From Bacteroidota bacterium (GTDB lineage: Bacteria > Bacteroidota > Bacteroidia > Bacteroidales > Paludibacteraceae): a DNA stretch of 60,900 nucleotides. Below, piece by piece: positions 1 to 60,900 of this stretch (position 1 is the first letter of the stretch; each line of letters begins with the position of its first letter). The position numbers and the translations under genes were made by a program. The notes beneath the pieces were generated by a model. It was not told the origin of the DNA, ran no database searches, and worked only from the letters and a program-made list of their open reading frames with translations. Location: positions 68,151 through 129,050 of the forward strand of contig JAFNAS010000010.1 in NCBI GenBank assembly GCA_017860295.1, given 5' to 3'.

Positions 1-1
1 G

Positions 2-1135
2 ACGATATGTGGTGATGGAATGATCGATGGCATGGGGCTGACCCGCGAAGAGAGCCGGATTAAAGGAGTTGGAAATAAAGCTATTGCACTGAAATTATGC
101 CGTAACGTCAACCTGAAGGATATCCGCATGTACCGCTGCGGACACTTTGCCCTACTGGCTACCGGCGTGGATAATCTGACGATAGATAACCTGCTGATCG
201 ATACCAATCGCGACGGACTCGATATCGACTGCTGCCGTAACGTGCGGGTCTCCAACTGTACGGTCAACTCTCCGAATGACGATGCCATTGTACTGAAGGC
301 CAGCTATGGACTCGGATTTTTCCGGAATACAGAAAACAATACCATTACCAACTGCTTTGTGAGTGGGTATGATATGGGAACGGTGCTCGACGGGACTTTT
401 CAACGGTTGATTCCGCAGGCTCCCGACCAGTGTTTCCCGTGTGGACGTATCAAGCTGGGAACCGAATCGAGCGGAGGATTTAAAAATATTACTATCAGCA
501 ACTGCGTGTTCGAACGTAGTCGCGGACTGGCTCTCGAAACGGTCGATGGCGGCGATTTGGAAGATATTACGGTTTCCAATCTGGTATTGCGCGATATTAA
601 TGCGGCGCCCATTTTTCTACGGCTCGGAGCGCGCCAACGCAGTCCGCAGGGGACTCCGGTAGGCCATTTGCGCAGGGTAAGCATCGACAATGTTCGGGTC
701 TACAACTCCGATTCGATGTATGTTTGCCTGATTACCGGTATCCCCGGTCACGCTATCGAGGATGTGAAACTGAGCAATATTTATCTCTACCAACAAGGCG
801 GTGGAACCAAAGAGCTGGCTACCCGCGTGATTCCGGAGAATGAAAAGAAGTATCCCGAGCAAACCATGTTCGGTCCGTTGCCCGCAGCCGTGTTCTATAT
901 TCGTCATGCGAATAATATTCAGATTAACAATGTAGAGGCAACTACCATGCGACCCGATGAACGCCCTTCGGTGTGCCTCGATGATGTGCATAATATCTCT
1001 TTCAGTAATGTCATTTTCAATCAACCGAAGGCACCTGCTGCGTTTTCGTTGACGAACGTTTCCGATTTTCGCACGTTCAATTGTCGTGGTATTGATGATG
1101 TTTTGATAGAAAAGGTGAATAAACAAATGTATTGA
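2..1135 (+). CDS. GH28-family pectinase (polygalacturonase / rhamnogalacturonan-active), 5' end outside window
   Basis: Right-handed parallel beta-helix enzyme that hydrolyses galacturonosyl bonds in pectin. The reading frame is open to the left edge, so the N-terminus and any signal peptide are missing. Visible GH28 signatures, counted from the first internal Met: N-R-D-G-L-D near residue 65 and N-D-D-A-I near 88, which carry the catalytic Asp residues. They are followed by a G-R-I-K-L-G-T-E-S-S-G-G block near 145 and regular N-I-x-I-x-N-x-x-F coil repeats. The usual GHG histidine motif is not present in canonical form. Two GH105 genes and a CE12-type esterase downstream suggest that rhamnogalacturonan I is the substrate. 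The family is sure; the exact linkage cleaved is inferred. Confidence 0.85.
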   Translation, partial: TICGDGMIDGMGLTREESRIKGVGNKAIALKLCRNVNLKDIRMYRCGHFALLATGVDNLTIDNLLIDTNRDGLDIDCCRNVRVSNCTVNSPNDDAIVLKASYGLGFFRNTENNTITNCFVSGYDMGTVLDGTFQRLIPQAPDQCFPCGRIKLGTESSGGFKNITISNCVFERSRGLALETVDGGDLEDITVSNLVLRDINAAPIFLRLGARQRSPQGTPVGHLRRVSIDNVRVYNSDSMYVCLITGIPGHAIEDVKLSNIYLYQQGGGTKELATRVIPENEKKYPEQTMFGPLPAAVFYIRHANNIQINNVEATTMRPDERPSVCLDDVHNISFSNVIFNQPKAPAAFSLTNVSDFRTFNCRGIDDVLIEKVNKQMY

Positions 1136-1168
1136 TGTTCTATGCAAAAAAAACTATATTTAAAACAG

Positions 1169-1203
1169 AAGAAGATGACCAAAGTAGTCATCTTCTTCCT
1201 CAA
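1169..1203 (+). terminator. Intrinsic terminator after GH28 gene
   Basis: AAGAAGATGAC and GTCATCTTCTT form a perfect 11-bp stem with a 7-nt loop (CAAAGTA), starting 34 bases after the GH28 stop. The T-run is short and interrupted, so termination strength is uncertain. Confidence 0.6.
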
Positions 1204-1259
1204 TTTCAGTCCTTTGTTCTGAACCTTTGAACTATACCCCCAGTGGAGTGCAAATTTAG

Positions 1260-1292
1260 TGGAGGCAAAGGGAATCGAACCCTCACATAAGG
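1260..1292 (-). pseudogene. tRNA 3'-end fragment (T-arm plus acceptor strand), likely old attachment-site relic
   Basis: On the minus strand GAGGG-TTCGATT-CCCTT reads as a standard T-stem and loop (G53, TTC, A58 and C61 all present), followed by TGCCTCC-A as a 3' acceptor strand and discriminator base. No matching 5' acceptor, D-arm or anticodon arm is found in the next 90 bases, and no CCA is encoded. A 3' tRNA end without the rest of the gene is what integration of a mobile element into a tRNA gene leaves behind. No integrase is in the window, so the origin is inferred. Confidence 0.55.
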
Positions 1293-1488
1293 AGTATCGT
1301 AAAAATGCACTCGAACAAATAAAAGCAAACTTGGTGCCAAGATAGTTTTTGTGCCAAGATGGCAGATTTGTATGTCAATGAGATATGCTTGACACTGAAG
1401 TTTAGGCAGAAACTATAACGCGTTTTTTTGTGAAGTCGTTTTTTTTGTGAAGATAAATTGTATGTGATTCAAATAAAAACAATTTAAT

Positions 1489-2637
1489 ATGAATAAGAAG
1501 TATTTAATTTTTCTTCTTGCAGCGGTATTGTCTGTTGCAGCTTATGGCCAACAATTGCCATCCAAAAAGGCAGTTTTGCAAAAAATGGAACTTGCCAATC
1601 ATTACTTTATGACCAAGTATGCCGATCCGTCGAAACCTTTGGTGACAGATAAAGTTCGTCCCAGCAATATCTGGACACGCGGTGTCTACTACGAAGGATT
1701 GATGGCTCTTTATGCGTTGAATCCGAAGGCCGAGTATTTGAAATATGCTATCGACTGGAGTGAGTTTCACAAGTGGAACCTCCGAGGTGGTATCGAAACT
1801 CGTAATGCCGATAATCATTGTTGCGGACAGACCTATATCGATCTTTACAAGCTGGATAAGTCGAAGACCGAACGGATGGTGAACATCAAGGCTTCGATCG
1901 ATAAGATGCTGGCTACCGACAAAGTGGATGACTGGTCGTGGATCGATGCGTTGCAGATGGCAATGCCGGTTTTTGCCGAACTGGGAGTGATCTATAAAGA
2001 TGACCGCTATTTTCAGCGCATGTACGACATGTACATGGATACCAAGCTCAAACAGGGCGGTGGCTTGTTTAATGCCAAAGACAACCTGTGGTGGCGTGAC
2101 AAAGATTTTGTGGCGCCTTACAAAGAACCCAACGGCGAAGATTGCTATTGGTCGCGTGGTAACGGATGGGTAGTGGCTGCTCTGGTTCGTGTAATGGATA
2201 TCATGCCAAAGGATGCAGTGGGTTATTCGGAGTATCGGAAAACATACATGGCCATGATGAAGGCTTTGCTTCCGTTGCAACGCCCCGATGGCTTCTGGAA
2301 TGTGAGTCTGCACGATGCAACTCATTTCGGCGGAAAAGAAACCAGTGGTACGTCACTTTTTGTATATGGAATGGCATGGGGAGTTCGTCACGGTTGGCTC
2401 GATAAAAAAACATATATGCCGGTCATTGTGAAAGCCTGGAATGCGATGGCGAAAGAGGCAGTTCATGCCGATGGCTTGCTGGGGTTTGTGCAGGGAACAG
2501 GTAAGGAACCGAAAGACGGACAGCCGTTGAGTTACACTAAAATTCCCGATTTTGAAGATTACGGGTTGGGTTGTTACCTGCTGGCCGGTAGCGAAGTTTA
2601 CAAACTGGCTCCTGCTGCAAAAACGAAAAAGAGATAG
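1489..2637 (+). CDS. GH105 unsaturated rhamnogalacturonyl hydrolase (YteR/YesR type), secreted
   Basis: Releases the 4,5-unsaturated galacturonic acid residue left by pectin lyases at the non-reducing end of rhamnogalacturonan oligomers. Residues 1-20 form a signal peptide (K-K-Y then a hydrophobic run ending A-Y-G-Q). The (alpha/alpha)6 barrel carries the GH105 hallmarks: W-I-D-A-L-Q-M-A-M-P with the catalytic-type Asp near residue 153, and W-S-R-G-N-G-W near 225. At 382 residues it has the normal family length. It is first in a tight plus-strand run with a second GH105 gene 29 bp downstream and then an esterase, so the three are probably co-transcribed. Substrate preference within the family cannot be read from the sequence. 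Confidence 0.9.
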   Translation: MNKKYLIFLLAAVLSVAAYGQQLPSKKAVLQKMELANHYFMTKYADPSKPLVTDKVRPSNIWTRGVYYEGLMALYALNPKAEYLKYAIDWSEFHKWNLRGGIETRNADNHCCGQTYIDLYKLDKSKTERMVNIKASIDKMLATDKVDDWSWIDALQMAMPVFAELGVIYKDDRYFQRMYDMYMDTKLKQGGGLFNAKDNLWWRDKDFVAPYKEPNGEDCYWSRGNGWVVAALVRVMDIMPKDAVGYSEYRKTYMAMMKALLPLQRPDGFWNVSLHDATHFGGKETSGTSLFVYGMAWGVRHGWLDKKTYMPVIVKAWNAMAKEAVHADGLLGFVQGTGKEPKDGQPLSYTKIPDFEDYGLGCYLLAGSEVYKLAPAAKTKKR

Positions 2638-2666
2638 TTTTCTATAATTCGCTAAATTAACAAACC

Positions 2667-4076
2667 ATGCTCAGATCAATTTTCGTTGCTCTTGCATTTG
2701 TCTCGGGAGCTTTTGTGATGACGAATGCTCAGAACACAAAACCGGCACAAACCGATGCCAATACACCGCTTCATCTGCTGGCTCCCGATTATCCGGTCAG
2801 ATATGCGGTTAGTAAGCCCGACAGCGTGAAAGCAGTGCTTGACCGGGTGTTTCGCTACGTGGAAAAAGAGACTCCCGTCGGATTGATTAATGCCGCTACA
2901 CAACAACCGGTCAATGATTTTTCGAAAATAGATGAACAGACCCGTTTGCAGAGAGGAGCTTTCCGATTGACGAGCTACGAGTGGGGAGTGACCTATCTGG
3001 GCATGCTGTTGGTTGCTGAAACTACCGGCGATCCGCGCTATAAAAAGTATGTAAACGATCGGTTCGGTTTTTTGGCTGAGATAGCGCCGGCATTTTTAAA
3101 ATTGCAGCAAAAAAACGGACAGGTAAACGACGACTTGATGCGCCGGATGCTCGATCCGAAGGCACTAGACGATGCCGGTTCCATTTGTGCAGCCATGATT
3201 AAGGCGCAACTGAACGGTTCGGCGACAAAACTGAAGCCGATCATAGATAACTACATCGATTTTATCATGAATAAGGAGTATCGCCTTTCCGACGGTACTT
3301 TTGCTCGGGTGCGTCCGCAATACAACTCCATGTGGCTCGACGATATGTTTATGAGCATTCCGGCCATTGTTTACATGGGGAAACTGACCGGCGACAAAAA
3401 ATATTACGATGAAGCGGTGAAACAGTTCCGTCAGTTCTCCTCGCGGATGTTTGTACCCGAAACCGGTCTGTACCGTCATGCCTGGATCGAATCTAGTACC
3501 GATCATCCCGCATTTTATTGGGGAAGAGCCAATGGATGGGCTTTGCTTACGGCAACCATTTTGCTCGATGTGCTTCCATCCGATTATTCCGGTCGCGATT
3601 TTGTGCTGGAACGTTTTCGGGCTCATGTGCGAGGCTTGGCGGCTTGCCAGTCCGGACAGGGGATGTGGCATCAGCTGCTCAACCGCAACGATTCGTATCT
3701 GGAAACTTCGGCAACTGCCATTTACGCCTACTGTTTTGCCAAGGCGATCAATAGCAAATGGATCGATGCCATTGCTTACGGGCCGGTGGTTCAGTTGGCC
3801 TGGAATGCTATTACCGAAAAGGTAAACGCAGAGGGGCAGGTAGAAGGTACATGCGTGGGAACAGGTATGGGTTTTGATCCGGCCTACTATTACTACCGTC
3901 CGGTAAGCGTATTTGCCGCACATGGTTACGGTCCTGTTTTGCTTGCCGGAGCAGAAATCTATCGCATGCAAAAAATGTGGTTCCCCAAGATGAACGATAG
4001 TGCCGTTCAGTATTACGATCAGGAAATCAAGACCGATCGTCCGATTTTCGATGTAAAGGGATCGGTGCATTATTAA
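2667..4076 (+). CDS. GH105-family glycoside hydrolase, second copy, secreted
   Basis: A second unsaturated-uronyl hydrolase, longer than its neighbour (469 residues) and clearly diverged from it. Residues 1-21 are a signal peptide ending T-N-A-Q. The core has W-L-D-D-M-F-M-S-I-P near residue 225, equivalent to the catalytic W-x-D segment of GH105, and W-G-R-A-N-G-W near 288. The extra length is mostly an N-terminal extension of about 60 residues and an extended C-terminus. Lying between a GH105 and a CE12 gene, it probably handles a differently decorated rhamnogalacturonan fragment. That division of labour is inferred. Confidence 0.88.
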   Translation: MLRSIFVALAFVSGAFVMTNAQNTKPAQTDANTPLHLLAPDYPVRYAVSKPDSVKAVLDRVFRYVEKETPVGLINAATQQPVNDFSKIDEQTRLQRGAFRLTSYEWGVTYLGMLLVAETTGDPRYKKYVNDRFGFLAEIAPAFLKLQQKNGQVNDDLMRRMLDPKALDDAGSICAAMIKAQLNGSATKLKPIIDNYIDFIMNKEYRLSDGTFARVRPQYNSMWLDDMFMSIPAIVYMGKLTGDKKYYDEAVKQFRQFSSRMFVPETGLYRHAWIESSTDHPAFYWGRANGWALLTATILLDVLPSDYSGRDFVLERFRAHVRGLAACQSGQGMWHQLLNRNDSYLETSATAIYAYCFAKAINSKWIDAIAYGPVVQLAWNAITEKVNAEGQVEGTCVGTGMGFDPAYYYYRPVSVFAAHGYGPVLLAGAEIYRMQKMWFPKMNDSAVQYYDQEIKTDRPIFDVKGSVHY

Positions 4077-4134
4077 ATTCAAATTCAAAACTATAATCTC
4101 CACAATAAAAAGCGTAGGTTATTAGCCGCTAACT

Positions 4135-5787
4135 ATGAAACGTTTACTCTTATCAATTGCCTGTGTCTGTTCGGTTGTGTTGGCAATGGCGCAAACTACC
4201 GCCAAAGACTCGATCACAGTACCTGGAGCGAAAATTGTAAAAAATGAGGCCGTTATTGATACCAATAAGGTCAATATCAACGACCGCATTTCTCCCAAAA
4301 CCCGGAAGCCGCTTTTGAAGTCCGGGTCGACCCGCAGAGGCAATAATCCGGTGGTGCTGCTCATCGGTGATTCTACCGTGCGAAACGGATGGGATGCCGA
4401 CGGGAGTAACGGACAATGGGGCTGGGGAGAGTTCTTCGGCGCTTTGTTCGATTCTACGAAGATTACGATCGAAAACCATGCGTTGGGAGGCACCAGCAGC
4501 CGTACTTTTTATAACAACCAATGGGCTGCCGTAAAAGAGGGTATTCAACCCGGCGATTTTGTTTTGATTCAATTCGGGCATAACGACGGCGGGCCCTACG
4601 ATTCGGGGCGTGCTCGTGCATCTATTCCCGGCATTGGTCACGATTCGTTGCAGGTAACTATCAAAGAGACTGGTGTGCACGAAACGGTTTATTCCTACGG
4701 CGAATATCTCCGTAAGTTTGTGGCTGAAATCAGGGCAAAAGGGGCATTCCCCATTATGTTGTCGTTTACACCGCGAAATGCCTGGGATGGCAACGGGCAT
4801 ATCGTTCGGGCTAATACCACTTACGGTAAATGGGCAAAGCAGGTTGCCGAAGCGGAGAAGATTCCTTTTGTGGACCTGAATAGCATTACATCTGCTAAGT
4901 TCGATGCATTCGGACCGGACAAAGTGAACGAAATGTTTTATGCCGACCGTATTCATACTTCCGAAACGGGTGCAAAGCTGAATGCCGCTTCGGTAGCGGA
5001 AGCTATTCTGACGCAACAGTTGCCCCTGGCAAAATATCTGAAAAACAAACCGAAAGATATTCGCGGAACGGCACGAAAAGGAAACAAACCGCTGGTGTTT
5101 GTGATCGGTGACTCTACCGTGCACAACAAAGACGAAAAAAGCAGCGAAGATTCCTGGGGTTGGGGCTCTTTATTGGCTAATTTTCTTGAGGAGAAGAAAG
5201 TCAATGTGGAGAACGATGCCATGGCCGGACGCAGTAGCCGTACGTTTATCGACGAAGGACGCTGGGACGCCGTTTGTGCCGCTCTGAAACCGGGCGATTT
5301 TCTGTTTATTCAGTTTGGACATAACGACGGAAGCGCTATCAATACAGAAAAAGCGCGTGGAACCATTCCCGGAAACGCCGACGAATCCAAAGTGTATAAG
5401 ATGGAACCGACCAAACGCAATCAGGTTGTACATTCCTATGGATGGTACATTCGTAAATATATCCGCGATGCACGTCTCAAAGGCGCGGTTCCTGTTATTG
5501 TCAGTCCGGTGCCCCGCGATCGCTGGAAAGATGGAAAGGTTGAACGTAATGACGATTCATACGGTAAATGGGCAAAAGATGCAGCCGAAATGGAAGGGGC
5601 TTTCTTTATCGACGTTAATAAATTAGTAGCTGATAAGTTGGATGCAATGGGGCATGATGAGGCTACCAAGCTGTTTATGCCAGATCATACTCATACCAAA
5701 TATCAGGGCGCTTTGCTCAATGCTCAAACTATTATCGAAGGCATGAAATCTTTGTCTGAGCTTAGGTTGAGTAAATATGTGAAGTAA
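4135..5787 (+). CDS. Tandem-domain SGNH/GDSL esterase (CE12-type rhamnogalacturonan acetylesterase), secreted
   Basis: Removes acetyl groups from rhamnogalacturonan so that the hydrolases can reach the backbone. The protein has a signal peptide (residues 1-20, ending A-M-A-Q) and two complete SGNH domains. Domain 1 has G-D-S-T with Ser near 80, G-G-T-S-S-R, Q-F-G-H-N-D-G and D-R-I-H-T. Domain 2 has G-D-S-T with Ser327, A-G-R-S-S-R, Q-F-G-H-N-D-G and D-H-T-H-T. Both therefore keep the Ser, Gly, Asn and Asp/His residues needed for catalysis. Single-domain relatives are about 250 residues, so this is an internal duplication or fusion. It ends the pectin run and converges on the AraC regulator. 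Confidence 0.85.
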   Translation: MKRLLLSIACVCSVVLAMAQTTAKDSITVPGAKIVKNEAVIDTNKVNINDRISPKTRKPLLKSGSTRRGNNPVVLLIGDSTVRNGWDADGSNGQWGWGEFFGALFDSTKITIENHALGGTSSRTFYNNQWAAVKEGIQPGDFVLIQFGHNDGGPYDSGRARASIPGIGHDSLQVTIKETGVHETVYSYGEYLRKFVAEIRAKGAFPIMLSFTPRNAWDGNGHIVRANTTYGKWAKQVAEAEKIPFVDLNSITSAKFDAFGPDKVNEMFYADRIHTSETGAKLNAASVAEAILTQQLPLAKYLKNKPKDIRGTARKGNKPLVFVIGDSTVHNKDEKSSEDSWGWGSLLANFLEEKKVNVENDAMAGRSSRTFIDEGRWDAVCAALKPGDFLFIQFGHNDGSAINTEKARGTIPGNADESKVYKMEPTKRNQVVHSYGWYIRKYIRDARLKGAVPVIVSPVPRDRWKDGKVERNDDSYGKWAKDAAEMEGAFFIDVNKLVADKLDAMGHDEATKLFMPDHTHTKYQGALLNAQTIIEGMKSLSELRLSKYVK

Positions 5788-5861
5788 TTTGCCGAATCAG
5801 TTTCTAAGGGAATACGGTATGGCACAGCCGAGGTAAGCCCGAAAGGGAGGAATAGTTACTC

Positions 5862-6758
5862 TTAATCCGATAATTTTGAGGAGGTGAATTTTCCGTGCTG
5901 TATCCTGAAATCTTTGGGAGATACGCCCACATGTTTCTTGAATTGCGTGGAAAAATGTTCGGAATTGTCGTAATGAAGCGTGTAGGCTATTTCTTTGATT
6001 GATAGATTCGTCGATACAAGCGAATCTTTGGCGGCTTGTAGTTTGAGTTTCTGCATATAAGATGCGGGAGATAGGCCGGTAAACTCTTTGAATGTCTTTC
6101 TAAACCAGGAATAGCTCATGTTTAGCGTGTTGGCTATTTCTTCAGGGGTTATTTTCGAATAGATGTTTTCGCGAATGATCATTTTTGCTTTGGTCATTTG
6201 CAGAACGGTGTAGTTTTCAAACTGTTGTTCTTTGTCATAGGCCATTGATAGTCCCAGAAGCAAATTGGCAATTCCGGCCAGCACCTGTTGATAGGCCGTA
6301 CTTTCTGTGGTGGCAACGTTGATTGCTTGCTGGTAGAGGTTTACTATTTCATCCCTCATGCCCACTTTGTAAATACAATTTTCGTGATTCAGAAAGCCGT
6401 TGCGGGCACGAAGATCCATTACTTCACCTTTGAAGCCGATCCAGTATTCGTTCCATCCGGTTTTTTTGCTAGGGTAGTAGCAATGCCATAAGCCTGGCAT
6501 CAGCAGCATAATGTCGCCTTCTTTTACATCAACGCATTGGTCTTTACTGGTATAAAACTTGCCTTCTCCTTTTGTGATGTAAACCAACTGAAATTCATCG
6601 AGAATGCGTCCTTCTTTGGTTTGAAAATAATATTTGTGAGGATGTCCTGCGAGGGGTGGGTATACATCATACTCTTTTTTAAGATGATGCATACCAACGG
6701 TGGTAACGGTAATGCCCCAGAGTAAATCCTGAGCATTCGTTACGAGGTATTTTAACAT
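5862..6758 (-). CDS. AraC-family transcriptional regulator, probable rhamnose/rhamnogalacturonan regulator
   Basis: One-component regulator with an N-terminal cupin-like sugar-sensing half and a C-terminal double helix-turn-helix (about residues 190-290) with the family pattern I-A-x-x-L-N-M-S, then Y-x-x-x-L-K-L-Q-A-A-K, then I-K-E-I-A-Y-T-L-H-Y-D-N-S-E-H-F-S. The start beginning M-L-K-Y-L-V-T-N-A-Q-D is chosen because alignable AraC proteins begin near that segment. Earlier in-frame Met codons exist at 6785 and 6839. It lies divergent to rhaA-rhaT-rhaB and convergent with the pectin genes, so it most likely controls one or both sets. The effector is inferred from context only. Confidence 0.85.
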   Translation of the reverse strand: MLKYLVTNAQDLLWGITVTTVGMHHLKKEYDVYPPLAGHPHKYYFQTKEGRILDEFQLVYITKGEGKFYTSKDQCVDVKEGDIMLLMPGLWHCYYPSKKTGWNEYWIGFKGEVMDLRARNGFLNHENCIYKVGMRDEIVNLYQQAINVATTESTAYQQVLAGIANLLLGLSMAYDKEQQFENYTVLQMTKAKMIIRENIYSKITPEEIANTLNMSYSWFRKTFKEFTGLSPASYMQKLKLQAAKDSLVSTNLSIKEIAYTLHYDNSEHFSTQFKKHVGVSPKDFRIQHGKFTSSKLSD

Positions 6759-6940
6759 GATGGAGCTGTCGGTAAGTGCGTTCATGTACGAGAGATCGGT
6801 TGAGTGTGCAAATTTAGAAAGAATTTGCAAGATCAGCACTAATGGACAAAAATTTCTGAATATATGCGATTTAGAAGGGTTTCCTATGATGTAGTAATTG
6901 AAAGTACTATTGTTTAGCGGATCCGATTTTTGTCAAAAAA

Positions 6941-6948
6941 CAAATGTA
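6941..6948 (-). promoter_or_regulatory. Possible -7 element for the AraC regulator gene
   Basis: The minus strand reads TACATTTG, matching the Bacteroidota -7 box TAnnTTTG, about 180 bases before the chosen start. No well-spaced TTG -33 box is seen, so this is weak. The surrounding 280 bases between the two divergent genes must also hold the rhaA promoter and operator; two copies of TATTTTTACA near 6990-7010 are the best plus-strand candidates. Confidence 0.3.
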
Positions 6949-7036
6949 AAGTATCATTTTTTGCAGGTGATGCTTAGCAATGATTCTCTATTTTTACATG
7001 CTATTATTTTTACACATTACATCAAATCATTGATCT

Positions 7037-8293
7037 ATGAACAAAGATGCTCAGATAGAACTTAACTATCAGGTAGCCAAAGAAAAATATGCCTCTGTCG
7101 GTGTCGATACAGACAAGGCTTTGGCTCAGTTGCAGGATATTTCACTCTCGCTTCACTGCTGGCAGACAGATGACGTAACCGGTTTCGAAAATGCAGGCGG
7201 ATCGCTTACAGGTGGTATTCAGGCTACGGGTAATTATCCCGGTAAGGCTCGTACGATTGCCGAAGTGCGTCAGGATATCGAAAAGGTAAAATCATTACTG
7301 GGTGGCGATCATCGTCTGAGCTTGCATGCTATTTATGGCGATTTTGGTGGTCAGAAGGTAGATCGTGATCAGATTGAACCGAAACATTTCCAAAGCTGGA
7401 TCGATTGGGCGAAAGAAAATAACATGAAACTTGACTTCAACAGTTCAAGCTTTTCTCATCCGAAAAGTGGTGACCAGTCGCTTTCGCACCGTGACAAGGG
7501 TATTCGTGATTTTTGGATCGAACATACCATTCGCAGCCGTCGCATTGCCGACGAAATGGGGAAACAGCAGGGTAGTAAGGCTTGCCACAACCTTTGGGTA
7601 CACGATGGAATGAAAGATGTTACTGTCGATCGTCTGCTCTATCGCCAAAACCTGAAAGATTCTCTCGATAAAATTTTTGCCAATAAATTTGCAAACGTGA
7701 AAGATGCGGTAGAATGTAAACTCTTTGGTACCGGTCTCGAAAGTTTCACCGTAGGTTCGCACGAATTCTACATGGGCTATGCGGTTCAGAATGGTCTGAT
7801 GGCAACGCTTGACTTGGGTCACTTCCACCCGACAGAAGAAATTTATGACAAAATCTCATCTTTGTTGCTTTATACGGATGAGTTGCTATTGCACGTAAGC
7901 CGTCCGGTACGTTGGGATAGCGACCACGTAGTAATTCTCAACGAAAGCGTTACCATGCTGGCTCAGGAAATTGTTCGCGCTAATGCTCTTGGACGTGTCA
8001 ATATCGGCCTTGACTATTTCGATGCTTCCATCAACCGTATCGGTGCTTACATTATCGGTGCCCGTGCTACTCAGAAAGCTTTCCTGATGGCGATGCTCGA
8101 ACCGATTGCAAAACTGAGAGAATACGAAGCAAACGAACAATATTTCCAACGTCTGGCTCTGCTCGAAGAGTGCAAAGCATTGCCATGGGCCGATGTGTTC
8201 GATTACTTCTGCCTGAAAAATAACGTTGCTGTGGGAGTTGATTTTATCAGTGAAATAGAGACTTACGAAAAAGAAATAACAGGCAAACGTTAA
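7037..8293 (+). CDS. rhaA: L-rhamnose isomerase
   Basis: Cytoplasmic enzyme that converts L-rhamnose to L-rhamnulose, the first step of rhamnose use. The full 418 residues match the family length and the sequence is recognisable from end to end: S-L-H-C-W-Q-T-D-D-V-x-G-F-E near residue 36, then N-L-W-V-H-D-G-M-K-D, L-D-L-G-H-F-H-P-T-E and H-V-S-R-P-V-R-W-D-S-D-H-V, which carry the metal and substrate ligands. It is followed by a hairpin and then the transporter and kinase genes on the same strand, with the AraC regulator divergent upstream. Substrate supply would come from the secreted pectin enzymes encoded just to the left. Confidence 0.97.
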   Translation: MNKDAQIELNYQVAKEKYASVGVDTDKALAQLQDISLSLHCWQTDDVTGFENAGGSLTGGIQATGNYPGKARTIAEVRQDIEKVKSLLGGDHRLSLHAIYGDFGGQKVDRDQIEPKHFQSWIDWAKENNMKLDFNSSSFSHPKSGDQSLSHRDKGIRDFWIEHTIRSRRIADEMGKQQGSKACHNLWVHDGMKDVTVDRLLYRQNLKDSLDKIFANKFANVKDAVECKLFGTGLESFTVGSHEFYMGYAVQNGLMATLDLGHFHPTEEIYDKISSLLLYTDELLLHVSRPVRWDSDHVVILNESVTMLAQEIVRANALGRVNIGLDYFDASINRIGAYIIGARATQKAFLMAMLEPIAKLREYEANEQYFQRLALLEECKALPWADVFDYFCLKNNVAVGVDFISEIETYEKEITGKR

Positions 8294-8322
8294 TTCTGAT
8301 TTATTGATACTTGAACAGAGAT

Positions 8323-8358
8323 AAGTTTCATCTTCGATTCTGGGGATGAAACTTTCTT
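8323..8358 (+). terminator. Hairpin between rhaA and rhaT
   Basis: AAGTTTCATC and GATGAAACTT form a perfect 10-bp stem with a 12-nt loop, followed by TCTTTA. It looks like a leaky terminator or mRNA-stabilising hairpin. A TATTTTTG -7-like box follows at 8380, so rhaT-rhaB may have an additional promoter, although no correctly spaced TTG is visible. Confidence 0.6.
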
Positions 8359-8438
8359 TATGTTTTGAGTATTGTTGTCTATTTTTGTAATACGTTATCC
8401 TTTTCAATCAACCGGAATACATCAACACATTTGAAATT

Positions 8439-9476
8439 ATGAATACGATTATCGGATTAATCATTATTGCTATTGGTAGCTTGGGTCAGTCAAGCTCGTA
8501 TGTGCCTATCAACAAAGTAAAAAGCTGGTCGTGGGAGAGCTTCTGGCTGGTTCAGGGTATTTTTGCTTGGTTATTATTTCCTTATCTCGGAGCCCTGCTG
8601 GCAGTGCCCGAAGGTTCGACGTTGGGAGCGCTTCTTGTAAGCGGTAACGGTGCCGCTCTCAAGGCCGCAGGTTTTGGAATGCTCTGGGGCGTTGGCGGTT
8701 TGACGTTTGGCCTTAGTATGCGTTATCTGGGTGTTGCTCTCGGACAATCCATCGCATTGGGAACATGTTCCGCTTTTGGCACACTAATTCCTGCCATTAT
8801 TGCAGGAACCGATCTGTTTACAGGTAAAGGACTCGTCTTATTGGTGGGTGTCTGTATTGCTATTGCCGGTATAGCTATTATCGGTTTTGCCGGAAGTCTT
8901 CGGGCTAAAAATATGACAGAAGAACAGAAGAAAGCGGCTATCAAAGACTTTGCTCTGGGAAAAGGGTTACTGGTTGCTTTGCTGGCCGGGGTGATGAGCG
9001 CCTGCTTTAGCCTGGGTCTTGATGCTGCCGAACCGATTAAAGCTTCTGCCCTGATGTTAGGAACAAAGGCTTTGTATGCCGGTTTGCCTGCCATTCTAAT
9101 GGTCACTATGGGAGGTTTTTTGACCAATGCAGCTTATTGTTTGTTTCAGAACGTAAAAAACAAAACGGTAAAGGATTACTTCTCGGTTCCCGGATCTGTT
9201 TTGGTGAATAACCTTCTCTTTTGTGGTTTGGCCGGAGTGTTGTGGTATTCTCAGTTTTTTGGACTGGCTTTGGGTAAGAGTTTCTTTACAGAAGGAAGCA
9301 TCATGATGGCATTTTCGTGGAGCATCCTGATGTCGCTCAATGTTCTGTTTAGCAACCTGTGGGGTATTATCCTTAAGGAGTGGGTAGGTTGCAACCGAAG
9401 CACCTTTGTCTGGTTGGCAGTCGGCTTAGTCATTCTTATTTTCTCTTGCATATATCCCTCACTGAAAAATCTCTGA
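8439..9476 (+). CDS. rhaT: L-rhamnose:proton symporter
   Basis: Inner-membrane permease of the drug/metabolite transporter superfamily that imports L-rhamnose with protons. The 345 residues give ten hydrophobic segments with short loops. The N-terminus has the RhaT-type pattern: a small-residue helix, then Q-S-S-S-Y-V-P-I-N-K-V-K-x-W-S-W-E, then W-L-L-F-P. Position between the isomerase and the kinase (18 bp before rhaB) fixes the substrate. A relative could carry a related 6-deoxy sugar, but the gene order makes rhamnose by far the likeliest. Confidence 0.93.
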   Translation: MNTIIGLIIIAIGSLGQSSSYVPINKVKSWSWESFWLVQGIFAWLLFPYLGALLAVPEGSTLGALLVSGNGAALKAAGFGMLWGVGGLTFGLSMRYLGVALGQSIALGTCSAFGTLIPAIIAGTDLFTGKGLVLLVGVCIAIAGIAIIGFAGSLRAKNMTEEQKKAAIKDFALGKGLLVALLAGVMSACFSLGLDAAEPIKASALMLGTKALYAGLPAILMVTMGGFLTNAAYCLFQNVKNKTVKDYFSVPGSVLVNNLLFCGLAGVLWYSQFFGLALGKSFFTEGSIMMAFSWSILMSLNVLFSNLWGIILKEWVGCNRSTFVWLAVGLVILIFSCIYPSLKNL

Positions 9477-9494
9477 TTAAAAATATTTTGAACG

Positions 9495-10973
9495 ATGGAA
9501 AATAAATCATTTCTGGCAGTTGATCTAGGAGCTACTAGTGGTCGCGTTATTTGCGGAACCATCGAAAATGGCAAGCTTAAAATGGACGATCTGCATAAAT
9601 TTCCGAACGGAATTATCGGTATTCATGGTAGTTATCACTGGAATTTCTTTGAACTGTATCGTCATATAAAGGAAGGGTTGACCATTGCAGCCCGTAAAGG
9701 AATCAAACCGATTTCCATTGGCGTGGATACCTGGGGCGTGGATATCGCTTTTGTGGGAGAAGACGGGTCGTTTATGGGTTTGCCTTATGCATACCGAAAT
9801 TACACGGCAAAAGAAAATACGGAGCAATTTCTGAGCGAATTTCCATTAAAGGATCTTTATTCGCGAACCGGCATTCAGACACTGGATTTCAATACGGTGT
9901 TTCAGCTTTACGCGCTTAAAAAACATAATTCTTCACAGTTGAAAGCAGCCAAAGATATCTTGTTTATGCCGGATGCAATCTCCTACCTTTTAACGGGGAA
10001 TAAAATAACGGAATACACCATTGCTTCAACCTCGGAAATGCTCGATCCGAATACTAAGGATTTTGATGCCAAAATACTTGATTTCATAGGTGTTGATCGG
10101 GCTAAATTTCCGGGTAAAGTGATTATGCCGGGTCAGGTAATCGGAACATTAACCAAAGAGTTGGCTCAGGAAACCGGTCTTGGCGAAATTCCGGTTGTTG
10201 CTGTGGCCGGTCACGATACCGGTTCGGCCGTGGTGTCCGTTCCTGCTGCTGACAAGCACTTTGCATACCTGAGTTCCGGTACATGGTCGCTCATGGGTCT
10301 CGAACTCCCCGAACCGATTATTAACGAACGATCGCAAACGGCTAATATCACCAACGAAGGCGGCGTGGATGGAACCATTCGCTTTCTGAAGAATATTACC
10401 GGCATGTGGATTCAGGAACAATGTAAAAAAGAATGGGATGTCGATCATGTTTATTCTTATAGCGAATTGGAGTCAATGGCTCTTGATGCAAAACCTTTCG
10501 GATATTTGTTCGATCCGGATGATGCCTCTTTTACTAATCCCTCAAGTATGACAAAGGCTATTATCGAATTTTGTCAACGTACCGGTCAGGGAACGCCTTC
10601 GACGATAGCCGAATTTGAACGTGCCATTTTCGATAGTTTGGCATTACGTTACAAGCAGGTGTTCAAAGCGTTGCAATCGTTTGCTTCTTTTCCGATCAAT
10701 ACGTTACATGTGATTGGTGGAGGTTCGCGAAATGCATTTCTCAATCAACTTACGGCAAATGCACTTGGTATAAATGTGGTGGCGGGTCCGGCTGAAGCGA
10801 CTGCAATCGGGAATATGATGTTGCAGGCAAAGGCTTCCGGTTTATTTACTGACTTGCAGGCAATCAGAAATTTTGTGTGCGATTCTGTTGATCTGAAAAC
10901 ATTTTTACCGGAGGAGGGTCAAGTATGGGAAGCTGCTTACAGACAGTTTCTTTTGTATGCGAAACCTTTGTGA
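9495..10973 (+). CDS. rhaB: L-rhamnulokinase
   Basis: FGGY-family kinase that makes L-rhamnulose-1-phosphate from L-rhamnulose and ATP in the cytoplasm. The N-terminal phosphate loop D-L-G-A-T-S-G-R is at residues 8-15. V-D-T-W-G-V-D near 77 and V-A-G-H-D-T-G-S-A near 238 are sugar and catalytic motifs, and H-V-I-G-G-G-S-R-N near 410 is the adenosine motif. At 492 residues it is full length. It is the last gene of the rha set and is followed at once by a strong terminator. The next pathway enzyme, rhamnulose-1-phosphate aldolase, is not encoded in this window. Confidence 0.95.
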   Translation: MENKSFLAVDLGATSGRVICGTIENGKLKMDDLHKFPNGIIGIHGSYHWNFFELYRHIKEGLTIAARKGIKPISIGVDTWGVDIAFVGEDGSFMGLPYAYRNYTAKENTEQFLSEFPLKDLYSRTGIQTLDFNTVFQLYALKKHNSSQLKAAKDILFMPDAISYLLTGNKITEYTIASTSEMLDPNTKDFDAKILDFIGVDRAKFPGKVIMPGQVIGTLTKELAQETGLGEIPVVAVAGHDTGSAVVSVPAADKHFAYLSSGTWSLMGLELPEPIINERSQTANITNEGGVDGTIRFLKNITGMWIQEQCKKEWDVDHVYSYSELESMALDAKPFGYLFDPDDASFTNPSSMTKAIIEFCQRTGQGTPSTIAEFERAIFDSLALRYKQVFKALQSFASFPINTLHVIGGGSRNAFLNQLTANALGINVVAGPAEATAIGNMMLQAKASGLFTDLQAIRNFVCDSVDLKTFLPEEGQVWEAAYRQFLLYAKPL

Positions 10974-10992
10974 GAGAATATACGATAAATTG

Positions 10993-11035
10993 AAAACGGT
11001 CAAAAATGTGATTCTTTGGCCGTTTTATTTTTTTT
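10993..11035 (+). terminator. Intrinsic terminator of the rha operon
   Basis: AAAACGGTCAAA pairs with TTTGGCCGTTTT (12 bp with one G-T pair) across a 10-nt loop, followed by A and nine Ts. It begins 19 bases after the rhaB stop. Confidence 0.85.
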
Positions 11036-11136
11036 AGGCATGTGAATTGATCGTGTGATTTTGCTCTATATTTTTCATAATTAATTAATATTAACTATTA
11101 TTATGAGTGTCTTCTGGTTTTTGTCTTGTAAGAATT

Positions 11137-11234
11137 AAAAAGTATTTGTTTGTGCACAAATATCATAAATACAGAATATTATGTTCTGTTGTTCTCTTTT
11201 TTTTGTCGAATAGAACATGTAAAAAATACTTTTT
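11137..11234. repeat. Nested inverted repeats upstream of candidate small RNA 1
   Basis: Outer arms AAAAAGTATT (11137) and AATACTTTTT (11225) enclose a perfect 12-bp palindrome TTTGTGCACAAA (11149-11160) and ACAGAA-N7-TTCTGT (11171-11189). They end about 35 bases before a promoter -33 box. The layout fits operator sites or a second folded transcript; which of these it is cannot be told from sequence. Confidence 0.5.
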
Positions 11235-11270
11235 CGAAGTAAAATAAAAAGCATTAAAATGCTAGAACAC

Positions 11271-11301
11271 TTGACTTTAACAATATCCTTCTTTATCTTT
11301 A
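11271..11301 (+). promoter_or_regulatory. Promoter of candidate small RNA 1
   Basis: TTG (11271-11273), then a 20-base spacer, then TATCTTTA (11294-11301). This is the Bacteroidota sigma-factor pattern with one mismatch in the last base of TAnnTTTG. It predicts transcription from about 11308 into the element that ends at the terminator near 11480. Confidence 0.55.
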
Positions 11302-11307
11302 ACTTCT

Positions 11308-11482
11308 AAAAAAGACGACAGAGGAAATGTTTCGTTTGGTAATGAAGTTTTTTTTGACAAAGTGAGTTACTTATAGTTATTCAATATTGAGTGATAGAAC
11401 TTGAGAAAGCAAAACACTCTGTCTATTATTTTTCTCTTTAGATTAGGTAAAAAAGGATGATGTGAAATCGTCCTTTTTTTTG
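11308..11482 (+). ncRNA. Candidate small RNA 1 (paralogue of the element at 13400)
   Basis: About 175 nt between a promoter and an intrinsic terminator, with no conserved open frame. It shares with the element at 13400 an identical 20-nt stretch (11426-11445, ending TTTCTCTTTAGATTA). The two also share the preceding CTTG-GAAAG-AAAAC block and a similar 5' segment (GAGGA, TGTTTCG, then a T-run). The terminal hairpin AAGGATGAT/ATCGTCCTT lies at the same place as GGGCGAT/ATCGCCC in the other copy, with changed but paired bases. It sits tail to tail with the LuxR-type gene. The function is unknown, and the family could already exist in an RNA database under a name I cannot check. Confidence 0.6.
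11450..11481 (+). terminator. Intrinsic terminator of candidate small RNA 1
   Basis: AAAAAGGATGAT, a GTGAA loop, then ATCGTCCTTTTTTTT: a 9-bp core stem with one G-T pair followed by eight Ts on the plus strand. The flanking A-run on the other side means it could also stop transcripts of the convergent regulator gene. Confidence 0.8.
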
Positions 11483-11487
11483 TTCCA

Positions 11488-12207
11488 TTAAATGATGCGG
11501 TTGTGAAGTGCTATATATACCGCTTCTGCCATCGACGACACGTGAAATTTCTTATAGATGTTTTTCTTGTAATAGCGTACGAGATCCAATTTAATATTCA
11601 GTAGTTTTGCTATCTTGTTTTCTCCATGCCCTTTTGCGGTCAATTTTAGAATCTCTATTTCTACCTCTTTTAATTCCAGATTTTTTTTCTGTACATACTT
11701 ATCTGCCAGTGATGAATAGTATAGTTTTTTATCGTTGCTTTTTACTGCGATGGAAAATTTCTCGAATCCGGATTTGCAACTAGGCAAAAGCAGAGCATAA
11801 GCCAATAAAGGGTAGCCGGTTTCGGAAAAAGAAATAGGATGTATCAGAATGCAATAATCTGTATAGTCTCCGGTGTGTTTCCGTAATTTGACATGATAAT
11901 GTGCATCTACATAAGGACTATTATTTTCTTTTTGGTATAATTTGGTGTAAAAGAGAATAGTTTTTGTGTGAGCTTTGATTATTGTAGGTAACTCTTTGGG
12001 ATGCAATAGCCGAGTGAATATTTCTCTCTGAAGGGATTTTACATCTTCATTCGTTATTCCGGTAAGTTGAGTAAAACTGTCCGAGACATAGAGTATTTCG
12101 AAATTGGAAAGGCTAAGAATAATCATTTCGGTAGCCCAGATTTCTGAGAATATGTTGCAAGCTCTTATATGTTCGTTTAGTTTTAAATTAAAATCTTGTT
12201 GGTTCAT
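11488..12207 (-). CDS. PAS-like sensor with C-terminal LuxR-type DNA-binding domain (first of a pair)
   Basis: Transcription regulator of 239 residues. About residues 25-150 look like a PAS fold (I-L-S-L-S-N-F-E-I-L-Y-V-S-D-S-F-T-Q-L-T-G opening, then an acidic and aromatic core). The last 65 residues are a LuxR/FixJ helix-turn-helix: E-V-E-I-E-I-L-K-L-T-A-K-G, then E-N-K-I-A-K-L-L-N-I-K, then V-R-Y-Y-K-K-N-I-Y-K-K-F. The ATG at 12207 is chosen over a TTG two codons upstream. No phosphoacceptor receiver domain or membrane segment is seen, so it probably senses a cytoplasmic ligand or partner. The next gene has the same architecture, 68 bp upstream on the same strand, and candidate small RNAs lie on both sides of the pair. 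Confidence 0.75.
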   Translation of the reverse strand: MNQQDFNLKLNEHIRACNIFSEIWATEMIILSLSNFEILYVSDSFTQLTGITNEDVKSLQREIFTRLLHPKELPTIIKAHTKTILFYTKLYQKENNSPYVDAHYHVKLRKHTGDYTDYCILIHPISFSETGYPLLAYALLLPSCKSGFEKFSIAVKSNDKKLYYSSLADKYVQKKNLELKEVEIEILKLTAKGHGENKIAKLLNIKLDLVRYYKKNIYKKFHVSSMAEAVYIALHNRII

Positions 12208-12275
12208 AGTCAATAAATTATGACAGATCTATATCAAGTAAGTTTTATTTTTATTTCTGGATTACTCTCAATCTC

Positions 12276-13043
12276 TCAGATAAGACCTTGTTGGTGTAGT
12301 ATGGCAACGGTTTGCGCTGTAGATTGAGTATTTATATGAATCATTATCGCGGCTTTTATGCGTTTTAACGAACTAGTGCTTATATCGAGTTTATTGGCTA
12401 TTTCGGTTTCGGAGAACCCTTGACAAGCGAGCAAAAATATATCTAAATCGCATTGCTTTAGTGTTATGTGATTTGGATTGCATCTCGATTGAGGATTAAG
12501 TAAGTATAATATCTCGTTCTCTTGATGCAAATTATGCAAGGATAATTTTCCGGAGCTAGAAGAGTTACAGAGGTTGCACTGATAAAAATTGATCCAAGGT
12601 AATTTCTCTTGCGAAAGATGGATATAGCTATATGGAAATGCCTTAATCTCTATTATTTGTGTTTGATGATCTTTGGTCGAAAAAGGTGCCCTGAATGAAA
12701 AATAAAATGCATTTTCTTCATTTCCTTTGGCATGATCTGTAATATGAGCGGTGATGAGATGTATATAGTGAGCAAATGTCTCTTCAAATTCAGGGGAGAT
12801 TCTGAGAACAATATTTTTTTCGTCTACGAATAGTTCGTAGGTTGTCTCTCCAAAAATACTTGACAATTTTGGATCGGAGTTAAAAAAAATCAGTTGCTTT
12901 TTATATAGATCTGTTATAAAGAATGTTTTTTTTAAATAGGTGGAAACTGACTGGAGATTCTGAAAACGATGATCCAGTAATGTGTAGTCTGGAATCTGAG
13001 AATAGAGGATATTGTCGTTGAAAAACAGTGATGTATTGTTCAT
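12276..13043 (-). CDS. LuxR-type regulator with PAS-like N-terminal half (second of a pair)
   Basis: A 255-residue regulator diverged from its neighbour but of the same plan. A sensor-like N-terminal part (F-F-I-T-D-L-Y-K-K-Q-L-I-F-F-N-S-D-P near residue 42 resembles a PAS entry strand) is followed by a C-terminal helix-turn-helix: C-D-L-D-I-F-L-L-A-C-Q-G-F-S-E-T-E-I-A-N-K-L-D-I-S, then L-K-R-I-K-A-A. A C-x-x-C pair in Y-Q-C-N-L-C near residue 155, with further Cys later, might bind metal or sense redox, but this is speculative. It could be co-transcribed with the next regulator gene. A 557-bp upstream gap holds a second candidate small RNA reading away from it. Confidence 0.7.
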   Translation of the reverse strand: MNNTSLFFNDNILYSQIPDYTLLDHRFQNLQSVSTYLKKTFFITDLYKKQLIFFNSDPKLSSIFGETTYELFVDEKNIVLRISPEFEETFAHYIHLITAHITDHAKGNEENAFYFSFRAPFSTKDHQTQIIEIKAFPYSYIHLSQEKLPWINFYQCNLCNSSSSGKLSLHNLHQENEILYLLNPQSRCNPNHITLKQCDLDIFLLACQGFSETEIANKLDISTSSLKRIKAAIMIHINTQSTAQTVAILHQQGLI

Positions 13044-13362
13044 TGTGGTTGCACTTGTTTGGATCTGTTTGAAAGGTAAAGTTACTGTAATCTTACCGAA
13101 AAACAGTTGTTTTGTTGGTTTTTTATGTAGTCATCTTTTTATCTGCCATCAATAATTATTTTTGTTTTTCAACTACCATTTTTCACAATTAGGTTTGCAT
13201 GTTATATTAAAATTAACGGCATGTTTAATTCTGATAATTTATAAATCTTGAATGTTTAAATACGACTGACTTGTGGCGTAGTTTCAAGATTTAAGTTGAA
13301 ATTGAAGTGATACAAAAATGTAGTTTTTTTCTATTTGATAGGCAATATTACGTATCTAGACG

Positions 13363-13393
13363 TTTGTGTTTTACATTCTTTTTATTACTTTTG
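13363..13393 (+). promoter_or_regulatory. Promoter of candidate small RNA 2
   Basis: TTTG (13363-13366), then a 19-base spacer, then TACTTTTG (13386-13393): an exact match to the Bacteroidota -33/-7 consensus. The predicted start is about 13400. Confidence 0.75.
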
Positions 13394-13399
13394 TACAAC

Positions 13400-13584
13400 C
13401 AATAGTTCCGAAACGATATGTGTTTGTCAGGAGGAGGCTGTTTCGGGTGAAGGTGATTTTTTTAAAAATATAAACCTATATACAAAAAACAGAGATGCGT
13501 AGCTTGTGAAAGTAAAACAAACTCTTTATTTTTCTCTTTAGATTATTGAAAGAATGGGGCGATGGATATCGCCCTATTTTTTTT
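13400..13584 (+). ncRNA. Candidate small RNA 2 (paralogue of the element at 11308)
   Basis: About 185 nt with consensus promoter, defined 3' terminator and no credible open frame (the only ATG gives ten codons and is not conserved in the sister copy). A 5' hairpin CCGAAAC/GTTTCGG (13408-13444) presents a purine-rich AGGAGGAGG in its loop. The 3' half carries the 20-nt identical stretch at 13526-13545 shared with the other copy. The terminal hairpin differs in bases yet keeps pairing. The 3'-proximal CTTT-N-GAAAG segment may form a small stem. Whether it acts in trans on mRNAs or on the neighbouring regulators is unknown. Confidence 0.65.
13554..13584 (+). terminator. Intrinsic terminator of candidate small RNA 2
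   Basis: GGGCGAT, a GGAT loop, then ATCGCCC: a perfect 7-bp stem that extends to 10 bp with a G-T pair, followed by eight Ts. Confidence 0.85.
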
Positions 13585-13601
13585 ATATGGTCAGTTATTT
13601 C

Positions 13602-14513
13602 TCATTGGAACGATAAATAAGGTTCGATTTTAGACAACGTCTCTTTGTCTAATGCGTCGAGACTCTTTAAATCGTTAATAGATCTGAGGGAACCTTTGGT
13701 TAGGCGGAGCTCATAGATGGCCTTTGCTTTGTAAAAATTCAAATAAGGATGGAACTTCAATCTTTCTATACTGGCTCGGTTGATATTGATAGGTAGTATT
13801 AGCTTGGCATTAACGGAAAAATGGGATACGATGGAATTGTATAGCTCGGAAGTCATTCCCCATACCTCGTGCAATTGTTCAATCTTTACAAAACCGCCCA
13901 ATCTTTTTCGATAACCGGTAATGCGTCGGGCAAATCCGGATCCGATACCTTTTATTTGTTGCAATTGAGCGGTGTCAGCACTGTTAAGTTCAACGATGTT
14001 CTCGGTTTTGATAATTCGAGGGCGTACTATTATTTGTGTGGTAGGTGTTTCGGAAGGAATGTCTACGTATGGTAAGAGAGCTTGCATTTGTTCTTTACGA
14101 ATACCCCATATCTTTTCAAAGTCTTCTGTTTTCTTGAATTTTCCACCTTTTCTACGATATTTTAAAATATTAGAGGCAATTTTAGGCTTAATGCCTAATT
14201 TGATAAACTGTAGCGAGTCGGCCGTATTCGGATTAAATCGAGATAAAATAGGGGTTAGTCGTATTTCGTGGTAAAAATCAGATTTGTTTTCGGCATAATT
14301 GCGATAATAAGTTTGATAATAGATCTTTGACGGGGCTTTTTTGAGAGAGTCAAGAAAAAAGCGTGCTTCAGATTCAAAATTGTCTTTGAGGACATTGCGG
14401 TGAGGCAAAGAAAGAATAACCATTTTAGCTATGATGAGTGCTAAAATGATAACTACTAAAATAAGAATGCCAATCTTTTGGCTTCTTGAGAAGAAAAACC
14501 AATCTTTCCACAT
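13602..14513 (-). CDS. ComEA-like helix-hairpin-helix protein, membrane-anchored
   Basis: A DNA-binding protein of about 303 residues with one N-terminal membrane helix (roughly residues 14-34, a run of I, L, V and A). Three helix-hairpin-helix units follow: F-N-P-N-T-A-D-S-L near 93, L-N-S-A-D-T-A-Q-L-Q-Q-I-K-G-I-G near 175 and I-N-R-A-S-I-E-R-L near 245. ComEA binds incoming DNA during competence, but in Bacteroidota the role of such proteins is largely untested, so the function is inferred from domains. The ATG at 14513 is preferred to a TTG two codons earlier. It follows ansA on the same strand by 64 bp. Confidence 0.8.
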   Translation of the reverse strand: MWKDWFFFSRSQKIGILILVVIILALIIAKMVILSLPHRNVLKDNFESEARFFLDSLKKAPSKIYYQTYYRNYAENKSDFYHEIRLTPILSRFNPNTADSLQFIKLGIKPKIASNILKYRRKGGKFKKTEDFEKIWGIRKEQMQALLPYVDIPSETPTTQIIVRPRIIKTENIVELNSADTAQLQQIKGIGSGFARRITGYRKRLGGFVKIEQLHEVWGMTSELYNSIVSHFSVNAKLILPININRASIERLKFHPYLNFYKAKAIYELRLTKGSLRSINDLKSLDALDKETLSKIEPYLSFQ

Positions 14514-14577
14514 AAGCAAAAATGTTTAGTGTTCGAAAGTTTGGCTTTAGGTCGGTTTACTTCCGTTTCCGGCAAAA

Positions 14578-15615
14578 CTATCCTAAAGTGAGCTCCCCGC
14601 AAATGGGAGTCTGCATTAACTCTTTTATTTCGTTGTGAGACAAATTCTGACCCAGTAAGAACATTAATTTGGTGACTGCGGCTTCTGTTGTTAGATCGTA
14701 TCCGCTGATTACACCGGCTTTAAGCAGGTTCAAACTTGTTTCATAGCGACCCATTTGTACGGAACCTGCATCGCATTGTGATACATTTATAATGATAACT
14801 CCTCTTTGTACTGCATCGTGAAGGCTCTCGTAAAACCATTCATGTCGGGGTGCGTTGCCGGCTCCGTAAGTTTCAAGAACAACTCCTTTTAATCCATTTG
14901 CGTAGAGCATCGCATTCAACATTTCGGGTGTCAGTCCCGGAAATAGCTTTATGATAGAAATATTGGAATTCAGGGATGTATATATTTTCAGCGGCTTGTC
15001 CGTGTTGTTCCTGTGGATGAAAGAACTTGAAAAATTAAAATGAACCCCAACTTTGACAAGTGCCGGATAGTTGTAAGAACCGAATGCATTAAATAGTTCG
15101 GCATTCTTCTTCGTTGTCCGATTGCCTCTGAAAAGTGCGCTTTCAAAATAGATACACACCTCGTGTACCATCGAATCTCCGTTTTCGTCGGTGTTAGCCG
15201 CTATTTCGATAGCGGAAAGCAGATTTTCTTTTGCATCGGTACGTAACATGCCAATCGGGAGTTGCGCTCCTGTGAAGATAACCGGTTTCGAGAGATTTTC
15301 TAGCATAAAACTAAGGGCAGAAGCCGAATATGCCATTGTGTCTGTCCCGTGAAGAATGACAAAGCCATTGTACTTATCATAGTTTTCTTCAATCAACTTC
15401 GCCAGTTTGATCCAATGCTGAGGCTGGACATCCGAAGAATCTAACAATGGGTCGAAGGCTACGGAATGGAGAGTGACTCCCAATTGTTTTAGCTCCGGAA
15501 TGTATTCTTTCATTCGGTTAAAATCAAGCGGACGTAAAGCACCGGTTTGCGGATTTTCCGCCATACTGATAGTCCCTCCTGTAAAAATAAGTAAAACGGA
15601 TGTCTCTTTATTCAT
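14578..15615 (-). CDS. ansA: Type I (cytoplasmic) L-asparaginase
   Basis: Hydrolyses L-asparagine to aspartate and ammonia. No signal peptide is present, which fits the cytoplasmic type I enzyme. The two catalytic threonine motifs are visible: F-T-G-G-T-I-S near residue 11-17 and L-H-G-T-D-T-M-A near 88-95, both intact. Length (345 residues) is normal for the family. It stands in the minus-strand run 112 bp after lipA, a gap that may hold its own promoter although no clear pair of boxes is seen there. Confidence 0.92.
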   Translation of the reverse strand: MNKETSVLLIFTGGTISMAENPQTGALRPLDFNRMKEYIPELKQLGVTLHSVAFDPLLDSSDVQPQHWIKLAKLIEENYDKYNGFVILHGTDTMAYSASALSFMLENLSKPVIFTGAQLPIGMLRTDAKENLLSAIEIAANTDENGDSMVHEVCIYFESALFRGNRTTKKNAELFNAFGSYNYPALVKVGVHFNFSSSFIHRNNTDKPLKIYTSLNSNISIIKLFPGLTPEMLNAMLYANGLKGVVLETYGAGNAPRHEWFYESLHDAVQRGVIIINVSQCDAGSVQMGRYETSLNLLKAGVISGYDLTTEAAVTKLMFLLGQNLSHNEIKELMQTPICGELTLG

Positions 15616-15727
15616 AATGAACGATGAGCGTAATTACCTAATTAAATAATAATTACGTCGATATGTAGTTTTTTTTATGTTTGCTGAATAATAATGCAAA
15701 GATAGTCTTTCCTCTGATATATTTCGG

Positions 15728-16576
15728 TTATTGCAGATGGTTTTCTGCATGATAAGAAGAACGAACCAACGGAGCACTTTCGATCTGACGAAATCCTTTT
15801 TGCAATCCTAAAGTTTTATACCGAGCAAATTGTTCCGGCGTAATATATTCTGTTACAGGAATGTTTTTTCGGGACGGTTGCAGGTATTGTCCTATGGTGA
15901 GAACGGAACAACCAGCATGTAAAAGATCATCCATGGTTTCAAGAACTTCTTCCTCTGTTTCACCAAGGCCAACCATAAGACCCGATTTTGCAACAATTCT
16001 GTTCTGCGAAATGCGAGTAAGTACATGTAAACTAACATCATATTTTGCAGCACTACGAATTATAGGTGTGAGCCGGCGTACGGTTTCTATATTGTGTGAT
16101 ATAATTTCGGGACGAGCTTTTATTACGATATCGATGAGATTATCTTTTCCTTGAAAATCGGGAATTAATGTTTCAAGCGTGGTACCGGGATTGGCGTTTT
16201 TTATTGAGTCGATGGTTAATGCCCAATGCGATGCCCCCAAATCTTCAAGATCATCCCTGTCAACGGAAGTGATAACGGCATGTTTCAGCTGCATCAGCCG
16301 TATAGACTCGGCAACGTTGAGTGGTTCTTGAGGATCGATGGGCAATGGCGAGCCGGTTAATGTGTTGCAGAATTTACAACTGCGGGTACAAATTTCGCCA
16401 AGTATCATAAATGTGGCGGAGCCCCGAGCCCAACAGTCACAAATATTCGGACATTTTCCTGACGTACATATTGTATGCAGGTGATGTTGCTGCACTATCT
16501 TTTTTACTTCGGAAAAATTGCCGGTCGATGCCAATGACACTTTCAACCAATCGGGTTTTTTAACTCTGTTTGTCAT
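15728..16576 (-). CDS. lipA: Lipoyl synthase (radical SAM)
   Basis: Inserts two sulfur atoms into protein-bound octanoyl groups to make the lipoyl cofactor of 2-oxo acid dehydrogenases and the glycine cleavage system. Both iron-sulfur sites are visible: the auxiliary cluster C-x4-C-x5-C (C-T-S-G-K-C then C-D-C) near residues 36-47, and the radical SAM motif C-T-R-S-C-K-F-C near 62-69. The final Arg-Ser-Ser-Tyr region that donates the Ser ligand is also present (V-R-S-S-Y-H-A). Its ATG directly abuts the stop of the upstream Smr gene, so the two are translationally close-coupled. Confidence 0.96.
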   Translation of the reverse strand: MTNRVKKPDWLKVSLASTGNFSEVKKIVQQHHLHTICTSGKCPNICDCWARGSATFMILGEICTRSCKFCNTLTGSPLPIDPQEPLNVAESIRLMQLKHAVITSVDRDDLEDLGASHWALTIDSIKNANPGTTLETLIPDFQGKDNLIDIVIKARPEIISHNIETVRRLTPIIRSAAKYDVSLHVLTRISQNRIVAKSGLMVGLGETEEEVLETMDDLLHAGCSVLTIGQYLQPSRKNIPVTEYITPEQFARYKTLGLQKGFRQIESAPLVRSSYHAENHLQ

Positions 16577-17653
16577 TTAACGGATGGTTATCATGGTGGC
16601 GCCAAAACCATATTCGCGGAATGAAGCATCCTGAACATAGTAATTCGAATATTTTGTTTTGAGTTCTTTTAGAATTTCTTTTCGGAGCACGCCTTCTCCT
16701 TTGCCGTGAATGAAAACGATCTTTTGGCCTTTTTTGATCTTGTATTGTTCCAACGTTTTCCGAAACTGATCCATTTGGTAGTTGAGTATGGCGGCATTGT
16801 CCATACCTGCTGTGGTATCAAGTAGGTTATTGATGTGTAAGTCTATCTCTACCACCGGTGCAATCCGTTCTCTTTTTTTATCTGGAAACGTTTTTTTTAT
16901 TGTCGTAGGGGCTTCCTTTTGCAGCATGGCCAGTTTTAGCGCTTCCGGATCCGGAGTTAGAAAGGCGGCCGGCAGATCTTTTTCCACTAGCGGAATAACC
17001 ATTGCCTGTTCGTCGAAGAACTCATTTTCCGAAAAGCTATGGAGCTTGTTGAAATCTGCAAAGTGAAGCTTGATTTCACAATCGAGAGTCGGTTTCGGAG
17101 TATACGAGCCTTTTTTCTTAAATGCAACAGCTTGAATTGTTACCCGCTGTATTTTGTTGACGTCTTCTTTTTCTATAGTTTCCAGAAAAAGCTTTGTGTT
17201 GGGATGCATGGTGCCACTGTCTTTACAACTATATTCATTTGTATGACTTACGGTCGCATAACAGAATCCCAGTGAATAGTTGCTGTCGTTGATTAGAAAA
17301 ATATCAAAAGAAGAATTGAATAGACTTTTGATATTTGTGGGCACAAACGCCAGGTATAGACTGAGCTCGTTTCCATAATCTGTCTCGTCCGAATCCTCCC
17401 ATTCTTCGGCAGTGGGAGCGGGTGTAGATTTGGTAGTTGTCGGCTCGGATGTTGTTTTTGTGGTAGACTCTGCCTGTTGAACCGGAAAATTCATTTTGTT
17501 GACATCGGCAATGACAACACACTCTTTTTCGAGAACGGGAATCTCAAATCCGTCATCGTCCAGAACACCTACAACATCTTTTTTTATAAAGCGTGATACA
17601 ATTCCACCGCCTACGGCGTTGAGAAAACGGACTCGATCTCCTATTTTAACCAT
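16577..17653 (-). CDS. DUF2027 plus Smr-domain protein
   Basis: A protein of about 358 residues. The N-terminus, M-V-K-I-G-D-R-V-R-F-L-N, opens a small barrel typical of DUF2027. A T/S/P-rich linker follows near residues 65-95, then a mid domain. The last 85 residues are an Smr domain with D-L-H-I-N near 275 and H-G-K-G-E-G-V-L near 325, the motif set of MutS2 and nickase-like proteins. The start at M-V-K-I-G is chosen because it leaves a 19-bp gap to cdaA; a longer start would overlap it. The cellular role is not established; a nucleic-acid function is inferred from the Smr domain. Confidence 0.82.
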   Translation of the reverse strand: MVKIGDRVRFLNAVGGGIVSRFIKKDVVGVLDDDGFEIPVLEKECVVIADVNKMNFPVQQAESTTKTTSEPTTTKSTPAPTAEEWEDSDETDYGNELSLYLAFVPTNIKSLFNSSFDIFLINDSNYSLGFCYATVSHTNEYSCKDSGTMHPNTKLFLETIEKEDVNKIQRVTIQAVAFKKKGSYTPKPTLDCEIKLHFADFNKLHSFSENEFFDEQAMVIPLVEKDLPAAFLTPDPEALKLAMLQKEAPTTIKKTFPDKKRERIAPVVEIDLHINNLLDTTAGMDNAAILNYQMDQFRKTLEQYKIKKGQKIVFIHGKGEGVLRKEILKELKTKYSNYYVQDASFREYGFGATMITIR

Positions 17654-17672
17654 TTTTTTACAGGTAATTCGC

Positions 17673-18449
17673 CTAAATTGCACCAGTCGACAATGTCTTT
17701 TGCAACTCTTCGAGCGAGATATTTATTCTGATTTTGCCATCGACAGCATATGATATTGTGCCTTTCTCTTCCGATACAACAATTGCAGAAGCATCGGAAC
17801 GTTCCGTGATGCCAAGAGCAGCGCGATGCCTCAGGCCTAGGTGTTTAGGAATATGTTGATTTTCAGAGATGGGTAGGATAGAGGCAACAGAAACGATTTT
17901 TTTGTTGGCTATCACCATGGCTCCATCATGCAACGGACTGTTCTTGAAAAAGATATTCTCGATAAGCGAGGAGTTGATGTTGGCATCTATTCGTTCGCCT
18001 ATATGAACGAATTCGTCCAGTTCTGTCTTGTGTACCAATACGATGAGTGCTCCTGTTTTACTTTTGGCCATGTGACTACACGCAATCACTAATTGGGTGA
18101 CACTCATGTTGTCAGCCTCTTCTTCTTTTTTATTGCCAAAAATCTGTGAGAGTCGGTTGATGAATTTCCATTTGTTGCGCGATCCGACCATAAAGAAAAA
18201 TCGGCGGATTTCGTTTTGAAAAATAACGATAAGTGCGACAATGCCCACGTTCATCAACTGATTGAGGATGGACCCCAATAGTTCCAGTTGAAAAATATAG
18301 ACCACTAAAAACCAAACAACAACCAATGATAAAATCCCGATGAAGATATTATTCACACCGGTGCCTCTGAACAACTTGTAAAGCTGATAGAAGAGGAGTG
18401 CCACCAGAACAATGTCGATAATATCTTTTAATCCGAATTCTAATCCCAT
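17673..18449 (-). CDS. cdaA: Membrane diadenylate cyclase (c-di-AMP synthase, CdaA/YbbP type)
   Basis: Makes the second messenger c-di-AMP from two ATP. The first 80 residues hold three hydrophobic segments, the first beginning I-I-D-I-V-L-V-A-L-L-F-Y. The DAC domain follows, with both catalytic motifs intact: P-L-H-D-G-A-M near residue 175 and L-G-L-R-H-R-A-A near 207. Length (258 residues) fits CdaA. In Firmicutes cdaA sits with cdaR and glmM; here it follows folP by 23 bp, so regulation is presumably different. In this lineage c-di-AMP is likely linked to osmotic and envelope balance, which is general knowledge of the messenger rather than something shown here. Confidence 0.93.
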   Translation of the reverse strand: MGLEFGLKDIIDIVLVALLFYQLYKLFRGTGVNNIFIGILSLVVVWFLVVYIFQLELLGSILNQLMNVGIVALIVIFQNEIRRFFFMVGSRNKWKFINRLSQIFGNKKEEEADNMSVTQLVIACSHMAKSKTGALIVLVHKTELDEFVHIGERIDANINSSLIENIFFKNSPLHDGAMVIANKKIVSVASILPISENQHIPKHLGLRHRAALGITERSDASAIVVSEEKGTISYAVDGKIRINISLEELQKTLSTGAI

Positions 18450-18472
18450 TGCTTACGATGATAAGTGTTTAT

Positions 18473-19324
18473 TTATTCTGCTTGGGGGTGGGTGTGTTGA
18501 AAAATACGAATGGTTTCAACCGCCTCCTTCACATCGTGAACCCTCAATATGGAGGCACCTCCTGACAATGCCAGTGTATTTGCCGCAATTGTTGCCGTGA
18601 GAGCATGCTCAGCATCAGTATCGAGCGTTTTATAGAGCATCGATTTCCTCGATAACCCAGCCAACAGAGGGCGGGTGAATATTTGAAAATGCGATAGATT
18701 TCCGAGCAGTTCGAAATTTTGTTCTGTCGTTTTGGCAAATCCGAATCCAGGATCTAAAATGATATCGCTTACTCCCAATGCGGTCAGATGGCTGATTTTT
18801 TCGGCAAAGAAGCGTATTATGTTTTCTTCTAAATTGTCATAATCGGTAAGCGTTTGCATTGTTTGAGGAGTGCCCCGCATGTGCATCAAAATGTAGGGTA
18901 CGTTATATGCGGCAATTATCTCAAACATATTTTCGTCCAGTGTTCCTCCGGAAATATCATTAATAATGTCTACTTCAAAATCTTTAATTACAGCCTTTGC
19001 CACAGATGCTCTGAAGGTATCGACAGATAGAATTGCTTCGGGAAAGACCCGCTTGATAATGTCGAGTGCCCAGAACAGCCGTTCTTTCTCTTCCTCTGCC
19101 GGAACAAAATCAGCCGTAGGGCGTGTCGAATACCCTCCTATGTCGATTATGCTTCCTCCTTGAACCAGAATCTCTTCGGCTCGTGTCAAGATCCCCTTAT
19201 CCGACTGCATCCTGCTATGACTATAAAACGAATCGGGCGTTGCGTTTAGTATCCCCATTACCATGGGTTTGGAAAGAGAATAAACCTGCTTTTTTAACCG
19301 GATAGAAATACTATTTGGAAGCAT
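18473..19324 (-). CDS. folP: Dihydropteroate synthase
   Basis: Joins the pterin pyrophosphate to p-aminobenzoate in folate synthesis and is the sulfonamide target. The TIM barrel shows the conserved segments M-G-I-L-N-A-T-P-D-S-F near residue 21, D-I-G-G-Y-S-T-R-P near 60, S-V-D-T-F-R near 98, N-D-I-S-G-G near 118, L-M-H-M-R-G-T-P near 143 and R-V-H-D-V near 258. The ATG at 19324 (M-L-P-N-S) gives 283 residues, the family norm. Longer in-frame starts add about 77 residues of low-complexity coding that I judge to be untranslated leader. A CAAAAATA (-7 TATTTTTG on the minus strand) lies 26 bases upstream. Confidence 0.94.
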   Translation of the reverse strand: MLPNSISIRLKKQVYSLSKPMVMGILNATPDSFYSHSRMQSDKGILTRAEEILVQGGSIIDIGGYSTRPTADFVPAEEEKERLFWALDIIKRVFPEAILSVDTFRASVAKAVIKDFEVDIINDISGGTLDENMFEIIAAYNVPYILMHMRGTPQTMQTLTDYDNLEENIIRFFAEKISHLTALGVSDIILDPGFGFAKTTEQNFELLGNLSHFQIFTRPLLAGLSRKSMLYKTLDTDAEHALTATIAANTLALSGGASILRVHDVKEAVETIRIFQHTHPQAE

Positions 19325-19662
19325 GATTACGTTATACTGTTTGTTAGCACAAAAATAAGAAAATAAATCTGTAGTTCTAATTTTTGCCTGTCGAGAAAAA
19401 ATTAAATAAAATGAATCTTTGCTTGGATAAAAAAAGCTATATTTGCAACCTGAAAGCATGAATTTCTGCAGTATGAACTGGCATTGAAGGTTGCAGATAG
19501 TCAGAATGATATCAATTGTTGTTTTGCTCAATAGATAACTAAAAATATAACTCACGCTCCTTTTAGTAGAAAATACGTATGGTTTTAATTGCCAACCGGA
19601 GTGTTATTTACATTTCAAATCATAGTTTTTCTGCAATCTTAAAAAGAATAAATTATTGACGT

Positions 19663-21207
19663 ATGAAAATTCGAAACATCTCAACTATCGGAATCATGGT
19701 ATCAGCGGTGGCTGTTTTGATGTCGTGTGGCGGTGGTAGTAATAATAAGATTTCAACTTCTTTTTCAAATACGACAGGTTGGGCCTTGAATGGTAAAAAA
19801 GGAGGATTGAAGATCAATAATCAATATCATGAGCGGACACCGCCTAATATGGTGCTGATTGAAGGTGGAACATTCACCATGGGTCGGAATTCAGAGCAAG
19901 GTGGCCAGACGGCAAACAGTTTTCAACGTCGTGTGACGGTGAACTCTTTTTTCATGGATCAGTATGAGATTACGAACGAAAACTGGCGCGAATATCTGGA
20001 GTGGACCAAGCAGGTATTTCATGCCTCTCCGGCAATTATAGAAAAAGCTAAACCCAATGTGGCAGTTTGGCGTGAAAAACTGGCTTACAACGAACCTTAT
20101 GTCGAGAACTATTTCGAGCATGTTGCTTATCGCCATTATCCGGTAGTAGGAGTTACCTGGGAACAGGCGATGGATTATTGCGAATGGCGTACCGACCGTG
20201 TCAATGAAAAGATACTTATCGATCGGCATAAAATTCAAGGATTTGATAAAACGGCTATTGCTAAAGTTACCAATCCTACAGAGATTGCCGAAAAATATGT
20301 CTTCAGTACAAAAAAATATTATTATACAAATTACAATAACCGCGATCCTAAGTCGAAAGATACAACTAAAATTGTGATGGCTGATGGAATTTTGTTCCCT
20401 TATTTCCGTCTCCCGACAGAAGCCGAATGGGAATATGCAGCGTATGGTATCAAAGCTGATGCGAAAGAGGGCGAGGTTGAAAGCGGTCATATGTATCCTT
20501 GGGAGTCGACACAATTCCGCAGTAGCCGTAAAAATAATCAAGGTGCTATGGTTGCCAATTTTGCTCGTGGAAGGGGCGATTTGATGGGCGTAAAAGGCAA
20601 CTCCGACAAAAGCATTATTCCTGGCCCTGTTAATTCGTATTACCCGAATGAATTCGGATTGTATAATATGGCCGGTAATGTGAACGAATGGGTGCTTGAT
20701 GTCTATCGCCCGTTGAGCGACATGGACGTGGAAGAGTACAATCCGTTCAGAGGGAATGTGTATGAACCGATTCGTTTTAACCACCAGACGCAAGAAGCTC
20801 CGGATAAAACTGCAATTAAATATTATGTTGATAGTTTGGGACGTGCTCGCTATCAGGTTGTCCGAGCCGGTAACGATCTTGATAATTACGTAAATGACGT
20901 GAGAAATTATAAAGATGGAACATTACAGACAACCAATAGTCCGGATCTATGGAAAGATTCTACGATAGCCCGCAAGAATGGATCTACAAAATATATGTAC
21001 AATCCGGAAGGTGATCAGCTGGATATTCTGGCATCCAAGGTTTCGGATAACTCCCGGGTATACAAAGGAGGTTCGTGGAAAGACCGGCCTTATTGGCTGA
21101 ACCCCTCTACCCGTCGTTACCTTGATCAAAACAAATCAACGAACGATATCGGTTTTCGTTGTGCAATGACCCGTTTGGGAACGCCGATTCAGGCAGGAAG
21201 AAAATAG
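19663..21207 (+). CDS. gldJ: GldJ-like SUMF1-domain lipoprotein (type 9 secretion / gliding family)
   Basis: Outer-membrane lipoprotein of the type 9 secretion and gliding machinery. The signal peptide ends in a lipobox, L-M-S-C, with Cys near residue 22. The SUMF1 (formylglycine-generating-enzyme-like) fold follows: M-V-L-I-E-G-G-T-F-T-M-G near 63, Y-E-I-T-N near 98, A-Y-N-E-P-Y-V then Y-P-V-V-G-V-T-W near 160, R-L-P-T-E-A-E-W-E-Y-A near 250, N-M-A-G-N-V-N-E-W near 338 and G-F-R-C-A-M at the end. The early T-G-W-A-x-N segment and the W-R-T-D-R-V-N-E motif point to GldJ rather than GldK. It stands alone, without gldK-L-M-N. Confidence 0.82.
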   Translation: MKIRNISTIGIMVSAVAVLMSCGGGSNNKISTSFSNTTGWALNGKKGGLKINNQYHERTPPNMVLIEGGTFTMGRNSEQGGQTANSFQRRVTVNSFFMDQYEITNENWREYLEWTKQVFHASPAIIEKAKPNVAVWREKLAYNEPYVENYFEHVAYRHYPVVGVTWEQAMDYCEWRTDRVNEKILIDRHKIQGFDKTAIAKVTNPTEIAEKYVFSTKKYYYTNYNNRDPKSKDTTKIVMADGILFPYFRLPTEAEWEYAAYGIKADAKEGEVESGHMYPWESTQFRSSRKNNQGAMVANFARGRGDLMGVKGNSDKSIIPGPVNSYYPNEFGLYNMAGNVNEWVLDVYRPLSDMDVEEYNPFRGNVYEPIRFNHQTQEAPDKTAIKYYVDSLGRARYQVVRAGNDLDNYVNDVRNYKDGTLQTTNSPDLWKDSTIARKNGSTKYMYNPEGDQLDILASKVSDNSRVYKGGSWKDRPYWLNPSTRRYLDQNKSTNDIGFRCAMTRLGTPIQAGRK

Positions 21208-21272
21208 AATTGTTTCTATGTGGTAAATTATCCTTTGGAGAGATTTGCTACACGATAAAATTTATAAAAAAG

Positions 21273-21306
21273 AAAAGCACTTACACGAGATAAGTGCTTT
21301 TTTATT
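21273..21306 (+). terminator. Intrinsic terminator after gldJ-like gene
   Basis: AAAAGCACTTA, a CACGAGA loop, then TAAGTGCTTTTTTATT: a perfect 11-bp stem plus a T-run. It separates the lipoprotein gene from asnS. Confidence 0.88.
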
Positions 21307-21318
21307 AAGCATAATGAC

Positions 21319-22728
21319 ATGGCAAAATTACAGAGAATTAAGTTGGTGGATGTGATTGCAACACCCTCTTTGGTGTCGCAGGAGATTAATGTAAAAGGCT
21401 GGGTAAGAAGCCGTCGTGGTAATAAAAATGTGAGCTTTATTGCACTTAATGATGGCTCGACCATTCATAATTTGCAGATTGTGGTCGATTTGGCTACATT
21501 TTCGGACGAATTGCTGAAACCTATCACCACAGGAGCCTGCATCAGTGTTGTCGGACAGTTGGTTGAGTCGCAGGGAAAAGGACAGAGTGTTGAGCTGATA
21601 GCTAAAGATATTGAGGTATATGGCACCGCCGATCCCGATGTCTATCCGTTGCAGAAGAAAGGACACTCGCTGGAGTACCTGAGAGAAATTGCTCACTTGC
21701 GTCCTCGTACGAATACCTTCGGTGCTGTGTTCCGTGTTCGCCACAACATGGCTATTGCGATTCACCAGTTCTTTCACGAACGTGGATTTTTCTATTTCCA
21801 TACGCCTATTGTTACCGCATCCGATTGCGAAGGCGCCGGTCAGATGTTTCAGGTGACTACCATGAACCTGTATGACCTGAAGAAAGATGAAAACGGTTCG
21901 ATCGATTATTCGAACGATTTCTTCGGTAAACAGGCCAGCCTTACCGTTTCGGGACAGCTGGAGGGTGAACTGGCGGCTATGTCGCTGGGTTCGATCTACA
22001 CTTTCGGACCTACTTTCCGCGCCGAAAACTCAAACACACCCCGCCACCTTGCCGAATTCTGGATGATTGAGCCGGAAGTTGCCTTCAACGAAATTGAAGA
22101 GAATATGCAGCTGGCGGAAGACTTTATCAAATACTGCATTCGTTGGGCGCTCGATCATTGCAAAGATGATCTGGAGTTTCTCTGCTCGATGTATGACAAA
22201 GAGCTGCTCGACCGGTTGAAGTTTGTGATTGATAATGAATTCGTTCGTTTGCCCTATACCGAAGGTATCAAGATTCTGGAAGCTGCTGTGGCCGGTGGCC
22301 GCAAGTTTGAATTCCCGGTCTTCTGGGGTGCCGATCTGGCTTCGGAACACGAACGCTATCTGGTGGAAGAGCACTTTAAGAAACCGGTTATCCTGACCGA
22401 CTATCCGAAGGAGATCAAGTCGTTCTATATGAAACAGAACGACGATGGCAAAACCGTCCGTGCGATGGATGTCCTGTTCCCGAAAATCGGAGAGATTATC
22501 GGTGGCTCACAACGTGAAGAGTCGTACGAAAAGCTTTCGCAGCGCGCCAAAGAGATGGGTGTACCCGAAAAAGATATCTGGTGGTATCTGGATACCCGTC
22601 GCTTCGGTACTGCGCCGCACTCAGGCTTCGGACTAGGCTTTGAACGGCTGTTGCTGTTCGTTACCGGCATGACCAATATCCGCGACGTGATTCCTTTCCC
22701 ACGTACGCCGAAAAACGCCGATTTTTAA
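21319..22728 (+). CDS. asnS: Asparaginyl-tRNA synthetase
   Basis: Charges tRNA-Asn with asparagine (class II synthetase, cytoplasm). The N-terminal OB-fold ([16 protein letters not shown] near residue 25) binds the anticodon. Class II motif 2 is seen in [10 protein letters not shown] near 232-241 and motif 3 in G-L-G-F-E-R-L-L near 442-449. The 469 residues are typical, and the S-E-H-E-R-Y-L region and the A-E-N-S motif separate it from aspartyl-tRNA synthetase. It is flanked by terminators on both sides and so appears monocistronic. Confidence 0.95.
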
Positions 22729-22749
22729 ATGCCGGTAAAATACTTTACC

Positions 22750-22800
22750 AACGAGGCCGACTCAATGTTGCAATTGAATCGGCCTCGTTTGATTTTATTT
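22750..22800 (+). terminator. Intrinsic terminator of asnS
   Basis: AACGAGGCCGACTCAAT and ATTGAATCGGCCTCGTT form a 17-bp stem with one mismatch, followed by TGATTTTATTT. Confidence 0.88.
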
Positions 22801-22842
22801 GCCGGCACTGTTGGTGTGACAGATATGCCGACACGATAACTT

Positions 22843-23117
22843 CCGCGCTTACTTACGCGGTCCATTCCCCGTTGCTGAATGCTCCGCGCAAGCTTGCTCG
22901 GCCTTTTTTCGATTGGTGAATGCTTCGCGCTAACATGCAGGAAACTTTCGTTGGCGCAAAACCCTCCGCGCAACTATACCCAGTAGGGGTTTCCCCTGAA
23001 ATGCTACCGGTCAACCCTTACAGGGTTACAGCGCGCTGTTGGTCTGCTTTACCCCGCACTGCGTACGGGGTTATTAGCTGCGCTGATCTTCGATTTATCG
23101 GCTGTCCCGCTGGGACA
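22843..23117. repeat. Cluster of five short perfect hairpins (REP-like element)
   Basis: CCGCG...CGCGG (22843-22860), AGGGG-TTT-CCCCT (22985-22997), AACCCT-TAC-AGGGTT (23013-23027), ACCCCG-N9-CGGGGT (23051-23071) and TGTCCC-GCT-GGGACA (23103-23117) follow one another. The stems differ in sequence but are all 5-6 bp, mostly with a 3-nt loop, a layout seen in repetitive extragenic palindromic elements. Copy number in the genome cannot be judged from one window. Confidence 0.6.
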
Positions 23118-23192
23118 AATCTGTAAGCTGCTGGATAATCAGTTTTTGAATGCTTGGTTTGGGCACGCTTTAGAAAAGCGCGCCAGCGGGGG

Positions 23193-24188
23193 TTAATTAA
23201 TTTCTTTCATTGATAGGTTCAAATTGTCGAGATATTTTCTCAAATCTATATCATAGTTGATATTTTCGATTTTTGGTACAATATCTAAAAGTTGTTTTCC
23301 AGATTCAGTTAAGCGTACCCCATTCAGTTTTAGTTCATGAATGAGCATGCTACCATCTTTGGGAACAAGTCCAAATTCTTTATCTCGATATTTCAAAGAA
23401 GCACCAATCACCATATTTTCATTGGCAATACAAGCAAAATAGTCTGCTTGTGTATTATATTGAGAAGCGATTAATCCATATTCTTCCAAAATATTCAATT
23501 TTGCGAATGGAAATCCATACTTTTTTAATGAATTTGTATCTGCACTGCCTTCAAATGAAAGACACCTTGCATCAATAATTAGATTGTCTGGGAATTGCAT
23601 GCATATGCAGATAGAGCAAAATTTTTGGAACAATTCTGCAGCTTCGTTGTCAAGTTGAGATATAGTTCTAAGGGTTTTAATTGAATATTTACTAGGTCTG
23701 CAAATTTCACCAGATAATATTTTGCCAAAAACAAATTTCATTTCATCTGAAGATTTTAATTTAGCGTAATTTTCAAATTCATTGAGCCAATCATCGCTGA
23801 TTTCCTTAGCGTCATTCAGGTTGTAGTCAGTATATTTTTCTTTTGATAAATTTATAGCGGCATTTATTCCGATTTGGTCTATATTCAATTGTTCTTTTAT
23901 GATCTTAGATGCAAATTTTTCGCTAGCTTTTGTAATATATTCATGGGGAATATTAAGTTTTTCTGAAATAACTTGCCCTTCTTTTTTAATAATCTCTATT
24001 CTGGCAGATGAATTAGCTCTTATTTCAGCAGCAGAACTTTCCATTTTTGCAACAGGTATATCAACCAGTGCAGTGCATAAGCGTCCAAAAGCCTTAAAAA
24101 AGTTTTTTCTTATTGGGCTTGGAACTCCTGTCATTAAATCACCAATACTATCTGTGATTTTTTCTATTCCAGACTCTGATTCATTCAT
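23193..24188 (-). CDS. DUF2806-family protein, function unknown
   Basis: A soluble protein of 331 residues. After a short helical N-terminus comes an alpha-helical, lysine- and glutamate-rich half with A-A-E-I-R-A-N-S-S-A-R. The segment D-D-W-L-N-E-F-E-N-Y-A near residue 130, then F-G-K-I-L-S-G-E-I-C-R-P near 153 and T-L-R-T-I-S-Q-L-D near 170, is the pattern I associate with DUF2806. The C-terminal half ends with L-T-E-S-G-K-Q-L-L, a winged-helix-like segment. Codon use is much more AT-rich than in its neighbours and it stands alone beside a hairpin-rich repeat, so recent acquisition is likely. A defence role is possible but not shown. Confidence 0.6.
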   Translation of the reverse strand: MNESESGIEKITDSIGDLMTGVPSPIRKNFFKAFGRLCTALVDIPVAKMESSAAEIRANSSARIEIIKKEGQVISEKLNIPHEYITKASEKFASKIIKEQLNIDQIGINAAINLSKEKYTDYNLNDAKEISDDWLNEFENYAKLKSSDEMKFVFGKILSGEICRPSKYSIKTLRTISQLDNEAAELFQKFCSICICMQFPDNLIIDARCLSFEGSADTNSLKKYGFPFAKLNILEEYGLIASQYNTQADYFACIANENMVIGASLKYRDKEFGLVPKDGSMLIHELKLNGVRLTESGKQLLDIVPKIENINYDIDLRKYLDNLNLSMKEIN

Positions 24189-24262
24189 ATGCGAATTGTA
24201 TTTTATGAGTAAGCGTTTGTCGATGAAGCCAATTTGGACATTTAAAACATTAAGCTCACCTG

Positions 24263-24270
24263 CAAATGTA
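24263..24270 (-). promoter_or_regulatory. Possible -7 element of the DUF2806 gene
   Basis: The minus strand reads TACATTTG, a perfect -7 box, about 75 bases before the start codon. No TTG is found at the proper spacing. Confidence 0.35.
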
Positions 24271-24289
24271 GTAAATTCTGCACATATTT

Positions 24290-24338
24290 TTTGAAAAAAT
24301 AAAAAGGCCGAAACAATACAGTGATTGTTTCGGCCTTT
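24290..24338 (-). terminator. Intrinsic terminator of glgP
   Basis: AAAGGCCGAAACAAT and ATTGTTTCGGCCTTT form a perfect 15-bp stem with a 6-nt loop. On the minus strand it is followed by TTTATTTTTTC, 24 bases after the glgP stop. Confidence 0.9.
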
Positions 24339-24362
24339 AGACGGGATTATAAACGGGTTCGT

Positions 24363-26927
24363 TTACAGCCATTTTACATAGTTCAGATCTTGGCGGTGGG
24401 GCAGCTCTTCGTTTTTGGGGAAGAGGCGGAACCCGAGTTTGAAGGTTCCGGCCTTGGTAAGCCGGTAGCTGAGCTGGAACGTGAGGCGGTTGCCCTCCGT
24501 CTTTACCAGATTGAACTCTTCGGTATCCAGGATGTGTTCGGCGTTTTTAGCATCGCGGTAGGTCATCACCAGTTCGAGCCCCACGTTGCGGCAATCGGGC
24601 GTTTTGGCGTCGATCACGGCGGTCATGTCGTATTCCGAGTTCACGGTAGGCGACATGCGCAACTGCTCCGGTACCGATAGTTCGATCAGTTCGATGTGGT
24701 CCCAACCGGCAGCCATCTTCTCTTTCCAGGCCACCATGCTCTTCGCTTTTTGGTAGTGGTTGGCTACCAATTGGTCGTGACGCGCGCTCAGCTTGTTGTA
24801 AAAACGATCGATGTAGTCGTCGAGCATCCGTTTGGTGGTGAAGCAGGGCGCAATTTGCGCAATCGAGTTTTTGATGTATTGAATCCACTCGGGCGAATAC
24901 CCTTTGCTGTTCTTGGCAAAGTAGAGCGGTATAATCTCGTTTTCGAGCGTGGAGTAGATCGTAGCGGCATCCAACTGGTTCTGATAGTCCTGATTTTCGT
25001 AGGTCTGCTTTTCGGTGAGCGCCCAGCCGGCTCCTTTTTTGTAGCCTTCGAGCCACCAGCCGTCGAGTACCGAGAAGTTGAGCACGCCGTTCATCTCGGC
25101 CTTTTGTCCCGAAGTTCCGGAGGCTTCCAACGGACGGGTCGGGGTGTTGAGCCAGATGTCGACACCTGAAATCAGCCGTTTGGCCAACCGCATATCGTAG
25201 TTTTCGAGGAAGATAATTTTTCCCTGAAACTCGGGCATACGCGAAATTTCGACAATGTGTTTGATAAGGCCTTGTCCCGCACCGTCGGCAGGGTGCGCTT
25301 TCCCGGTGTAGAGGAACTGAACCGGATAGTGCGGGTTGTTGACGATCTTGGCCAGCCGGTCGAGATCGGTAAAGAGCAACTGTGCCCGTTTGTAGGTGGC
25401 AAAACGACGTCCGAAACCGATAATCAGCGCGTTCGGATTGATCTTTTCGAGAATGGAGACGATCAGCGAGGGATCGCCCTGATTTTTCAACCACGTTTCG
25501 GTAAATTGCCCTTTGATATAGTTAATAAGCTTGTTCTTCAGTGCTGTTCTAATTTTCCAGATCTCTTCATCGTTGACGCTGTGAATCTTGTCCCATATCC
25601 TGAGATTCGATTGATCGTTGCGGAACTCCTCGCCAAATGCTTTGTCGTAGAGGCGTTGCCATTCGGACGCCGTCCATGTTGAGAAATGAACGCCATTGGT
25701 TACGTAGCTCACATGCAGCTCTTCGGGCAGGTATCCCTTCCAGATATTCTGGAACATATCTTGCGAAACTTTACCGTGCAACCAACTTACTCCGTTTACC
25801 TCCTGGCATGTGTTGCAGGCAAAGGTGCTCATGCTGAATTTTTCGTTTCCATCGCCCGGATTTTCACGTCCCAGATCGATGAATTCATTCCAACTGATGC
25901 CCAGCCGGCCGGGAAACTCGCCCATATATTTACCGAAGAGTCCTTCGTCGAAACTATCGTGTCCTGCCGGTACCGGTGTGTGAACCGTATAGAGCGAAGA
26001 GGATCTTACTACTTCCAATGCTTCGTTGAAGGATAACTTTTCGTTCTGGATAAGATCCACCAAGCGTTGTGCATTGATGAGGGCGGCATGTCCTTCGTTA
26101 CAGTGGTAGACCTGTTTTTGGATGCCCAGTTTGTTCAGCGTCAGTATGCCGCCGATGCCGAGCAGGTACTCTTGTTTCAGGCGGTTTTCCCAATCGCCTC
26201 CGTATAATTGATGGGTGATGGGACGATCGTAGTCGCTGTTGCGATCGTTGTCGGTATCGAGCAGGTAGAGCGCAATGCGACCGACAGATACCTTCCAGAG
26301 GTTCGCGTAAATGATACGTCCGGGATAGGGAACTTCAATCTGGATTTGCGTGCCATGTTCGTCTTTCACCTGTTCGATGGGCAGTAACCCGAAATTTTGC
26401 GGCTCGTACATTGCCAACTGTTGTCCGTCCATTGATAAGCTCTGGGTGAAATAACCATAGCGATAGAGAAATCCGACCGCAGTCATGTCGACCCGGCAGT
26501 CGCTGGCTTCTTTCAGGTAGTCCCCGGCCAGAATCCCCAACCCTCCCGAGTATATTTTGAGTATATTTGTCAAGCCATATTCCATGCTGAAATAGGCCAC
26601 TGCCGGTTTTTGCTTGTCGTAGGGAGTGTTGATATATTCTTGAAATGCATTATAGACGGTATCCAGGCGTTGCATAAAAGCCTGATTGTTTTCTATCTCT
26701 TCCAGTTTCTCGTAGCTCAGTCGTTCCAATAGTACAATCGGATTTCCTTCGCATTCATTCCACAATTTGGGATCGATGCTCGAGAACATCTCAGTCGCTT
26801 CAAAGTTCCATACCCACCACAAATTACGGGATATTTCAAGTAATTTATGCAATTTTTCCGGGACATGAGAAGTTACCGTAATCTCATTCCAGTTAGGATT
26901 GTTTACTTTTGATGATTGTAGTTTCAT
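24363..26927 (-). CDS. glgP: Alpha-glucan (glycogen) phosphorylase, GT35 short bacterial type
   Basis: Releases glucose-1-phosphate from glycogen ends using pyridoxal phosphate. At 854 residues it belongs to the shorter alpha-glucan phosphorylase branch, with the N-terminal L-W-W-V-W-N segment near residue 35, N-E-G-H-A near 275 and the PLP lysine in [14 protein letters not shown] near 600-615. The C-terminal extension of about 130 residues is a beta-rich domain found in this branch. It lies 68 bp after a GT3 glycogen synthase on the same strand, giving a synthesis and breakdown pair in one operon; the branching enzyme is 18 kb away. Confidence 0.93.
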
Positions 26928-26994
26928 GTCTTATTGTTTTGTGTTATTTGTCAAAGAGGTTTTGTTTTACGGAATCCGCGAGGAATCCATGTCA

Positions 26995-28626
26995 TTATTT
27001 TTTCTTGCTTAAAGCGATGGTGTATGCTTTATCGTAATATTCGATGAAGTGCTTCCATAATGCCATTTCGGCAATTTTACGCGCTTTGCTTCGTGCAGTC
27101 TGAATATTGGAAGGCGAAAGCGAAGTAAAGTGTTCTATTTGTTTTGCCAATTGCTGAACCACGTCGGTGTAGTTTGAATCGGTACGGGGAATAACGGCTA
27201 CTCCCTGATCGATGCCTTGCTGATTGTAATTTACCCATTGTCCGAATCCGGAAAGGCTTGTGGTCACTGTCGGTACCGAAAAAGCAGCACTTTCGAGCGG
27301 TGTGTATCCCCATGGTTCATAGTACGATGGAAATACCGTCAGATCAATACCGATGAGCAGGTCATAGTAGCTTTTGTTAAAGATCCCATCATCCCCTTTC
27401 AGATAAGAAGGCACAAAGATGATTTTTACTTTTGTATCCTTTGCATTGGTCAGATGCGACCAGCTTATCGACGACAAAATGGGATCGTGCCACGGTTCGA
27501 CCAACTGATGCGTAACAAACGGATTACCGTGCGGTGTGTCTGTTTCGCCGTTGAGATGTTTTTGTAAATCTTCGCGGGGTCCCGAAATATAGGCCGGAAC
27601 CATTAAAAATGCGACTACGGTGTGCGATAACGATTGCGAAGCTTCCAATCGTTTCAACGAATCGATAAACACGTCCAGCCCTTTATTCAAAAATTCATAC
27701 CGTCCTCCGGTTGCAACGAAAACGGCATCTTCGGGCAGTTTGTATGTGAGCAGGCATTCGGCCACCTCTTTCAGTCGTTGGTGAGCCTCTTTTCGTTTGG
27801 CACCGAACAGCTTGGTGTTCGGAATGAAGTCGTCCTCAAAACCGTTGGGAGTGACCACATCGGGCGTTTTGCAGAGCAGTTGTGTGCATTCACGAGCTGT
27901 TATGTCGCTGACAGTTGTGAAGCAGTCGGCAAAATGGGCAGCCTGTTTTTCCGCCGAATGCTTGGCTTGCATATTCAGCTCGGCGGCCATCCTATCTCCA
28001 TCGTAACTCGGTAAATAATCATACAACGGTTTATGATTGCTGGCAATTGACCTTCCGATTGACGTAGCATGTGTCGTAAAAATAGTGGCAATTTCGGGCG
28101 TATATCGTTTGAGAAAAAACAGTCCGAAAGCAGTCATCCATTCGTTGAAATGAGCGACCACTTTTTTATGGGTCAGTTTATAGTACCGGTAATAGCTGTC
28201 AATAACAATACCAACGGCGTATCCGAACATGGCAGAATCGTGATAGTCGCCGTAAGCATGGAGCGAATCCACCCCGTACCATTCCCACACTTGCCGGTAG
28301 AGGTTGTTTCGTTGCAGATGCAATGTCGAAAAATCGATCAGTAGGGCAACCGGTTTGCCAGGAATGTTCCATCGTCCGGAACGAATTCTGATGCCGTTAT
28401 ATTTTTCCAGATCCTCTTTCCATTCGGCAAATAGTTCCGGTTCTTCAATAAAATCGGGATGTGCATCGTTTCCCAATTCAGGACCGAGAAAAAGCAAATG
28501 GTCTTGCAGCCGTTGTTGTAAAACCGAAGCTCTGGTTGATAAAACCGTATAGATTCCACCCACTTTATTGCAAACCTCCCAACTTGTTTCAAAAATATAA
28601 TCGGGCGTTATGTAATTGTTATTCAT
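26995..28626 (-). CDS. Glycogen synthase, GT3 (eukaryote-type, UDP-glucose) family
   Basis: Extends glycogen chains. The sequence is of the GT3 fungal/animal type rather than GT5 GlgA: F-E-T-S-W-E-V-C-N-K-V-G-G-I-Y-T-V near residues 13-29, F-N-E-W near 160, T-T-H-A-T near 185, A-T-G-G-R-Y-E-F-N-K-G near 310 and S-Y-Y-E-P-W-G-Y-T-P-L-E-S near 445-460. UDP-glucose is therefore the likely donor. The ATG at 28626 is chosen over the preceding TTG, and the promoter upstream leaves a leader of about 17 bases. The operon continues into glgP. No glgC is seen in the window. Confidence 0.93.
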   Translation of the reverse strand: MNNNYITPDYIFETSWEVCNKVGGIYTVLSTRASVLQQRLQDHLLFLGPELGNDAHPDFIEEPELFAEWKEDLEKYNGIRIRSGRWNIPGKPVALLIDFSTLHLQRNNLYRQVWEWYGVDSLHAYGDYHDSAMFGYAVGIVIDSYYRYYKLTHKKVVAHFNEWMTAFGLFFLKRYTPEIATIFTTHATSIGRSIASNHKPLYDYLPSYDGDRMAAELNMQAKHSAEKQAAHFADCFTTVSDITARECTQLLCKTPDVVTPNGFEDDFIPNTKLFGAKRKEAHQRLKEVAECLLTYKLPEDAVFVATGGRYEFLNKGLDVFIDSLKRLEASQSLSHTVVAFLMVPAYISGPREDLQKHLNGETDTPHGNPFVTHQLVEPWHDPILSSISWSHLTNAKDTKVKIIFVPSYLKGDDGIFNKSYYDLLIGIDLTVFPSYYEPWGYTPLESAAFSVPTVTTSLSGFGQWVNYNQQGIDQGVAVIPRTDSNYTDVVQQLAKQIEHFTSLSPSNIQTARSKARKIAEMALWKHFIEYYDKAYTIALSKKK

Positions 28627-28648
28627 CAAATTATACGTTATTGTGATA

Positions 28649-28678
28649 CAAAGATAGGCTTTTTTTCTAAACCGTCAA
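28649..28678 (-). promoter_or_regulatory. Promoter of the glycogen synthase-glgP operon
   Basis: The minus strand reads TTG, 19 bases, then TATCTTTG: an exact Bacteroidota -33/-7 pair ending 23 bases before the start codon. Confidence 0.75.
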
Positions 28679-28770
28679 ATTGAAATAGGAGGGTTAACTC
28701 TCAATTTGCTGCAAACGATTGTTTTGGTAAAACAAATGTAAGTTATTTCGGTCTATATTATATGTTGTTG

Positions 28771-29487
28771 TTACAATTTAAGGTAAAACGATTGCAAAAG
28801 CCGAATAAAATCTTCGCTGTATTGGTGTCGGATACCGGTTTCGATAGTGAGGGTGCTAGTTCGGGTCGGTTCGAAATCCAATTTCAGACTGATTAGAATT
28901 CGTTTGGGATCATGGTTCGGAATGGGGCAGACGAATGTTTGGCGAACACAAAATAGATGGTAATCTGTCATCTTTGCTAAAAGCTTATTTCCTTCGGTGA
29001 TGGGCATAATAAGATGGATTGCTCCGTTGGGGGAAAGCAGTTGAGCGCAGTGTGAAAGAAGAGCCTCTGGTGTAAGATGTGTCGAGTGTCGGGCTAGGGT
29101 TCGTTTTTCGTCGGGAGAATGTAATGACTGTTGGAAATAGGGTGGATTGGAGATGATGGAGTCAAACGTGGCATTTTCCGACAAGGCAAACTCTTCCAAC
29201 GAGGTCTGCCGGGCTATTAATCTGTTTGCCCAGGGTGAACGATTGAAATTTTCTTTAGCTTGAACAACAGCTGATTTTTCAATGTCTATGGCGGTAATTG
29301 TGGCGGTCGGGTTGCGCTGCGCGGTCATCAAAGCAATAAGTCCGCTGCCCGTGCCTACATCCAGAATGGATTGAGCCTGTTCCACACCAGCCCAGGCTCC
29401 CAGCAGAACGCCATCGGTACCCACTTTCATGGCGCATTTGTCGTGCCATACGGTAAACTGTTTGAACTGAAACCAGGGATTGGGCAT
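28771..29487 (-). CDS. trmN6: tRNA1(Val) (adenine(37)-N6)-methyltransferase, TrmN6/YfiC family
   Basis: S-adenosylmethionine-dependent methyltransferase that modifies adenine 37 of a valine tRNA. The Rossmann motif I, I-L-D-V-G-T-G-S-G-L-I-A near residue 41-52, and the N6-adenine motif N-P-P-Y-F near 112 are intact, as is the opening F-x-F-K-Q-F-T-V-W-H-D-K-C-A-M-K-V-G-T-D-G typical of the family. The start at M-P-N-P-W-F is chosen because the longer frame adds an unrelated hydrophobic stretch. It is separate from the envelope genes on its upstream side by 114 bp. Confidence 0.9.
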   Translation of the reverse strand: MPNPWFQFKQFTVWHDKCAMKVGTDGVLLGAWAGVEQAQSILDVGTGSGLIALMTAQRNPTATITAIDIEKSAVVQAKENFNRSPWANRLIARQTSLEEFALSENATFDSIISNPPYFQQSLHSPDEKRTLARHSTHLTPEALLSHCAQLLSPNGAIHLIMPITEGNKLLAKMTDYHLFCVRQTFVCPIPNHDPKRILISLKLDFEPTRTSTLTIETGIRHQYSEDFIRLLQSFYLKL

Positions 29488-29600
29488 ATCGATAGTATGT
29501 GGTAAGGTGGCAAAAAATAATGCCCGGATCGGGATAAAAAAGATACACTGATAAGTAAAATGCTGTGAGCTATTCACTTATCAGTGTAATCGAAGTTTCG

Positions 29601-31301
29601 TCAGAACGAAACGGCAGCTCCGATTTGCCAGTTCAGACCAAGCGAATTGTAGCCGTACCAAGTCTGGTATTTGGTGCCGAATACGTTGTTCAGGCGGACA
29701 AACGCTGTCAGCCAGTCGCTATACGAGTAAGAAGCTCCAAGACTTAGGTCATTAATGGCTTTCATCTTAGTTGCGTCATCTAAAGTACCGATATAGGCAT
29801 ATCTGCCGCCTCCATAGTAATAATTGGCATTGATAAAAATATTGCGGGTAACTTTGGCCTCTCCTCCAAATTCAATTTCGGTTGTCGGTTTCATCCAGGC
29901 TTTGGTCAGTGTTTTTGTGTCCCAACTGTTGTAGCGGGCATTGAAATGAGCAAAAATCTTATCTTTCCAATTGTATCCGGCGTTGAAGCTGGCAGTTACT
30001 AACTTGGCTTTATCATACAATACGTCGAATTTCGGTTGTAACCTGTTTAGGTAATAATCGGTTGACATTATTGTATTTATAAGGGCTAAAGATGCGTCAA
30101 TCGAATTCAGTTGATTGAAATAAAAATATTGTTTGTTATATGAGGTGTAAGCTACAGAACCATCCAGAAGAAGGCCTGAAGTTGGGGAGAATTTGAGGCC
30201 GCCGAAGATTTTTATAGGAGCATACGAGTCATCCACGCGCAAAGTCGGATCGATGTACGGATTCTCGTCGGTGATTTTTTGCATCGAGTTGACATCGTAT
30301 TGTCCGGTCAGTCCGGCATAGAGATTGACTGTTTTGGTCAGATCGATTTGAGCCGCAATATCCGGCATCAGATGGGTCGATTTGTCATTGCCATTGATGG
30401 AGAAATAGTCTTTCAATCCCAACCGAACACTCCATTGTTCTCCTTTCAGGTCGAAATAGGGATTTACGCCAACGATGGAGTGGTTCGGGTATAGCTGTTG
30501 CCCGTTATATTTGCTGTAAAATAGGTTGTAATCGTCAATATTTAGACCCAGACGGTGTTCGCCGATCGGAAGATCGATATTGGCGTTGATGTGAATTTTT
30601 TGCTCGCCAAGTCCTGTGCCCGGTGTGAAGTTGTTGTATTCCACATTGGCTTTATAGGCAATAGTTTCTGCGTCTCCTTTTGATTTAATGCCGGCTTTCA
30701 GTCCGAAATTGATGAAGTTGTTGGTGGAGTCTTTGTAGTTTACATTATACGTATTGAAATACGATCCAGTTACTCCGTAATAGTTGAACCCGTTGCGTTT
30801 GAAATAGGCTCCAATATTCAGATCGAACGCATCAAGGCGCTTCAGGTAGTTCAGCCCGAAGTTGGTGATCCACTGGCGTTGCGTATTGCCGAACAGTCCG
30901 TGGATATGCGTGTCGAAGGTGAGTCGTTGCGAAGCATCATCGACAATCGGGTAATACAGGTCGCCCAGAGCGGTGCCGTAGAGGCCGAATCCTAATAAAG
31001 CATACCCTTTTTTGTAACTGTTCTGTTGCAAATGAATGGCGGCAGCCGGCCATTTATTGACCTCGTAATCGGGTTTGAGCAGCGGAACCTGCTCCGAGTA
31101 GCTGACGTCGCTTTTCTTAATTTCGGGTTCGGTAATGATGGGGTTTATTTCCAGCTTTTCAACGTTTTTGATGGTAGGCGTGTAGTCGCGTTCGATCACA
31201 ACGCTTCGTCGGGCAATGGTGTCGTTTTTGTAGCTTTGCGCTGAAACAATCTGACATCCGGCCACGAAGGCAGTGAGGATAAGACATGCTGATTTCTTCA
31301 T
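29601..31301 (-). CDS. Outer-membrane beta-barrel protein, TonB-receptor-like barrel without plug
   Basis: A 566-residue secreted protein. It has a signal peptide (residues 1-21, ending V-S-A-Q), a short N-terminal segment R-S-V-V-I-E-R-D-Y-T-P-T-I-K-N-V-E-K-L, and then about 450 residues of alternating hydrophobic and aromatic strands with a terminal aromatic (W-Q-I-G-A-A-V-S-F). No plug domain, TonB box or carboxypeptidase-like domain is seen, so it is probably not a classical importer. The stop of the TPR gene lies only 35 bp upstream, which suggests that the two act together at the envelope. The substrate is unknown. Confidence 0.75.
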   Translation of the reverse strand: MKKSACLILTAFVAGCQIVSAQSYKNDTIARRSVVIERDYTPTIKNVEKLEINPIITEPEIKKSDVSYSEQVPLLKPDYEVNKWPAAAIHLQQNSYKKGYALLGFGLYGTALGDLYYPIVDDASQRLTFDTHIHGLFGNTQRQWITNFGLNYLKRLDAFDLNIGAYFKRNGFNYYGVTGSYFNTYNVNYKDSTNNFINFGLKAGIKSKGDAETIAYKANVEYNNFTPGTGLGEQKIHINANIDLPIGEHRLGLNIDDYNLFYSKYNGQQLYPNHSIVGVNPYFDLKGEQWSVRLGLKDYFSINGNDKSTHLMPDIAAQIDLTKTVNLYAGLTGQYDVNSMQKITDENPYIDPTLRVDDSYAPIKIFGGLKFSPTSGLLLDGSVAYTSYNKQYFYFNQLNSIDASLALINTIMSTDYYLNRLQPKFDVLYDKAKLVTASFNAGYNWKDKIFAHFNARYNSWDTKTLTKAWMKPTTEIEFGGEAKVTRNIFINANYYYGGGRYAYIGTLDDATKMKAINDLSLGASYSYSDWLTAFVRLNNVFGTKYQTWYGYNSLGLNWQIGAAVSF

Positions 31302-31336
31302 CGTTTCGGAAATTTTATGTGGTTCGTGAACGGTTC

Positions 31337-34300
31337 TTATTTTTGTTTTGCCGCATCTTCAATCTCTTGCAGCTTTTGCTGTACGGTCGACAAAATATCA
31401 TCCTTTTGATGGTAGTTGTCCTGTAGCGTCAACAGATATTGTTTAGCCTGAAAGCTGTCGCCCCGTTTGATATAAATATCGGACAACAGAATAAAGCTCT
31501 TTGCCAACCAATATTGATGTGGCGTGTTGAGATTGATAAAGTTCATGATTTCGGCTTCCGATTTTTTGAGATCCTGCTTTTGAAAATAGTAGTTGGCCAA
31601 CTCGTATTTAGCTTCCGCTCCGAAAACCGTACGGACATTTTGGGCAAGTGTACTCAGGTCATAGAAAGCGCTGTCCTGCTTGTTTTGTGCCAGATACGCT
31701 TTTGCTCGGTAAAAGCGGGCTTCGGAAATCATATCAGCAGGAGATAAATTATTGTTGATAATCTGATTGGCGCTTTTTACGGTTGTCGGATAGTCGTTGG
31801 TCAGGTGGCTACAGCGCAACACACCCAAACTGGCAGCCTCGTGGTATTCTTTGTTCGATGTAGTTGCTTCCAGTGTTTTGAAGAATCCGAGTGAAGTGGT
31901 ATAATCCTGTTTGTCGTAGGTGATTGATGCGCATTGAGCCAATGCCTGTTCCATATAGGGATTACCCTCCACTTCGGTCAGTTTGCGGTAGCTTGCCAGC
32001 GCTTCATCCGTTTTCTTTTGTTGCATGTAACTATCGGCGAGGTAGTAGGTCGCTTTGATACAATAGTTGCCTTGCGGACAATATTTGGCCAGGTAGTCGG
32101 CAAACAGGGTAGACGCTTCCGGAAGTTTGCCGCTCAGGTACACTTTTTCGGCCGTTGTATAGACCAGCGAATCTTCCATTACCGCTGTCAGGTCGGTGCT
32201 TTTGCCCAACGAACGACGGTAAGCAACATATCCGGTCGCATCCGATTGGTCGACGTAGAGGTTCTCGATGTTTTCCATTGCCACTTTCGCCTCCGAGCTA
32301 CCCGGGTAGTTCGACACTACTTTTTTGTATTCGGCCAGGGCATCTGTCTTTTTGTTGGTATTGGAGTATGCCAACCCGATTTCGAGCGCAGCCTTACGCG
32401 TTAGCTCGCTGTTCGGGAATTTCTTGATCAACGTGTTGTATGTCTCGATGGCCTTGTCGTATTGTTCTATGATGATGTACGATCGTCCGATTTCATAGTA
32501 AGCATCTGCAATGTAATTGGAAGTCGGGAAGTTTTCGATCATCTTGTTCAACTCAGTGATCTTGCCCCGGTAGTTTTTCTGAAGTCCGTCGATAAATGCA
32601 ATCTGATATTCGGCATAATCGCTTCCGGCTTTGCCTTTGGCCACTACCTGCGCATAATATTTGTGTGCATTGATAAAGTCACGAGCCATGTAGTAGCAGT
32701 CGCCGATACGGATAAGAGCGTCGATATACGAGGGTGCTAATGCTTCGCGTTCTCCACCGGCAAAGCGCATAAACGAGAGCAGGCTCTGTTTGTAATCGTG
32801 CGACAGAAATTTGCAATATGCCAAAGCATAGTACGATTGATGAAAATTGGCATCTTTTGAACTGCGCGGGTCATCCTGATAGGTGTTGAAGTCTTTTTCT
32901 GCCAGTGCGTGTTGTCCGGCACGATAATAACTTTCTCCTCTCCAGTAATATATTTGAACTAGCGACGGATGTCCCGAAGTGATGGCTAATGCTTTTGTGA
33001 GGTTCGAAATGGCTCCCTGATAGTCCTTTTTATCAAATTGTTCTACACCCAAATGGAAAAGAATGTTCTCTTTTGCGGTCACTACTTGTGCATTGTTGGT
33101 TTTTAACTTGTTGATCGCGTTCAGTGCTGCGGTGTAATCTTTCGACTGGATAAGGGCTGTCGCCAGACGGCTGTTAATTTCGTCGGCATATTTTGAATTG
33201 GGAAACATGAGCAGAAAATTGTCGAATGCTTTTACCGACTCTCCGAACTGAGCCGTCGATTCGTAAGTCGATAGGGCATAATTGTACAATGACTCTTCCT
33301 GTACTTGTTTGTCGAAGGTAAGTTTCCCAGCATTGGCATACGCCATTTGAGCTTTTAATCGGTCGTTAGTTTTGTTGTAGGCATTTCCAAGAGCCAGATA
33401 GGCGTTTTGTCCCAGAGCGTCGGTCTCGCCGGCCACTTTGGTCAACGGCAGTACAGCTTGATCGTAGGCTCCTGCCTGAATACAGGAGACTCCCCACATG
33501 TAAAATGAGGTACGTGAAAGTTGTTTGTCGGTAGCATAAGCCTTCGTGAAATCGGAGGTGGCCAGTTTGTACTCCTGATCGCGGTAGGCACATTCACCCA
33601 TGATGCGGTATACCTCTCCGTTCTTCGGGTTGTTCGGATTGATCTCCAGAATTGTTTTACCGTACGATTTTACCTTGTCGTATTCTTTCTGTTTGGCATA
33701 AATCTGGATGATGTAGTAAGGAGCCAAAGGCGAGAATTCCGGTTGGTTCTGTATCGTTTCGAAATAGGGGAGGGCTGTGTCGTAATTGCCCAAAGCATAT
33801 TCGCAATAGCCATAATAATAGTTGGCTGTCTTGTCATATTTCTCTATGCCAATCAACGGTTTGAATTGATCTCTTGCTTTTACAAAATCGTTGGTGGCGG
33901 TGTAGCAATATCCCAGAGCAAAATGATACAGATTCTCGTCGGAGGTGTTGAGTTTTTTGATATCTATTTTATCTAACTCTTTGATTGACATTGCATATTG
34001 TTTGTGTTCGAACAGCAAAATTCCCAGACGGAATTTTACATTGTCGAGCATCGGCGTGCCAGGATATTTCTCAAGATGAGCCTTCAACAAATCGACCGCA
34101 TTCTCCTGACGTAGTTCATAAGCATCGGCAGCAAGCAAATATGCTGCTTCCTGAATTTTGCTCTTGTCTAACGGATCAGCGGTTTGCAGATATGTTTGAA
34201 GACTGTGCTCGGAAGCTGAAAATTGCTGTTGTAGATATTGCTCTTTGCCCTCCTGGAAGGCGCGTGCAGGATTGCTGTACGTGTATGTTTGTTGAGCCTG

Positions 34301-34351
34301 AAGACTCAGTAGAGATAAAAATCCTACACATAGCAAGGTGATTTTCTTCAT
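31337..34351 (-). CDS. Large tetratricopeptide-repeat protein, exported
   Basis: About 1004 residues, starting with a signal peptide (M-K-K-I-T-L-L then L-S-L-Q-A-Q). The rest is a nearly continuous array of TPR units, with repeated patterns such as A-L-G-Y-C-Y and A-Y-Y-E-I-G-R-S-Y-I, and linking Y-P-G-T and F-P-N-S turns. TPR arrays are scaffolds for protein complexes. It lies in the periplasm or on the inner face of the outer membrane and is co-transcribed with the barrel gene that follows. No enzymatic domain is visible. The start at M-K-K-I is preferred over an ATG eight codons upstream because it places the signal peptide at the N-terminus. A CAAAAATA (-7 on the minus strand) lies about 22 bases upstream. 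Confidence 0.8.
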   Translation of the reverse strand: MKKITLLCVGFLSLLSLQAQQTYTYSNPARAFQEGKEQYLQQQFSASEHSLQTYLQTADPLDKSKIQEAAYLLAADAYELRQENAVDLLKAHLEKYPGTPMLDNVKFRLGILLFEHKQYAMSIKELDKIDIKKLNTSDENLYHFALGYCYTATNDFVKARDQFKPLIGIEKYDKTANYYYGYCEYALGNYDTALPYFETIQNQPEFSPLAPYYIIQIYAKQKEYDKVKSYGKTILEINPNNPKNGEVYRIMGECAYRDQEYKLATSDFTKAYATDKQLSRTSFYMWGVSCIQAGAYDQAVLPLTKVAGETDALGQNAYLALGNAYNKTNDRLKAQMAYANAGKLTFDKQVQEESLYNYALSTYESTAQFGESVKAFDNFLLMFPNSKYADEINSRLATALIQSKDYTAALNAINKLKTNNAQVVTAKENILFHLGVEQFDKKDYQGAISNLTKALAITSGHPSLVQIYYWRGESYYRAGQHALAEKDFNTYQDDPRSSKDANFHQSYYALAYCKFLSHDYKQSLLSFMRFAGGEREALAPSYIDALIRIGDCYYMARDFINAHKYYAQVVAKGKAGSDYAEYQIAFIDGLQKNYRGKITELNKMIENFPTSNYIADAYYEIGRSYIIIEQYDKAIETYNTLIKKFPNSELTRKAALEIGLAYSNTNKKTDALAEYKKVVSNYPGSSEAKVAMENIENLYVDQSDATGYVAYRRSLGKSTDLTAVMEDSLVYTTAEKVYLSGKLPEASTLFADYLAKYCPQGNYCIKATYYLADSYMQQKKTDEALASYRKLTEVEGNPYMEQALAQCASITYDKQDYTTSLGFFKTLEATTSNKEYHEAASLGVLRCSHLTNDYPTTVKSANQIINNNLSPADMISEARFYRAKAYLAQNKQDSAFYDLSTLAQNVRTVFGAEAKYELANYYFQKQDLKKSEAEIMNFINLNTPHQYWLAKSFILLSDIYIKRGDSFQAKQYLLTLQDNYHQKDDILSTVQQKLQEIEDAAKQK

Positions 34352-34513
34352 GGGAGAATAATTATTATCAAGCAAAAATAGGCATTTTTGATGGTTCGAT
34401 CCCTGTCGGTAGTATTAAAAGATGTCAAGTTGGGCAGGTCGGGCACGATCAACCGGATTGTAATATAGTAAACGGACGATGACATCGGATATTGTCATCA
34501 AGGTGTTTAAAAA

Positions 34514-34545
34514 CGAAAAAGCTGCCTTTTGACGGCAGCTTTTCG
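34514..34545 (-). terminator. Intrinsic terminator of rpsO
   Basis: CGAAAAGCTGCC and GGCAGCTTTTTCG arms, read on the minus strand, start about 18 bases after the rpsO stop. The stem is 10 bp or more. Confidence 0.8.
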
Positions 34546-34562
34546 AATAGTTAGGATAGCAC

Positions 34563-34835
34563 TTATTTTCTGATACCCAATTCTTTGATAATGCTACGAT
34601 AACGTTCGATGTCCTTGCTCTTCAAATAGTCGAGCAAGCGACGACGTTTTCCTACCAACATAACCAAAGCTCTTTCTGTGCTATAATCTTTTGCGTTGAT
34701 CTTCAAGTGATCGGTCAACGAGCTGATACGGTATGAAAATAATGCTATCTGAGCTTCAGGAGACCCAGTGTCAGTATTCGACTTTCCGTATTTGCCAAAG
34801 ATTTCTTGTTTTTTTTCTGCTGTTAAATAAGACAT
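34563..34835 (-). CDS. rpsO: Ribosomal protein S15
   Basis: Small-subunit protein that binds the 16S rRNA central domain and helps form the bridge to the large subunit. The 90 residues show the family core: N-T-D-T-G-S-P-E-A-Q-I-A near residue 20-31, I-S-S-L-T-D-H-L-K near 38, and R-A-L-V-M-L-V-G-K-R-R-R-L-L-D-Y-L near 56-72. It is a single-gene unit with its own promoter and terminator. S15 represses its own mRNA in other bacteria, but the short leader here shows no obvious target structure. Confidence 0.97.
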   Translation of the reverse strand: MSYLTAEKKQEIFGKYGKSNTDTGSPEAQIALFSYRISSLTDHLKINAKDYSTERALVMLVGKRRRLLDYLKSKDIERYRSIIKELGIRK

Positions 34836-34863
34836 GAATGTATATTTTGAAAATTTGACGCCG

Positions 34864-34894
34864 CAAAGTTACTATTTTGTTTTCGGTTACACAA
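34864..34894 (-). promoter_or_regulatory. Promoter of rpsO
   Basis: The minus strand reads TTG, a 20-base spacer, then TAACTTTG, an exact match to TAnnTTTG, about 29 bases before the start codon. Confidence 0.75.
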
Positions 34895-34934
34895 CTATTT
34901 CCAAAATTCTTTTCTTTGAATTTCAATGGCTTGA

Positions 34935-35450
34935 TTATTGCTGGATGCGATCTAACCGGCTAATGTCGAAGCCTGCTTTTGCTGCAATATCCGTCAATCG
35001 GTTATACGTTGCGGCATCCATCGTCTTGGTACGCGACAATATCCACAGGTATTTTCGCGACGGATCGCCGATCAGTGCGTGTCGGTAGTCTGCATCGAGA
35101 TCGATGATCCAGTAGTTGCCGGTAAATGGCCAGAAAAACCTGACTTTCAATTGTGCTGGTTTTGTCGGGTCGGGTATCCAAGCTATCCCTTTGGCCGTTT
35201 TGACTACCTCCGGATCAGTGTCTTTGCTACCCCGGTTCAGCACCGTAATTTTCCCATCGTTGCGCACAGTATAGGTAGCCGATACTTTTTTCAATCCCCG
35301 CTCAAACCGATGGGTAATCCGGGCAATTTCGTACCAGGTGCCGCTGTAACGCTGCACGTCGAGTTGTCCGATGGTATGCAGCGGCGCTGACGATCGACAT
35401 CCGACAAGTGTCATAAGGCAAACGATTGAAAGATAAATAACAGGCTTCAT
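34935..35450 (-). CDS. blc: Lipocalin-family lipoprotein (Blc type)
   Basis: Outer-membrane lipocalin that binds lipids or other hydrophobic molecules during envelope stress. The signal peptide ends in the lipobox L-V-G-C (Cys near residue 18). The lipocalin signature Y-S-G-T-W-Y-E-I-A-R lies near 35-44, F-E-R-G-L near 49, V-S-A-T-Y-T-V near 56, and the closing strand D-A-D-Y-R-H-A-L-I-G near 123. At 171 residues it matches bacterial Blc. It stands between rpsO and a GH105 gene and is probably transcribed with that gene, 41 bp upstream on the same strand, though the functional link is not obvious. Confidence 0.88.
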   Translation of the reverse strand: MKPVIYLSIVCLMTLVGCRSSAPLHTIGQLDVQRYSGTWYEIARITHRFERGLKKVSATYTVRNDGKITVLNRGSKDTDPEVVKTAKGIAWIPDPTKPAQLKVRFFWPFTGNYWIIDLDADYRHALIGDPSRKYLWILSRTKTMDAATYNRLTDIAAKAGFDISRLDRIQQ

Positions 35451-35491
35451 TACATCAGGTGTTTCTATTTAACTGATGACAAATATACAAC

Positions 35492-36649
35492 TTACATGCC
35501 CAGTTCGATACAGCCCATGATAAACGGACCGGTGGCTTTTGCATCGTTGTCGCGGACTTTTTCGTGAATGTAGTACTCGTAACTGCCGTCACGATAAGGA
35601 TTTCCTCCCAGTCCGGCTACGGCGCAACACTGCGTGAGCGAAAGCGTACCGTCGGCATTTTTTTTAATCAGTTTGCGGGTAATACCGTTGAAGGCTTTCA
35701 GTGCAATTGCCTTGTATTTAGGTGCAATGTAACCTTTGTTGACCGCTTTGGCAATAGCATACATGTACATGCTGGAGGCCGAAGCTTCGGCGTAATTGCC
35801 TTCGCGGGTGGGTTGGTCGACCACCTGATACCAGAGCCCGTCTTTGTCCTGATACTTGGGTAACGTGTCGGCCAATCCTTTGGCAATAGCAATGAGTTGT
35901 GGCCGTTTGGGGTGGTTTTTAGGCACAAAGTCGAGAATGTCGACCACTGCCATGTAGAACCAACCGATGCTGCGACCCCAGAAGTTGGGCGAGTGTCCGG
36001 TTGTCTTGTCGGCCCATCGTTGCTGACGGCTTTCGTCGTAGGCATGATAGTAGAGTCCTGTTCTGGCATCATAGGTGCGTTTGGCTCCGATCAGAATCTG
36101 GTTGATGGCGTCGTCGAGTAGTGCTGGTTCCTTGAAAGTAACAGCGTATTCGGCCAAAAACGGATCTCCCATGTAAAGCCCGTCAAGCCAGATCTGGTGT
36201 TGATAGATTTTTTTGTGGAAGAAAACTCCTTCGTCGGTGCGTGGGTGGGTTTTCATCTGTCCGCGCAGGCTGTCGAGTGCAATTTTGAACTTCGACAGCT
36301 TGGTCTCTTTGTACATAGCCAGCAGAACCTTGCCCGAGTTGATAAAGTCGATGTTGTAGGTTTTCGGTTCGTAGAGATGGATTTTGCCCTGCGCATTCAC
36401 AATGGTGTCAAGCCATTGAAAGACATAGTTGTAATACTTTCGGTCGCCGGTGGCTTTCCACAGTTTGTACATAGCAAGGCAGCCCAATCCTTGCGTGTAG
36501 CCGAAGTAGAGCCTTTTGCCGTAGTCGAGTTGCCATGCTTGCGGAAAGCGTTTTATTTCCGAGTCGGCAAAGCGTACCGACCATTTCTGCGACCAACCGA
36601 CCTGAACTGTAAACAGTACGGCTAATGCCAATAATAAAAGTTTTTTCAT
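35492..36649 (-). CDS. GH105-family hydrolase, third copy, secreted
   Basis: Unsaturated uronyl hydrolase acting on pectin-derived oligosaccharides. It has a signal peptide (M-K-K-L-L-L-L then V-G-W-S-Q), the catalytic-type W-L-D-G-L-Y-M-G-D-P segment near residue 155 and W-G-R-S-I-G-W-F near 225. The length is about 385 residues. It is a separate locus 30 kb from the pectin cluster and diverged from both copies there, so it probably serves another oligosaccharide. The ATG at 36649 begins the signal peptide; a longer frame from 36688 adds thirteen residues before it. A -7-like box, TATTTTTG on the minus strand, lies at 36686-36693 without a good -33. Confidence 0.88.
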   Translation of the reverse strand: MKKLLLLALAVLFTVQVGWSQKWSVRFADSEIKRFPQAWQLDYGKRLYFGYTQGLGCLAMYKLWKATGDRKYYNYVFQWLDTIVNAQGKIHLYEPKTYNIDFINSGKVLLAMYKETKLSKFKIALDSLRGQMKTHPRTDEGVFFHKKIYQHQIWLDGLYMGDPFLAEYAVTFKEPALLDDAINQILIGAKRTYDARTGLYYHAYDESRQQRWADKTTGHSPNFWGRSIGWFYMAVVDILDFVPKNHPKRPQLIAIAKGLADTLPKYQDKDGLWYQVVDQPTREGNYAEASASSMYMYAIAKAVNKGYIAPKYKAIALKAFNGITRKLIKKNADGTLSLTQCCAVAGLGGNPYRDGSYEYYIHEKVRDNDAKATGPFIMGCIELGM

Positions 36650-36828
36650 TGTCGTAAAACGGGGATTGATTGTGTGATTTGCTTGCAAAAATAGCTATTT
36701 TTTCGCTTGGTTTTTTTGGGAATACAAAGCAAAAGAGATGAAGTCTGGAGTATGCGGTCGAAGATGTCGGCAATTTCCCGTATTTTTGTACGTAATATTT
36801 CGCAATTGAAATAATATTTCCACTTCGC

Positions 36829-37698
36829 ATGCTTTCACAACACGCTCACCGTCTCTGGTTCAACTATTTTCTGCTGTTTTTCGGCGTTCTCTGCATTTCG
36901 TGGTCGGCCATTTTCGTAAAACTGGCAGGCATCAGCGGATTCGGGTCGGCATTTTACCGCATGGCATTCGGGCTAGTGGCCATTTTTCCTGTTTGGTTGC
37001 GTTTCAGAAAACCGATTGCCGATTGGCACGGTGTGAAAATTGCTCTGCTTTGCGGACTCTTCTTCGCGGGCGATATTGCGTTGTGGAATACCTCCATTAT
37101 GCTTACCAAAGCTTCAATCTCTACCCTGTTGGGTAATATGGCTCCGATATGGGTCGGGCTGGGCGCCGTGTTTATTCTGAAAGAACGACCCGGACGGATT
37201 TTCTGGACAGGAACGGCTATCACGTTAGTCGGAGTAGCCGTTGTCGTGGGATTGGATAAACTCTCGGCTACAGATTTCTCATTCGGCAATTTCCTGTCTA
37301 TTGCAGCAAGTATGTTTTACGGTGCTTATCTGCTGACAACTCGCAAAGGGCGCAACACGCTCGATACCTTTTCGTTTACCATGCTCTCGATGGTAGCCAG
37401 CACTACAGCGCTCGGCTTCTTGTGCCTCTTCACCCGCGTACCGATGTGGGGATTTTCGGCACAAACCTGGTGGTCGCTGGCGGCTTTGGGACTTGTGCCG
37501 CAAATGCTGGGCTGGCTTGCCATTAATTTTGCACTGGCCTACATTAAACCGACGGTAGCTTCCGTCACGCTGCTCAGTCAGTCGATTCTGACGGCTATCT
37601 TTTCTATTCCGGTACTGGGCGAATTTATGTCGATCCGAGAAATAATCGGCGCACTGATTGCCTTGACGGGAATTTATCTGGTAAATACGAAGCGATAA
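36829..37698 (+). CDS. EamA-family (drug/metabolite superfamily) transporter
   Basis: Inner-membrane protein of 289 residues with ten predicted helices arranged as two EamA halves. The N-terminal half has I-S-W-S-A-I-F-V-K and L-W-N-T-S-I-M-L-T-K-A-S near residues 25 and 85; the second half ends in a short K-R tail. Such proteins export amino acids, nucleotides or drugs; the substrate cannot be read from the sequence. It is divergent from the GH105 gene and convergent with the dihydroorotate-dehydrogenase-like gene, so it is a single-gene unit. A TATTTTTG -7 box at 36781-36788 precedes it. Confidence 0.85.
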   Translation: MLSQHAHRLWFNYFLLFFGVLCISWSAIFVKLAGISGFGSAFYRMAFGLVAIFPVWLRFRKPIADWHGVKIALLCGLFFAGDIALWNTSIMLTKASISTLLGNMAPIWVGLGAVFILKERPGRIFWTGTAITLVGVAVVVGLDKLSATDFSFGNFLSIAASMFYGAYLLTTRKGRNTLDTFSFTMLSMVASTTALGFLCLFTRVPMWGFSAQTWWSLAALGLVPQMLGWLAINFALAYIKPTVASVTLLSQSILTAIFSIPVLGEFMSIREIIGALIALTGIYLVNTKR

Positions 37699-37701
37699 AA
37701 G

Positions 37702-37734
37702 AATAACGGCCTCATTTTTAATGAAGCCGTTATT
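37702..37734 (+). terminator. Terminator between convergent genes
   Basis: AATAACGGCCTCAT and ATGAAGCCGTTATT form a 14-bp arm pair with one mismatch and a 5-nt loop. It follows the EamA stop by three bases and is followed by octamer repeats, not by a clear T-run, so it may work mostly in the other direction. Confidence 0.6.
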
Positions 37735-37764
37735 CAATCATTCAATCATTCAATCATTCAATTT
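37733..37764. repeat. Octamer tandem repeat (TTCAATCA)
   Basis: Three perfect copies of TTCAATCA and a partial fourth (TTCAATTT), running across the stop codon of the dihydroorotate-dehydrogenase-like gene on the minus strand. Confidence 0.75.
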
Positions 37765-38788
37765 TGGAGTAGAGTTTCATAAACTGTACCCGTTCGAATG
37801 CTGCCGGATTGTCGATGTTTTTCTGGCTGAACATCCCTTTGAACTGGTCGATCGTTTCGAAATTGTGAATCTCCATCCATGTTTTGATGCCTTTCAGCAT
37901 GCCTGAAATCACGTCGGGACCTTGTTTGTAGAGCGCCGAGGCAATTTGAATAGCAGAAGCTCCTGCCAATATTTGCTTGACTACTACATCGTAACTGTGG
38001 ATGCCGGTGGATGCACAGATGTCGCATTTTACCATACCCGACAAGATAGCAACCCACCGTAAGGTGTGTAGGTAATCGTCGAAGGTGGTGCAAACCTGAC
38101 CGGTGGAGATTTCGAGTTCGCGAATATCAATGTCGGGGTGATAAGGGCGGTTGAACAATACCAGACCGGAAGCACCCGATTCGCTTAGTTTGGTGATGGT
38201 GTGCACTACGCTCGAAAAATAGTAACCGATTTTGAGCGAGAACGGAATGGTGACTATTTGCTTGATCTGTTCCGCAACATCGAAGTAAACCTGCTCGTTT
38301 TCGGCTCCGCTGCGGTTGATGTCCGACGGAAGGACATAGATGTTCAGTTCCAGAGCGTCGGCTCCGGCTTCCTGAATCCGTTTGGCAAAATAACTCCAGT
38401 CGTATTGCGAAACACAGTGGATGCTGGCAATAACCGGGATGTGGAGGTTTTGCTTGGCCTGCGAGACAAATGTCAGGTATTTTTCCAGCGTATGTTCTTT
38501 AGCAAAGCTATTGACATAGGCTTCGGCCTCTTCGTAGGCGTAAGGGTGTTGTTTTGTTGCTTCCTCGAACGTTTTCTGCCATTGCTGCGCTTTTTCGTGT
38601 TCCGAATGCAGAAAATCGGCAGATTCGTGGCGGATTTGTTCTTCAAATATTGATTTGAGAACTACGGCTCCAGCTCCGGCTTCTTCGAGCTCTTTGAGGT
38701 AACTTATGTTGTTCATCAGTCCGGAACTGCCGGCAATAATGGGGTTGAGCAAGTGCAATCCCATGTAAGTGGTGGACAGGTCAATCAT
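37754..38788 (-). CDS. Dihydroorotate-dehydrogenase-like FMN protein
   Basis: TIM-barrel flavoprotein of about 344 residues, related to class 1 PyrD. Features: I-A-G-S-S-G-L-M-N-N near residue 21, K-S-I-F-E-E-Q-I near 44, A-S-I-H-C-V near 120, A-L-E-L-N-I near 148, K-I-G-Y near 190 and an FMN-phosphate-type segment I-L-A-G-A-S-A-I-Q-I-A-S-A-L near 285. It differs from true PyrD in the active-site loop, and proteins of this kind are annotated as PyrD-like without proven reaction. The start at M-I-D-L-S is chosen because the promoter lies inside the longer frame. The C-terminus overlaps an octamer repeat. Confidence 0.82.
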   Translation of the reverse strand: MIDLSTTYMGLHLLNPIIAGSSGLMNNISYLKELEEAGAGAVVLKSIFEEQIRHESADFLHSEHEKAQQWQKTFEEATKQHPYAYEEAEAYVNSFAKEHTLEKYLTFVSQAKQNLHIPVIASIHCVSQYDWSYFAKRIQEAGADALELNIYVLPSDINRSGAENEQVYFDVAEQIKQIVTIPFSLKIGYYFSSVVHTITKLSESGASGLVLFNRPYHPDIDIRELEISTGQVCTTFDDYLHTLRWVAILSGMVKCDICASTGIHSYDVVVKQILAGASAIQIASALYKQGPDVISGMLKGIKTWMEIHNFETIDQFKGMFSQKNIDNPAAFERVQFMKLYSKIE

Positions 38789-38879
38789 AACAATCGGTTT
38801 TAAGGTTGTGGAAAATAAATCAATCGGTCTTTTGCACAAACATACGCACTTTTCGGATAAAATCAAACAATCGGTTTTA
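38789..38879. repeat. CAATCGGT repeats around the promoter of the PyrD-like gene
   Basis: A 14-bp direct repeat AACAATCGGTTTTA occurs at 38789-38802, just upstream of the start codon, and at 38866-38879, overlapping the upstream edge of the -33 box. A third CAATCGGT copy followed by CTTTT lies at 38821-38833 between them. The arrangement is that of operator half-sites for an unknown regulator. Confidence 0.6.
38837..38866 (-). promoter_or_regulatory. Promoter of the PyrD-like gene
   Basis: The minus strand reads TTG, 19 bases, then TATGTTTG, an exact Bacteroidota promoter. It falls downstream of a longer in-frame start, which therefore cannot be used, and supports the start at 38788. Confidence 0.75.
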
Positions 38880-38955
38880 TTTCGAAATGAAGGTGGTCGG
38901 CTTATCTGACTGATTTATATCTGAAAATGAGATCGGTTGCAGATCTATTTTAAGC

Positions 38956-38986
38956 TTGTTACATCAAAAAACAATCGTTACATTTG
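38956..38986 (+). promoter_or_regulatory. Promoter of the SpmA/B fusion gene
   Basis: TTG (38956-38958), a 20-base spacer, then TACATTTG (38979-38986), giving a leader of about 85 bases before the ATG. Confidence 0.7.
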
Positions 38987-39078
38987 CGAGAGTATAAGCA
39001 AAGATGTTATTTTGATGATAAAATGCTATCGAAAAGCCTTGTTTGTACGTTAATTTGTAACTTAGAGTTTCTTTCCAT

Positions 39079-40311
39079 ATGCTCAATTATATTTGGATCG
39101 GATTTTTCCTCATTGCATTTCTTGTAGCTACACTTCAGTTTATTTTTACCGGCGATTTTGCCATCTTTGAGAAGGTGGTTAAATCTACCTTCGATATGGC
39201 CAAATTTTCGGTAATGGATATTGCACTTCCGCTGGCAGGCGTAATGACTCTGTGGTTGGGCTTGATGAATATCGGCGAAAAGGCAGGCGCCATCCGTTTT
39301 GTGTCGCGCATTGTGGGACCGTTCTTTGCAAAACTCTATCCTGAAATTCCAAAGGGACATCCGGCCAGCGGCCAATTGGTGATGAACTATTCGGCCAATA
39401 TGCTGGGGCTCGACAATGCGGCTACCCCCATCGGATTGAAAGCCATGCAGAGTTTGCAGGAATTAAATCCGAATAAAGAGACAGCTTCGAATGCGCAAAT
39501 CATGTTTCTGGCGCTGAATACTGCGGGCTTAACGCTTCTTCCTATCAATATTATTGCCCAACGTGCCATTTTGGGTGCCGGTAATCCGGCCGATATTTTG
39601 GTACCGGTTTTGATTGCCACCTATGTCTCTACGTTGACAGCTATTCTGTATGTGGGCATCCGCCAACGATTGAACTTACTCAACCGTACGGTGATCGGTT
39701 GGCTGGGTGTTATCTCGCTTATTATCGGACTCATTGTTTTCGGTTTTTCTCGGCTCGACAGTCAACAGATGTCGGTAGCTTCGAGCATAACCGGCAACTC
39801 ATTGTTACTTTTGATTATCTCCATATTTCTGGTGGGGGGGCTGGTGCGTAAAGTAAATGTTTACGAAGCATTTATCGAAGGAGCTAAGCAGGGCTTCGAG
39901 ACGGCAGTCAAAACCATTCCCTATCTGGTGGGGATGTTGGTGGCTATCGGCGCTTTTCGTGCTTCGGGGGCGATGGATATAGTGATTAACGGTATTGCCT
40001 GGTTCTTTCATCTGATTGGGATGAATACCGACTTTGTGGCGGCATTACCTAATGCCTTTATGAAACCGTTGAGCGGGAGCGGAGCCAAAGCGTTGATGGT
40101 GGAAACAATGAAAACCTACGGTCCCGACTCTTTTGCCGGACACCTCTCCTGTATTTTCCAGGGGGCGGCCGATACTACGTTCTATATTGTGGCTCTTTAC
40201 TTTGGTTCGGTAGGGGTAACCAAAACGCGTTATGCAATCTCTGCCGGATTGATAGCCGATCTGGCTGGTGCAATTGCCGCAATTATTGTTGCTTACCTCT
40301 TTTTTGCATAA
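39079..40311 (+). CDS. SpmA-SpmB fusion, nucleoside-recognition (Gate) domain membrane protein
   Basis: Inner-membrane protein of 410 residues made of two Gate domains in one chain. The first, corresponding to SpmA, has N-Y-S-A-N-M-L-G-L-D-N-A-A-T-P near residue 115 and L-L-P-I-N near 155. The second, SpmB-like, has P-Y-L-V-G-M-L-V-A-I-G-A-F-R-A-S-G near 285 and K-P-L-S-G-S-G-A near 330. In spore formers the two are separate proteins needed for spore-core dehydration; in Bacteroidota the fused form has an undefined role, perhaps in nucleoside or peptide transport. It has its own promoter and is followed closely by a deacetylase gene. Confidence 0.88.
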   Translation: MLNYIWIGFFLIAFLVATLQFIFTGDFAIFEKVVKSTFDMAKFSVMDIALPLAGVMTLWLGLMNIGEKAGAIRFVSRIVGPFFAKLYPEIPKGHPASGQLVMNYSANMLGLDNAATPIGLKAMQSLQELNPNKETASNAQIMFLALNTAGLTLLPINIIAQRAILGAGNPADILVPVLIATYVSTLTAILYVGIRQRLNLLNRTVIGWLGVISLIIGLIVFGFSRLDSQQMSVASSITGNSLLLLIISIFLVGGLVRKVNVYEAFIEGAKQGFETAVKTIPYLVGMLVAIGAFRASGAMDIVINGIAWFFHLIGMNTDFVAALPNAFMKPLSGSGAKALMVETMKTYGPDSFAGHLSCIFQGAADTTFYIVALYFGSVGVTKTRYAISAGLIADLAGAIAAIIVAYLFFA

Positions 40312-40337
40312 AATCACCTTTCTCGTTCGTATCTTTG
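40304..40337 (+). promoter_or_regulatory. Promoter of the polysaccharide deacetylase gene
   Basis: TTG (40304-40306), then 23 bases, then TATCTTTG (40330-40337). The spacing is at the upper limit. It overlaps the stop codon of the previous gene and lies inside a longer in-frame deacetylase start, supporting the start at 40361. Confidence 0.5.
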
Positions 40338-40360
40338 CCTTTTCATGTAAAACAAAAAGT

Positions 40361-41296
40361 ATGAGAGCCAAGGTTTTATTGTTGCTGTTTTTCGTGAGTT
40401 TTATTGCTTTTGCCCAGAAAAAGCATGTGTGCATCTCTGTCGACGACCTGCCGGTGGTCGATTACGGCTCGTACGACACCGTGGTGCAGCAGCGGATTAT
40501 GGATAATTTGATTGCCTCGCTGAAGAAAAATAAGGTGCCGGCCATAGGTTTCGTCAATGAGACGAAGATTTACAACTATGTGAATAAACCAATGCCGTTT
40601 CAGATTCATCTGCTCGAGAAATGGCTTGATAACGGTATGATGCTGGGCAATCACACTTTCTCTCATCCCGACTACAACACGGAGTCTTTTAAAGCTTATA
40701 CCCACGACATTCTGAAAGGCGAAATAATCTCGAAAGCGTTGTTGCGTAAGCATGGACAAAAGAAAAAATATTTCCGTCATCCCTACCTGCATGTGGGCAC
40801 TACCAAAGCCCGGGCCGACTCGTTGGCTCACTTCCTGACCGAGCATGGCTATATTACTGCTCCCATCACCATCAACAGCGAAGATTATGCCTTTGCCTAT
40901 GCATACTACAAAGCAAAACAGAGAAAAGATGCTGCCCTGATGAAGCGGGTAGTGGCCGATTATCTGGCATACATCGATCAGGATATAAAACATTTCGAGA
41001 AGGAGTCGATCGGATTGTTCGGACGACCGATGAGTCAGGTGGTGTTGCTTCATGCCAGTATGTTGAATTCCGAGTACATGAACGATATTATTGCTATTTT
41101 CAGAAGAAACGGATACGACTTTCAGCCTATCGATAAGGTATTGAAAGATCCGGCTTATAAGACTCCGGTGACGGTTTACGGTACATTCGGCAGTTCGTGG
41201 CTCGATCGCTGGGCACTTTCGCTCAACAAGAGAGGCAATTTTCTGATGGGAACGCCCGAGCCTCCAGCTTATGTAAAACAATTGCTGAACGAGTAA
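40361..41296 (+). CDS. Secreted polysaccharide deacetylase (NodB homology, CE4)
   Basis: Metal-dependent deacetylase of about 311 residues, exported by a signal peptide (M-R-A-K-V-L-L-L-L-F-F then A-F-A-Q). The NodB motifs are S-V-D-D-L near residue 26, with the metal and catalytic Asp, and N-H-T-F-S-H-P near 108, giving the H-x3-H metal ligands; R-H-P-Y near 148 is the third motif. Possible substrates are N-acetylated glycans such as peptidoglycan or chitin-like chains; the sequence alone does not decide. It precedes a TonB receptor on the same strand but is separated by a hairpin. Confidence 0.88.
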   Translation: MRAKVLLLLFFVSFIAFAQKKHVCISVDDLPVVDYGSYDTVVQQRIMDNLIASLKKNKVPAIGFVNETKIYNYVNKPMPFQIHLLEKWLDNGMMLGNHTFSHPDYNTESFKAYTHDILKGEIISKALLRKHGQKKKYFRHPYLHVGTTKARADSLAHFLTEHGYITAPITINSEDYAFAYAYYKAKQRKDAALMKRVVADYLAYIDQDIKHFEKESIGLFGRPMSQVVLLHASMLNSEYMNDIIAIFRRNGYDFQPIDKVLKDPAYKTPVTVYGTFGSSWLDRWALSLNKRGNFLMGTPEPPAYVKQLLNE

Positions 41297-41302
41297 GAAA
41301 AA

Positions 41303-41330
41303 CGCCGACACACAGGGTCGGCGGTATTGT
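41303..41330 (+). terminator. Hairpin between deacetylase and TonB receptor
   Basis: CGCCGAC and GTCGGCG form a perfect 7-bp GC-rich stem with a 7-nt loop, beginning 7 bases after the deacetylase stop. No long T-run follows (GTATTG), so it may only attenuate. Confidence 0.55.
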
Positions 41331-41349
41331 TTAATTTAATTTTTTACGC

Positions 41350-43365
41350 ATGAAGAAAATTGTGAAAGAGAAGAACTTGTTCTGTTTCCGACGATGGACA
41401 AGGGCTTCGTATGGAGCATTCAACAGCCTGACGGTTCGATTGAAAATCGGGGTGATGGGGGTGTCCATGCTGACGGCAGCCAATCAGACGGTGTTGGCTC
41501 AGGAAAACGGGAAGATAGCTCCCGATCCGGTATTTCAGTTGGAAGAGGTGCAAATCAACAGCGATCTGCCACCGACTACCCAACAATTGGTAAAAGTAGT
41601 TGCAGTGCTTACCCGCAAGGAAATTGAGCAGGCGGCGGTACAAAACGTTCAGGGCCTGTTGCGTTACGTTCAGGGTGTTGACCTCCGTACCCGTGGTACC
41701 GAAAATGTGCAGGCTGATATTAGTCTTCGCGGCGGAACTTTCGATCAAACCGCCATCCTCCTCAATGGTGTAAACTTCACCGATCCCCAGACGGGGCACT
41801 TCAATTTGGACTTTCCTTTAGATGTAAATTTGATAGACCGGATAGAAATTCTCTACGGACCGGGTGCCTGGACGGCGGGTGCTATCGCTTTCAGCGGCGC
41901 TATCAACATTGTTACCAAACAAATAATTCATAACGGATTCAATGCGCAGATCTCCGGCGGTGACTTCGGTTACCGGCAGGGAAGTACTTCGGGCTACCTC
42001 AATTCGGGCCCATGGCGTATTACGGCGGCCGTCAACGGCACACGAAGCGACGGTTTTGCCCATGACTCTGACTTTAAGATTTTCAACGCATATACCAACA
42101 TTCGGTTTGTAGATAACCGGATGGGACAGTTGTCGCTGCAACTGGGATTGCAGTCGAAGGATTTCGGAGCCAATACCTTTTATTCGCCCAAATACCTCGA
42201 TCAGTACGAAGAGACCCGTTCGCTGATCGCTTCGTTGCAATACAAAAAACAGACCCGCCACTGGAAGCTGATGGCCTCCGGCTATTACCGCCGCCATCAC
42301 GACATGTTTGCCCTCTTCCGCGAAGGAGTTGCCGCTCCGTCGTGGTACAAGAGTCCCAACTATCACCTTACCGATGTGATGGGCATTTCGGCGCAGGCCA
42401 GTTACGCGTGGTTGGCCGGGGTGACCTCCTTGTCGGGCGATTTACGTTCCGAACATATCTTCAGCAACACGCTGGGTCTTCCGCTTGCCCGACCTCATTA
42501 CGATCCGTATGCCGATGCCGACGTGTTTACCCAATCGGCCGAACGCCGCATCGGTAGTGTTTCACTCAAGCATGTAAAAGAGTGGAAGCAGTGGACCTTC
42601 AGCCTTGGGGCCATGGGAAGCGGAAACGACGACTACGGTTTTCATTTCTATGCCGGAGGGAACGTCGACTATGCTGTTACTCCTTTGTTGACGGTGGGAA
42701 GCTGGGTGCACAATTCGTACCGGATGCCTACCTTTACCGACCTCTATTACCAGAGCACCACGCAGCATGGCAATCCCGATCTGAAACCGGAAGATGCCTT
42801 TAATGTGGATCTGCATCTGTTGTGGACTCCCGAACGGTGGACGATACGTGTGGCCGGATTCAAGCGGTTCGGGCACAATATTATCGACTGGGTGCGCCTG
42901 CCCAACGAACTGGTGTGGCACAGCGAAAACCTGACAGATGTCAATTCGCTGGGTAGCGAGCTGGCGGTGGACTACCGTCCGGTATGGCGCTGGATAGAGA
43001 ACATCCATCTCGATTATACCTATTTGCATGTTGCGAAGGGTAGCAGCCGGTATATCTCCTCCTATTCTACCGACTATTTGCGCCATCAGGCCAAGATGCG
43101 TGTTTCGCAGCCGATTGTAGGCAAACTGTCGGCCGCCTGGCAGCTGAGCCTCAACGACCGGGCCGGAACTTATGTAAATGTGGCCGACAACAAGGAGACG
43201 AAGTTCAAGGCATATCTTTTGTGCGACCTGAAAGTGCAGTGGAAAGAGAAACATTACCGCATTTTTGCCGAGGCAACCAACCTGTTCAATACAACCTATT
43301 TCGATTTCGGCAGTTTGCCCCAGCCCGGACGCTGGGTCAAAGCCGGCGTATCGGTCACGGTGTAG
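41350..43365 (+). CDS. TonB-dependent outer-membrane receptor (BtuB-like class)
   Basis: Imports a scarce ligand across the outer membrane using TonB energy. Residues 1-50 form an unusually long, Arg- and Trp-containing N-terminus (F-R-R-W-T-R-A-S-Y-G-A-F-N-S-L) before the hydrophobic core, with likely cleavage at V-L-A-Q. The plug domain is complete, with V-Q-G-L-L-R-Y-V-Q-G-V-D near 100, I-S-L-R-G-G-T-F-D-Q-T near 125 and G-A-W-T-A-G-A-I-A-F-S-G-A-I near 175. About 500 residues of barrel follow, ending with S-V-T-V. No carboxypeptidase-like domain is present, so it resembles metal or cobalamin receptors more than SusC. The ligand is unknown; no cobalamin riboswitch is seen upstream. Confidence 0.87.
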   Translation: MKKIVKEKNLFCFRRWTRASYGAFNSLTVRLKIGVMGVSMLTAANQTVLAQENGKIAPDPVFQLEEVQINSDLPPTTQQLVKVVAVLTRKEIEQAAVQNVQGLLRYVQGVDLRTRGTENVQADISLRGGTFDQTAILLNGVNFTDPQTGHFNLDFPLDVNLIDRIEILYGPGAWTAGAIAFSGAINIVTKQIIHNGFNAQISGGDFGYRQGSTSGYLNSGPWRITAAVNGTRSDGFAHDSDFKIFNAYTNIRFVDNRMGQLSLQLGLQSKDFGANTFYSPKYLDQYEETRSLIASLQYKKQTRHWKLMASGYYRRHHDMFALFREGVAAPSWYKSPNYHLTDVMGISAQASYAWLAGVTSLSGDLRSEHIFSNTLGLPLARPHYDPYADADVFTQSAERRIGSVSLKHVKEWKQWTFSLGAMGSGNDDYGFHFYAGGNVDYAVTPLLTVGSWVHNSYRMPTFTDLYYQSTTQHGNPDLKPEDAFNVDLHLLWTPERWTIRVAGFKRFGHNIIDWVRLPNELVWHSENLTDVNSLGSELAVDYRPVWRWIENIHLDYTYLHVAKGSSRYISSYSTDYLRHQAKMRVSQPIVGKLSAAWQLSLNDRAGTYVNVADNKETKFKAYLLCDLKVQWKEKHYRIFAEATNLFNTTYFDFGSLPQPGRWVKAGVSVTV

Positions 43366-43385
43366 CGTCTGTTCTTATTTTATGG

Positions 43386-43418
43386 AGAAGCCTCTGTGTA
43401 TGCAGGGGCTTCTTTGTT
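43386..43418 (+). terminator. Intrinsic terminator of the TonB receptor gene
   Basis: GAAGCCTCTG and CAGGGGCTTC form a 10-bp stem with one G-T pair and a 6-nt loop, followed by TTTGTTTG. Confidence 0.75.
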
Positions 43419-43503
43419 TGAGGTCAATTGCAAATACATTTACCCTGATGCATGGTGCAATACCCTTCACAGCCGGTCTGTATGCCGGAATCCTGTTTGG
43501 TTT

Positions 43504-43690
43504 AGCCCCGCCGCCGGGCGGTCGCTCAGCCCCGGAACGGATTCTGCTCTGCCGCCGGGCGGTCGCTTAGCCCCGATGCAGGTTTTGCTCTGCCGCCGGG
43601 CGGTCGCCCGGAACCGATGCGGGTTCTACGCTGCCGCCGGGCGGTCACGCGGAACCGACGCGGGTTCTGCCCTGCCGCCGGGCGGCAGGA
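43504..43690. repeat. 41-bp GC-rich tandem repeat, five copies of a palindromic core
   Basis: The palindromic core CCGCCGGGCGG occurs at 43511, 43552, 43593, 43634 and 43675, exactly 41 bases apart each time. Between cores lies a more variable C-G-AACCGATGCGGGTTCT-like spacer. A period of 41 is not a multiple of three, and open frames through it have no protein character. Base composition is far richer in G and C than the flanks. Confidence 0.9.
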
Positions 43691-43727
43691 AATAGCACAA
43701 AGCAGACCGCTCTTTCCGTTTTTTTTC

Positions 43728-43735
43728 TACCTTTG
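43728..43735 (+). promoter_or_regulatory. -7 element of the DUF2461 gene
   Basis: TACCTTTG matches TAnnTTTG about 28 bases upstream of the start codon. No TTG is found at 17-23 bases upstream, so the promoter is partial. Confidence 0.4.
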
Positions 43736-43763
43736 CTTTTGTAATGATATAAAAAAAACAGTG

Positions 43764-44444
43764 ATGAGAACATCCGAAATAATCCCGTTTTTAGCTCAAC
43801 TGAGGGATAATAACAGCCGCGAATGGTTTGCCACGCAGAAAGAGTATTGCAAAGAGTTGCAGAAAGATTTTGAGAAACTGACCCAAACCGTGATAGAGGG
43901 AATCGCTACGTTCGATCCCGAAATCAAAGGGCTGGATGCAAAAAACTGCATCTTCCGCCTCTATCGCGACACCCGTTTTTCGCCCGATAAAACACCTTAC
44001 AAATCGCACTTTGGAGCCTACATGGCGGCCAAGGGTGGGCGCAAAAGTCCCCGGGCCGGTTACTATCTGCACATGGAGCCCGGCAATTCGTTTATCAGCG
44101 GTGGCGTTTACATGCCCGAACCGGTGGTTTTGAAAGCGCTTCGTCAGGCAGTCTACGAAAATATCGACGAGTGGCTCGAAATTACGGGCGAACCCTTTGC
44201 CTCGGTCTTCCCCGATATGTATGGCGAAGACGACAAACTGAAAAAAGTGCCGCTCGGTTTCCCCAAAGAGTGGCCGCACGGAGAGTTACTCAAGTATAAA
44301 CATTATGCGTTCGGGCGCACTATTTCCGACGACTTTTATGCACAGGACGATGTGGTGCCGCAATTAATCGCATATTATAAGTATCTTCAGCCGCTTCATC
44401 GCTTTTTGAACTTCACGGTGGATGAAACGCTGAATTTGGGGTAG
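43764..44444 (+). CDS. DUF2461 family protein
   Basis: A soluble protein of 226 residues. The DUF2461 features are visible: the N-terminal L-R-D-N-N-S-R-E-W-F near residue 13-22, I-F-R-L-Y-R-D-T-R-F-S-P-D-K-T-P-Y-K near 62-79, then G-G-R-K-S-P and Y-L-H-M-E-P-G-N-S-F-I-S-G-G near 90-115. No biochemical function is known for the family. The ATG at 43764 is chosen over a longer frame that would run through the GC-rich repeat and has no similarity to the family. The gene has its own -7 box and terminator. Confidence 0.88.
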   Translation: MRTSEIIPFLAQLRDNNSREWFATQKEYCKELQKDFEKLTQTVIEGIATFDPEIKGLDAKNCIFRLYRDTRFSPDKTPYKSHFGAYMAAKGGRKSPRAGYYLHMEPGNSFISGGVYMPEPVVLKALRQAVYENIDEWLEITGEPFASVFPDMYGEDDKLKKVPLGFPKEWPHGELLKYKHYAFGRTISDDFYAQDDVVPQLIAYYKYLQPLHRFLNFTVDETLNLG

Positions 44445-44471
44445 CTGCCCTCTGTTTGCTGTTAATTTATA

Positions 44472-44522
44472 AAACGACCCCATGTTTTTTTGATGTTATG
44501 TCCGAAAATATGGGGTCGTTTG
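44472..44522 (+). terminator. Hairpin after the DUF2461 gene
   Basis: AAACGACCCCAT and ATGGGGTCGTTT form a perfect 12-bp stem around a 26-nt loop. A second GGGGGTCGTTTT copy of one arm follows ten bases later, so alternative folding is possible. Confidence 0.6.
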
Positions 44523-44620
44523 TCTGGCTGGGGGTCGTTTTGCCGGGGGTCCGAAAACTACAAATCGAAATGTAAAGCCGTGTCTGATTGAAAATTTGAT
44601 ATTATTGGCATTCCAAAGGC

Positions 44621-44651
44621 TTGCAGTTGTAACGCAAAGGTGTTATTTTTG
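44621..44651 (+). promoter_or_regulatory. Promoter of the YhcH-family gene
   Basis: TTG (44621-44623), a 20-base spacer, then TATTTTTG (44644-44651): an exact Bacteroidota promoter with a predicted start near 44658. Confidence 0.75.
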
Positions 44652-44689
44652 TAACACCGATCACTTAGAAAAATTACGATTCACACCAG

Positions 44690-44712
44690 TTTATCATGCC
44701 AGTCATGATAAA
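44690..44712. promoter_or_regulatory. Perfect inverted repeat in the leader of the YhcH-family gene
   Basis: TTTATCATG-CCAGT-CATGATAAA: 9-bp arms and a 5-base centre, between the promoter and the start codon. It could be an operator or a leader hairpin. Confidence 0.6.
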
Positions 44713-44730
44713 TTCAAAAATTATTCCGAT

Positions 44731-45177
44731 ATGATAGTAGCATCTTTGGCAGATAGCGCTCAGTATGACGCCCTGCATCCACTTTTTCGTCAGGCATTCG
44801 AGTATGTAAAACAGAACGATCTGACAGAGGCTCCGGCCGGTAAAATAGTACTCGATGGAGATAAATTGTTTATCTCGGTTGCCGATATTACGGGCAAGAC
44901 TCCGGAGGCAGCGCGTCTCGAAACACATGCCCAATACATCGACATTCAGATTCCGCTTACCGCACCCGAAACTATGGGCTTTCTTCCGGCAAGCGACTGT
45001 CAGAACTCGCCCGAGGGTTACAACGACGCCAAAGACATAACCTTTTTCACCGATAAGCCGTCGGCCTATGTCAAAGTGGAACCCGGTCAGTTTGTGATCT
45101 TCTTTCCACACGATGGTCATGCTCCCTGCATCGGCGAAGGTGCAATCCGCAAATTAGTTATTAAAGTTCGCGTATAA
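44731..45177 (+). CDS. YhcH/YjgK/YiaL family protein
   Basis: A small cupin-fold protein of 148 residues from a family that includes EbgC and sialic-acid-locus proteins, thought to act on sugar anomers or sugar acids. Family signatures: K-I-V-L-D-G-D-K-L-F-I-S near residue 34, L-E-T-H-A-Q-Y-I-D-I-Q near 61-71, and the metal-binding-type F-F-P-H-D-G-H-A-P near 123-131. The ATG at 44731 is chosen because the family begins at this point and the promoter lies inside a longer frame. It precedes glgB by 53 bp, but the substrate is not obvious. Confidence 0.85.
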   Translation: MIVASLADSAQYDALHPLFRQAFEYVKQNDLTEAPAGKIVLDGDKLFISVADITGKTPEAARLETHAQYIDIQIPLTAPETMGFLPASDCQNSPEGYNDAKDITFFTDKPSAYVKVEPGQFVIFFPHDGHAPCIGEGAIRKLVIKVRV

Positions 45178-45230
45178 ACCCTATCAGCGACTTTCGTTGG
45201 CAATTTAATAGTAGATCAAAGCAACAATCC

Positions 45231-47261
45231 ATGCAAAAACTGAAAATCATAGAAAACGATCCGTGGCTCGAACCCTACTCGTCGGCTTTAGAAGGCCGGC
45301 ATCAATACGCTATCGGTAAAGAGGCAAAACTGACCGGAGGAACACAAACCCTATCCGATTTTGCAACCGGTTATCTCTTTTTCGGGCTGCATCGTACGGC
45401 GCAAGGATGGGTGTTCCGCGAGTGGGCTCCCAATGCTACCGCTATTTTTATGGTTGGCGACTTTAACGGATGGAAACAGGTACCCCAATACCAGTTGGTG
45501 AAAAAACCGAACGGCATTTGGGAACTGGAACTGCCGGCGAATGCCATGAAGCATGGTGACCTTTATAAGCTGATGGTGCATTGGTCGGGAGGTTGCGGCG
45601 AACGTATTCCGGCCTGGGCTCAGCGTGTGGTTCAGGACGAGGAGACCAAAATATTCAGTGCACAGGTATGGAGCCCCGAAGTGCGCTACCGATTTAAGGT
45701 GGCCGATTTCAAACCGAAAACCGATCCGCTTCTGATCTACGAATGCCATATCGGCATGTCGGGAGAGGCCGAGAAGGTTTCTACCTATAATGCTTTCCGC
45801 GAAAGCGTACTGCCCCGAATTGCCCAAATGGGCTATAATTGTATCCAAGTTATGGCGGTTCAGGAGCATCCCTATTACGGATCTTTCGGGTATCATGTCT
45901 CCAGCTTTTTTGCAGCATCATCACGTTTCGGCACGCCCGAAGAGATGAAAGCGCTGATCGATGAGGCTCACGCGTTGGGTATCTCCGTCATTATGGATAT
46001 TGTTCACTCTCATGCCGTCAAAAATGAAGTGGAGGGTCTGGGCTACTTCGACGGTACCCCCGATCAGTACTTCTATGCCGATGCTAAACGCGAACATCCG
46101 GCGTGGGATTCGCTCTGCTTCGATTATGGCAAAAACGAGGTGCTCCATTTTCTGCTCTCCAACTGCAAGTATTGGCTGGAAGAGTATCGGTTCGACGGAT
46201 TCCGTTTCGATGGCGTAACTTCCATGTTGTACTATAGCCATGGTTTGGGAGAATCTTTCAGTAACTATGCCGACTATTACAACGGACATCAGGATGATAA
46301 TGCCATCTGCTACCTGACGCTGGCCAACCGGTTGATACATCAGGTGAAACCTGCTGCAATCTCTATTGCTGAGGAGGTGAGCGGAATGCCCGAACTGGCT
46401 GCAACGTTCGAAGATGGGGGCATCGGCTTCGATTACCGCATGGCAATGGGCATCCCCGATTTTTGGATCAAAACAATCAAAGAGAAGAAAGATGAGGAAT
46501 GGAATCCGGGTCATATTTTCTGGGAAATGACCAACCGTCGTGTGGGAGAAAAAACGGTCAGTTATGCCGAAAGTCACGATCAGGCGCTGGTGGGCGATAA
46601 AACCATTATCTTTCGTTTAATCGACTCGGATATGTATTGGCACATGCAGCAGGGAGATACTACCATCAAAGTCGATCGTGGTATAGCATTGCATAAAATG
46701 ATTCGTCTCATTACGGCAACCACCATAAATGGAGCCTATCTCAATTTTATGGGCAACGAGTTCGGGCATCCCGAGTGGATCGATTTTCCGCGTTCGGGCA
46801 ATGGCTGGTCGCATAAGTACGCCCGTCGCCAGTGGAGTCTGGTCGACAATCCGAAACTGTTGTATCATAGCCTTGGCGATTTCGATAAAGCGATGATTGA
46901 ACTGATAAAGAGCGTTCCGGAGTTCAATTTGCTGCCTATATTCCAGCTCTGGGATAAGAACAACGATCAGGTGCTGGCTTATCAACGCGGCAATTTGCTG
47001 TTTGTCTATAATTTCCATCCAACTCATTCTTACACCGATTATGGCATTCTGGTTCAACCGGGCAAGTACAAAGTGGTGCTCGATACCGATGCCAACAGAT
47101 TTGGCGGTTTCGGTCTGTCGGACGATACCGTTGAGCATCTCTCTTTGTACGATCCGGTGCAAGCATCACATAACAAAGAGTGGTTGAAATTGTATATACC
47201 GGCTCGTTCTGCTCTTGTTTTGCAGCGTGATGGGTCGGAACCGGTTTATCCGGCTGATTGA
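45231..47261 (+). CDS. glgB: 1,4-alpha-glucan branching enzyme (GH13, eukaryote-type)
   Basis: Forms alpha-1,6 branches in glycogen. At 676 residues it resembles the plant/animal GBE1 branch more than E. coli GlgB. It has a CBM48-like N-terminal domain, with F-R-E-W-A-P-N-A near residue 63-70, and the catalytic barrel with D-I-V-H-S-H near 260, G-F-R-F-D-G-V-T near 325 (nucleophile Asp) and I-A-E-E-V-S-G near 382 (acid/base Glu); E-S-H-D-Q near 447 follows. Its closest functional partners, the GT3 synthase and phosphorylase, are 18 kb away on the other strand. The type match (GT3 plus GBE1-like GH13) is notable. Confidence 0.93.
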   Translation: MQKLKIIENDPWLEPYSSALEGRHQYAIGKEAKLTGGTQTLSDFATGYLFFGLHRTAQGWVFREWAPNATAIFMVGDFNGWKQVPQYQLVKKPNGIWELELPANAMKHGDLYKLMVHWSGGCGERIPAWAQRVVQDEETKIFSAQVWSPEVRYRFKVADFKPKTDPLLIYECHIGMSGEAEKVSTYNAFRESVLPRIAQMGYNCIQVMAVQEHPYYGSFGYHVSSFFAASSRFGTPEEMKALIDEAHALGISVIMDIVHSHAVKNEVEGLGYFDGTPDQYFYADAKREHPAWDSLCFDYGKNEVLHFLLSNCKYWLEEYRFDGFRFDGVTSMLYYSHGLGESFSNYADYYNGHQDDNAICYLTLANRLIHQVKPAAISIAEEVSGMPELAATFEDGGIGFDYRMAMGIPDFWIKTIKEKKDEEWNPGHIFWEMTNRRVGEKTVSYAESHDQALVGDKTIIFRLIDSDMYWHMQQGDTTIKVDRGIALHKMIRLITATTINGAYLNFMGNEFGHPEWIDFPRSGNGWSHKYARRQWSLVDNPKLLYHSLGDFDKAMIELIKSVPEFNLLPIFQLWDKNNDQVLAYQRGNLLFVYNFHPTHSYTDYGILVQPGKYKVVLDTDANRFGGFGLSDDTVEHLSLYDPVQASHNKEWLKLYIPARSALVLQRDGSEPVYPAD

Positions 47262-47263
47262 AA

Positions 47264-47842
47264 ATGCAACAAACGATGATTATAAACGAGCGAGATAGTC
47301 GTCGGGAACAGATGTTGTCTGTAGCCCGACAGATGATGACGGCCGCACGTACCGCACCCAAAGGCAAAGGGTTCGATATAGTGGAGATAGCGGCTGTCTC
47401 TGGCGAAGATGAAATTCAACGGCTTTCGGATTTAACCCGTCAAAAAGGAGAGAAGACCGGATTGAAGTTTATGCTGCGCGACGCGGAAAATATTCTTCAG
47501 GCGGAGGTGATTGTACTGATTGGTACCCGTACCAAAGTGCAGGGGCTCAATTGCGGTTATTGTGGCGTTGCCACCTGTGCCGAAAAGTTGCAGAATGATG
47601 CTATGCCTTGCGCCATCAATATGGTCGATCTGGGAATTGCGGTCGGTTCTGCCGTGGCAACGGCTGCCGATTTGCGGGTCGATACCCGCATCATGTTTTC
47701 GGTCGGTTTTGCCATCAAAGAAATGGGCTATTTGTCCGACTGCCACTCCATTTACGCTATTCCGGTCAGCGCCTCGTCAAAGAATCCTTTCTTCGACCGG
47801 AAACCCCGCGAACCACAACCGGAACAAAAGAGAGAGATTTGA
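47264..47842 (+). CDS. DUF2148 ferredoxin-domain protein
   Basis: A soluble protein of about 192 residues with a Cys cluster in the second half, G-L-N-C-G-Y-C-G-V-A-T-C-A near residues 97-109 (C-x2-C-x4-C), and another Cys at A-M-P-C-A-I-N. The opening E-Q-M-L-S-V-A-R-Q-M-M-T-A-A-R-T-A-P-K-G and the middle V-L-I-G-T-R are typical of DUF2148. A redox or iron-sulfur role is inferred. The ATG at 47264, two bases after the glgB stop, is chosen over an upstream TTG that would overlap it; the pair is probably one operon. Confidence 0.85.
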   Translation: MQQTMIINERDSRREQMLSVARQMMTAARTAPKGKGFDIVEIAAVSGEDEIQRLSDLTRQKGEKTGLKFMLRDAENILQAEVIVLIGTRTKVQGLNCGYCGVATCAEKLQNDAMPCAINMVDLGIAVGSAVATAADLRVDTRIMFSVGFAIKEMGYLSDCHSIYAIPVSASSKNPFFDRKPREPQPEQKREI

Positions 47843-47846
47843 TTGC

Positions 47847-48497
47847 TTAAAGCAGTTTGAGTTTGTTGATGGTATCGACCGGATCGGTTGATGAAAACAC
47901 AAAACTACCCGCAACCAATACGTTTACGCCGCTATCGACCAATCGTCTGCCAGTTTCAAAATTAACGCCTCCGTCCACCTGAATCAGTGCAGAGGCTTTT
48001 TTTGTGTCGATCATCGACCTCAGTGCCTCAATCTTCGGACAACTGTGTTCGATGAAGGTTTGCCCGCCGTAACCCGGATTCACACTCATAATCAATATAA
48101 GATCCAGATTGTCGATAACGTCTTCCAGCAGCGCTACGGGGGTGTGCGGATTGAGAGAAACTCCGGCTTTCATCCCGGCTTTTTGTATTGCCTGAATCGT
48201 GCGGTGCAGATGTGGACAAGCTTCGTAATGCACCGTCATGCGACTTACGCCAAGGTCTCTGAGGCGGTTGATGTATTTGTCCGGTTCGATCACCATCAGG
48301 TGAGCATCCATCGGTTTTTGTGTCGTCTTGGCAACCGATTCGATGATCGGAAACCCGAACGAAAGGTTAGGGACGAAAACGCCATCCATCACGTCGAGGT
48401 GGAGCCAGTCGGCCTCACTGTGGTTAACAATGTCGATCGATTTTTGCAGGTTGTTGAAGTCAACCGATAAAATGGAGGGTGCAATTAAAGTATTCAC
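47847..48497 (-). CDS. rpe: Ribulose-phosphate 3-epimerase (GTG start)
   Basis: Interconverts ribulose-5-phosphate and xylulose-5-phosphate in the pentose phosphate pathway. TIM barrel of 216 residues with A-P-S-I-L-S-V-D near residue 6, L-H-L-D-V-M-D-G-V-F-V-P-N near 32-44, D-A-H-L-M-V near 64, M-S-V-N-P-G-Y-G-G-Q near 137-146 and the phosphate-binding V-A-G-S-F-V-F near 196. The start codon is GTG: the frame upstream runs into a stop six codons earlier without any ATG. It converges on the DUF2148 gene with a 4-bp gap. Confidence 0.94.
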   Translation of the reverse strand: MNTLIAPSILSVDFNNLQKSIDIVNHSEADWLHLDVMDGVFVPNLSFGFPIIESVAKTTQKPMDAHLMVIEPDKYINRLRDLGVSRMTVHYEACPHLHRTIQAIQKAGMKAGVSLNPHTPVALLEDVIDNLDLILIMSVNPGYGGQTFIEHSCPKIEALRSMIDTKKASALIQVDGGVNFETGRRLVDSGVNVLVAGSFVFSSTDPVDTINKLKLL

Positions 48498-48618
48498 TGA
48501 TCTTGCTGGTTAAACGGTAAGAATCATCCACAGGATGGTTTTTGTCGTACAAAGATACAACTTTGACCGTTAAAAAGAAAATTGCTCAAAGATCAAAGTT
48601 GTATGCGGAGGAAGTCTC

Positions 48619-49374
48619 TTATTTTTTGTCTTCCTTTATATGAAATCCCTGTTCCCAGATATATTTCTCCATGTTGTATTTCATGGCGGTCTGGTAATAG
48701 TCCAGAATATGTTTGCCCCAATCGTTGGTGGTTTTGTCGCCTGCACGCACGGCATTGTAGGCGGTTACCTCCTCGTTGTAGGTCAATAGTTCCGGTTTAA
48801 TATCGTCAGTCCGGTAATGGTTTTCATGAATTACCAACGACAAGGGTAATTTCGGTTTCAAATCCGGATGTTCGGCCGGGTAGCCGATGGAGAGGCCGCA
48901 AATAACGCATACACCTTCCGGAAGTTGAAGAATTTTTGCCAGTTCTGCCGGAGCTGCCGTGCGGGTATAGCCGATACAACATGAGCCTAAGCCCAATGTT
49001 TCGGCAGCAATTGCTGCATTTTCCATCGCCAGTGCGGCGTCGATTACACCTACCATAAAGCCGTCCATGGTGTCCTGAAAAGGAGGAAACTCAGTGTCCG
49101 TGGCTTTGGCAAATTGCTGCAATTTGTAAAAGTCTACGCAGAAGACCATGAATACGGCGGAGGTTTTGATCTGCTTTTGCCCGATCAGTTCGTAGAGTTG
49201 CAACTTAAGATTCTGATCGGTAATAGATATCACAGAGAATTGTTGTCCGTTGTAGCTGGTAGGCGTATTTTGAATAGCCTTATAGATGAATTCCAGTTTT
49301 TCGGGCTCTATCGGTTGACGCTCGTAGCGCCTTATCGAAGTTCTGTTTAAAAATATTTCTTCTATTGTCTTCAT
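48619..49374 (-). CDS. NADPH-dependent FMN nitroreductase (NfsA-like)
   Basis: Flavin reductase of 251 residues. The N-terminus, I-F-L-N-R-T-S-I-R-R-Y near residue 7-17, and A-I-Q-N-T-P-T-S-Y-N-G-Q-Q near 33-45 are the FMN-contact motifs. A-E-T-L-G-L-G-S-C-C-I-G-Y near 125-137 and G-L-S-I-G-Y-P-A near 160 are conserved in the NfsA/FRP subgroup, with a lid after H-E-N-H-Y. It can reduce quinones and nitro compounds; the physiological substrate is unknown. It lies alone between rpe and a zinc-ribbon gene. Confidence 0.88.
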   Translation of the reverse strand: MKTIEEIFLNRTSIRRYERQPIEPEKLEFIYKAIQNTPTSYNGQQFSVISITDQNLKLQLYELIGQKQIKTSAVFMVFCVDFYKLQQFAKATDTEFPPFQDTMDGFMVGVIDAALAMENAAIAAETLGLGSCCIGYTRTAAPAELAKILQLPEGVCVICGLSIGYPAEHPDLKPKLPLSLVIHENHYRTDDIKPELLTYNEEVTAYNAVRAGDKTTNDWGKHILDYYQTAMKYNMEKYIWEQGFHIKEDKK

Positions 49375-49401
49375 TGTTATTGATGCTTAAAATAAAACAA
49401 A

Positions 49402-49444
49402 AGCCTTGCATCTATATCAGATTAAGATATTCAGATGCAAGGCT
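49402..49444 (-). terminator. Terminator of the zinc-ribbon protein gene
   Basis: AGCCTTGCATCT and AGATGCAAGGCT form a perfect 12-bp outer stem, with an inner ATATC/GATAT stem, followed on the minus strand by TTTTGTTTTATTTT. Confidence 0.85.
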
Positions 49445-49470
49445 CGCGTGATGATAGATTGTTAGTGGAA

Positions 49471-50241
49471 TTATTCTTGTGGTTCTGACGGTGAGTCAAT
49501 TTCAGGATCCACTAAAATGCGTCCGCAGTACTCGCATACGATGACCTTTTTGCGAAGACGGATTTCCATCTGGCGTTGAGGGGGAATCTTATTGAAGCAA
49601 CCTCCACAGGCATCACGTTGGATGGTAACTACCGAAAGTCCGTTGCGTACATTTTTGCGGATACGCTTGAAAGCGGTAAGTAAGCGAGGTTCTATGAAAC
49701 TTTCAATTTCTTTTGCCCGCTCGCGCAATTTTTCTTCTTCCTGTTTAGTCTCCGATACGATTTCGTCGAGTTCGCTCTTCTTTTGGTTGAGGTCGATTGT
49801 TCTTTCGTTCAACAGTTCGGTAGCTTTGGCAATTTCTTCATCCTTAAATGTGAGAGAAGCCTGTGCATCACGAATGCGTTTTTCGCTCAGTTCAATTTCC
49901 AGTGTTTGAAATTCGATCTCTTTCGACAAAAAATCATATTCACGGTTGTTACGAACGTTGTTTTGTTGTTCGGTATATTTTTCAATTTTCGTCTTGGCAT
50001 CCGTGATTTCAACCTTGTGTGTGGCTACTTGTTTTTGAAGGTCTTGTACTTCAATGGTGTAATTGTCTATACGGGTTTGCAAGCCGGCAATTTCATCTTC
50101 CAAATCCTGAACTTCGAGGGGTAATTCGCCGCGTAAAGTTTTGATTTTGTCAATTTCTGTTGCAACTGTTTGCAATTCATACAGAGCTTTCAATTTTTCT
50201 TCGACTGAAATTTCTTTTTCGTTTTTTGCGTCTGTAGCCAT
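49471..50241 (-). CDS. Coiled-coil zinc-ribbon protein (C4-type, DUF164 family)
   Basis: A protein of 256 residues. Residues 20-185 are a long charged coiled coil with heptad E, K, L and I patterns. Residues 205-240 form a zinc ribbon with D-A-C-G-G-C-F near 212 and V-C-E-Y-C-G-R near 236, giving two C-x2-C pairs. Such proteins bind nucleic acid or membranes in some bacteria; the role here is unknown. It is 94 bp downstream of the Nif3-like gene on the same strand; the two genes are commonly neighbours in Bacteroidota. Confidence 0.88.
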   Translation of the reverse strand: MATDAKNEKEISVEEKLKALYELQTVATEIDKIKTLRGELPLEVQDLEDEIAGLQTRIDNYTIEVQDLQKQVATHKVEITDAKTKIEKYTEQQNNVRNNREYDFLSKEIEFQTLEIELSEKRIRDAQASLTFKDEEIAKATELLNERTIDLNQKKSELDEIVSETKQEEEKLRERAKEIESFIEPRLLTAFKRIRKNVRNGLSVVTIQRDACGGCFNKIPPQRQMEIRLRKKVIVCEYCGRILVDPEIDSPSEPQE

Positions 50242-50335
50242 AACGGTATTGAATTTACAATTTTACGTTTAGTTGTGCCGTTTTACCTTGCTTTTCTTGT
50301 TATCCGGACTCTTTTTCGACTCCGAAAACGCTTAC

Positions 50336-51430
50336 TTACAAATAGTTTACCGGATTTGTATTGCATTCTGCGAAACGGACTGCAAATGTAGGCAATTTTT
50401 TTTGTATTTGTTCAAAAAATATCTCTTTTGTGAACTGCTCTGACTCATAATGACCTATGTCGGCCACGATGATACGGTTTTCGGCTCCGAAGAAGTCGTG
50501 GTATTTGAAGTCGGCCGAGACAAAAATATCGGCTTTAGCCCTGATGGCCGTGTTGAGCAACGATGCTCCCGATCCACCGCAAACGGCAACGGTTTTTATC
50601 GGTTGGCCTCTTAAGGATGTATGGCGGATTGCCCCGACACGAAAAATGGTTTTTATCCGCTTCAAAAATTCGGTTTCCTCTTCTGGTTCAGCCAGCTGAC
50701 CTATCATGCCCATGCCGGTTTGCGTCCACTCGTTGGCTAATGGAATCCAATCGAATGCGGGTTCTTCGTACGGATGAGCTGCAATCAGCGCCTCTTGAAC
50801 TTTGAACTTGAGATAGACGGGAACAACTACTTCGATGCGAATTTCCGGTTCGCGGTGGAGTTCGTCAATTTTGCCCACAAACGGATTGCACCCTTCGCCG
50901 GCACGGAAGGTGCCGAGCCCTTCGTTGTTGTAACTGCACGCGTCGTAATTACCGATGTGTCCGGCGCCCGCAACAAAAAGAGTTTCACGCAACCGATCGG
51001 CATGCGCAACAGGTACGAATGTTACAAGTTTGAGCAATTGTTTGGCCATCGGAGCCAGAATGCGGCAACCGGTCAATCCGATCTTTTGCGCAATTCGGCC
51101 GTTGACACCTTCGGCTACACTGTCCATGTTGGTGTGAGAAGAGTAGATGTTTATATCGTTTTGAATCGCTTTGATTACAGAACGTTGCACGTAGTCATCG
51201 CCTGTTATCTTTTTTAGTCCTTTGAAAATAAGGGGGTGATGAGAAATGATAAGGTTGCAGTTGTAGCGGATGGCTTCTTCTACCACTGCTTCGGTGACGT
51301 CGATGCAGAGCAGAATTCCATGAATAACATCCGTGCGCTTACCGACTTGTAAACCGGCATTATCGTAGCTTTCTTGCAAAGTCAACGGCGCAAAATCTTC
51401 TAAAACACTGCAAATGTCCTGAATAATCAT
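50336..51430 (-). CDS. Nif3-like dinuclear metal protein
   Basis: A protein of 364 residues with the NIF3 fold. The metal ligands are visible as I-S-H-H-P-L-I-F near residue 62-69, H-T-N-M-D near 97-101 and the C-terminal H-Y-E-S-E near 325. The insert with P-Y-E-E-P-A-F near 220 marks the long bacterial version. Nif3 proteins have been called GTP cyclohydrolase I type 2, but the true reaction remains open, so no specific enzyme name is given. It is upstream of the zinc-ribbon gene and probably co-transcribed with it. Confidence 0.88.
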   Translation of the reverse strand: MIIQDICSVLEDFAPLTLQESYDNAGLQVGKRTDVIHGILLCIDVTEAVVEEAIRYNCNLIISHHPLIFKGLKKITGDDYVQRSVIKAIQNDINIYSSHTNMDSVAEGVNGRIAQKIGLTGCRILAPMAKQLLKLVTFVPVAHADRLRETLFVAGAGHIGNYDACSYNNEGLGTFRAGEGCNPFVGKIDELHREPEIRIEVVVPVYLKFKVQEALIAAHPYEEPAFDWIPLANEWTQTGMGMIGQLAEPEEETEFLKRIKTIFRVGAIRHTSLRGQPIKTVAVCGGSGASLLNTAIRAKADIFVSADFKYHDFFGAENRIIVADIGHYESEQFTKEIFFEQIQKKLPTFAVRFAECNTNPVNYL

Positions 51431-51549
51431 AAGTAATCAATTTGAGAATGTGCCAATATGTTTATCGCATTTTTCAAAAGCAATATAAGGATCAAATATA
51501 ATCTTGCCGTTTCTAAATTGGCATACTGACAAAATAGAACATTAGCATA

Positions 51550-53346
51550 TTATTTGTACATTTCGTCGATTAGTATCCGATAATTTTGCATAATGACAGC
51601 ACGTCGGAGTTTGAGCGTAGAGGTCATCTCACCCGATTCGATGGTAAATCCTTTCTTGATTAGGGAGAACCTTTTGATTTTTTCGTATGGTGCCATTTCT
51701 TGTTGTAGCGTGTCTATAAGGCTTTGGTAAAAAGCGAGGATGTCGGGATGCGTGAGTAATTCGTCGATCATTTTGTAACGGATATTACGTTCGTCGGCCA
51801 TCTTTTCTACTTCGTACAGATCCGGAACAATAATTGCCGTTACGTAGTTGCGTTGGTCGCCGATCACGGCTGTTTGATCGATGTATTTGCTAGTGCCTAG
51901 TTTCATTTCGATCTGTTGAGGGGCAATATATTTCCCGTTCGATGTTTTAAATAGGTCTTTAATACGCTCTACCAGAGTGATATTCCCTTCGTTGTCGAGT
52001 TTGCCTGCGTCGCCTGTGCGGAACCATCCGTCGATAAAAGCGGCTTCTGTGGCTTCGGGTTTATTGTAGTAACCTTGCGTGATGGTTTCTCCTTTCAGTT
52101 GAATTTCGTTGTCTTCTCCGAGGCGTACCTGCAATCCGTCCATGATTTTGCCGGCCGATCCGATGATGTAGTGGGTGGGGCGAAAGCAGCAAACCGTAGC
52201 TGTGCTTTCGGTTAGTCCGTAGCCGATGATGATAGGAATGCCCATGCTTTTCAGAAAGACATTAATGCCGTCGTCGAGAGCTGCTCCCGCAGTTGGGAAG
52301 AAGTTTGCGTTTTCGATACCGACGGTTTTTTTAACTTTTGAGAAAATTAGTTTATCGACCAGTTTGTATTTCAGTTTCAGCAATAATGGTGGATTCTTTT
52401 CTTCTCGCAGATAGTGCAGATTGTAGATTTCACCCAAAGCCAGCGCCCATGTCACGATCCCTTTCATGTAGGGTTTGAATGAGTCGATTTGTTCTTTGAC
52501 ACCGATATACACTTTTTCCCAGAAACGAGGTACGCTGCACATGACGGTGGGACGAACCTCGCGAATAGCAGTCTGTATTTCCTGTGGACGTAAGTTGATG
52601 TGAATGGTGGCACCGCGATAAAGGCAATAGTAGCACCATGCCCGTTCGAAAATATGCGAGAACGGCAAAAAAGCGATAGAACGGTCATTTTCGCTGAAGG
52701 TGGGGAGCGCCAGGTCGTGTATACGCATTGCTTCCAGAAAGTTAGAATGATTCAGGATAACTCCTTTCGGTTCGCCGGTAGTACCGGAGGTATACATAAT
52801 GATAGCTGTATCATCGGGAGATGCTTCGGCCTGCCTTTTTGTAATCTCGTTGTCGTGTTTGGTACTGCCGAGATCGATAAAATCGGAATAGTAAAACGCA
52901 AGGCCGTTGTTGTGAAGATCTGTTTTCGGATCGAAAACAATGATGCGTTGCAGGCTCTGGCAGTTGTCGGAAGCTTTTATCGCGTTGTCGTATTGCTGTT
53001 GTTCTCCTACAAACAGAGTTTCGATGCCAGCATCGTTGATAATGTAGGCAATTTGTGCTGCCGATGAGGTGGCAAACATAGGAATCGAAACGGCTCTTAC
53101 CGCAAAGTTGGCAAAGTCGACATAAAAGCTCTCGACCATGTTTTGGGCATAAATACCGATACGATCGCCTTGCTTGGTGTTTAGGGTAAGCAGCGAACGT
53201 GCCGCTTTGGTCGTTTGTTCTGCAAAATGGTTCCAGGTAATCGGATTCCAGGTTTTATTTTCATTGTTGCGTGTAAAAAACACAGCGCGATCCTGATATT
53301 TCTCGGCTTGCTGGAATATGATTTTGGAAAAGTGAGGAATTGACAT
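51550..53346 (-). CDS. Long-chain acyl-CoA synthetase (AMP-forming)
   Basis: Activates fatty acids to acyl-CoA through an acyl-AMP intermediate. The 598 residues contain the AMP-binding motif M-Y-T-S-G-T-T-G-E-P-K-G near residue 184-195, the A5 motif G-Y-G-L-T-E-S-T-A near 373 and the G-W-F-R-T-G-D region near 442, plus the hinge K-D-L-F-K-T-S-N-G-K-Y near 465. No signal peptide is present. It is in a minus-strand run but 118 bp upstream of the Nif3 gene, so may have its own transcript. Fatty acid chain preference cannot be inferred. Confidence 0.9.
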   Translation of the reverse strand: MSIPHFSKIIFQQAEKYQDRAVFFTRNNENKTWNPITWNHFAEQTTKAARSLLTLNTKQGDRIGIYAQNMVESFYVDFANFAVRAVSIPMFATSSAAQIAYIINDAGIETLFVGEQQQYDNAIKASDNCQSLQRIIVFDPKTDLHNNGLAFYYSDFIDLGSTKHDNEITKRQAEASPDDTAIIMYTSGTTGEPKGVILNHSNFLEAMRIHDLALPTFSENDRSIAFLPFSHIFERAWCYYCLYRGATIHINLRPQEIQTAIREVRPTVMCSVPRFWEKVYIGVKEQIDSFKPYMKGIVTWALALGEIYNLHYLREEKNPPLLLKLKYKLVDKLIFSKVKKTVGIENANFFPTAGAALDDGINVFLKSMGIPIIIGYGLTESTATVCCFRPTHYIIGSAGKIMDGLQVRLGEDNEIQLKGETITQGYYNKPEATEAAFIDGWFRTGDAGKLDNEGNITLVERIKDLFKTSNGKYIAPQQIEMKLGTSKYIDQTAVIGDQRNYVTAIIVPDLYEVEKMADERNIRYKMIDELLTHPDILAFYQSLIDTLQQEMAPYEKIKRFSLIKKGFTIESGEMTSTLKLRRAVIMQNYRILIDEMYK

Positions 53347-53420
53347 TTTGATTTGTTGATTAGTGTGATTTTTTCAAATAAGATTTCGGCGTTCAGGGTC
53401 AGATTAAATCAAGGTCTATG

Positions 53421-54593
53421 TCAGTTATTCGAATTGGTATCGTTCAAGAACTGATCCCGTTTGCCGGAAAAAAGTTCGTAATAACGGAATTCGCATGGTA
53501 ATGCACCGTTCAACAGGTTAATTTTTTTGGAGGGTTTCAGCCCGATACGAGCCAGACATTCGAGATTGGAACTGATAATCCATGCCTTCATACCGGAGAA
53601 TTTATGCTTCAATGTGCGACCGATCATTTCGTACAATCCGATCAGATCTTCGGTTACCAGCCGTTCGCCGTATGGAGGGTTGAAGAGTATCGTAGCCGGC
53701 TTCTTCGGACTTTCGACGTCTTGCATTGATTTTACTTCCAGCTTTATGTATTTTGATAAGCCTGCACTTTTTACGTTTGCTTCCGCAATGCGGATTGCGC
53801 GCATAGACATGTCGGAACCGTAAATAGTATGAGTGAAGGGTCGTTCGGCGCTGTCGTCGTTGTATATATTGTCAAAAAGTTCTTCGTCGAAGTTCTTCCA
53901 TTTTTCGAAGGCAAAACTGCTGCGATAGACTCCCGGAGCAATGTTCAGCGCGATCAGGGCAGCCTCGATCAGTAATGTTCCCGAGCCGCACATGGGGTCG
54001 ATGAAATCGGTCTCGCCATCCCAACCCGATAGCAGAATCATTCCGGCGGCCAACGCTTCGTTGAGCGGCGCTTCGGTCTGATCGCTGCGGTAGCCCCGTT
54101 TGTGGAGCGATTCTCCCGAGCTGTCGAGCGATAGCGTGCAGTTGTTTTGTGCAATATGAATGTTGATATACAAATCGGGGTTGGTGAGCTGTACCGATGG
54201 ACGTTTTTTGAACCGTTCCATAAAATAGTCGGCAATGGCATCTTTAACCCGGTAGGAGACAAATTTGGAGTGACGGAAGTCGTCGGAATAGACCGTGGAG
54301 TCGATTACAAACGAGGTGTTCACGTCCATGTATTGTGTCCAGTCTATTTTTTTTACCAGTTCGTACACCTCGTCGGGGTTGTTGGCCCGAAAAGAGGCAA
54401 TAGGTACGAGTATTCGCGATGCTGTGCGCAGCCGGAAATTGGCCCGGTAGAGTGTTTGTATGTCGCCGGTGCACTTAACGGCGCGGCGTTGCAGTTCAAT
54501 GTTGTTTGCGCCCAACTCAGTCAGTTCCTTTGCAAGAACCTCTTCCAGCCCCTGAAAGGTTTTTACGATTATGTCGAATTCTTTTGGTAACAC
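53421..54593 (-). CDS. rlmL: RlmL-like THUMP-domain 23S rRNA methyltransferase (GTG start)
   Basis: Methylates guanine 2445 of 23S rRNA in relatives. The N-terminal THUMP RNA-binding domain covers residues 1-165 (F-Q-G-L-E-E-V-L-A-K-E-L near 14-25), and the SAM-dependent methyltransferase domain follows. It has R-G-Y-R near 167-170, D-P-M-C-G-S-G-T-L-L-I-E near 198-209 and the catalytic N-P-P-Y-G-E-R-L near 310. It lacks the C-terminal RlmK part of the E. coli fusion. The first codon is GTG; no in-frame ATG precedes it nearby and the next conserved residues start at once. Confidence 0.88.
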   Translation of the reverse strand: MLPKEFDIIVKTFQGLEEVLAKELTELGANNIELQRRAVKCTGDIQTLYRANFRLRTASRILVPIASFRANNPDEVYELVKKIDWTQYMDVNTSFVIDSTVYSDDFRHSKFVSYRVKDAIADYFMERFKKRPSVQLTNPDLYINIHIAQNNCTLSLDSSGESLHKRGYRSDQTEAPLNEALAAGMILLSGWDGETDFIDPMCGSGTLLIEAALIALNIAPGVYRSSFAFEKWKNFDEELFDNIYNDDSAERPFTHTIYGSDMSMRAIRIAEANVKSAGLSKYIKLEVKSMQDVESPKKPATILFNPPYGERLVTEDLIGLYEMIGRTLKHKFSGMKAWIISSNLECLARIGLKPSKKINLLNGALPCEFRYYELFSGKRDQFLNDTNSNN

Positions 54594-54928
54594 AGTTTTA
54601 TTTGAGATTTAGTCAGTTGCGATGTACGATTCAGCTTGTGCATCAGGGAACAAAGGTAGCTATTTTTGCCTGTAATTGTTGTGTCAAAGCCGGATATGGT
54701 TGTTGGAGGCGGCGCACCGCACCGAAAATCAGCCGAATGAATTATAATTATTTATGAGCCGTAAAACAGTAACCTCTTCCGATACTGTGCTGTAAAAACA
54801 CTAATTTTGTGCCAGTAAATCAAGGTTTGTTCCGGCGTTACAATGAATGGTTGAAAATGGCATTATGATGCTCTTTTTCAGCAGATTTTAATTGTAAATC
54901 GTAAATGGACAAATTGTAAATTTTCCTC
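54594..54928. other. Divergent promoter region between RlmL-like and HisK-like genes
   Basis: There is no gene. On the minus strand TACCTTTG (54651-54658, rc of CAAAGGTA) is a candidate -7 for the methyltransferase; its -33 is 26 bases away, which is too far. On the plus strand TAATTTTG (54802-54809) is a candidate -7 for the phosphatase, lacking a good -33. Confidence 0.5.
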
Positions 54929-55825
54929 ATGTTCCTATCCAATTATCACAGTCATTGTAACTTTTGCGACGGCCGCAGTTCGATGGAAGAGTTTGTCCAT
55001 TTTGCTATTGCCAAAGGGCTAAAACGGTACGGCTTCTCGTCGCACGCTCCGTTGCCATTCGATACCTTCTGGAACATGCGAGCCGACGATTTACCTGAAT
55101 ATAAATCCGAATTCCGGCGATTGAAAGAGAAGTATGCCGGGCAAATAGAGCTCTTTCTTGGCCTTGAGATGGACTACATTCATGAGGTGTTTGAGGTGCA
55201 GGATGCGTTTTATCCGGTCGATGATCTGGATTATCTTATCGGGTCGGTGCATTATCTGGATCGCCTGCCCGACGGCTCGTTTATGTCGATCGACGGCAGT
55301 TTCAGCAAATTCAATCATGGCTTGCAAACCGGATACGATGGCGATGTGTGGGCGTTGGTCGACCGTTTCTTTGAAGCCAGCCGCGCGATGGTGTCAAAGG
55401 GTGGTTTTCAGCTTGTAGGACACATGGATAAGATCGCGCTCAATGCTTCGAAATGTCCGGAGTTTTCTATTCGGGATCCACGCTATCTTACTTTGGTGGG
55501 CGATTTGCTAACCTTGATAAAAGAGCAGAAAATGATTGTGGAGATAAATACCAAATCGCTTGTGGATAAAGGATTTACCTATCCAGATGTGCAGTTTTTT
55601 CCGCTCCTGAAAGAGCTCGGTATCCCGGTGACCGTCAATTCCGACTGCCATTATCCGACCAATCTCCTCGACGGCTTTACTCCGGCCTACAAAGCTCTGA
55701 AAGCTGCCGGAATCACCACCGTTCATCAACTGATCGACGGTGCCTGGCAACCGGTAGAGTGGGAGGGGAGGAGAGGAGACAATTTGAATTTGTATAAACG
55801 ACAAATTTTACCATTAAGGCATTAA
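54929..55825 (+). CDS. hisK: PHP-family histidinol phosphatase (HisK type)
   Basis: Removes phosphate from L-histidinol phosphate in histidine synthesis. The PHP fold of 298 residues gives the trinuclear metal site: N-Y-H-S-H-C-N-F-C-D-G near residue 5-15, S-S-H-A-P near 37-41, E-M-D near 80, G-S-V-H-Y near 102-106, G-H-M-D-K near 158-162 and N-S-D-C-H-Y near 236-241. The gene stands alone, divergent to rlmL and convergent with rnr; other his genes are not in the window, so the assignment rests on the PHP motif set and length. Some PHP relatives have other phosphate-ester substrates. Confidence 0.82.
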   Translation: MFLSNYHSHCNFCDGRSSMEEFVHFAIAKGLKRYGFSSHAPLPFDTFWNMRADDLPEYKSEFRRLKEKYAGQIELFLGLEMDYIHEVFEVQDAFYPVDDLDYLIGSVHYLDRLPDGSFMSIDGSFSKFNHGLQTGYDGDVWALVDRFFEASRAMVSKGGFQLVGHMDKIALNASKCPEFSIRDPRYLTLVGDLLTLIKEQKMIVEINTKSLVDKGFTYPDVQFFPLLKELGIPVTVNSDCHYPTNLLDGFTPAYKALKAAGITTVHQLIDGAWQPVEWEGRRGDNLNLYKRQILPLRH

Positions 55826-55867
55826 GAGATAAAGATGAATCTGAATGTTTCTTAATGTCTTAATGGT
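55810..55867. terminator. Bidirectional terminator between hisK and rnr
   Basis: ACCATTAAGGCATTAAGA and TCTTAATGTCTTAATGGT form an 18-bp stem with one G-T pair and a 22-nt loop. Each arm has an internal ATTAAG repeat, and T-rich or A-rich flanks lie on both sides. Confidence 0.8.
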
Positions 55868-55880
55868 TTAATAATTGGAT

Positions 55881-58127
55881 TTACCTCCTCCTTCTGCCAC
55901 CTTTCTTAGCACTACTATTTTTTCCTTTGCTTCTGCTCTCTTTTCGTGGTTTTTGAGGCATGGTTGAAACGGCTGAATTTTCAACTCCATCGCGTACCAG
56001 TGCAAAGTCGAGTTGCTTCTTGTCGAGGTTGGCGCGGGCTACCTGCACGGTGATGGCATCGCCCAGTTGGAATTTTTTCTTGAAACGGTGGCCTTCGAGA
56101 CAGTAGTTCTTTTCGTCGAATGTATAGAAATCGTCGTCCAGATCGCGTATAGGGATCATTCCCTCGCACTTGTTCTCGTTCAGTTCCACGTAGATGCCCC
56201 ATTCGCTCACACCGGAGATGACCCCTTCGAATACCTGCCCGAGCCGTTCGCTCATAAATTCCACCTGCTTGTATTTGATGGAGGCACGTTCGGCATTGGC
56301 GGCCAATTGCTCCATATCGCTGCTGTGCTGACAACGTTCTTCCCATTCGGAAGCGCTGACACCCGGTTTTTCTTCTGCATAACGGGTTAATAGTCGGTGT
56401 ACCATCATGTCGGGATAACGACGGATAGGAGATGTGAAGTGGGTGTAGTAGTCGAATGCGAGTCCGTAATGACCTATATTTTCGGTGCTGTAAATGGCTT
56501 TGGCCATCGAACGTACAGCCAGCGTTTCGATCAAATTCTGCTCTTTTTTGCCTTGCACTTCGTCCAGTAGGTGGTTGACGGCCGACGATACTTCGCTCTT
56601 TTTGCCTGAAGTCTTCAATTTATAACCAAAGCGATGGATGAATTGCGCGAAGTTCTGCAATTTTTCCGGATTCGGAACGTCGTGAATACGGTAGACGAAT
56701 GTTTTGCCTTTGCGGCCTTTGCCCGGTTTTCCTATATGGGTGGCCACCGTTTTATTAGCCAGCAACATAAATTCTTCCACCAGTTTATTCGAATCTTTAG
56801 CCTCCTTGAAGAAGACGCTGGTAGGTTTGCCCTTCTCGTCGATTTCGAAGCGTACTTCTACTCGGTCGAAAGCGATGGCTCCGGCTTTGAAGCGGTTTTC
56901 ACGCAATATTTTGGCCAGTTTGTCCAACTGGAGCATCTCTTCTTTAAAGTCTCCTTCTCCGGTTTCTATAATTTGCTGTGCCTCTTCGTAAGTAAATCGT
57001 CGGTCGGATTTGATAACAGTGCGGGCAATTTTATAATCGTGAATGTTGGCTTCGTCGTCCATTTGTACCAAAACAGAGTAGGTAAGTTTTTCTTCATTAG
57101 GGCGCAACGAACAGAGCCCGTTCGATAGCTTTTCAGGTAACATCGGAATCGTGCGATCGACCAGATAGATGGAAGTCGCTCGGTCTTCCGCTTCGTCGTT
57201 GATAATGGTTTTGGGTTTTACGTAGTGTGTTACGTCGGCGATGTGGATGCCTACTTCCCACAATCCGTTTTCCAGTTTCCGTAACGAAAGGGCATCGTCG
57301 AAGTCTTTGGCATCGCGTGGGTCGATGGTGAAGGTGATGATGTCGCGGCAATCAATGCGTTTTGCAATCTCTTCGGCTGTAATGCCGGCATCGATTTTTT
57401 CAGCCTCTTCTTCTACCTTTTCGGGATATTTGTAGGGCAGTCCGAACTCGGCCAGTATAGCGTGCATTTCGGTATTGTTGTCGCCGGTATCGCCCAGAAT
57501 ATCGATGACCTCACCTACCGGATTCTTGTCTTGTTCCTCCCAACGAACCATCTTCACCAATGCTTTTTGTCCATTCTTTCCCCCTTTTAGTTTGTCAACG
57601 GGGATGAAAATGTCATTCGAAAGATATTTTTTATTGACGATCAAAAATGCGTAAGGTCCAGTAATATCGAGTGTTCCAACAAATGTTTCTTTGGCGCGTT
57701 TTACAACTTCCAATACTTCGGCTTCGGGTTGACGCCCTTTGCGTCCGGCATACAGGAATGCTTTCACGTAGTCTTTATCCATTGCCCGGTTGAGATTTCG
57801 TTCCGAAATAAAAATCGGTGCGCCGCCGTCGTCGGGTATTAGGTAAGTCTTGCGTGACGTGCGGTCGATGGTGCCGGTGATGTTTCCTCCGCGTATATTC
57901 AATCTGAATTTGCCCCGTTCGATCTCAATTAGAACTCCGTTGTCGGTCATTTCACTGAGGATATCTGTGGCAAGTTGTTTCAGTGGCGTTTTGGTTAATT
58001 CCAGAATATGAGAAACCTGTTTATAATTGAATGTTCGGTTGGGTTCCTGATTGAACAGATTGGTGATGGCTCGTGTCAGTTCCGATTTACGGATCCGGCC
58101 ATCGGGATTAGAAGTTTTTGTCTTCAT
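55881..58127 (-). CDS. rnr: Ribonuclease R (RNase II/VacB family)
   Basis: Processive 3'-5' exoribonuclease that degrades structured RNA and helps ribosome quality control. The 748 residues contain an N-terminal winged-helix/cold-shock region, then the RNB domain with D-P-R-D-A-K-D-F-D-D-A near residue 272-282 (catalytic Asp residues) and the hydrolase segment Y-T-H-F-T-S-P-I-R-R-Y near 568-578. An S1 domain follows near 635-715, and a strongly basic R/K tail (K-K-G-G-R-R-R-R) closes the protein. Only hisK converges on it from the other strand. A TACCTTTG (minus) box lies about 95 bases upstream of the start without a good -33. Confidence 0.95.
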   Translation of the reverse strand: MKTKTSNPDGRIRKSELTRAITNLFNQEPNRTFNYKQVSHILELTKTPLKQLATDILSEMTDNGVLIEIERGKFRLNIRGGNITGTIDRTSRKTYLIPDDGGAPIFISERNLNRAMDKDYVKAFLYAGRKGRQPEAEVLEVVKRAKETFVGTLDITGPYAFLIVNKKYLSNDIFIPVDKLKGGKNGQKALVKMVRWEEQDKNPVGEVIDILGDTGDNNTEMHAILAEFGLPYKYPEKVEEEAEKIDAGITAEEIAKRIDCRDIITFTIDPRDAKDFDDALSLRKLENGLWEVGIHIADVTHYVKPKTIINDEAEDRATSIYLVDRTIPMLPEKLSNGLCSLRPNEEKLTYSVLVQMDDEANIHDYKIARTVIKSDRRFTYEEAQQIIETGEGDFKEEMLQLDKLAKILRENRFKAGAIAFDRVEVRFEIDEKGKPTSVFFKEAKDSNKLVEEFMLLANKTVATHIGKPGKGRKGKTFVYRIHDVPNPEKLQNFAQFIHRFGYKLKTSGKKSEVSSAVNHLLDEVQGKKEQNLIETLAVRSMAKAIYSTENIGHYGLAFDYYTHFTSPIRRYPDMMVHRLLTRYAEEKPGVSASEWEERCQHSSDMEQLAANAERASIKYKQVEFMSERLGQVFEGVISGVSEWGIYVELNENKCEGMIPIRDLDDDFYTFDEKNYCLEGHRFKKKFQLGDAITVQVARANLDKKQLDFALVRDGVENSAVSTMPQKPRKESRSKGKNSSAKKGGRRRR

Positions 58128-58273
58128 TATTTTTGTCTTAATAGCCCGTTCTCGAATTGAGAAGATGGGCTGTGTTTCTGATGCGATTGGTTTGAATCTG
58201 TTTTGGAGATTCTTTAGCTAACCAAAGGTACGTTATAAATTTTAGAAATGAAATAACGCCAACTGCAGAGCAT

Positions 58274-58309
58274 AAAAAAAGCCGTCGATAGAGCTCCGAC
58301 AGCCTTTTT
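58274..58309 (-). terminator. Terminator of the DUF362 gene
   Basis: AAAAAGGCTGTCGG on the minus strand pairs imperfectly with CCGTCGG-C-TTTTTTT: a bulged stem of about 10 bp followed by seven Ts. Confidence 0.65.
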
Positions 58310-58329
58310 AATGTATGTTTTTGCAGGCC

Positions 58330-59262
58330 TTACATCTTGATCCGTTCTATTTTCAGCGCATTCAGGTTGCGAGTGCCGAGATGCAGTGCTTCTGCCTTCG
58401 CAATATGCCCTACTGAATTGATATCCATCTTTTCAACCTGATTGAAGAATTTGATGGCAGCCGTATCGGCAGCAACAATATTGGAAGATACGATCAGTGT
58501 TTTTAACACAGCCGTATCGGATTCATTTCTTCCTTGCGGTCCATTTTTGTATAAGATCCGGTAAGCATCAATAATGTTCAATGCCGGACGCTTGGGATAA
58601 GTACATACATCGGCAATACACTGCTGCAGATCGGAACTGTGAAAGATACCCCTGTCCCAGACAATACCCATGTAATTTTTCATTGAAATAGACATTTTGG
58701 CGCCACCATGATTCTTGAGAACCGGAAGGTTGAACCACACATCACACTCCAGTAATGCTTTGTGAATCATGACTTCTTTCAGTCGAACAGCGTGTGGAAG
58801 AGCTACTTTCTGGTAATAACTTCCATCATTTCCGGGGAGCATTACGCCTCCGACACTTTCTACGGCAGCTTTTATACCGCTGTTTTTATAACAGTTATCC
58901 CATTGCTGACAGGTGTGGTCAAAGACCTGTACTTTTTTTGCTCCGGCGGCATAACATTTTTTTACCAATGCTTTTACCAATTCAGGATTGGTATTGGCCG
59001 CCAGATTAGGGGTCTTATCCCATCCTATATTCGGTTTAATAACAACAGTCTGCCCTTTCTTTACGAATGCCTGAATGCCGCCGAATTTTGCCAGCGCTTT
59101 GTCGAGCATCGCTGCCGGTTCTCCACCCATAACAGCTACCAAATCAGGCCCCGAAGTTATTTTAACTTTATTGTTTTGAAGGGCAGCTTCCAGTTTGTCG
59201 AAGCGTAAGGTCGATGCTACCCCTGTAATGGCAGCCGACAGTAAAAAGTCACGACGTTTCAT
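58330..59262 (-). CDS. DUF362 protein with twin-arginine signal
   Basis: An exported protein of 310 residues. The N-terminus K-R-R-D-F-L-L-S-A-A fits a twin-arginine (Tat) signal peptide, which implies export in folded state with a cofactor. DUF362 proteins often carry an iron-sulfur cluster, and the R-R-D-F-L motif supports a cofactor-bearing role. The core has D-L-V-A-V-M-G-G-E-P near residue 41, V-V-I-K-P-N-I-G-W near 72-80, V-F-D-H-T-C near 118 and L-K-N-H-G-G-A-K-M-S near 183. The function is not established. The ATG that begins M-K-R-R is chosen over an upstream GTG. Confidence 0.82.
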   Translation of the reverse strand: MKRRDFLLSAAITGVASTLRFDKLEAALQNNKVKITSGPDLVAVMGGEPAAMLDKALAKFGGIQAFVKKGQTVVIKPNIGWDKTPNLAANTNPELVKALVKKCYAAGAKKVQVFDHTCQQWDNCYKNSGIKAAVESVGGVMLPGNDGSYYQKVALPHAVRLKEVMIHKALLECDVWFNLPVLKNHGGAKMSISMKNYMGIVWDRGIFHSSDLQQCIADVCTYPKRPALNIIDAYRILYKNGPQGRNESDTAVLKTLIVSSNIVAADTAAIKFFNQVEKMDINSVGHIAKAEALHLGTRNLNALKIERIKM

Positions 59263-59322
59263 AGGCACAGAGAATTATTAGGTTGTTATATTTTTCTTAG
59301 ACGATACCGATCAGGTAAAGGT

Positions 59323-60186
59323 TTAATCGAATACTACCGTTCGGTTCTGGTAAGTCAGAATTTTTCGTTCGATATGTTTTTCAACGGCGCGCGAAAGCAC
59401 GATCTTTTCGAGGTCGCGACCTTTTCGTACCATGCTGTCGATGGTATCTTTATGCGTTACTCTCACCACATCCTGTCCGATAATGGGACCGGCATCCAGA
59501 TCGCTGGTTACGTAGTGGCTGGTTGCCCCGATAATTTTTACTCCCCGTTCATGTGCCGCATGATAGGGTTTCGCGCCTGCAAACGCAGGGAGAAAAGAGT
59601 GGTGAATATTGATAATGCGGTCGGGGTAACTATCTATCAGTTGCGGTGACAAAACCTGCATGTAACGTGCCAAAACCACAAAATTAATATTGTATTCTTT
59701 CAATAGTTCCAGTTCTTTGGCTTCTTGTTCAGCTTTGGTCTCCTTCGTTATAGGGAAAGTATGAAAGTCGATTCCGAATCGTTCCGCCACAGATTTTAAA
59801 TCGGGATGGTTACTGATAATCAGGGGCAGCTCCACGTTCCATTCACCTGCATGGTAGCGTCCTAACAGATCGAAAAGGCAGTGCGACATTTTCGAAACAA
59901 AAATAGCCATTCTTGGTTTTGTGTCCGAAAAATAGAGCCTGAAATTCATACTGTACCGTTTGGCAAGTAAAGTTTCAATATAATCTTCAATTTCAGGGCG
60001 GGGAATAATGAAATTATCGAGCGCCCATTCCACTCTCATAAAAAATATATGATCCTCTCTGTTTACATATTGATCCAGATAAAGGATATTTCCTTTCTGT
60101 TGATTGATAAAGTCGGTAACAGCAGCAAGAATTCCAGGCCTGTCGGGACAATGAATAAGTAATACTGCAGTGTTGTCATTTGTCAT
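59323..60186 (-). CDS. purU: Formyltetrahydrofolate deformylase
   Basis: Hydrolyses 10-formyl-THF to formate and THF, balancing one-carbon pools and supplying formate for purine synthesis by PurT. An N-terminal ACT domain (V-L-L-I-H-C-P-D-R-P-G-I-L near residue 8-20) is followed by the formyltransferase fold with N-I-H-H-S-F-L-P-A-F near 223 and G-A-T-S-H-Y-V-T-S-D-L-D-A-G-P-I-I near 247. The catalytic N, H and D of the family are present. The start at M-T-N-D-N is chosen because it matches the family N-terminus and the length (287 residues) fits PurU. It is 76 bp downstream of a phosphoribosyltransferase gene. Confidence 0.93.
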   Translation of the reverse strand: MTNDNTAVLLIHCPDRPGILAAVTDFINQQKGNILYLDQYVNREDHIFFMRVEWALDNFIIPRPEIEDYIETLLAKRYSMNFRLYFSDTKPRMAIFVSKMSHCLFDLLGRYHAGEWNVELPLIISNHPDLKSVAERFGIDFHTFPITKETKAEQEAKELELLKEYNINFVVLARYMQVLSPQLIDSYPDRIINIHHSFLPAFAGAKPYHAAHERGVKIIGATSHYVTSDLDAGPIIGQDVVRVTHKDTIDSMVRKGRDLEKIVLSRAVEKHIERKILTYQNRTVVFD

Positions 60187-60261
60187 AATATGAGGCTGTA
60201 TTTTAGTATTGTTTCTTGGTTTTTGTTTCATTCGATTTATTTGAATAGGGTGGGTGAGTGA

Positions 60262-60663
60262 CTAAAGAATCCATGGAAATCGGAAACAACTTTCGTCATA
60301 AAGCGAATAATCGGCATGGCCATTAACGGCAAGCGTTTTAATCAGGTTAGCTCCGTTTTCCAGCAGAAGACGCTTTGCAAATTCAAGAGTTTGACCCGAT
60401 TTTACGCGATCTTCGACTAAAAGAAATCGTTTGTTCTTGATTTCGAAGTCGATAGAATGAAGTAAAATCGGACTGGAATGTACGGGAGCATGGTTCGTAT
60501 CGCGGAAATTAATTTTCAAAAGGAATAATTCGATTCCCAGTTTTTGCCGGATGAGTTCGGCCGGAATAGTTCCTCCGTTGGCAATTGCTACCACAGCATC
60601 GAATTGTTCTTGCAGTTCAAGCAACCTGACACGTTCCAGTATTTCGTTGAAATCTTTTTCCAT
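60262..60663 (-). CDS. Phosphoribosyltransferase-family protein
   Basis: Type I PRTase fold of 133 residues. The PRPP motif L-L-V-E-D-R-V-K-S-G-Q-T near residue 76-87 (acidic pair then S-G-x-T loop) and A-I-A-N-G-G-T near 26-32 are visible. The base substrate cannot be assigned; small stand-alone PRTases in Bacteroidota are often called xanthine- or hypoxanthine-like, and some are inactive regulators. The ATG at 60663 is chosen because a GTG start further upstream overlaps the -7 box of its promoter. Confidence 0.78.
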   Translation of the reverse strand: MEKDFNEILERVRLLELQEQFDAVVAIANGGTIPAELIRQKLGIELFLLKINFRDTNHAPVHSSPILLHSIDFEIKNKRFLLVEDRVKSGQTLEFAKRLLLENGANLIKTLAVNGHADYSLYDESCFRFPWIL

Positions 60664-60680
60664 ATCACCTAAAAGCGACA

Positions 60681-60714
60681 CAAAAGTAACTATTTTTTTC
60701 GACTAAGTAAACAA
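60681..60714 (-). promoter_or_regulatory. Promoter of the PRTase (and probably purU)
   Basis: The minus strand reads TTG, a 23-base spacer, then TACTTTTG. It matches both boxes, with spacing at the upper limit. Confidence 0.65.
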
Positions 60715-60810
60715 ACGAAAGCCAAACCTCGAGTTTAATATGATTTTATAATAGATGGTATCAGGATCTCCATGCATTTGCAGAAATTTTTTACAGGGAG
60801 AGGGGGGGGT

Positions 60811-60851
60811 AAAAAAAACGCCCTTACAACGATAAAGTTGTAAGGGCGTTT
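60811..60851 (-). terminator. Intrinsic terminator of the rRNA operon
   Basis: AACGCCCTTACAAC and GTTGTAAGGGCGTT form a perfect 14-bp stem with a 6-nt loop, followed on the minus strand by a run of eight Ts. It lies just beyond the 5S rRNA end. Confidence 0.93.
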
Positions 60852-60857
60852 CAAAAA

Positions 60858-60900
60858 AGTGGCGGTTACCTACTCTCCCACATTGTGTGCAGTACCATCG
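60858..60900 (-). rRNA. rrf: 5S rRNA, 3' end (truncated by window edge)
   Basis: The minus strand reads a 5S-type 3' half: CGATGGTACTGCACACAAT, GTGGGAGAGTAGGTAACCGCC, then AC. These match conserved 5S rRNA segments, including GGTACTGC and GAGAGTAGG. The rest of the rRNA operon lies to the right. An operon terminator follows. Confidence 0.9.

Follow-up and report, generated by a model that had tools for sequence, protein, structure and literature searches.

The window, i.e. the whole stretch of 60,900 nucleotides that was analysed, contains two regulator genes, LuxR2 and LuxR1, both on the minus strand, in a region bordered by a rhamnose-use operon, which encodes RhaA, RhaT and an FGGY kinase and ends at 10973, and by a helix-hairpin-helix gene on the minus strand (13602–14519). 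The two genes are flanked by two plus-strand units: A, which points at the LuxR2 end, and B, which is divergent from LuxR1. The features of the region are as follows, with the evidence in parentheses.

11271–11301, plus strand: promoter-like site of A, TTG-N20-TATCTTTA (sequence; not conserved in relatives, weak)
about 11308–11482, plus strand: proposed sRNA gene A (sequence; positional counterparts in G001, G003 and G006)
11389–11431, plus strand: predicted hairpin of A before the linker (fold; hairpins before the linker are predicted in several relatives, too)
11426–11445, plus strand: conserved block of A, TTATTTTTCTCTTTAGATTA, proposed seed (sequence, direct repeat, alignment)
11449–11482, plus strand: terminator hairpin and T run of A (sequence, fold, stem covariation)
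11488–12213, minus strand: LuxR2, regulator with PAS and LuxR-type HTH (domain search, predicted structure, Foldseek)
12276–13043, minus strand: LuxR1, regulator with PAS-like domain and LuxR-type HTH (domain search, predicted structure, Foldseek)
13364–13393, plus strand: promoter of B, TTG-N19-TACTTTTG (sequence; present in four of four species)
about 13399–13584, plus strand: proposed sRNA gene B, oriented divergently to the LuxR genes (start estimated from the promoter)
13488–13545, plus strand: block of B conserved in four species, containing CTTGTGAAAG and the proposed seed (alignment)
13526–13545, plus strand: conserved block of B, TTATTTTTCTCTTTAGATTA, proposed seed (sequence, direct repeat, alignment)
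13548–13584, plus strand: terminator hairpin and T run of B (fold, stem covariation)

The likelier start of LuxR2 is the ATG at 12207. In the predicted fold of A, the 3' arm of the hairpin at 11389–11431 extends over the initial 6 nt of the block, while the terminator, T-rich on both strands, may also serve as the end of the LuxR2 transcript. A and B each end against a convergent gene and hence cannot be leaders of genes further on; together with the 5' parts of the B orthologs, which are full of indels, this led us to reject a protein-coding leader, a possibility that the first-pass annotation of this DNA had set against its own reading of A and B as paralogous small RNA genes bracketing a pair of regulators. 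The identical 20-nt block described there is indeed present in both units and lies inside the highest-ranking direct repeat found there (29 nt, 86%, spacing 2100). The terminal stems, GGATGAT/ATCGTCC in A and GGGCGAT/ATCGCCC in B, are paired and fold as terminators according to fold prediction. As to the two promoters proposed in the same annotation, both motifs can be read, and that of B (TTG-N19 or 20-TAYTTTTG) is present in all four species bearing the RNA family described below, which implies a B unit of about 185 nt with the block 3'-proximal; the promoter of A, without conservation in relatives, should be considered unproven.

The units proved to be members of a wider set, which we designate S. 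In its members, a 5' part that varies is followed by the conserved linker UUAUUUUUCUCUUUAGAUU and then by a terminator. The searches covered 8 genomes of the genus, which are relatives of Paludibacter (G000 being the window's own genome), and 200 genomes of the family, 150 first-look candidates per genome being scored with covariance models in the genus (also for FopS, see below) and 25 in the family set. Among the candidates scored, the S model found matches in four of the 8 genus genomes (G000 and its relatives G001, G003 and G006) and in four of the 200 family genomes. At E<=0.001 there are 7 loci in G000, 6 each in G001 and G003 and 5 in G006; the weakest match in each genome scores 37–45 bits and the remaining ones 54–79 bits. 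Since five of the seven G000 loci lie away from the LuxR operon of the window, the initial notion of a duplicated pair was too narrow. Other S members are located after TPR proteins, one of which gives a LuxR-type HTH match below the cut-off, or beside a CI-type repressor.

The pattern ATTTTTCTCTTTAGATT at <=1 mismatch occurs 7 times in G000 and its reversed version not once, i.e. the block is more frequent than expected by chance. It was found 12 times in G001, 11 times each in G003 and G006, once in G004 and in none of the remaining three genus genomes, these counts including sense (target-type) sites as well as S. Outside the genus, four of 33 genomes have 1–2 matches each; these look like chance, because the reversed pattern also gives one match in each of three of the 41 genomes. 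The exact 19-mer was detected in 24 stretches of a genome collection, in a scan that may leave out records of the window's own genome: eight stretches come from two relatives, Paludibacter sp. SA7853_bin1 and Bacteroidota bin158(14d), and the other 16 were taken as chance, as 11 of the 15 shown lie inside an ORF. In a viral collection, one contig matches, with the site inside a predicted ORF near the ORF start.

In an alignment of the block and hairpin of 13 units from the wider set, a 14-nt core is invariant in 13 of 13, and nine of the ten stem pairs have changed on both sides, a value reached by 0 of 500 shuffles; the number of further stem pair types, by contrast, is unremarkable (66 of 500 shuffles). 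Terminators must pair anyway, so the covariation indicates a maintained hairpin and not a special fold. As had been presumed, no named family accounts for the units: no Rfam model reaches its curated cut-off in the window, and none of the titles listed on Paludibacter small RNAs, on Bacteroides sRNAs and sponges and on Bacteroides LuxR, PAS, sRNA and quorum sensing concerns this family. Altogether, it is very likely that A and B belong to an sRNA family. That they are just ordinary terminators with upstream promoters and no product, the block being a fossil of local duplication, is hardly credible: both hairpins are situated where genes converge and could also act on the other strand, but copies of the block from unlinked loci and from different species differ little or not at all, in contrast to their diverging flanks.

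To our knowledge, the best-described multi-copy sRNA family of Bacteroidota is FopS (RF04319) of gut Bacteroides. FopS is bound by RbpB, an RRM_1 protein; G000 encodes three RRM_1 proteins, of the same kind as this binder. According to the excerpt of PMC11697453 available to us, FopS are 65–70-nt RNAs with the seed at the 5' end, repressing PUL operons through pairing near start codons, which is the mechanism we propose for S, too. S resembles FopS in being multi-copy and terminator-ended and in carrying a U-rich stretch complementary to the start regions of surface genes, but differs in the longer 5' part, in the middle of the seed and in the fact that some copies adjoin regulators. Both share UUUUUC and UUAGAUU, between which FopS has AUGGUA and S only UCU; A and FopS have UUUUUC...UUAGAUU...AGGU in common. 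Instead of the FopS seed core UUUUUCAUGGUAUUAGAUU, kept in four FopS copies of G000, S contains UUUUUCUCUUUAGAUU. Of the two structural elements, a single-stranded stretch and a Rho-independent terminator, the latter is present in S, whereas folds of the longer units give no clear support to the single-strandedness of the block.

Could A and B, then, be FopS members that have drifted? The layout, a U-rich stretch followed by a terminator, is the same, and at a loose threshold the whole RF04319 model is matched by both units, which are the two best sub-cut-off matches in G000; another S member, T0, is the best such match in G001 and G003 and the second in G006. Nevertheless, the scores are 22.4 bits for A and 25.5 bits for B against a cut-off of 56, and a shorter stretch of B reaches 25.8 bits over model positions 25–71 only, i.e. 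over the spacer and terminator and not the seed. The counterparts of A and B in G001, G003 and G006 are absent among the RF04319 matches listed. Moreover, true FopS is found in all 8 genus genomes, as against four for S, and coexists with S in G000, which has five copies over the cut-off, four of them in tandem on contig C5; the four inspected copies keep CAUGGUA, which S lacks. Finally, the seed of S would be close to the 3' end of a longer unit and not at the 5' end. We regard drift within FopS as unlikely. Judged by score and seed, S is not FopS, and we name it as a new FopS-like, lineage-specific family; it may either have branched off from FopS with a change of seed or be a product of convergence. 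By description, S as proposed can also be likened to GibS of Bacteroides thetaiotaomicron, another Bacteroidota sRNA acting at translation initiation regions, to which it binds (PMC11697453, in the excerpt).

The complement of the block, AATCTAAAGAGAAAAATAAT, was found with <=3 mismatches at 11 sites in G000, 15 in G001, 14 in G003 and 13 in G006 (reversed control: 3, 0, 0 and 1, respectively). The exact 12-mer TCTAAAGAGAAA, searched in seven of the 8 genus genomes (all except G002), occurs 15 times in each of G001, G003 and G006 (reversed control 1, 0 and 3) and seven times in G000 (control 0), compared with one occurrence in G007, none in G005 and one in G004, which are devoid of S. By our own classification, the 45 exact sites of G001, G003 and G006 comprise 14 S and 31 non-S sites: 16 of the latter are <=45 nt upstream of a start (a class that is sense by definition), three are further upstream in leaders, nine, termed S*, precede a terminator, two are antisense to both flanking genes and one is in-frame coding. 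Thus, 28 of the 31 are in untranslated sequence, sense to the adjoining gene. The 16 start assignments rest on our own ORF calls, of which three use TTG and five GTG, and in two cases an ATG about 20 nt downstream was taken over the first TTG of the ORF.

The genes with start sites are often those of surface and polysaccharide functions, and the site often abuts the start codon. Among them, with one copy of each annotated by Pfam, are a DegT-type aminotransferase adjoining a sugar transferase (in three of the three relatives), a Polysacc_synt_2 protein adjoining a polysaccharide-export protein (two of three) and a 121-aa protein without Pfam match adjoining a thioredoxin-like gene (two of three); others appear by eye to be secreted proteins or lipoproteins. 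In genes of a GDP-mannose dehydratase and of large adhesin-like proteins, the site is further upstream. The block is not a general ribosome-site motif: out of 249 starts in the fetched stretches, which had been chosen for motif matches, 237 have no close match (<=1 mismatch), and 13 of these 237 match at <=3 mismatches, where shuffled 12-mers give about 17 on average.

In G000, no exact 12-nt sense site was found outside the S-oriented copies, six of the seven occurrences being S and the seventh, C20:8266, of ambiguous class. The candidate targets in this genome (L017, L018, L021 and L023, near starts) carry wobble pairs or mismatches and come from a search with 23 matches versus 18 in the control, in which chance matches dominate; for L023, a G001 counterpart was seen by eye whose site is at the corresponding start codon. 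The DegT aminotransferase was not found in G000 with a 55-aa query. The predicted accessibility of the block is unremarkable (mean unpaired 0.19–0.72 in 16 units). On balance, the block is likely a seed which pairs with mRNA leaders. It might be argued instead that we are dealing with an element of the DNA itself, copied in both orientations as block and complement (a recombination site, mobile repeat or transcription-factor site), A and B not being functional RNAs, since the same 12–20 nt occur in both orientations near many unrelated genes, S members stand near diverse genes, and there are two terminator-adjacent classes. We find this improbable in view of the sense orientation of 28 of the 31 non-S sites, often abutting a start codon, and of the covarying stem which the block precedes in the 13 aligned units; the wobble-compatible changes described next argue in the same direction.

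All nine exact S* sites, in which AAUCUAAAGAGAAA stands before a terminator, are located just before a strong terminator: three after an AraC-type gene, two before another AraC-type gene, two after a gene of a 324-aa protein without Pfam match and two by other genes. An additional S*, differing by one change, is located downstream of a second AraC-type gene in three relatives. HTH_18 and HTH_AraC are above the cut-off in L206, L208, L205 and L252, and the AraC-type gene occurs in the same four of the 8 genus genomes as S. By eye, the S*-adjacent AraC-type proteins look membrane-bound. Conserved -7-like boxes, also seen by eye, are present in three of the four aligned S* groups, which suggests that part of the S* copies may be RNAs in their own right and not 3' UTRs. 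In G000, the S* of L208, after an AraC-type gene, has three differences from the perfect complement, all of which keep wobble pairing, and could form 30 contiguous pairs with S L006 of the same genome; the calculated duplex energies for L208 are -39.7 kcal/mol with a T-type seed and -58.3 kcal/mol for a longer duplex. The L256 leader could form 27 pairs with T-type S and that of gmd 24. In five of the 17 site groups (0.46 expected), the core is preceded by CCAA, which could pair with the UUGG flank of T-type S, as noticed post hoc.

As S–S* pairing is symmetric, and some S* copies have promoter-like sites and adjoin regulators, the roles might be reversed, S* RNAs being the regulators and A and B their sponges or targets. 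This is highly improbable, because the start sites are complementary to S and S* cannot pair with them, and because the 14-nt core is invariant in S. A broader suggestion would be that S, partly beside LuxR-type genes, and S*, mostly beside AraC-type genes, titrate each other genome-wide, their balance setting the translation of a shared regulon of surface-polysaccharide genes via start codons; this we consider doubtful.

As for the regulators, LuxR2 matches GerE above the cut-off (E 1.8e-9) and PAS_3/PAS_9 below it, and in LuxR1 the GerE match is below the cut-off (E 3.6e-4). Both predicted structures (mean pLDDT 78 and 81) consist of an N-terminal helix, a PAS-like fold and a LuxR helix-turn-helix, i.e. 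both proteins would have the PAS plus LuxR-HTH composition of VqmA-type regulators. The best Foldseek match of each is 3clo from Bacteroides, followed by VqmA (for LuxR2 with EL222 close behind), with low whole-chain TM-scores of 0.5 for 3clo and about 0.3 for VqmA. BLASTP gave no significant match between LuxR1 and LuxR2 of the window; each matches the other type from relatives (E to about 1e-8), which makes the two types related. The same architecture asserted for the two regulators is thus borne out at the level of predicted layout.

G001, G003 and G006 share the arrangement of A and B around the LuxR genes, with a spacing of about 2.04 kb. A second LuxR gene pair in G001 and G003 is again accompanied by a divergent S member, X, so that a divergent S is found at all six LuxR-operon copies of the four genomes; compared with the window's pair, LuxR1 is 30% identical, LuxR2 of G001 37% and the shortened LuxR2 of G003 29%. 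Hence the regulator and divergent sRNA do form a recurrent module, while the bracketing by two sRNA genes holds at the window locus in the four species and not at the second locus, where no S was seen at the far end. LuxR1 matches at E<=0.001 are present in eight of 61 genomes, within the genus exactly in the four with S; none of the five distant loci beyond the genus (G012, G035 twice, G046, G223) showed an S in the flanking DNA retrieved. No common operator above chance was found in the B and X promoters. The block itself was also considered as a promoter and rejected: TTG-N20-TATTTTTC loosely fits B, and X and T copies have, by eye, no TTG there.

In Vibrio cholerae, vqmA and vqmR are neighbouring genes. 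VqmA activates vqmR, and the VqmR RNA represses virulence and biofilm genes (PMC8284805, in the excerpt available to us). The window module is similar in that a PAS plus LuxR-HTH regulator adjoins a putative sRNA, and differs in the two regulators, the sRNA sequence, the multi-copy family and the phylum. By this analogy, control of B by LuxR1 and LuxR2 is plausible, with roughly even odds.

Taken as a whole, the explanation we favour, with a probability of about 0.6, is that A and B are trans-acting FopS-like sRNAs. We infer that they would be transcribed and that their linker would act as a seed pairing with AAUCUAAAGAGAAAAA at the ribosome entry site or start codon, blocking the translation of surface and polysaccharide mRNAs. 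The S* RNA ends, carrying the complement before a terminator, would pair with S and either sponge it or be controlled by it, and the two PAS-LuxR regulators probably sense a small ligand and control the divergent B. The first-pass interpretation is in this way partly supported and its underlying observation confirmed; what goes beyond it is the recognition of the block as a likely targeting seed and of the resemblance of the family to FopS.

If true, S would be a second family of this type, FopS-like but altered in its seed and existing beside true FopS in one genome, and would show how such families split and gain new regulons. Its PAS-LuxR neighbours would make it a candidate for a ligand-to-sRNA switch, like VqmA–VqmR but in a different phylum, and with the complementary S* RNAs the evolution of sponges would become directly testable.

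FopS itself, the Bacteroides sRNA family RF04319, is represented by matches above its cut-off (56 bits) in all eight genus genomes. The genome that contains the window (G000) carries five true FopS genes, four of them in a tandem array where each is preceded by promoter-like letters, and it also encodes three small RNA-binding proteins of the RRM_1 type, the kind that binds FopS, two of which are separated by about 1.4 kb. The relevant loci of G000 are as follows.

C5:10683-13755 (L265), tandem array, four FopS genes within 1.1 kb
C23:153208, fifth FopS gene
L275, L276 and L277, RRM_1 proteins

At the second regulator locus, LuxR2 of bin158(14d) (L092 2128-2595) is 155 aa long, versus 230 aa for its counterpart in L089.

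An exact complement of the S seed block lies about 30 nt upstream of an ATG on the viral contig IMGVR_UViG_3300016474_000543 (L098 8615), and may be either a chance occurrence or a phage-borne site. A tandemly repeated unit like GATCTGCAGAGAGAAATAAAT (L108, G000 C24:14197 onward) superficially resembles this complement.

Further S-like sequences were found at four places.

window 37694-37741, minus strand, weak S-model match (20.8 bits, E 0.046), mainly over the hairpin part
L179 8264-8279 (G000), seed block, with a degenerate CTTGTAAAAAACTCTTTATTTTTTCTCTTTA block about 100 nt before it
L213 4043-4062 (G006), S-like conserved block that ends in GATA and lies on the strand opposite to both neighbouring genes
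L199 2092-2111 (G003), the same

No clear terminator was seen at the last three; the GATA-ending block is possibly a diverged member of S.
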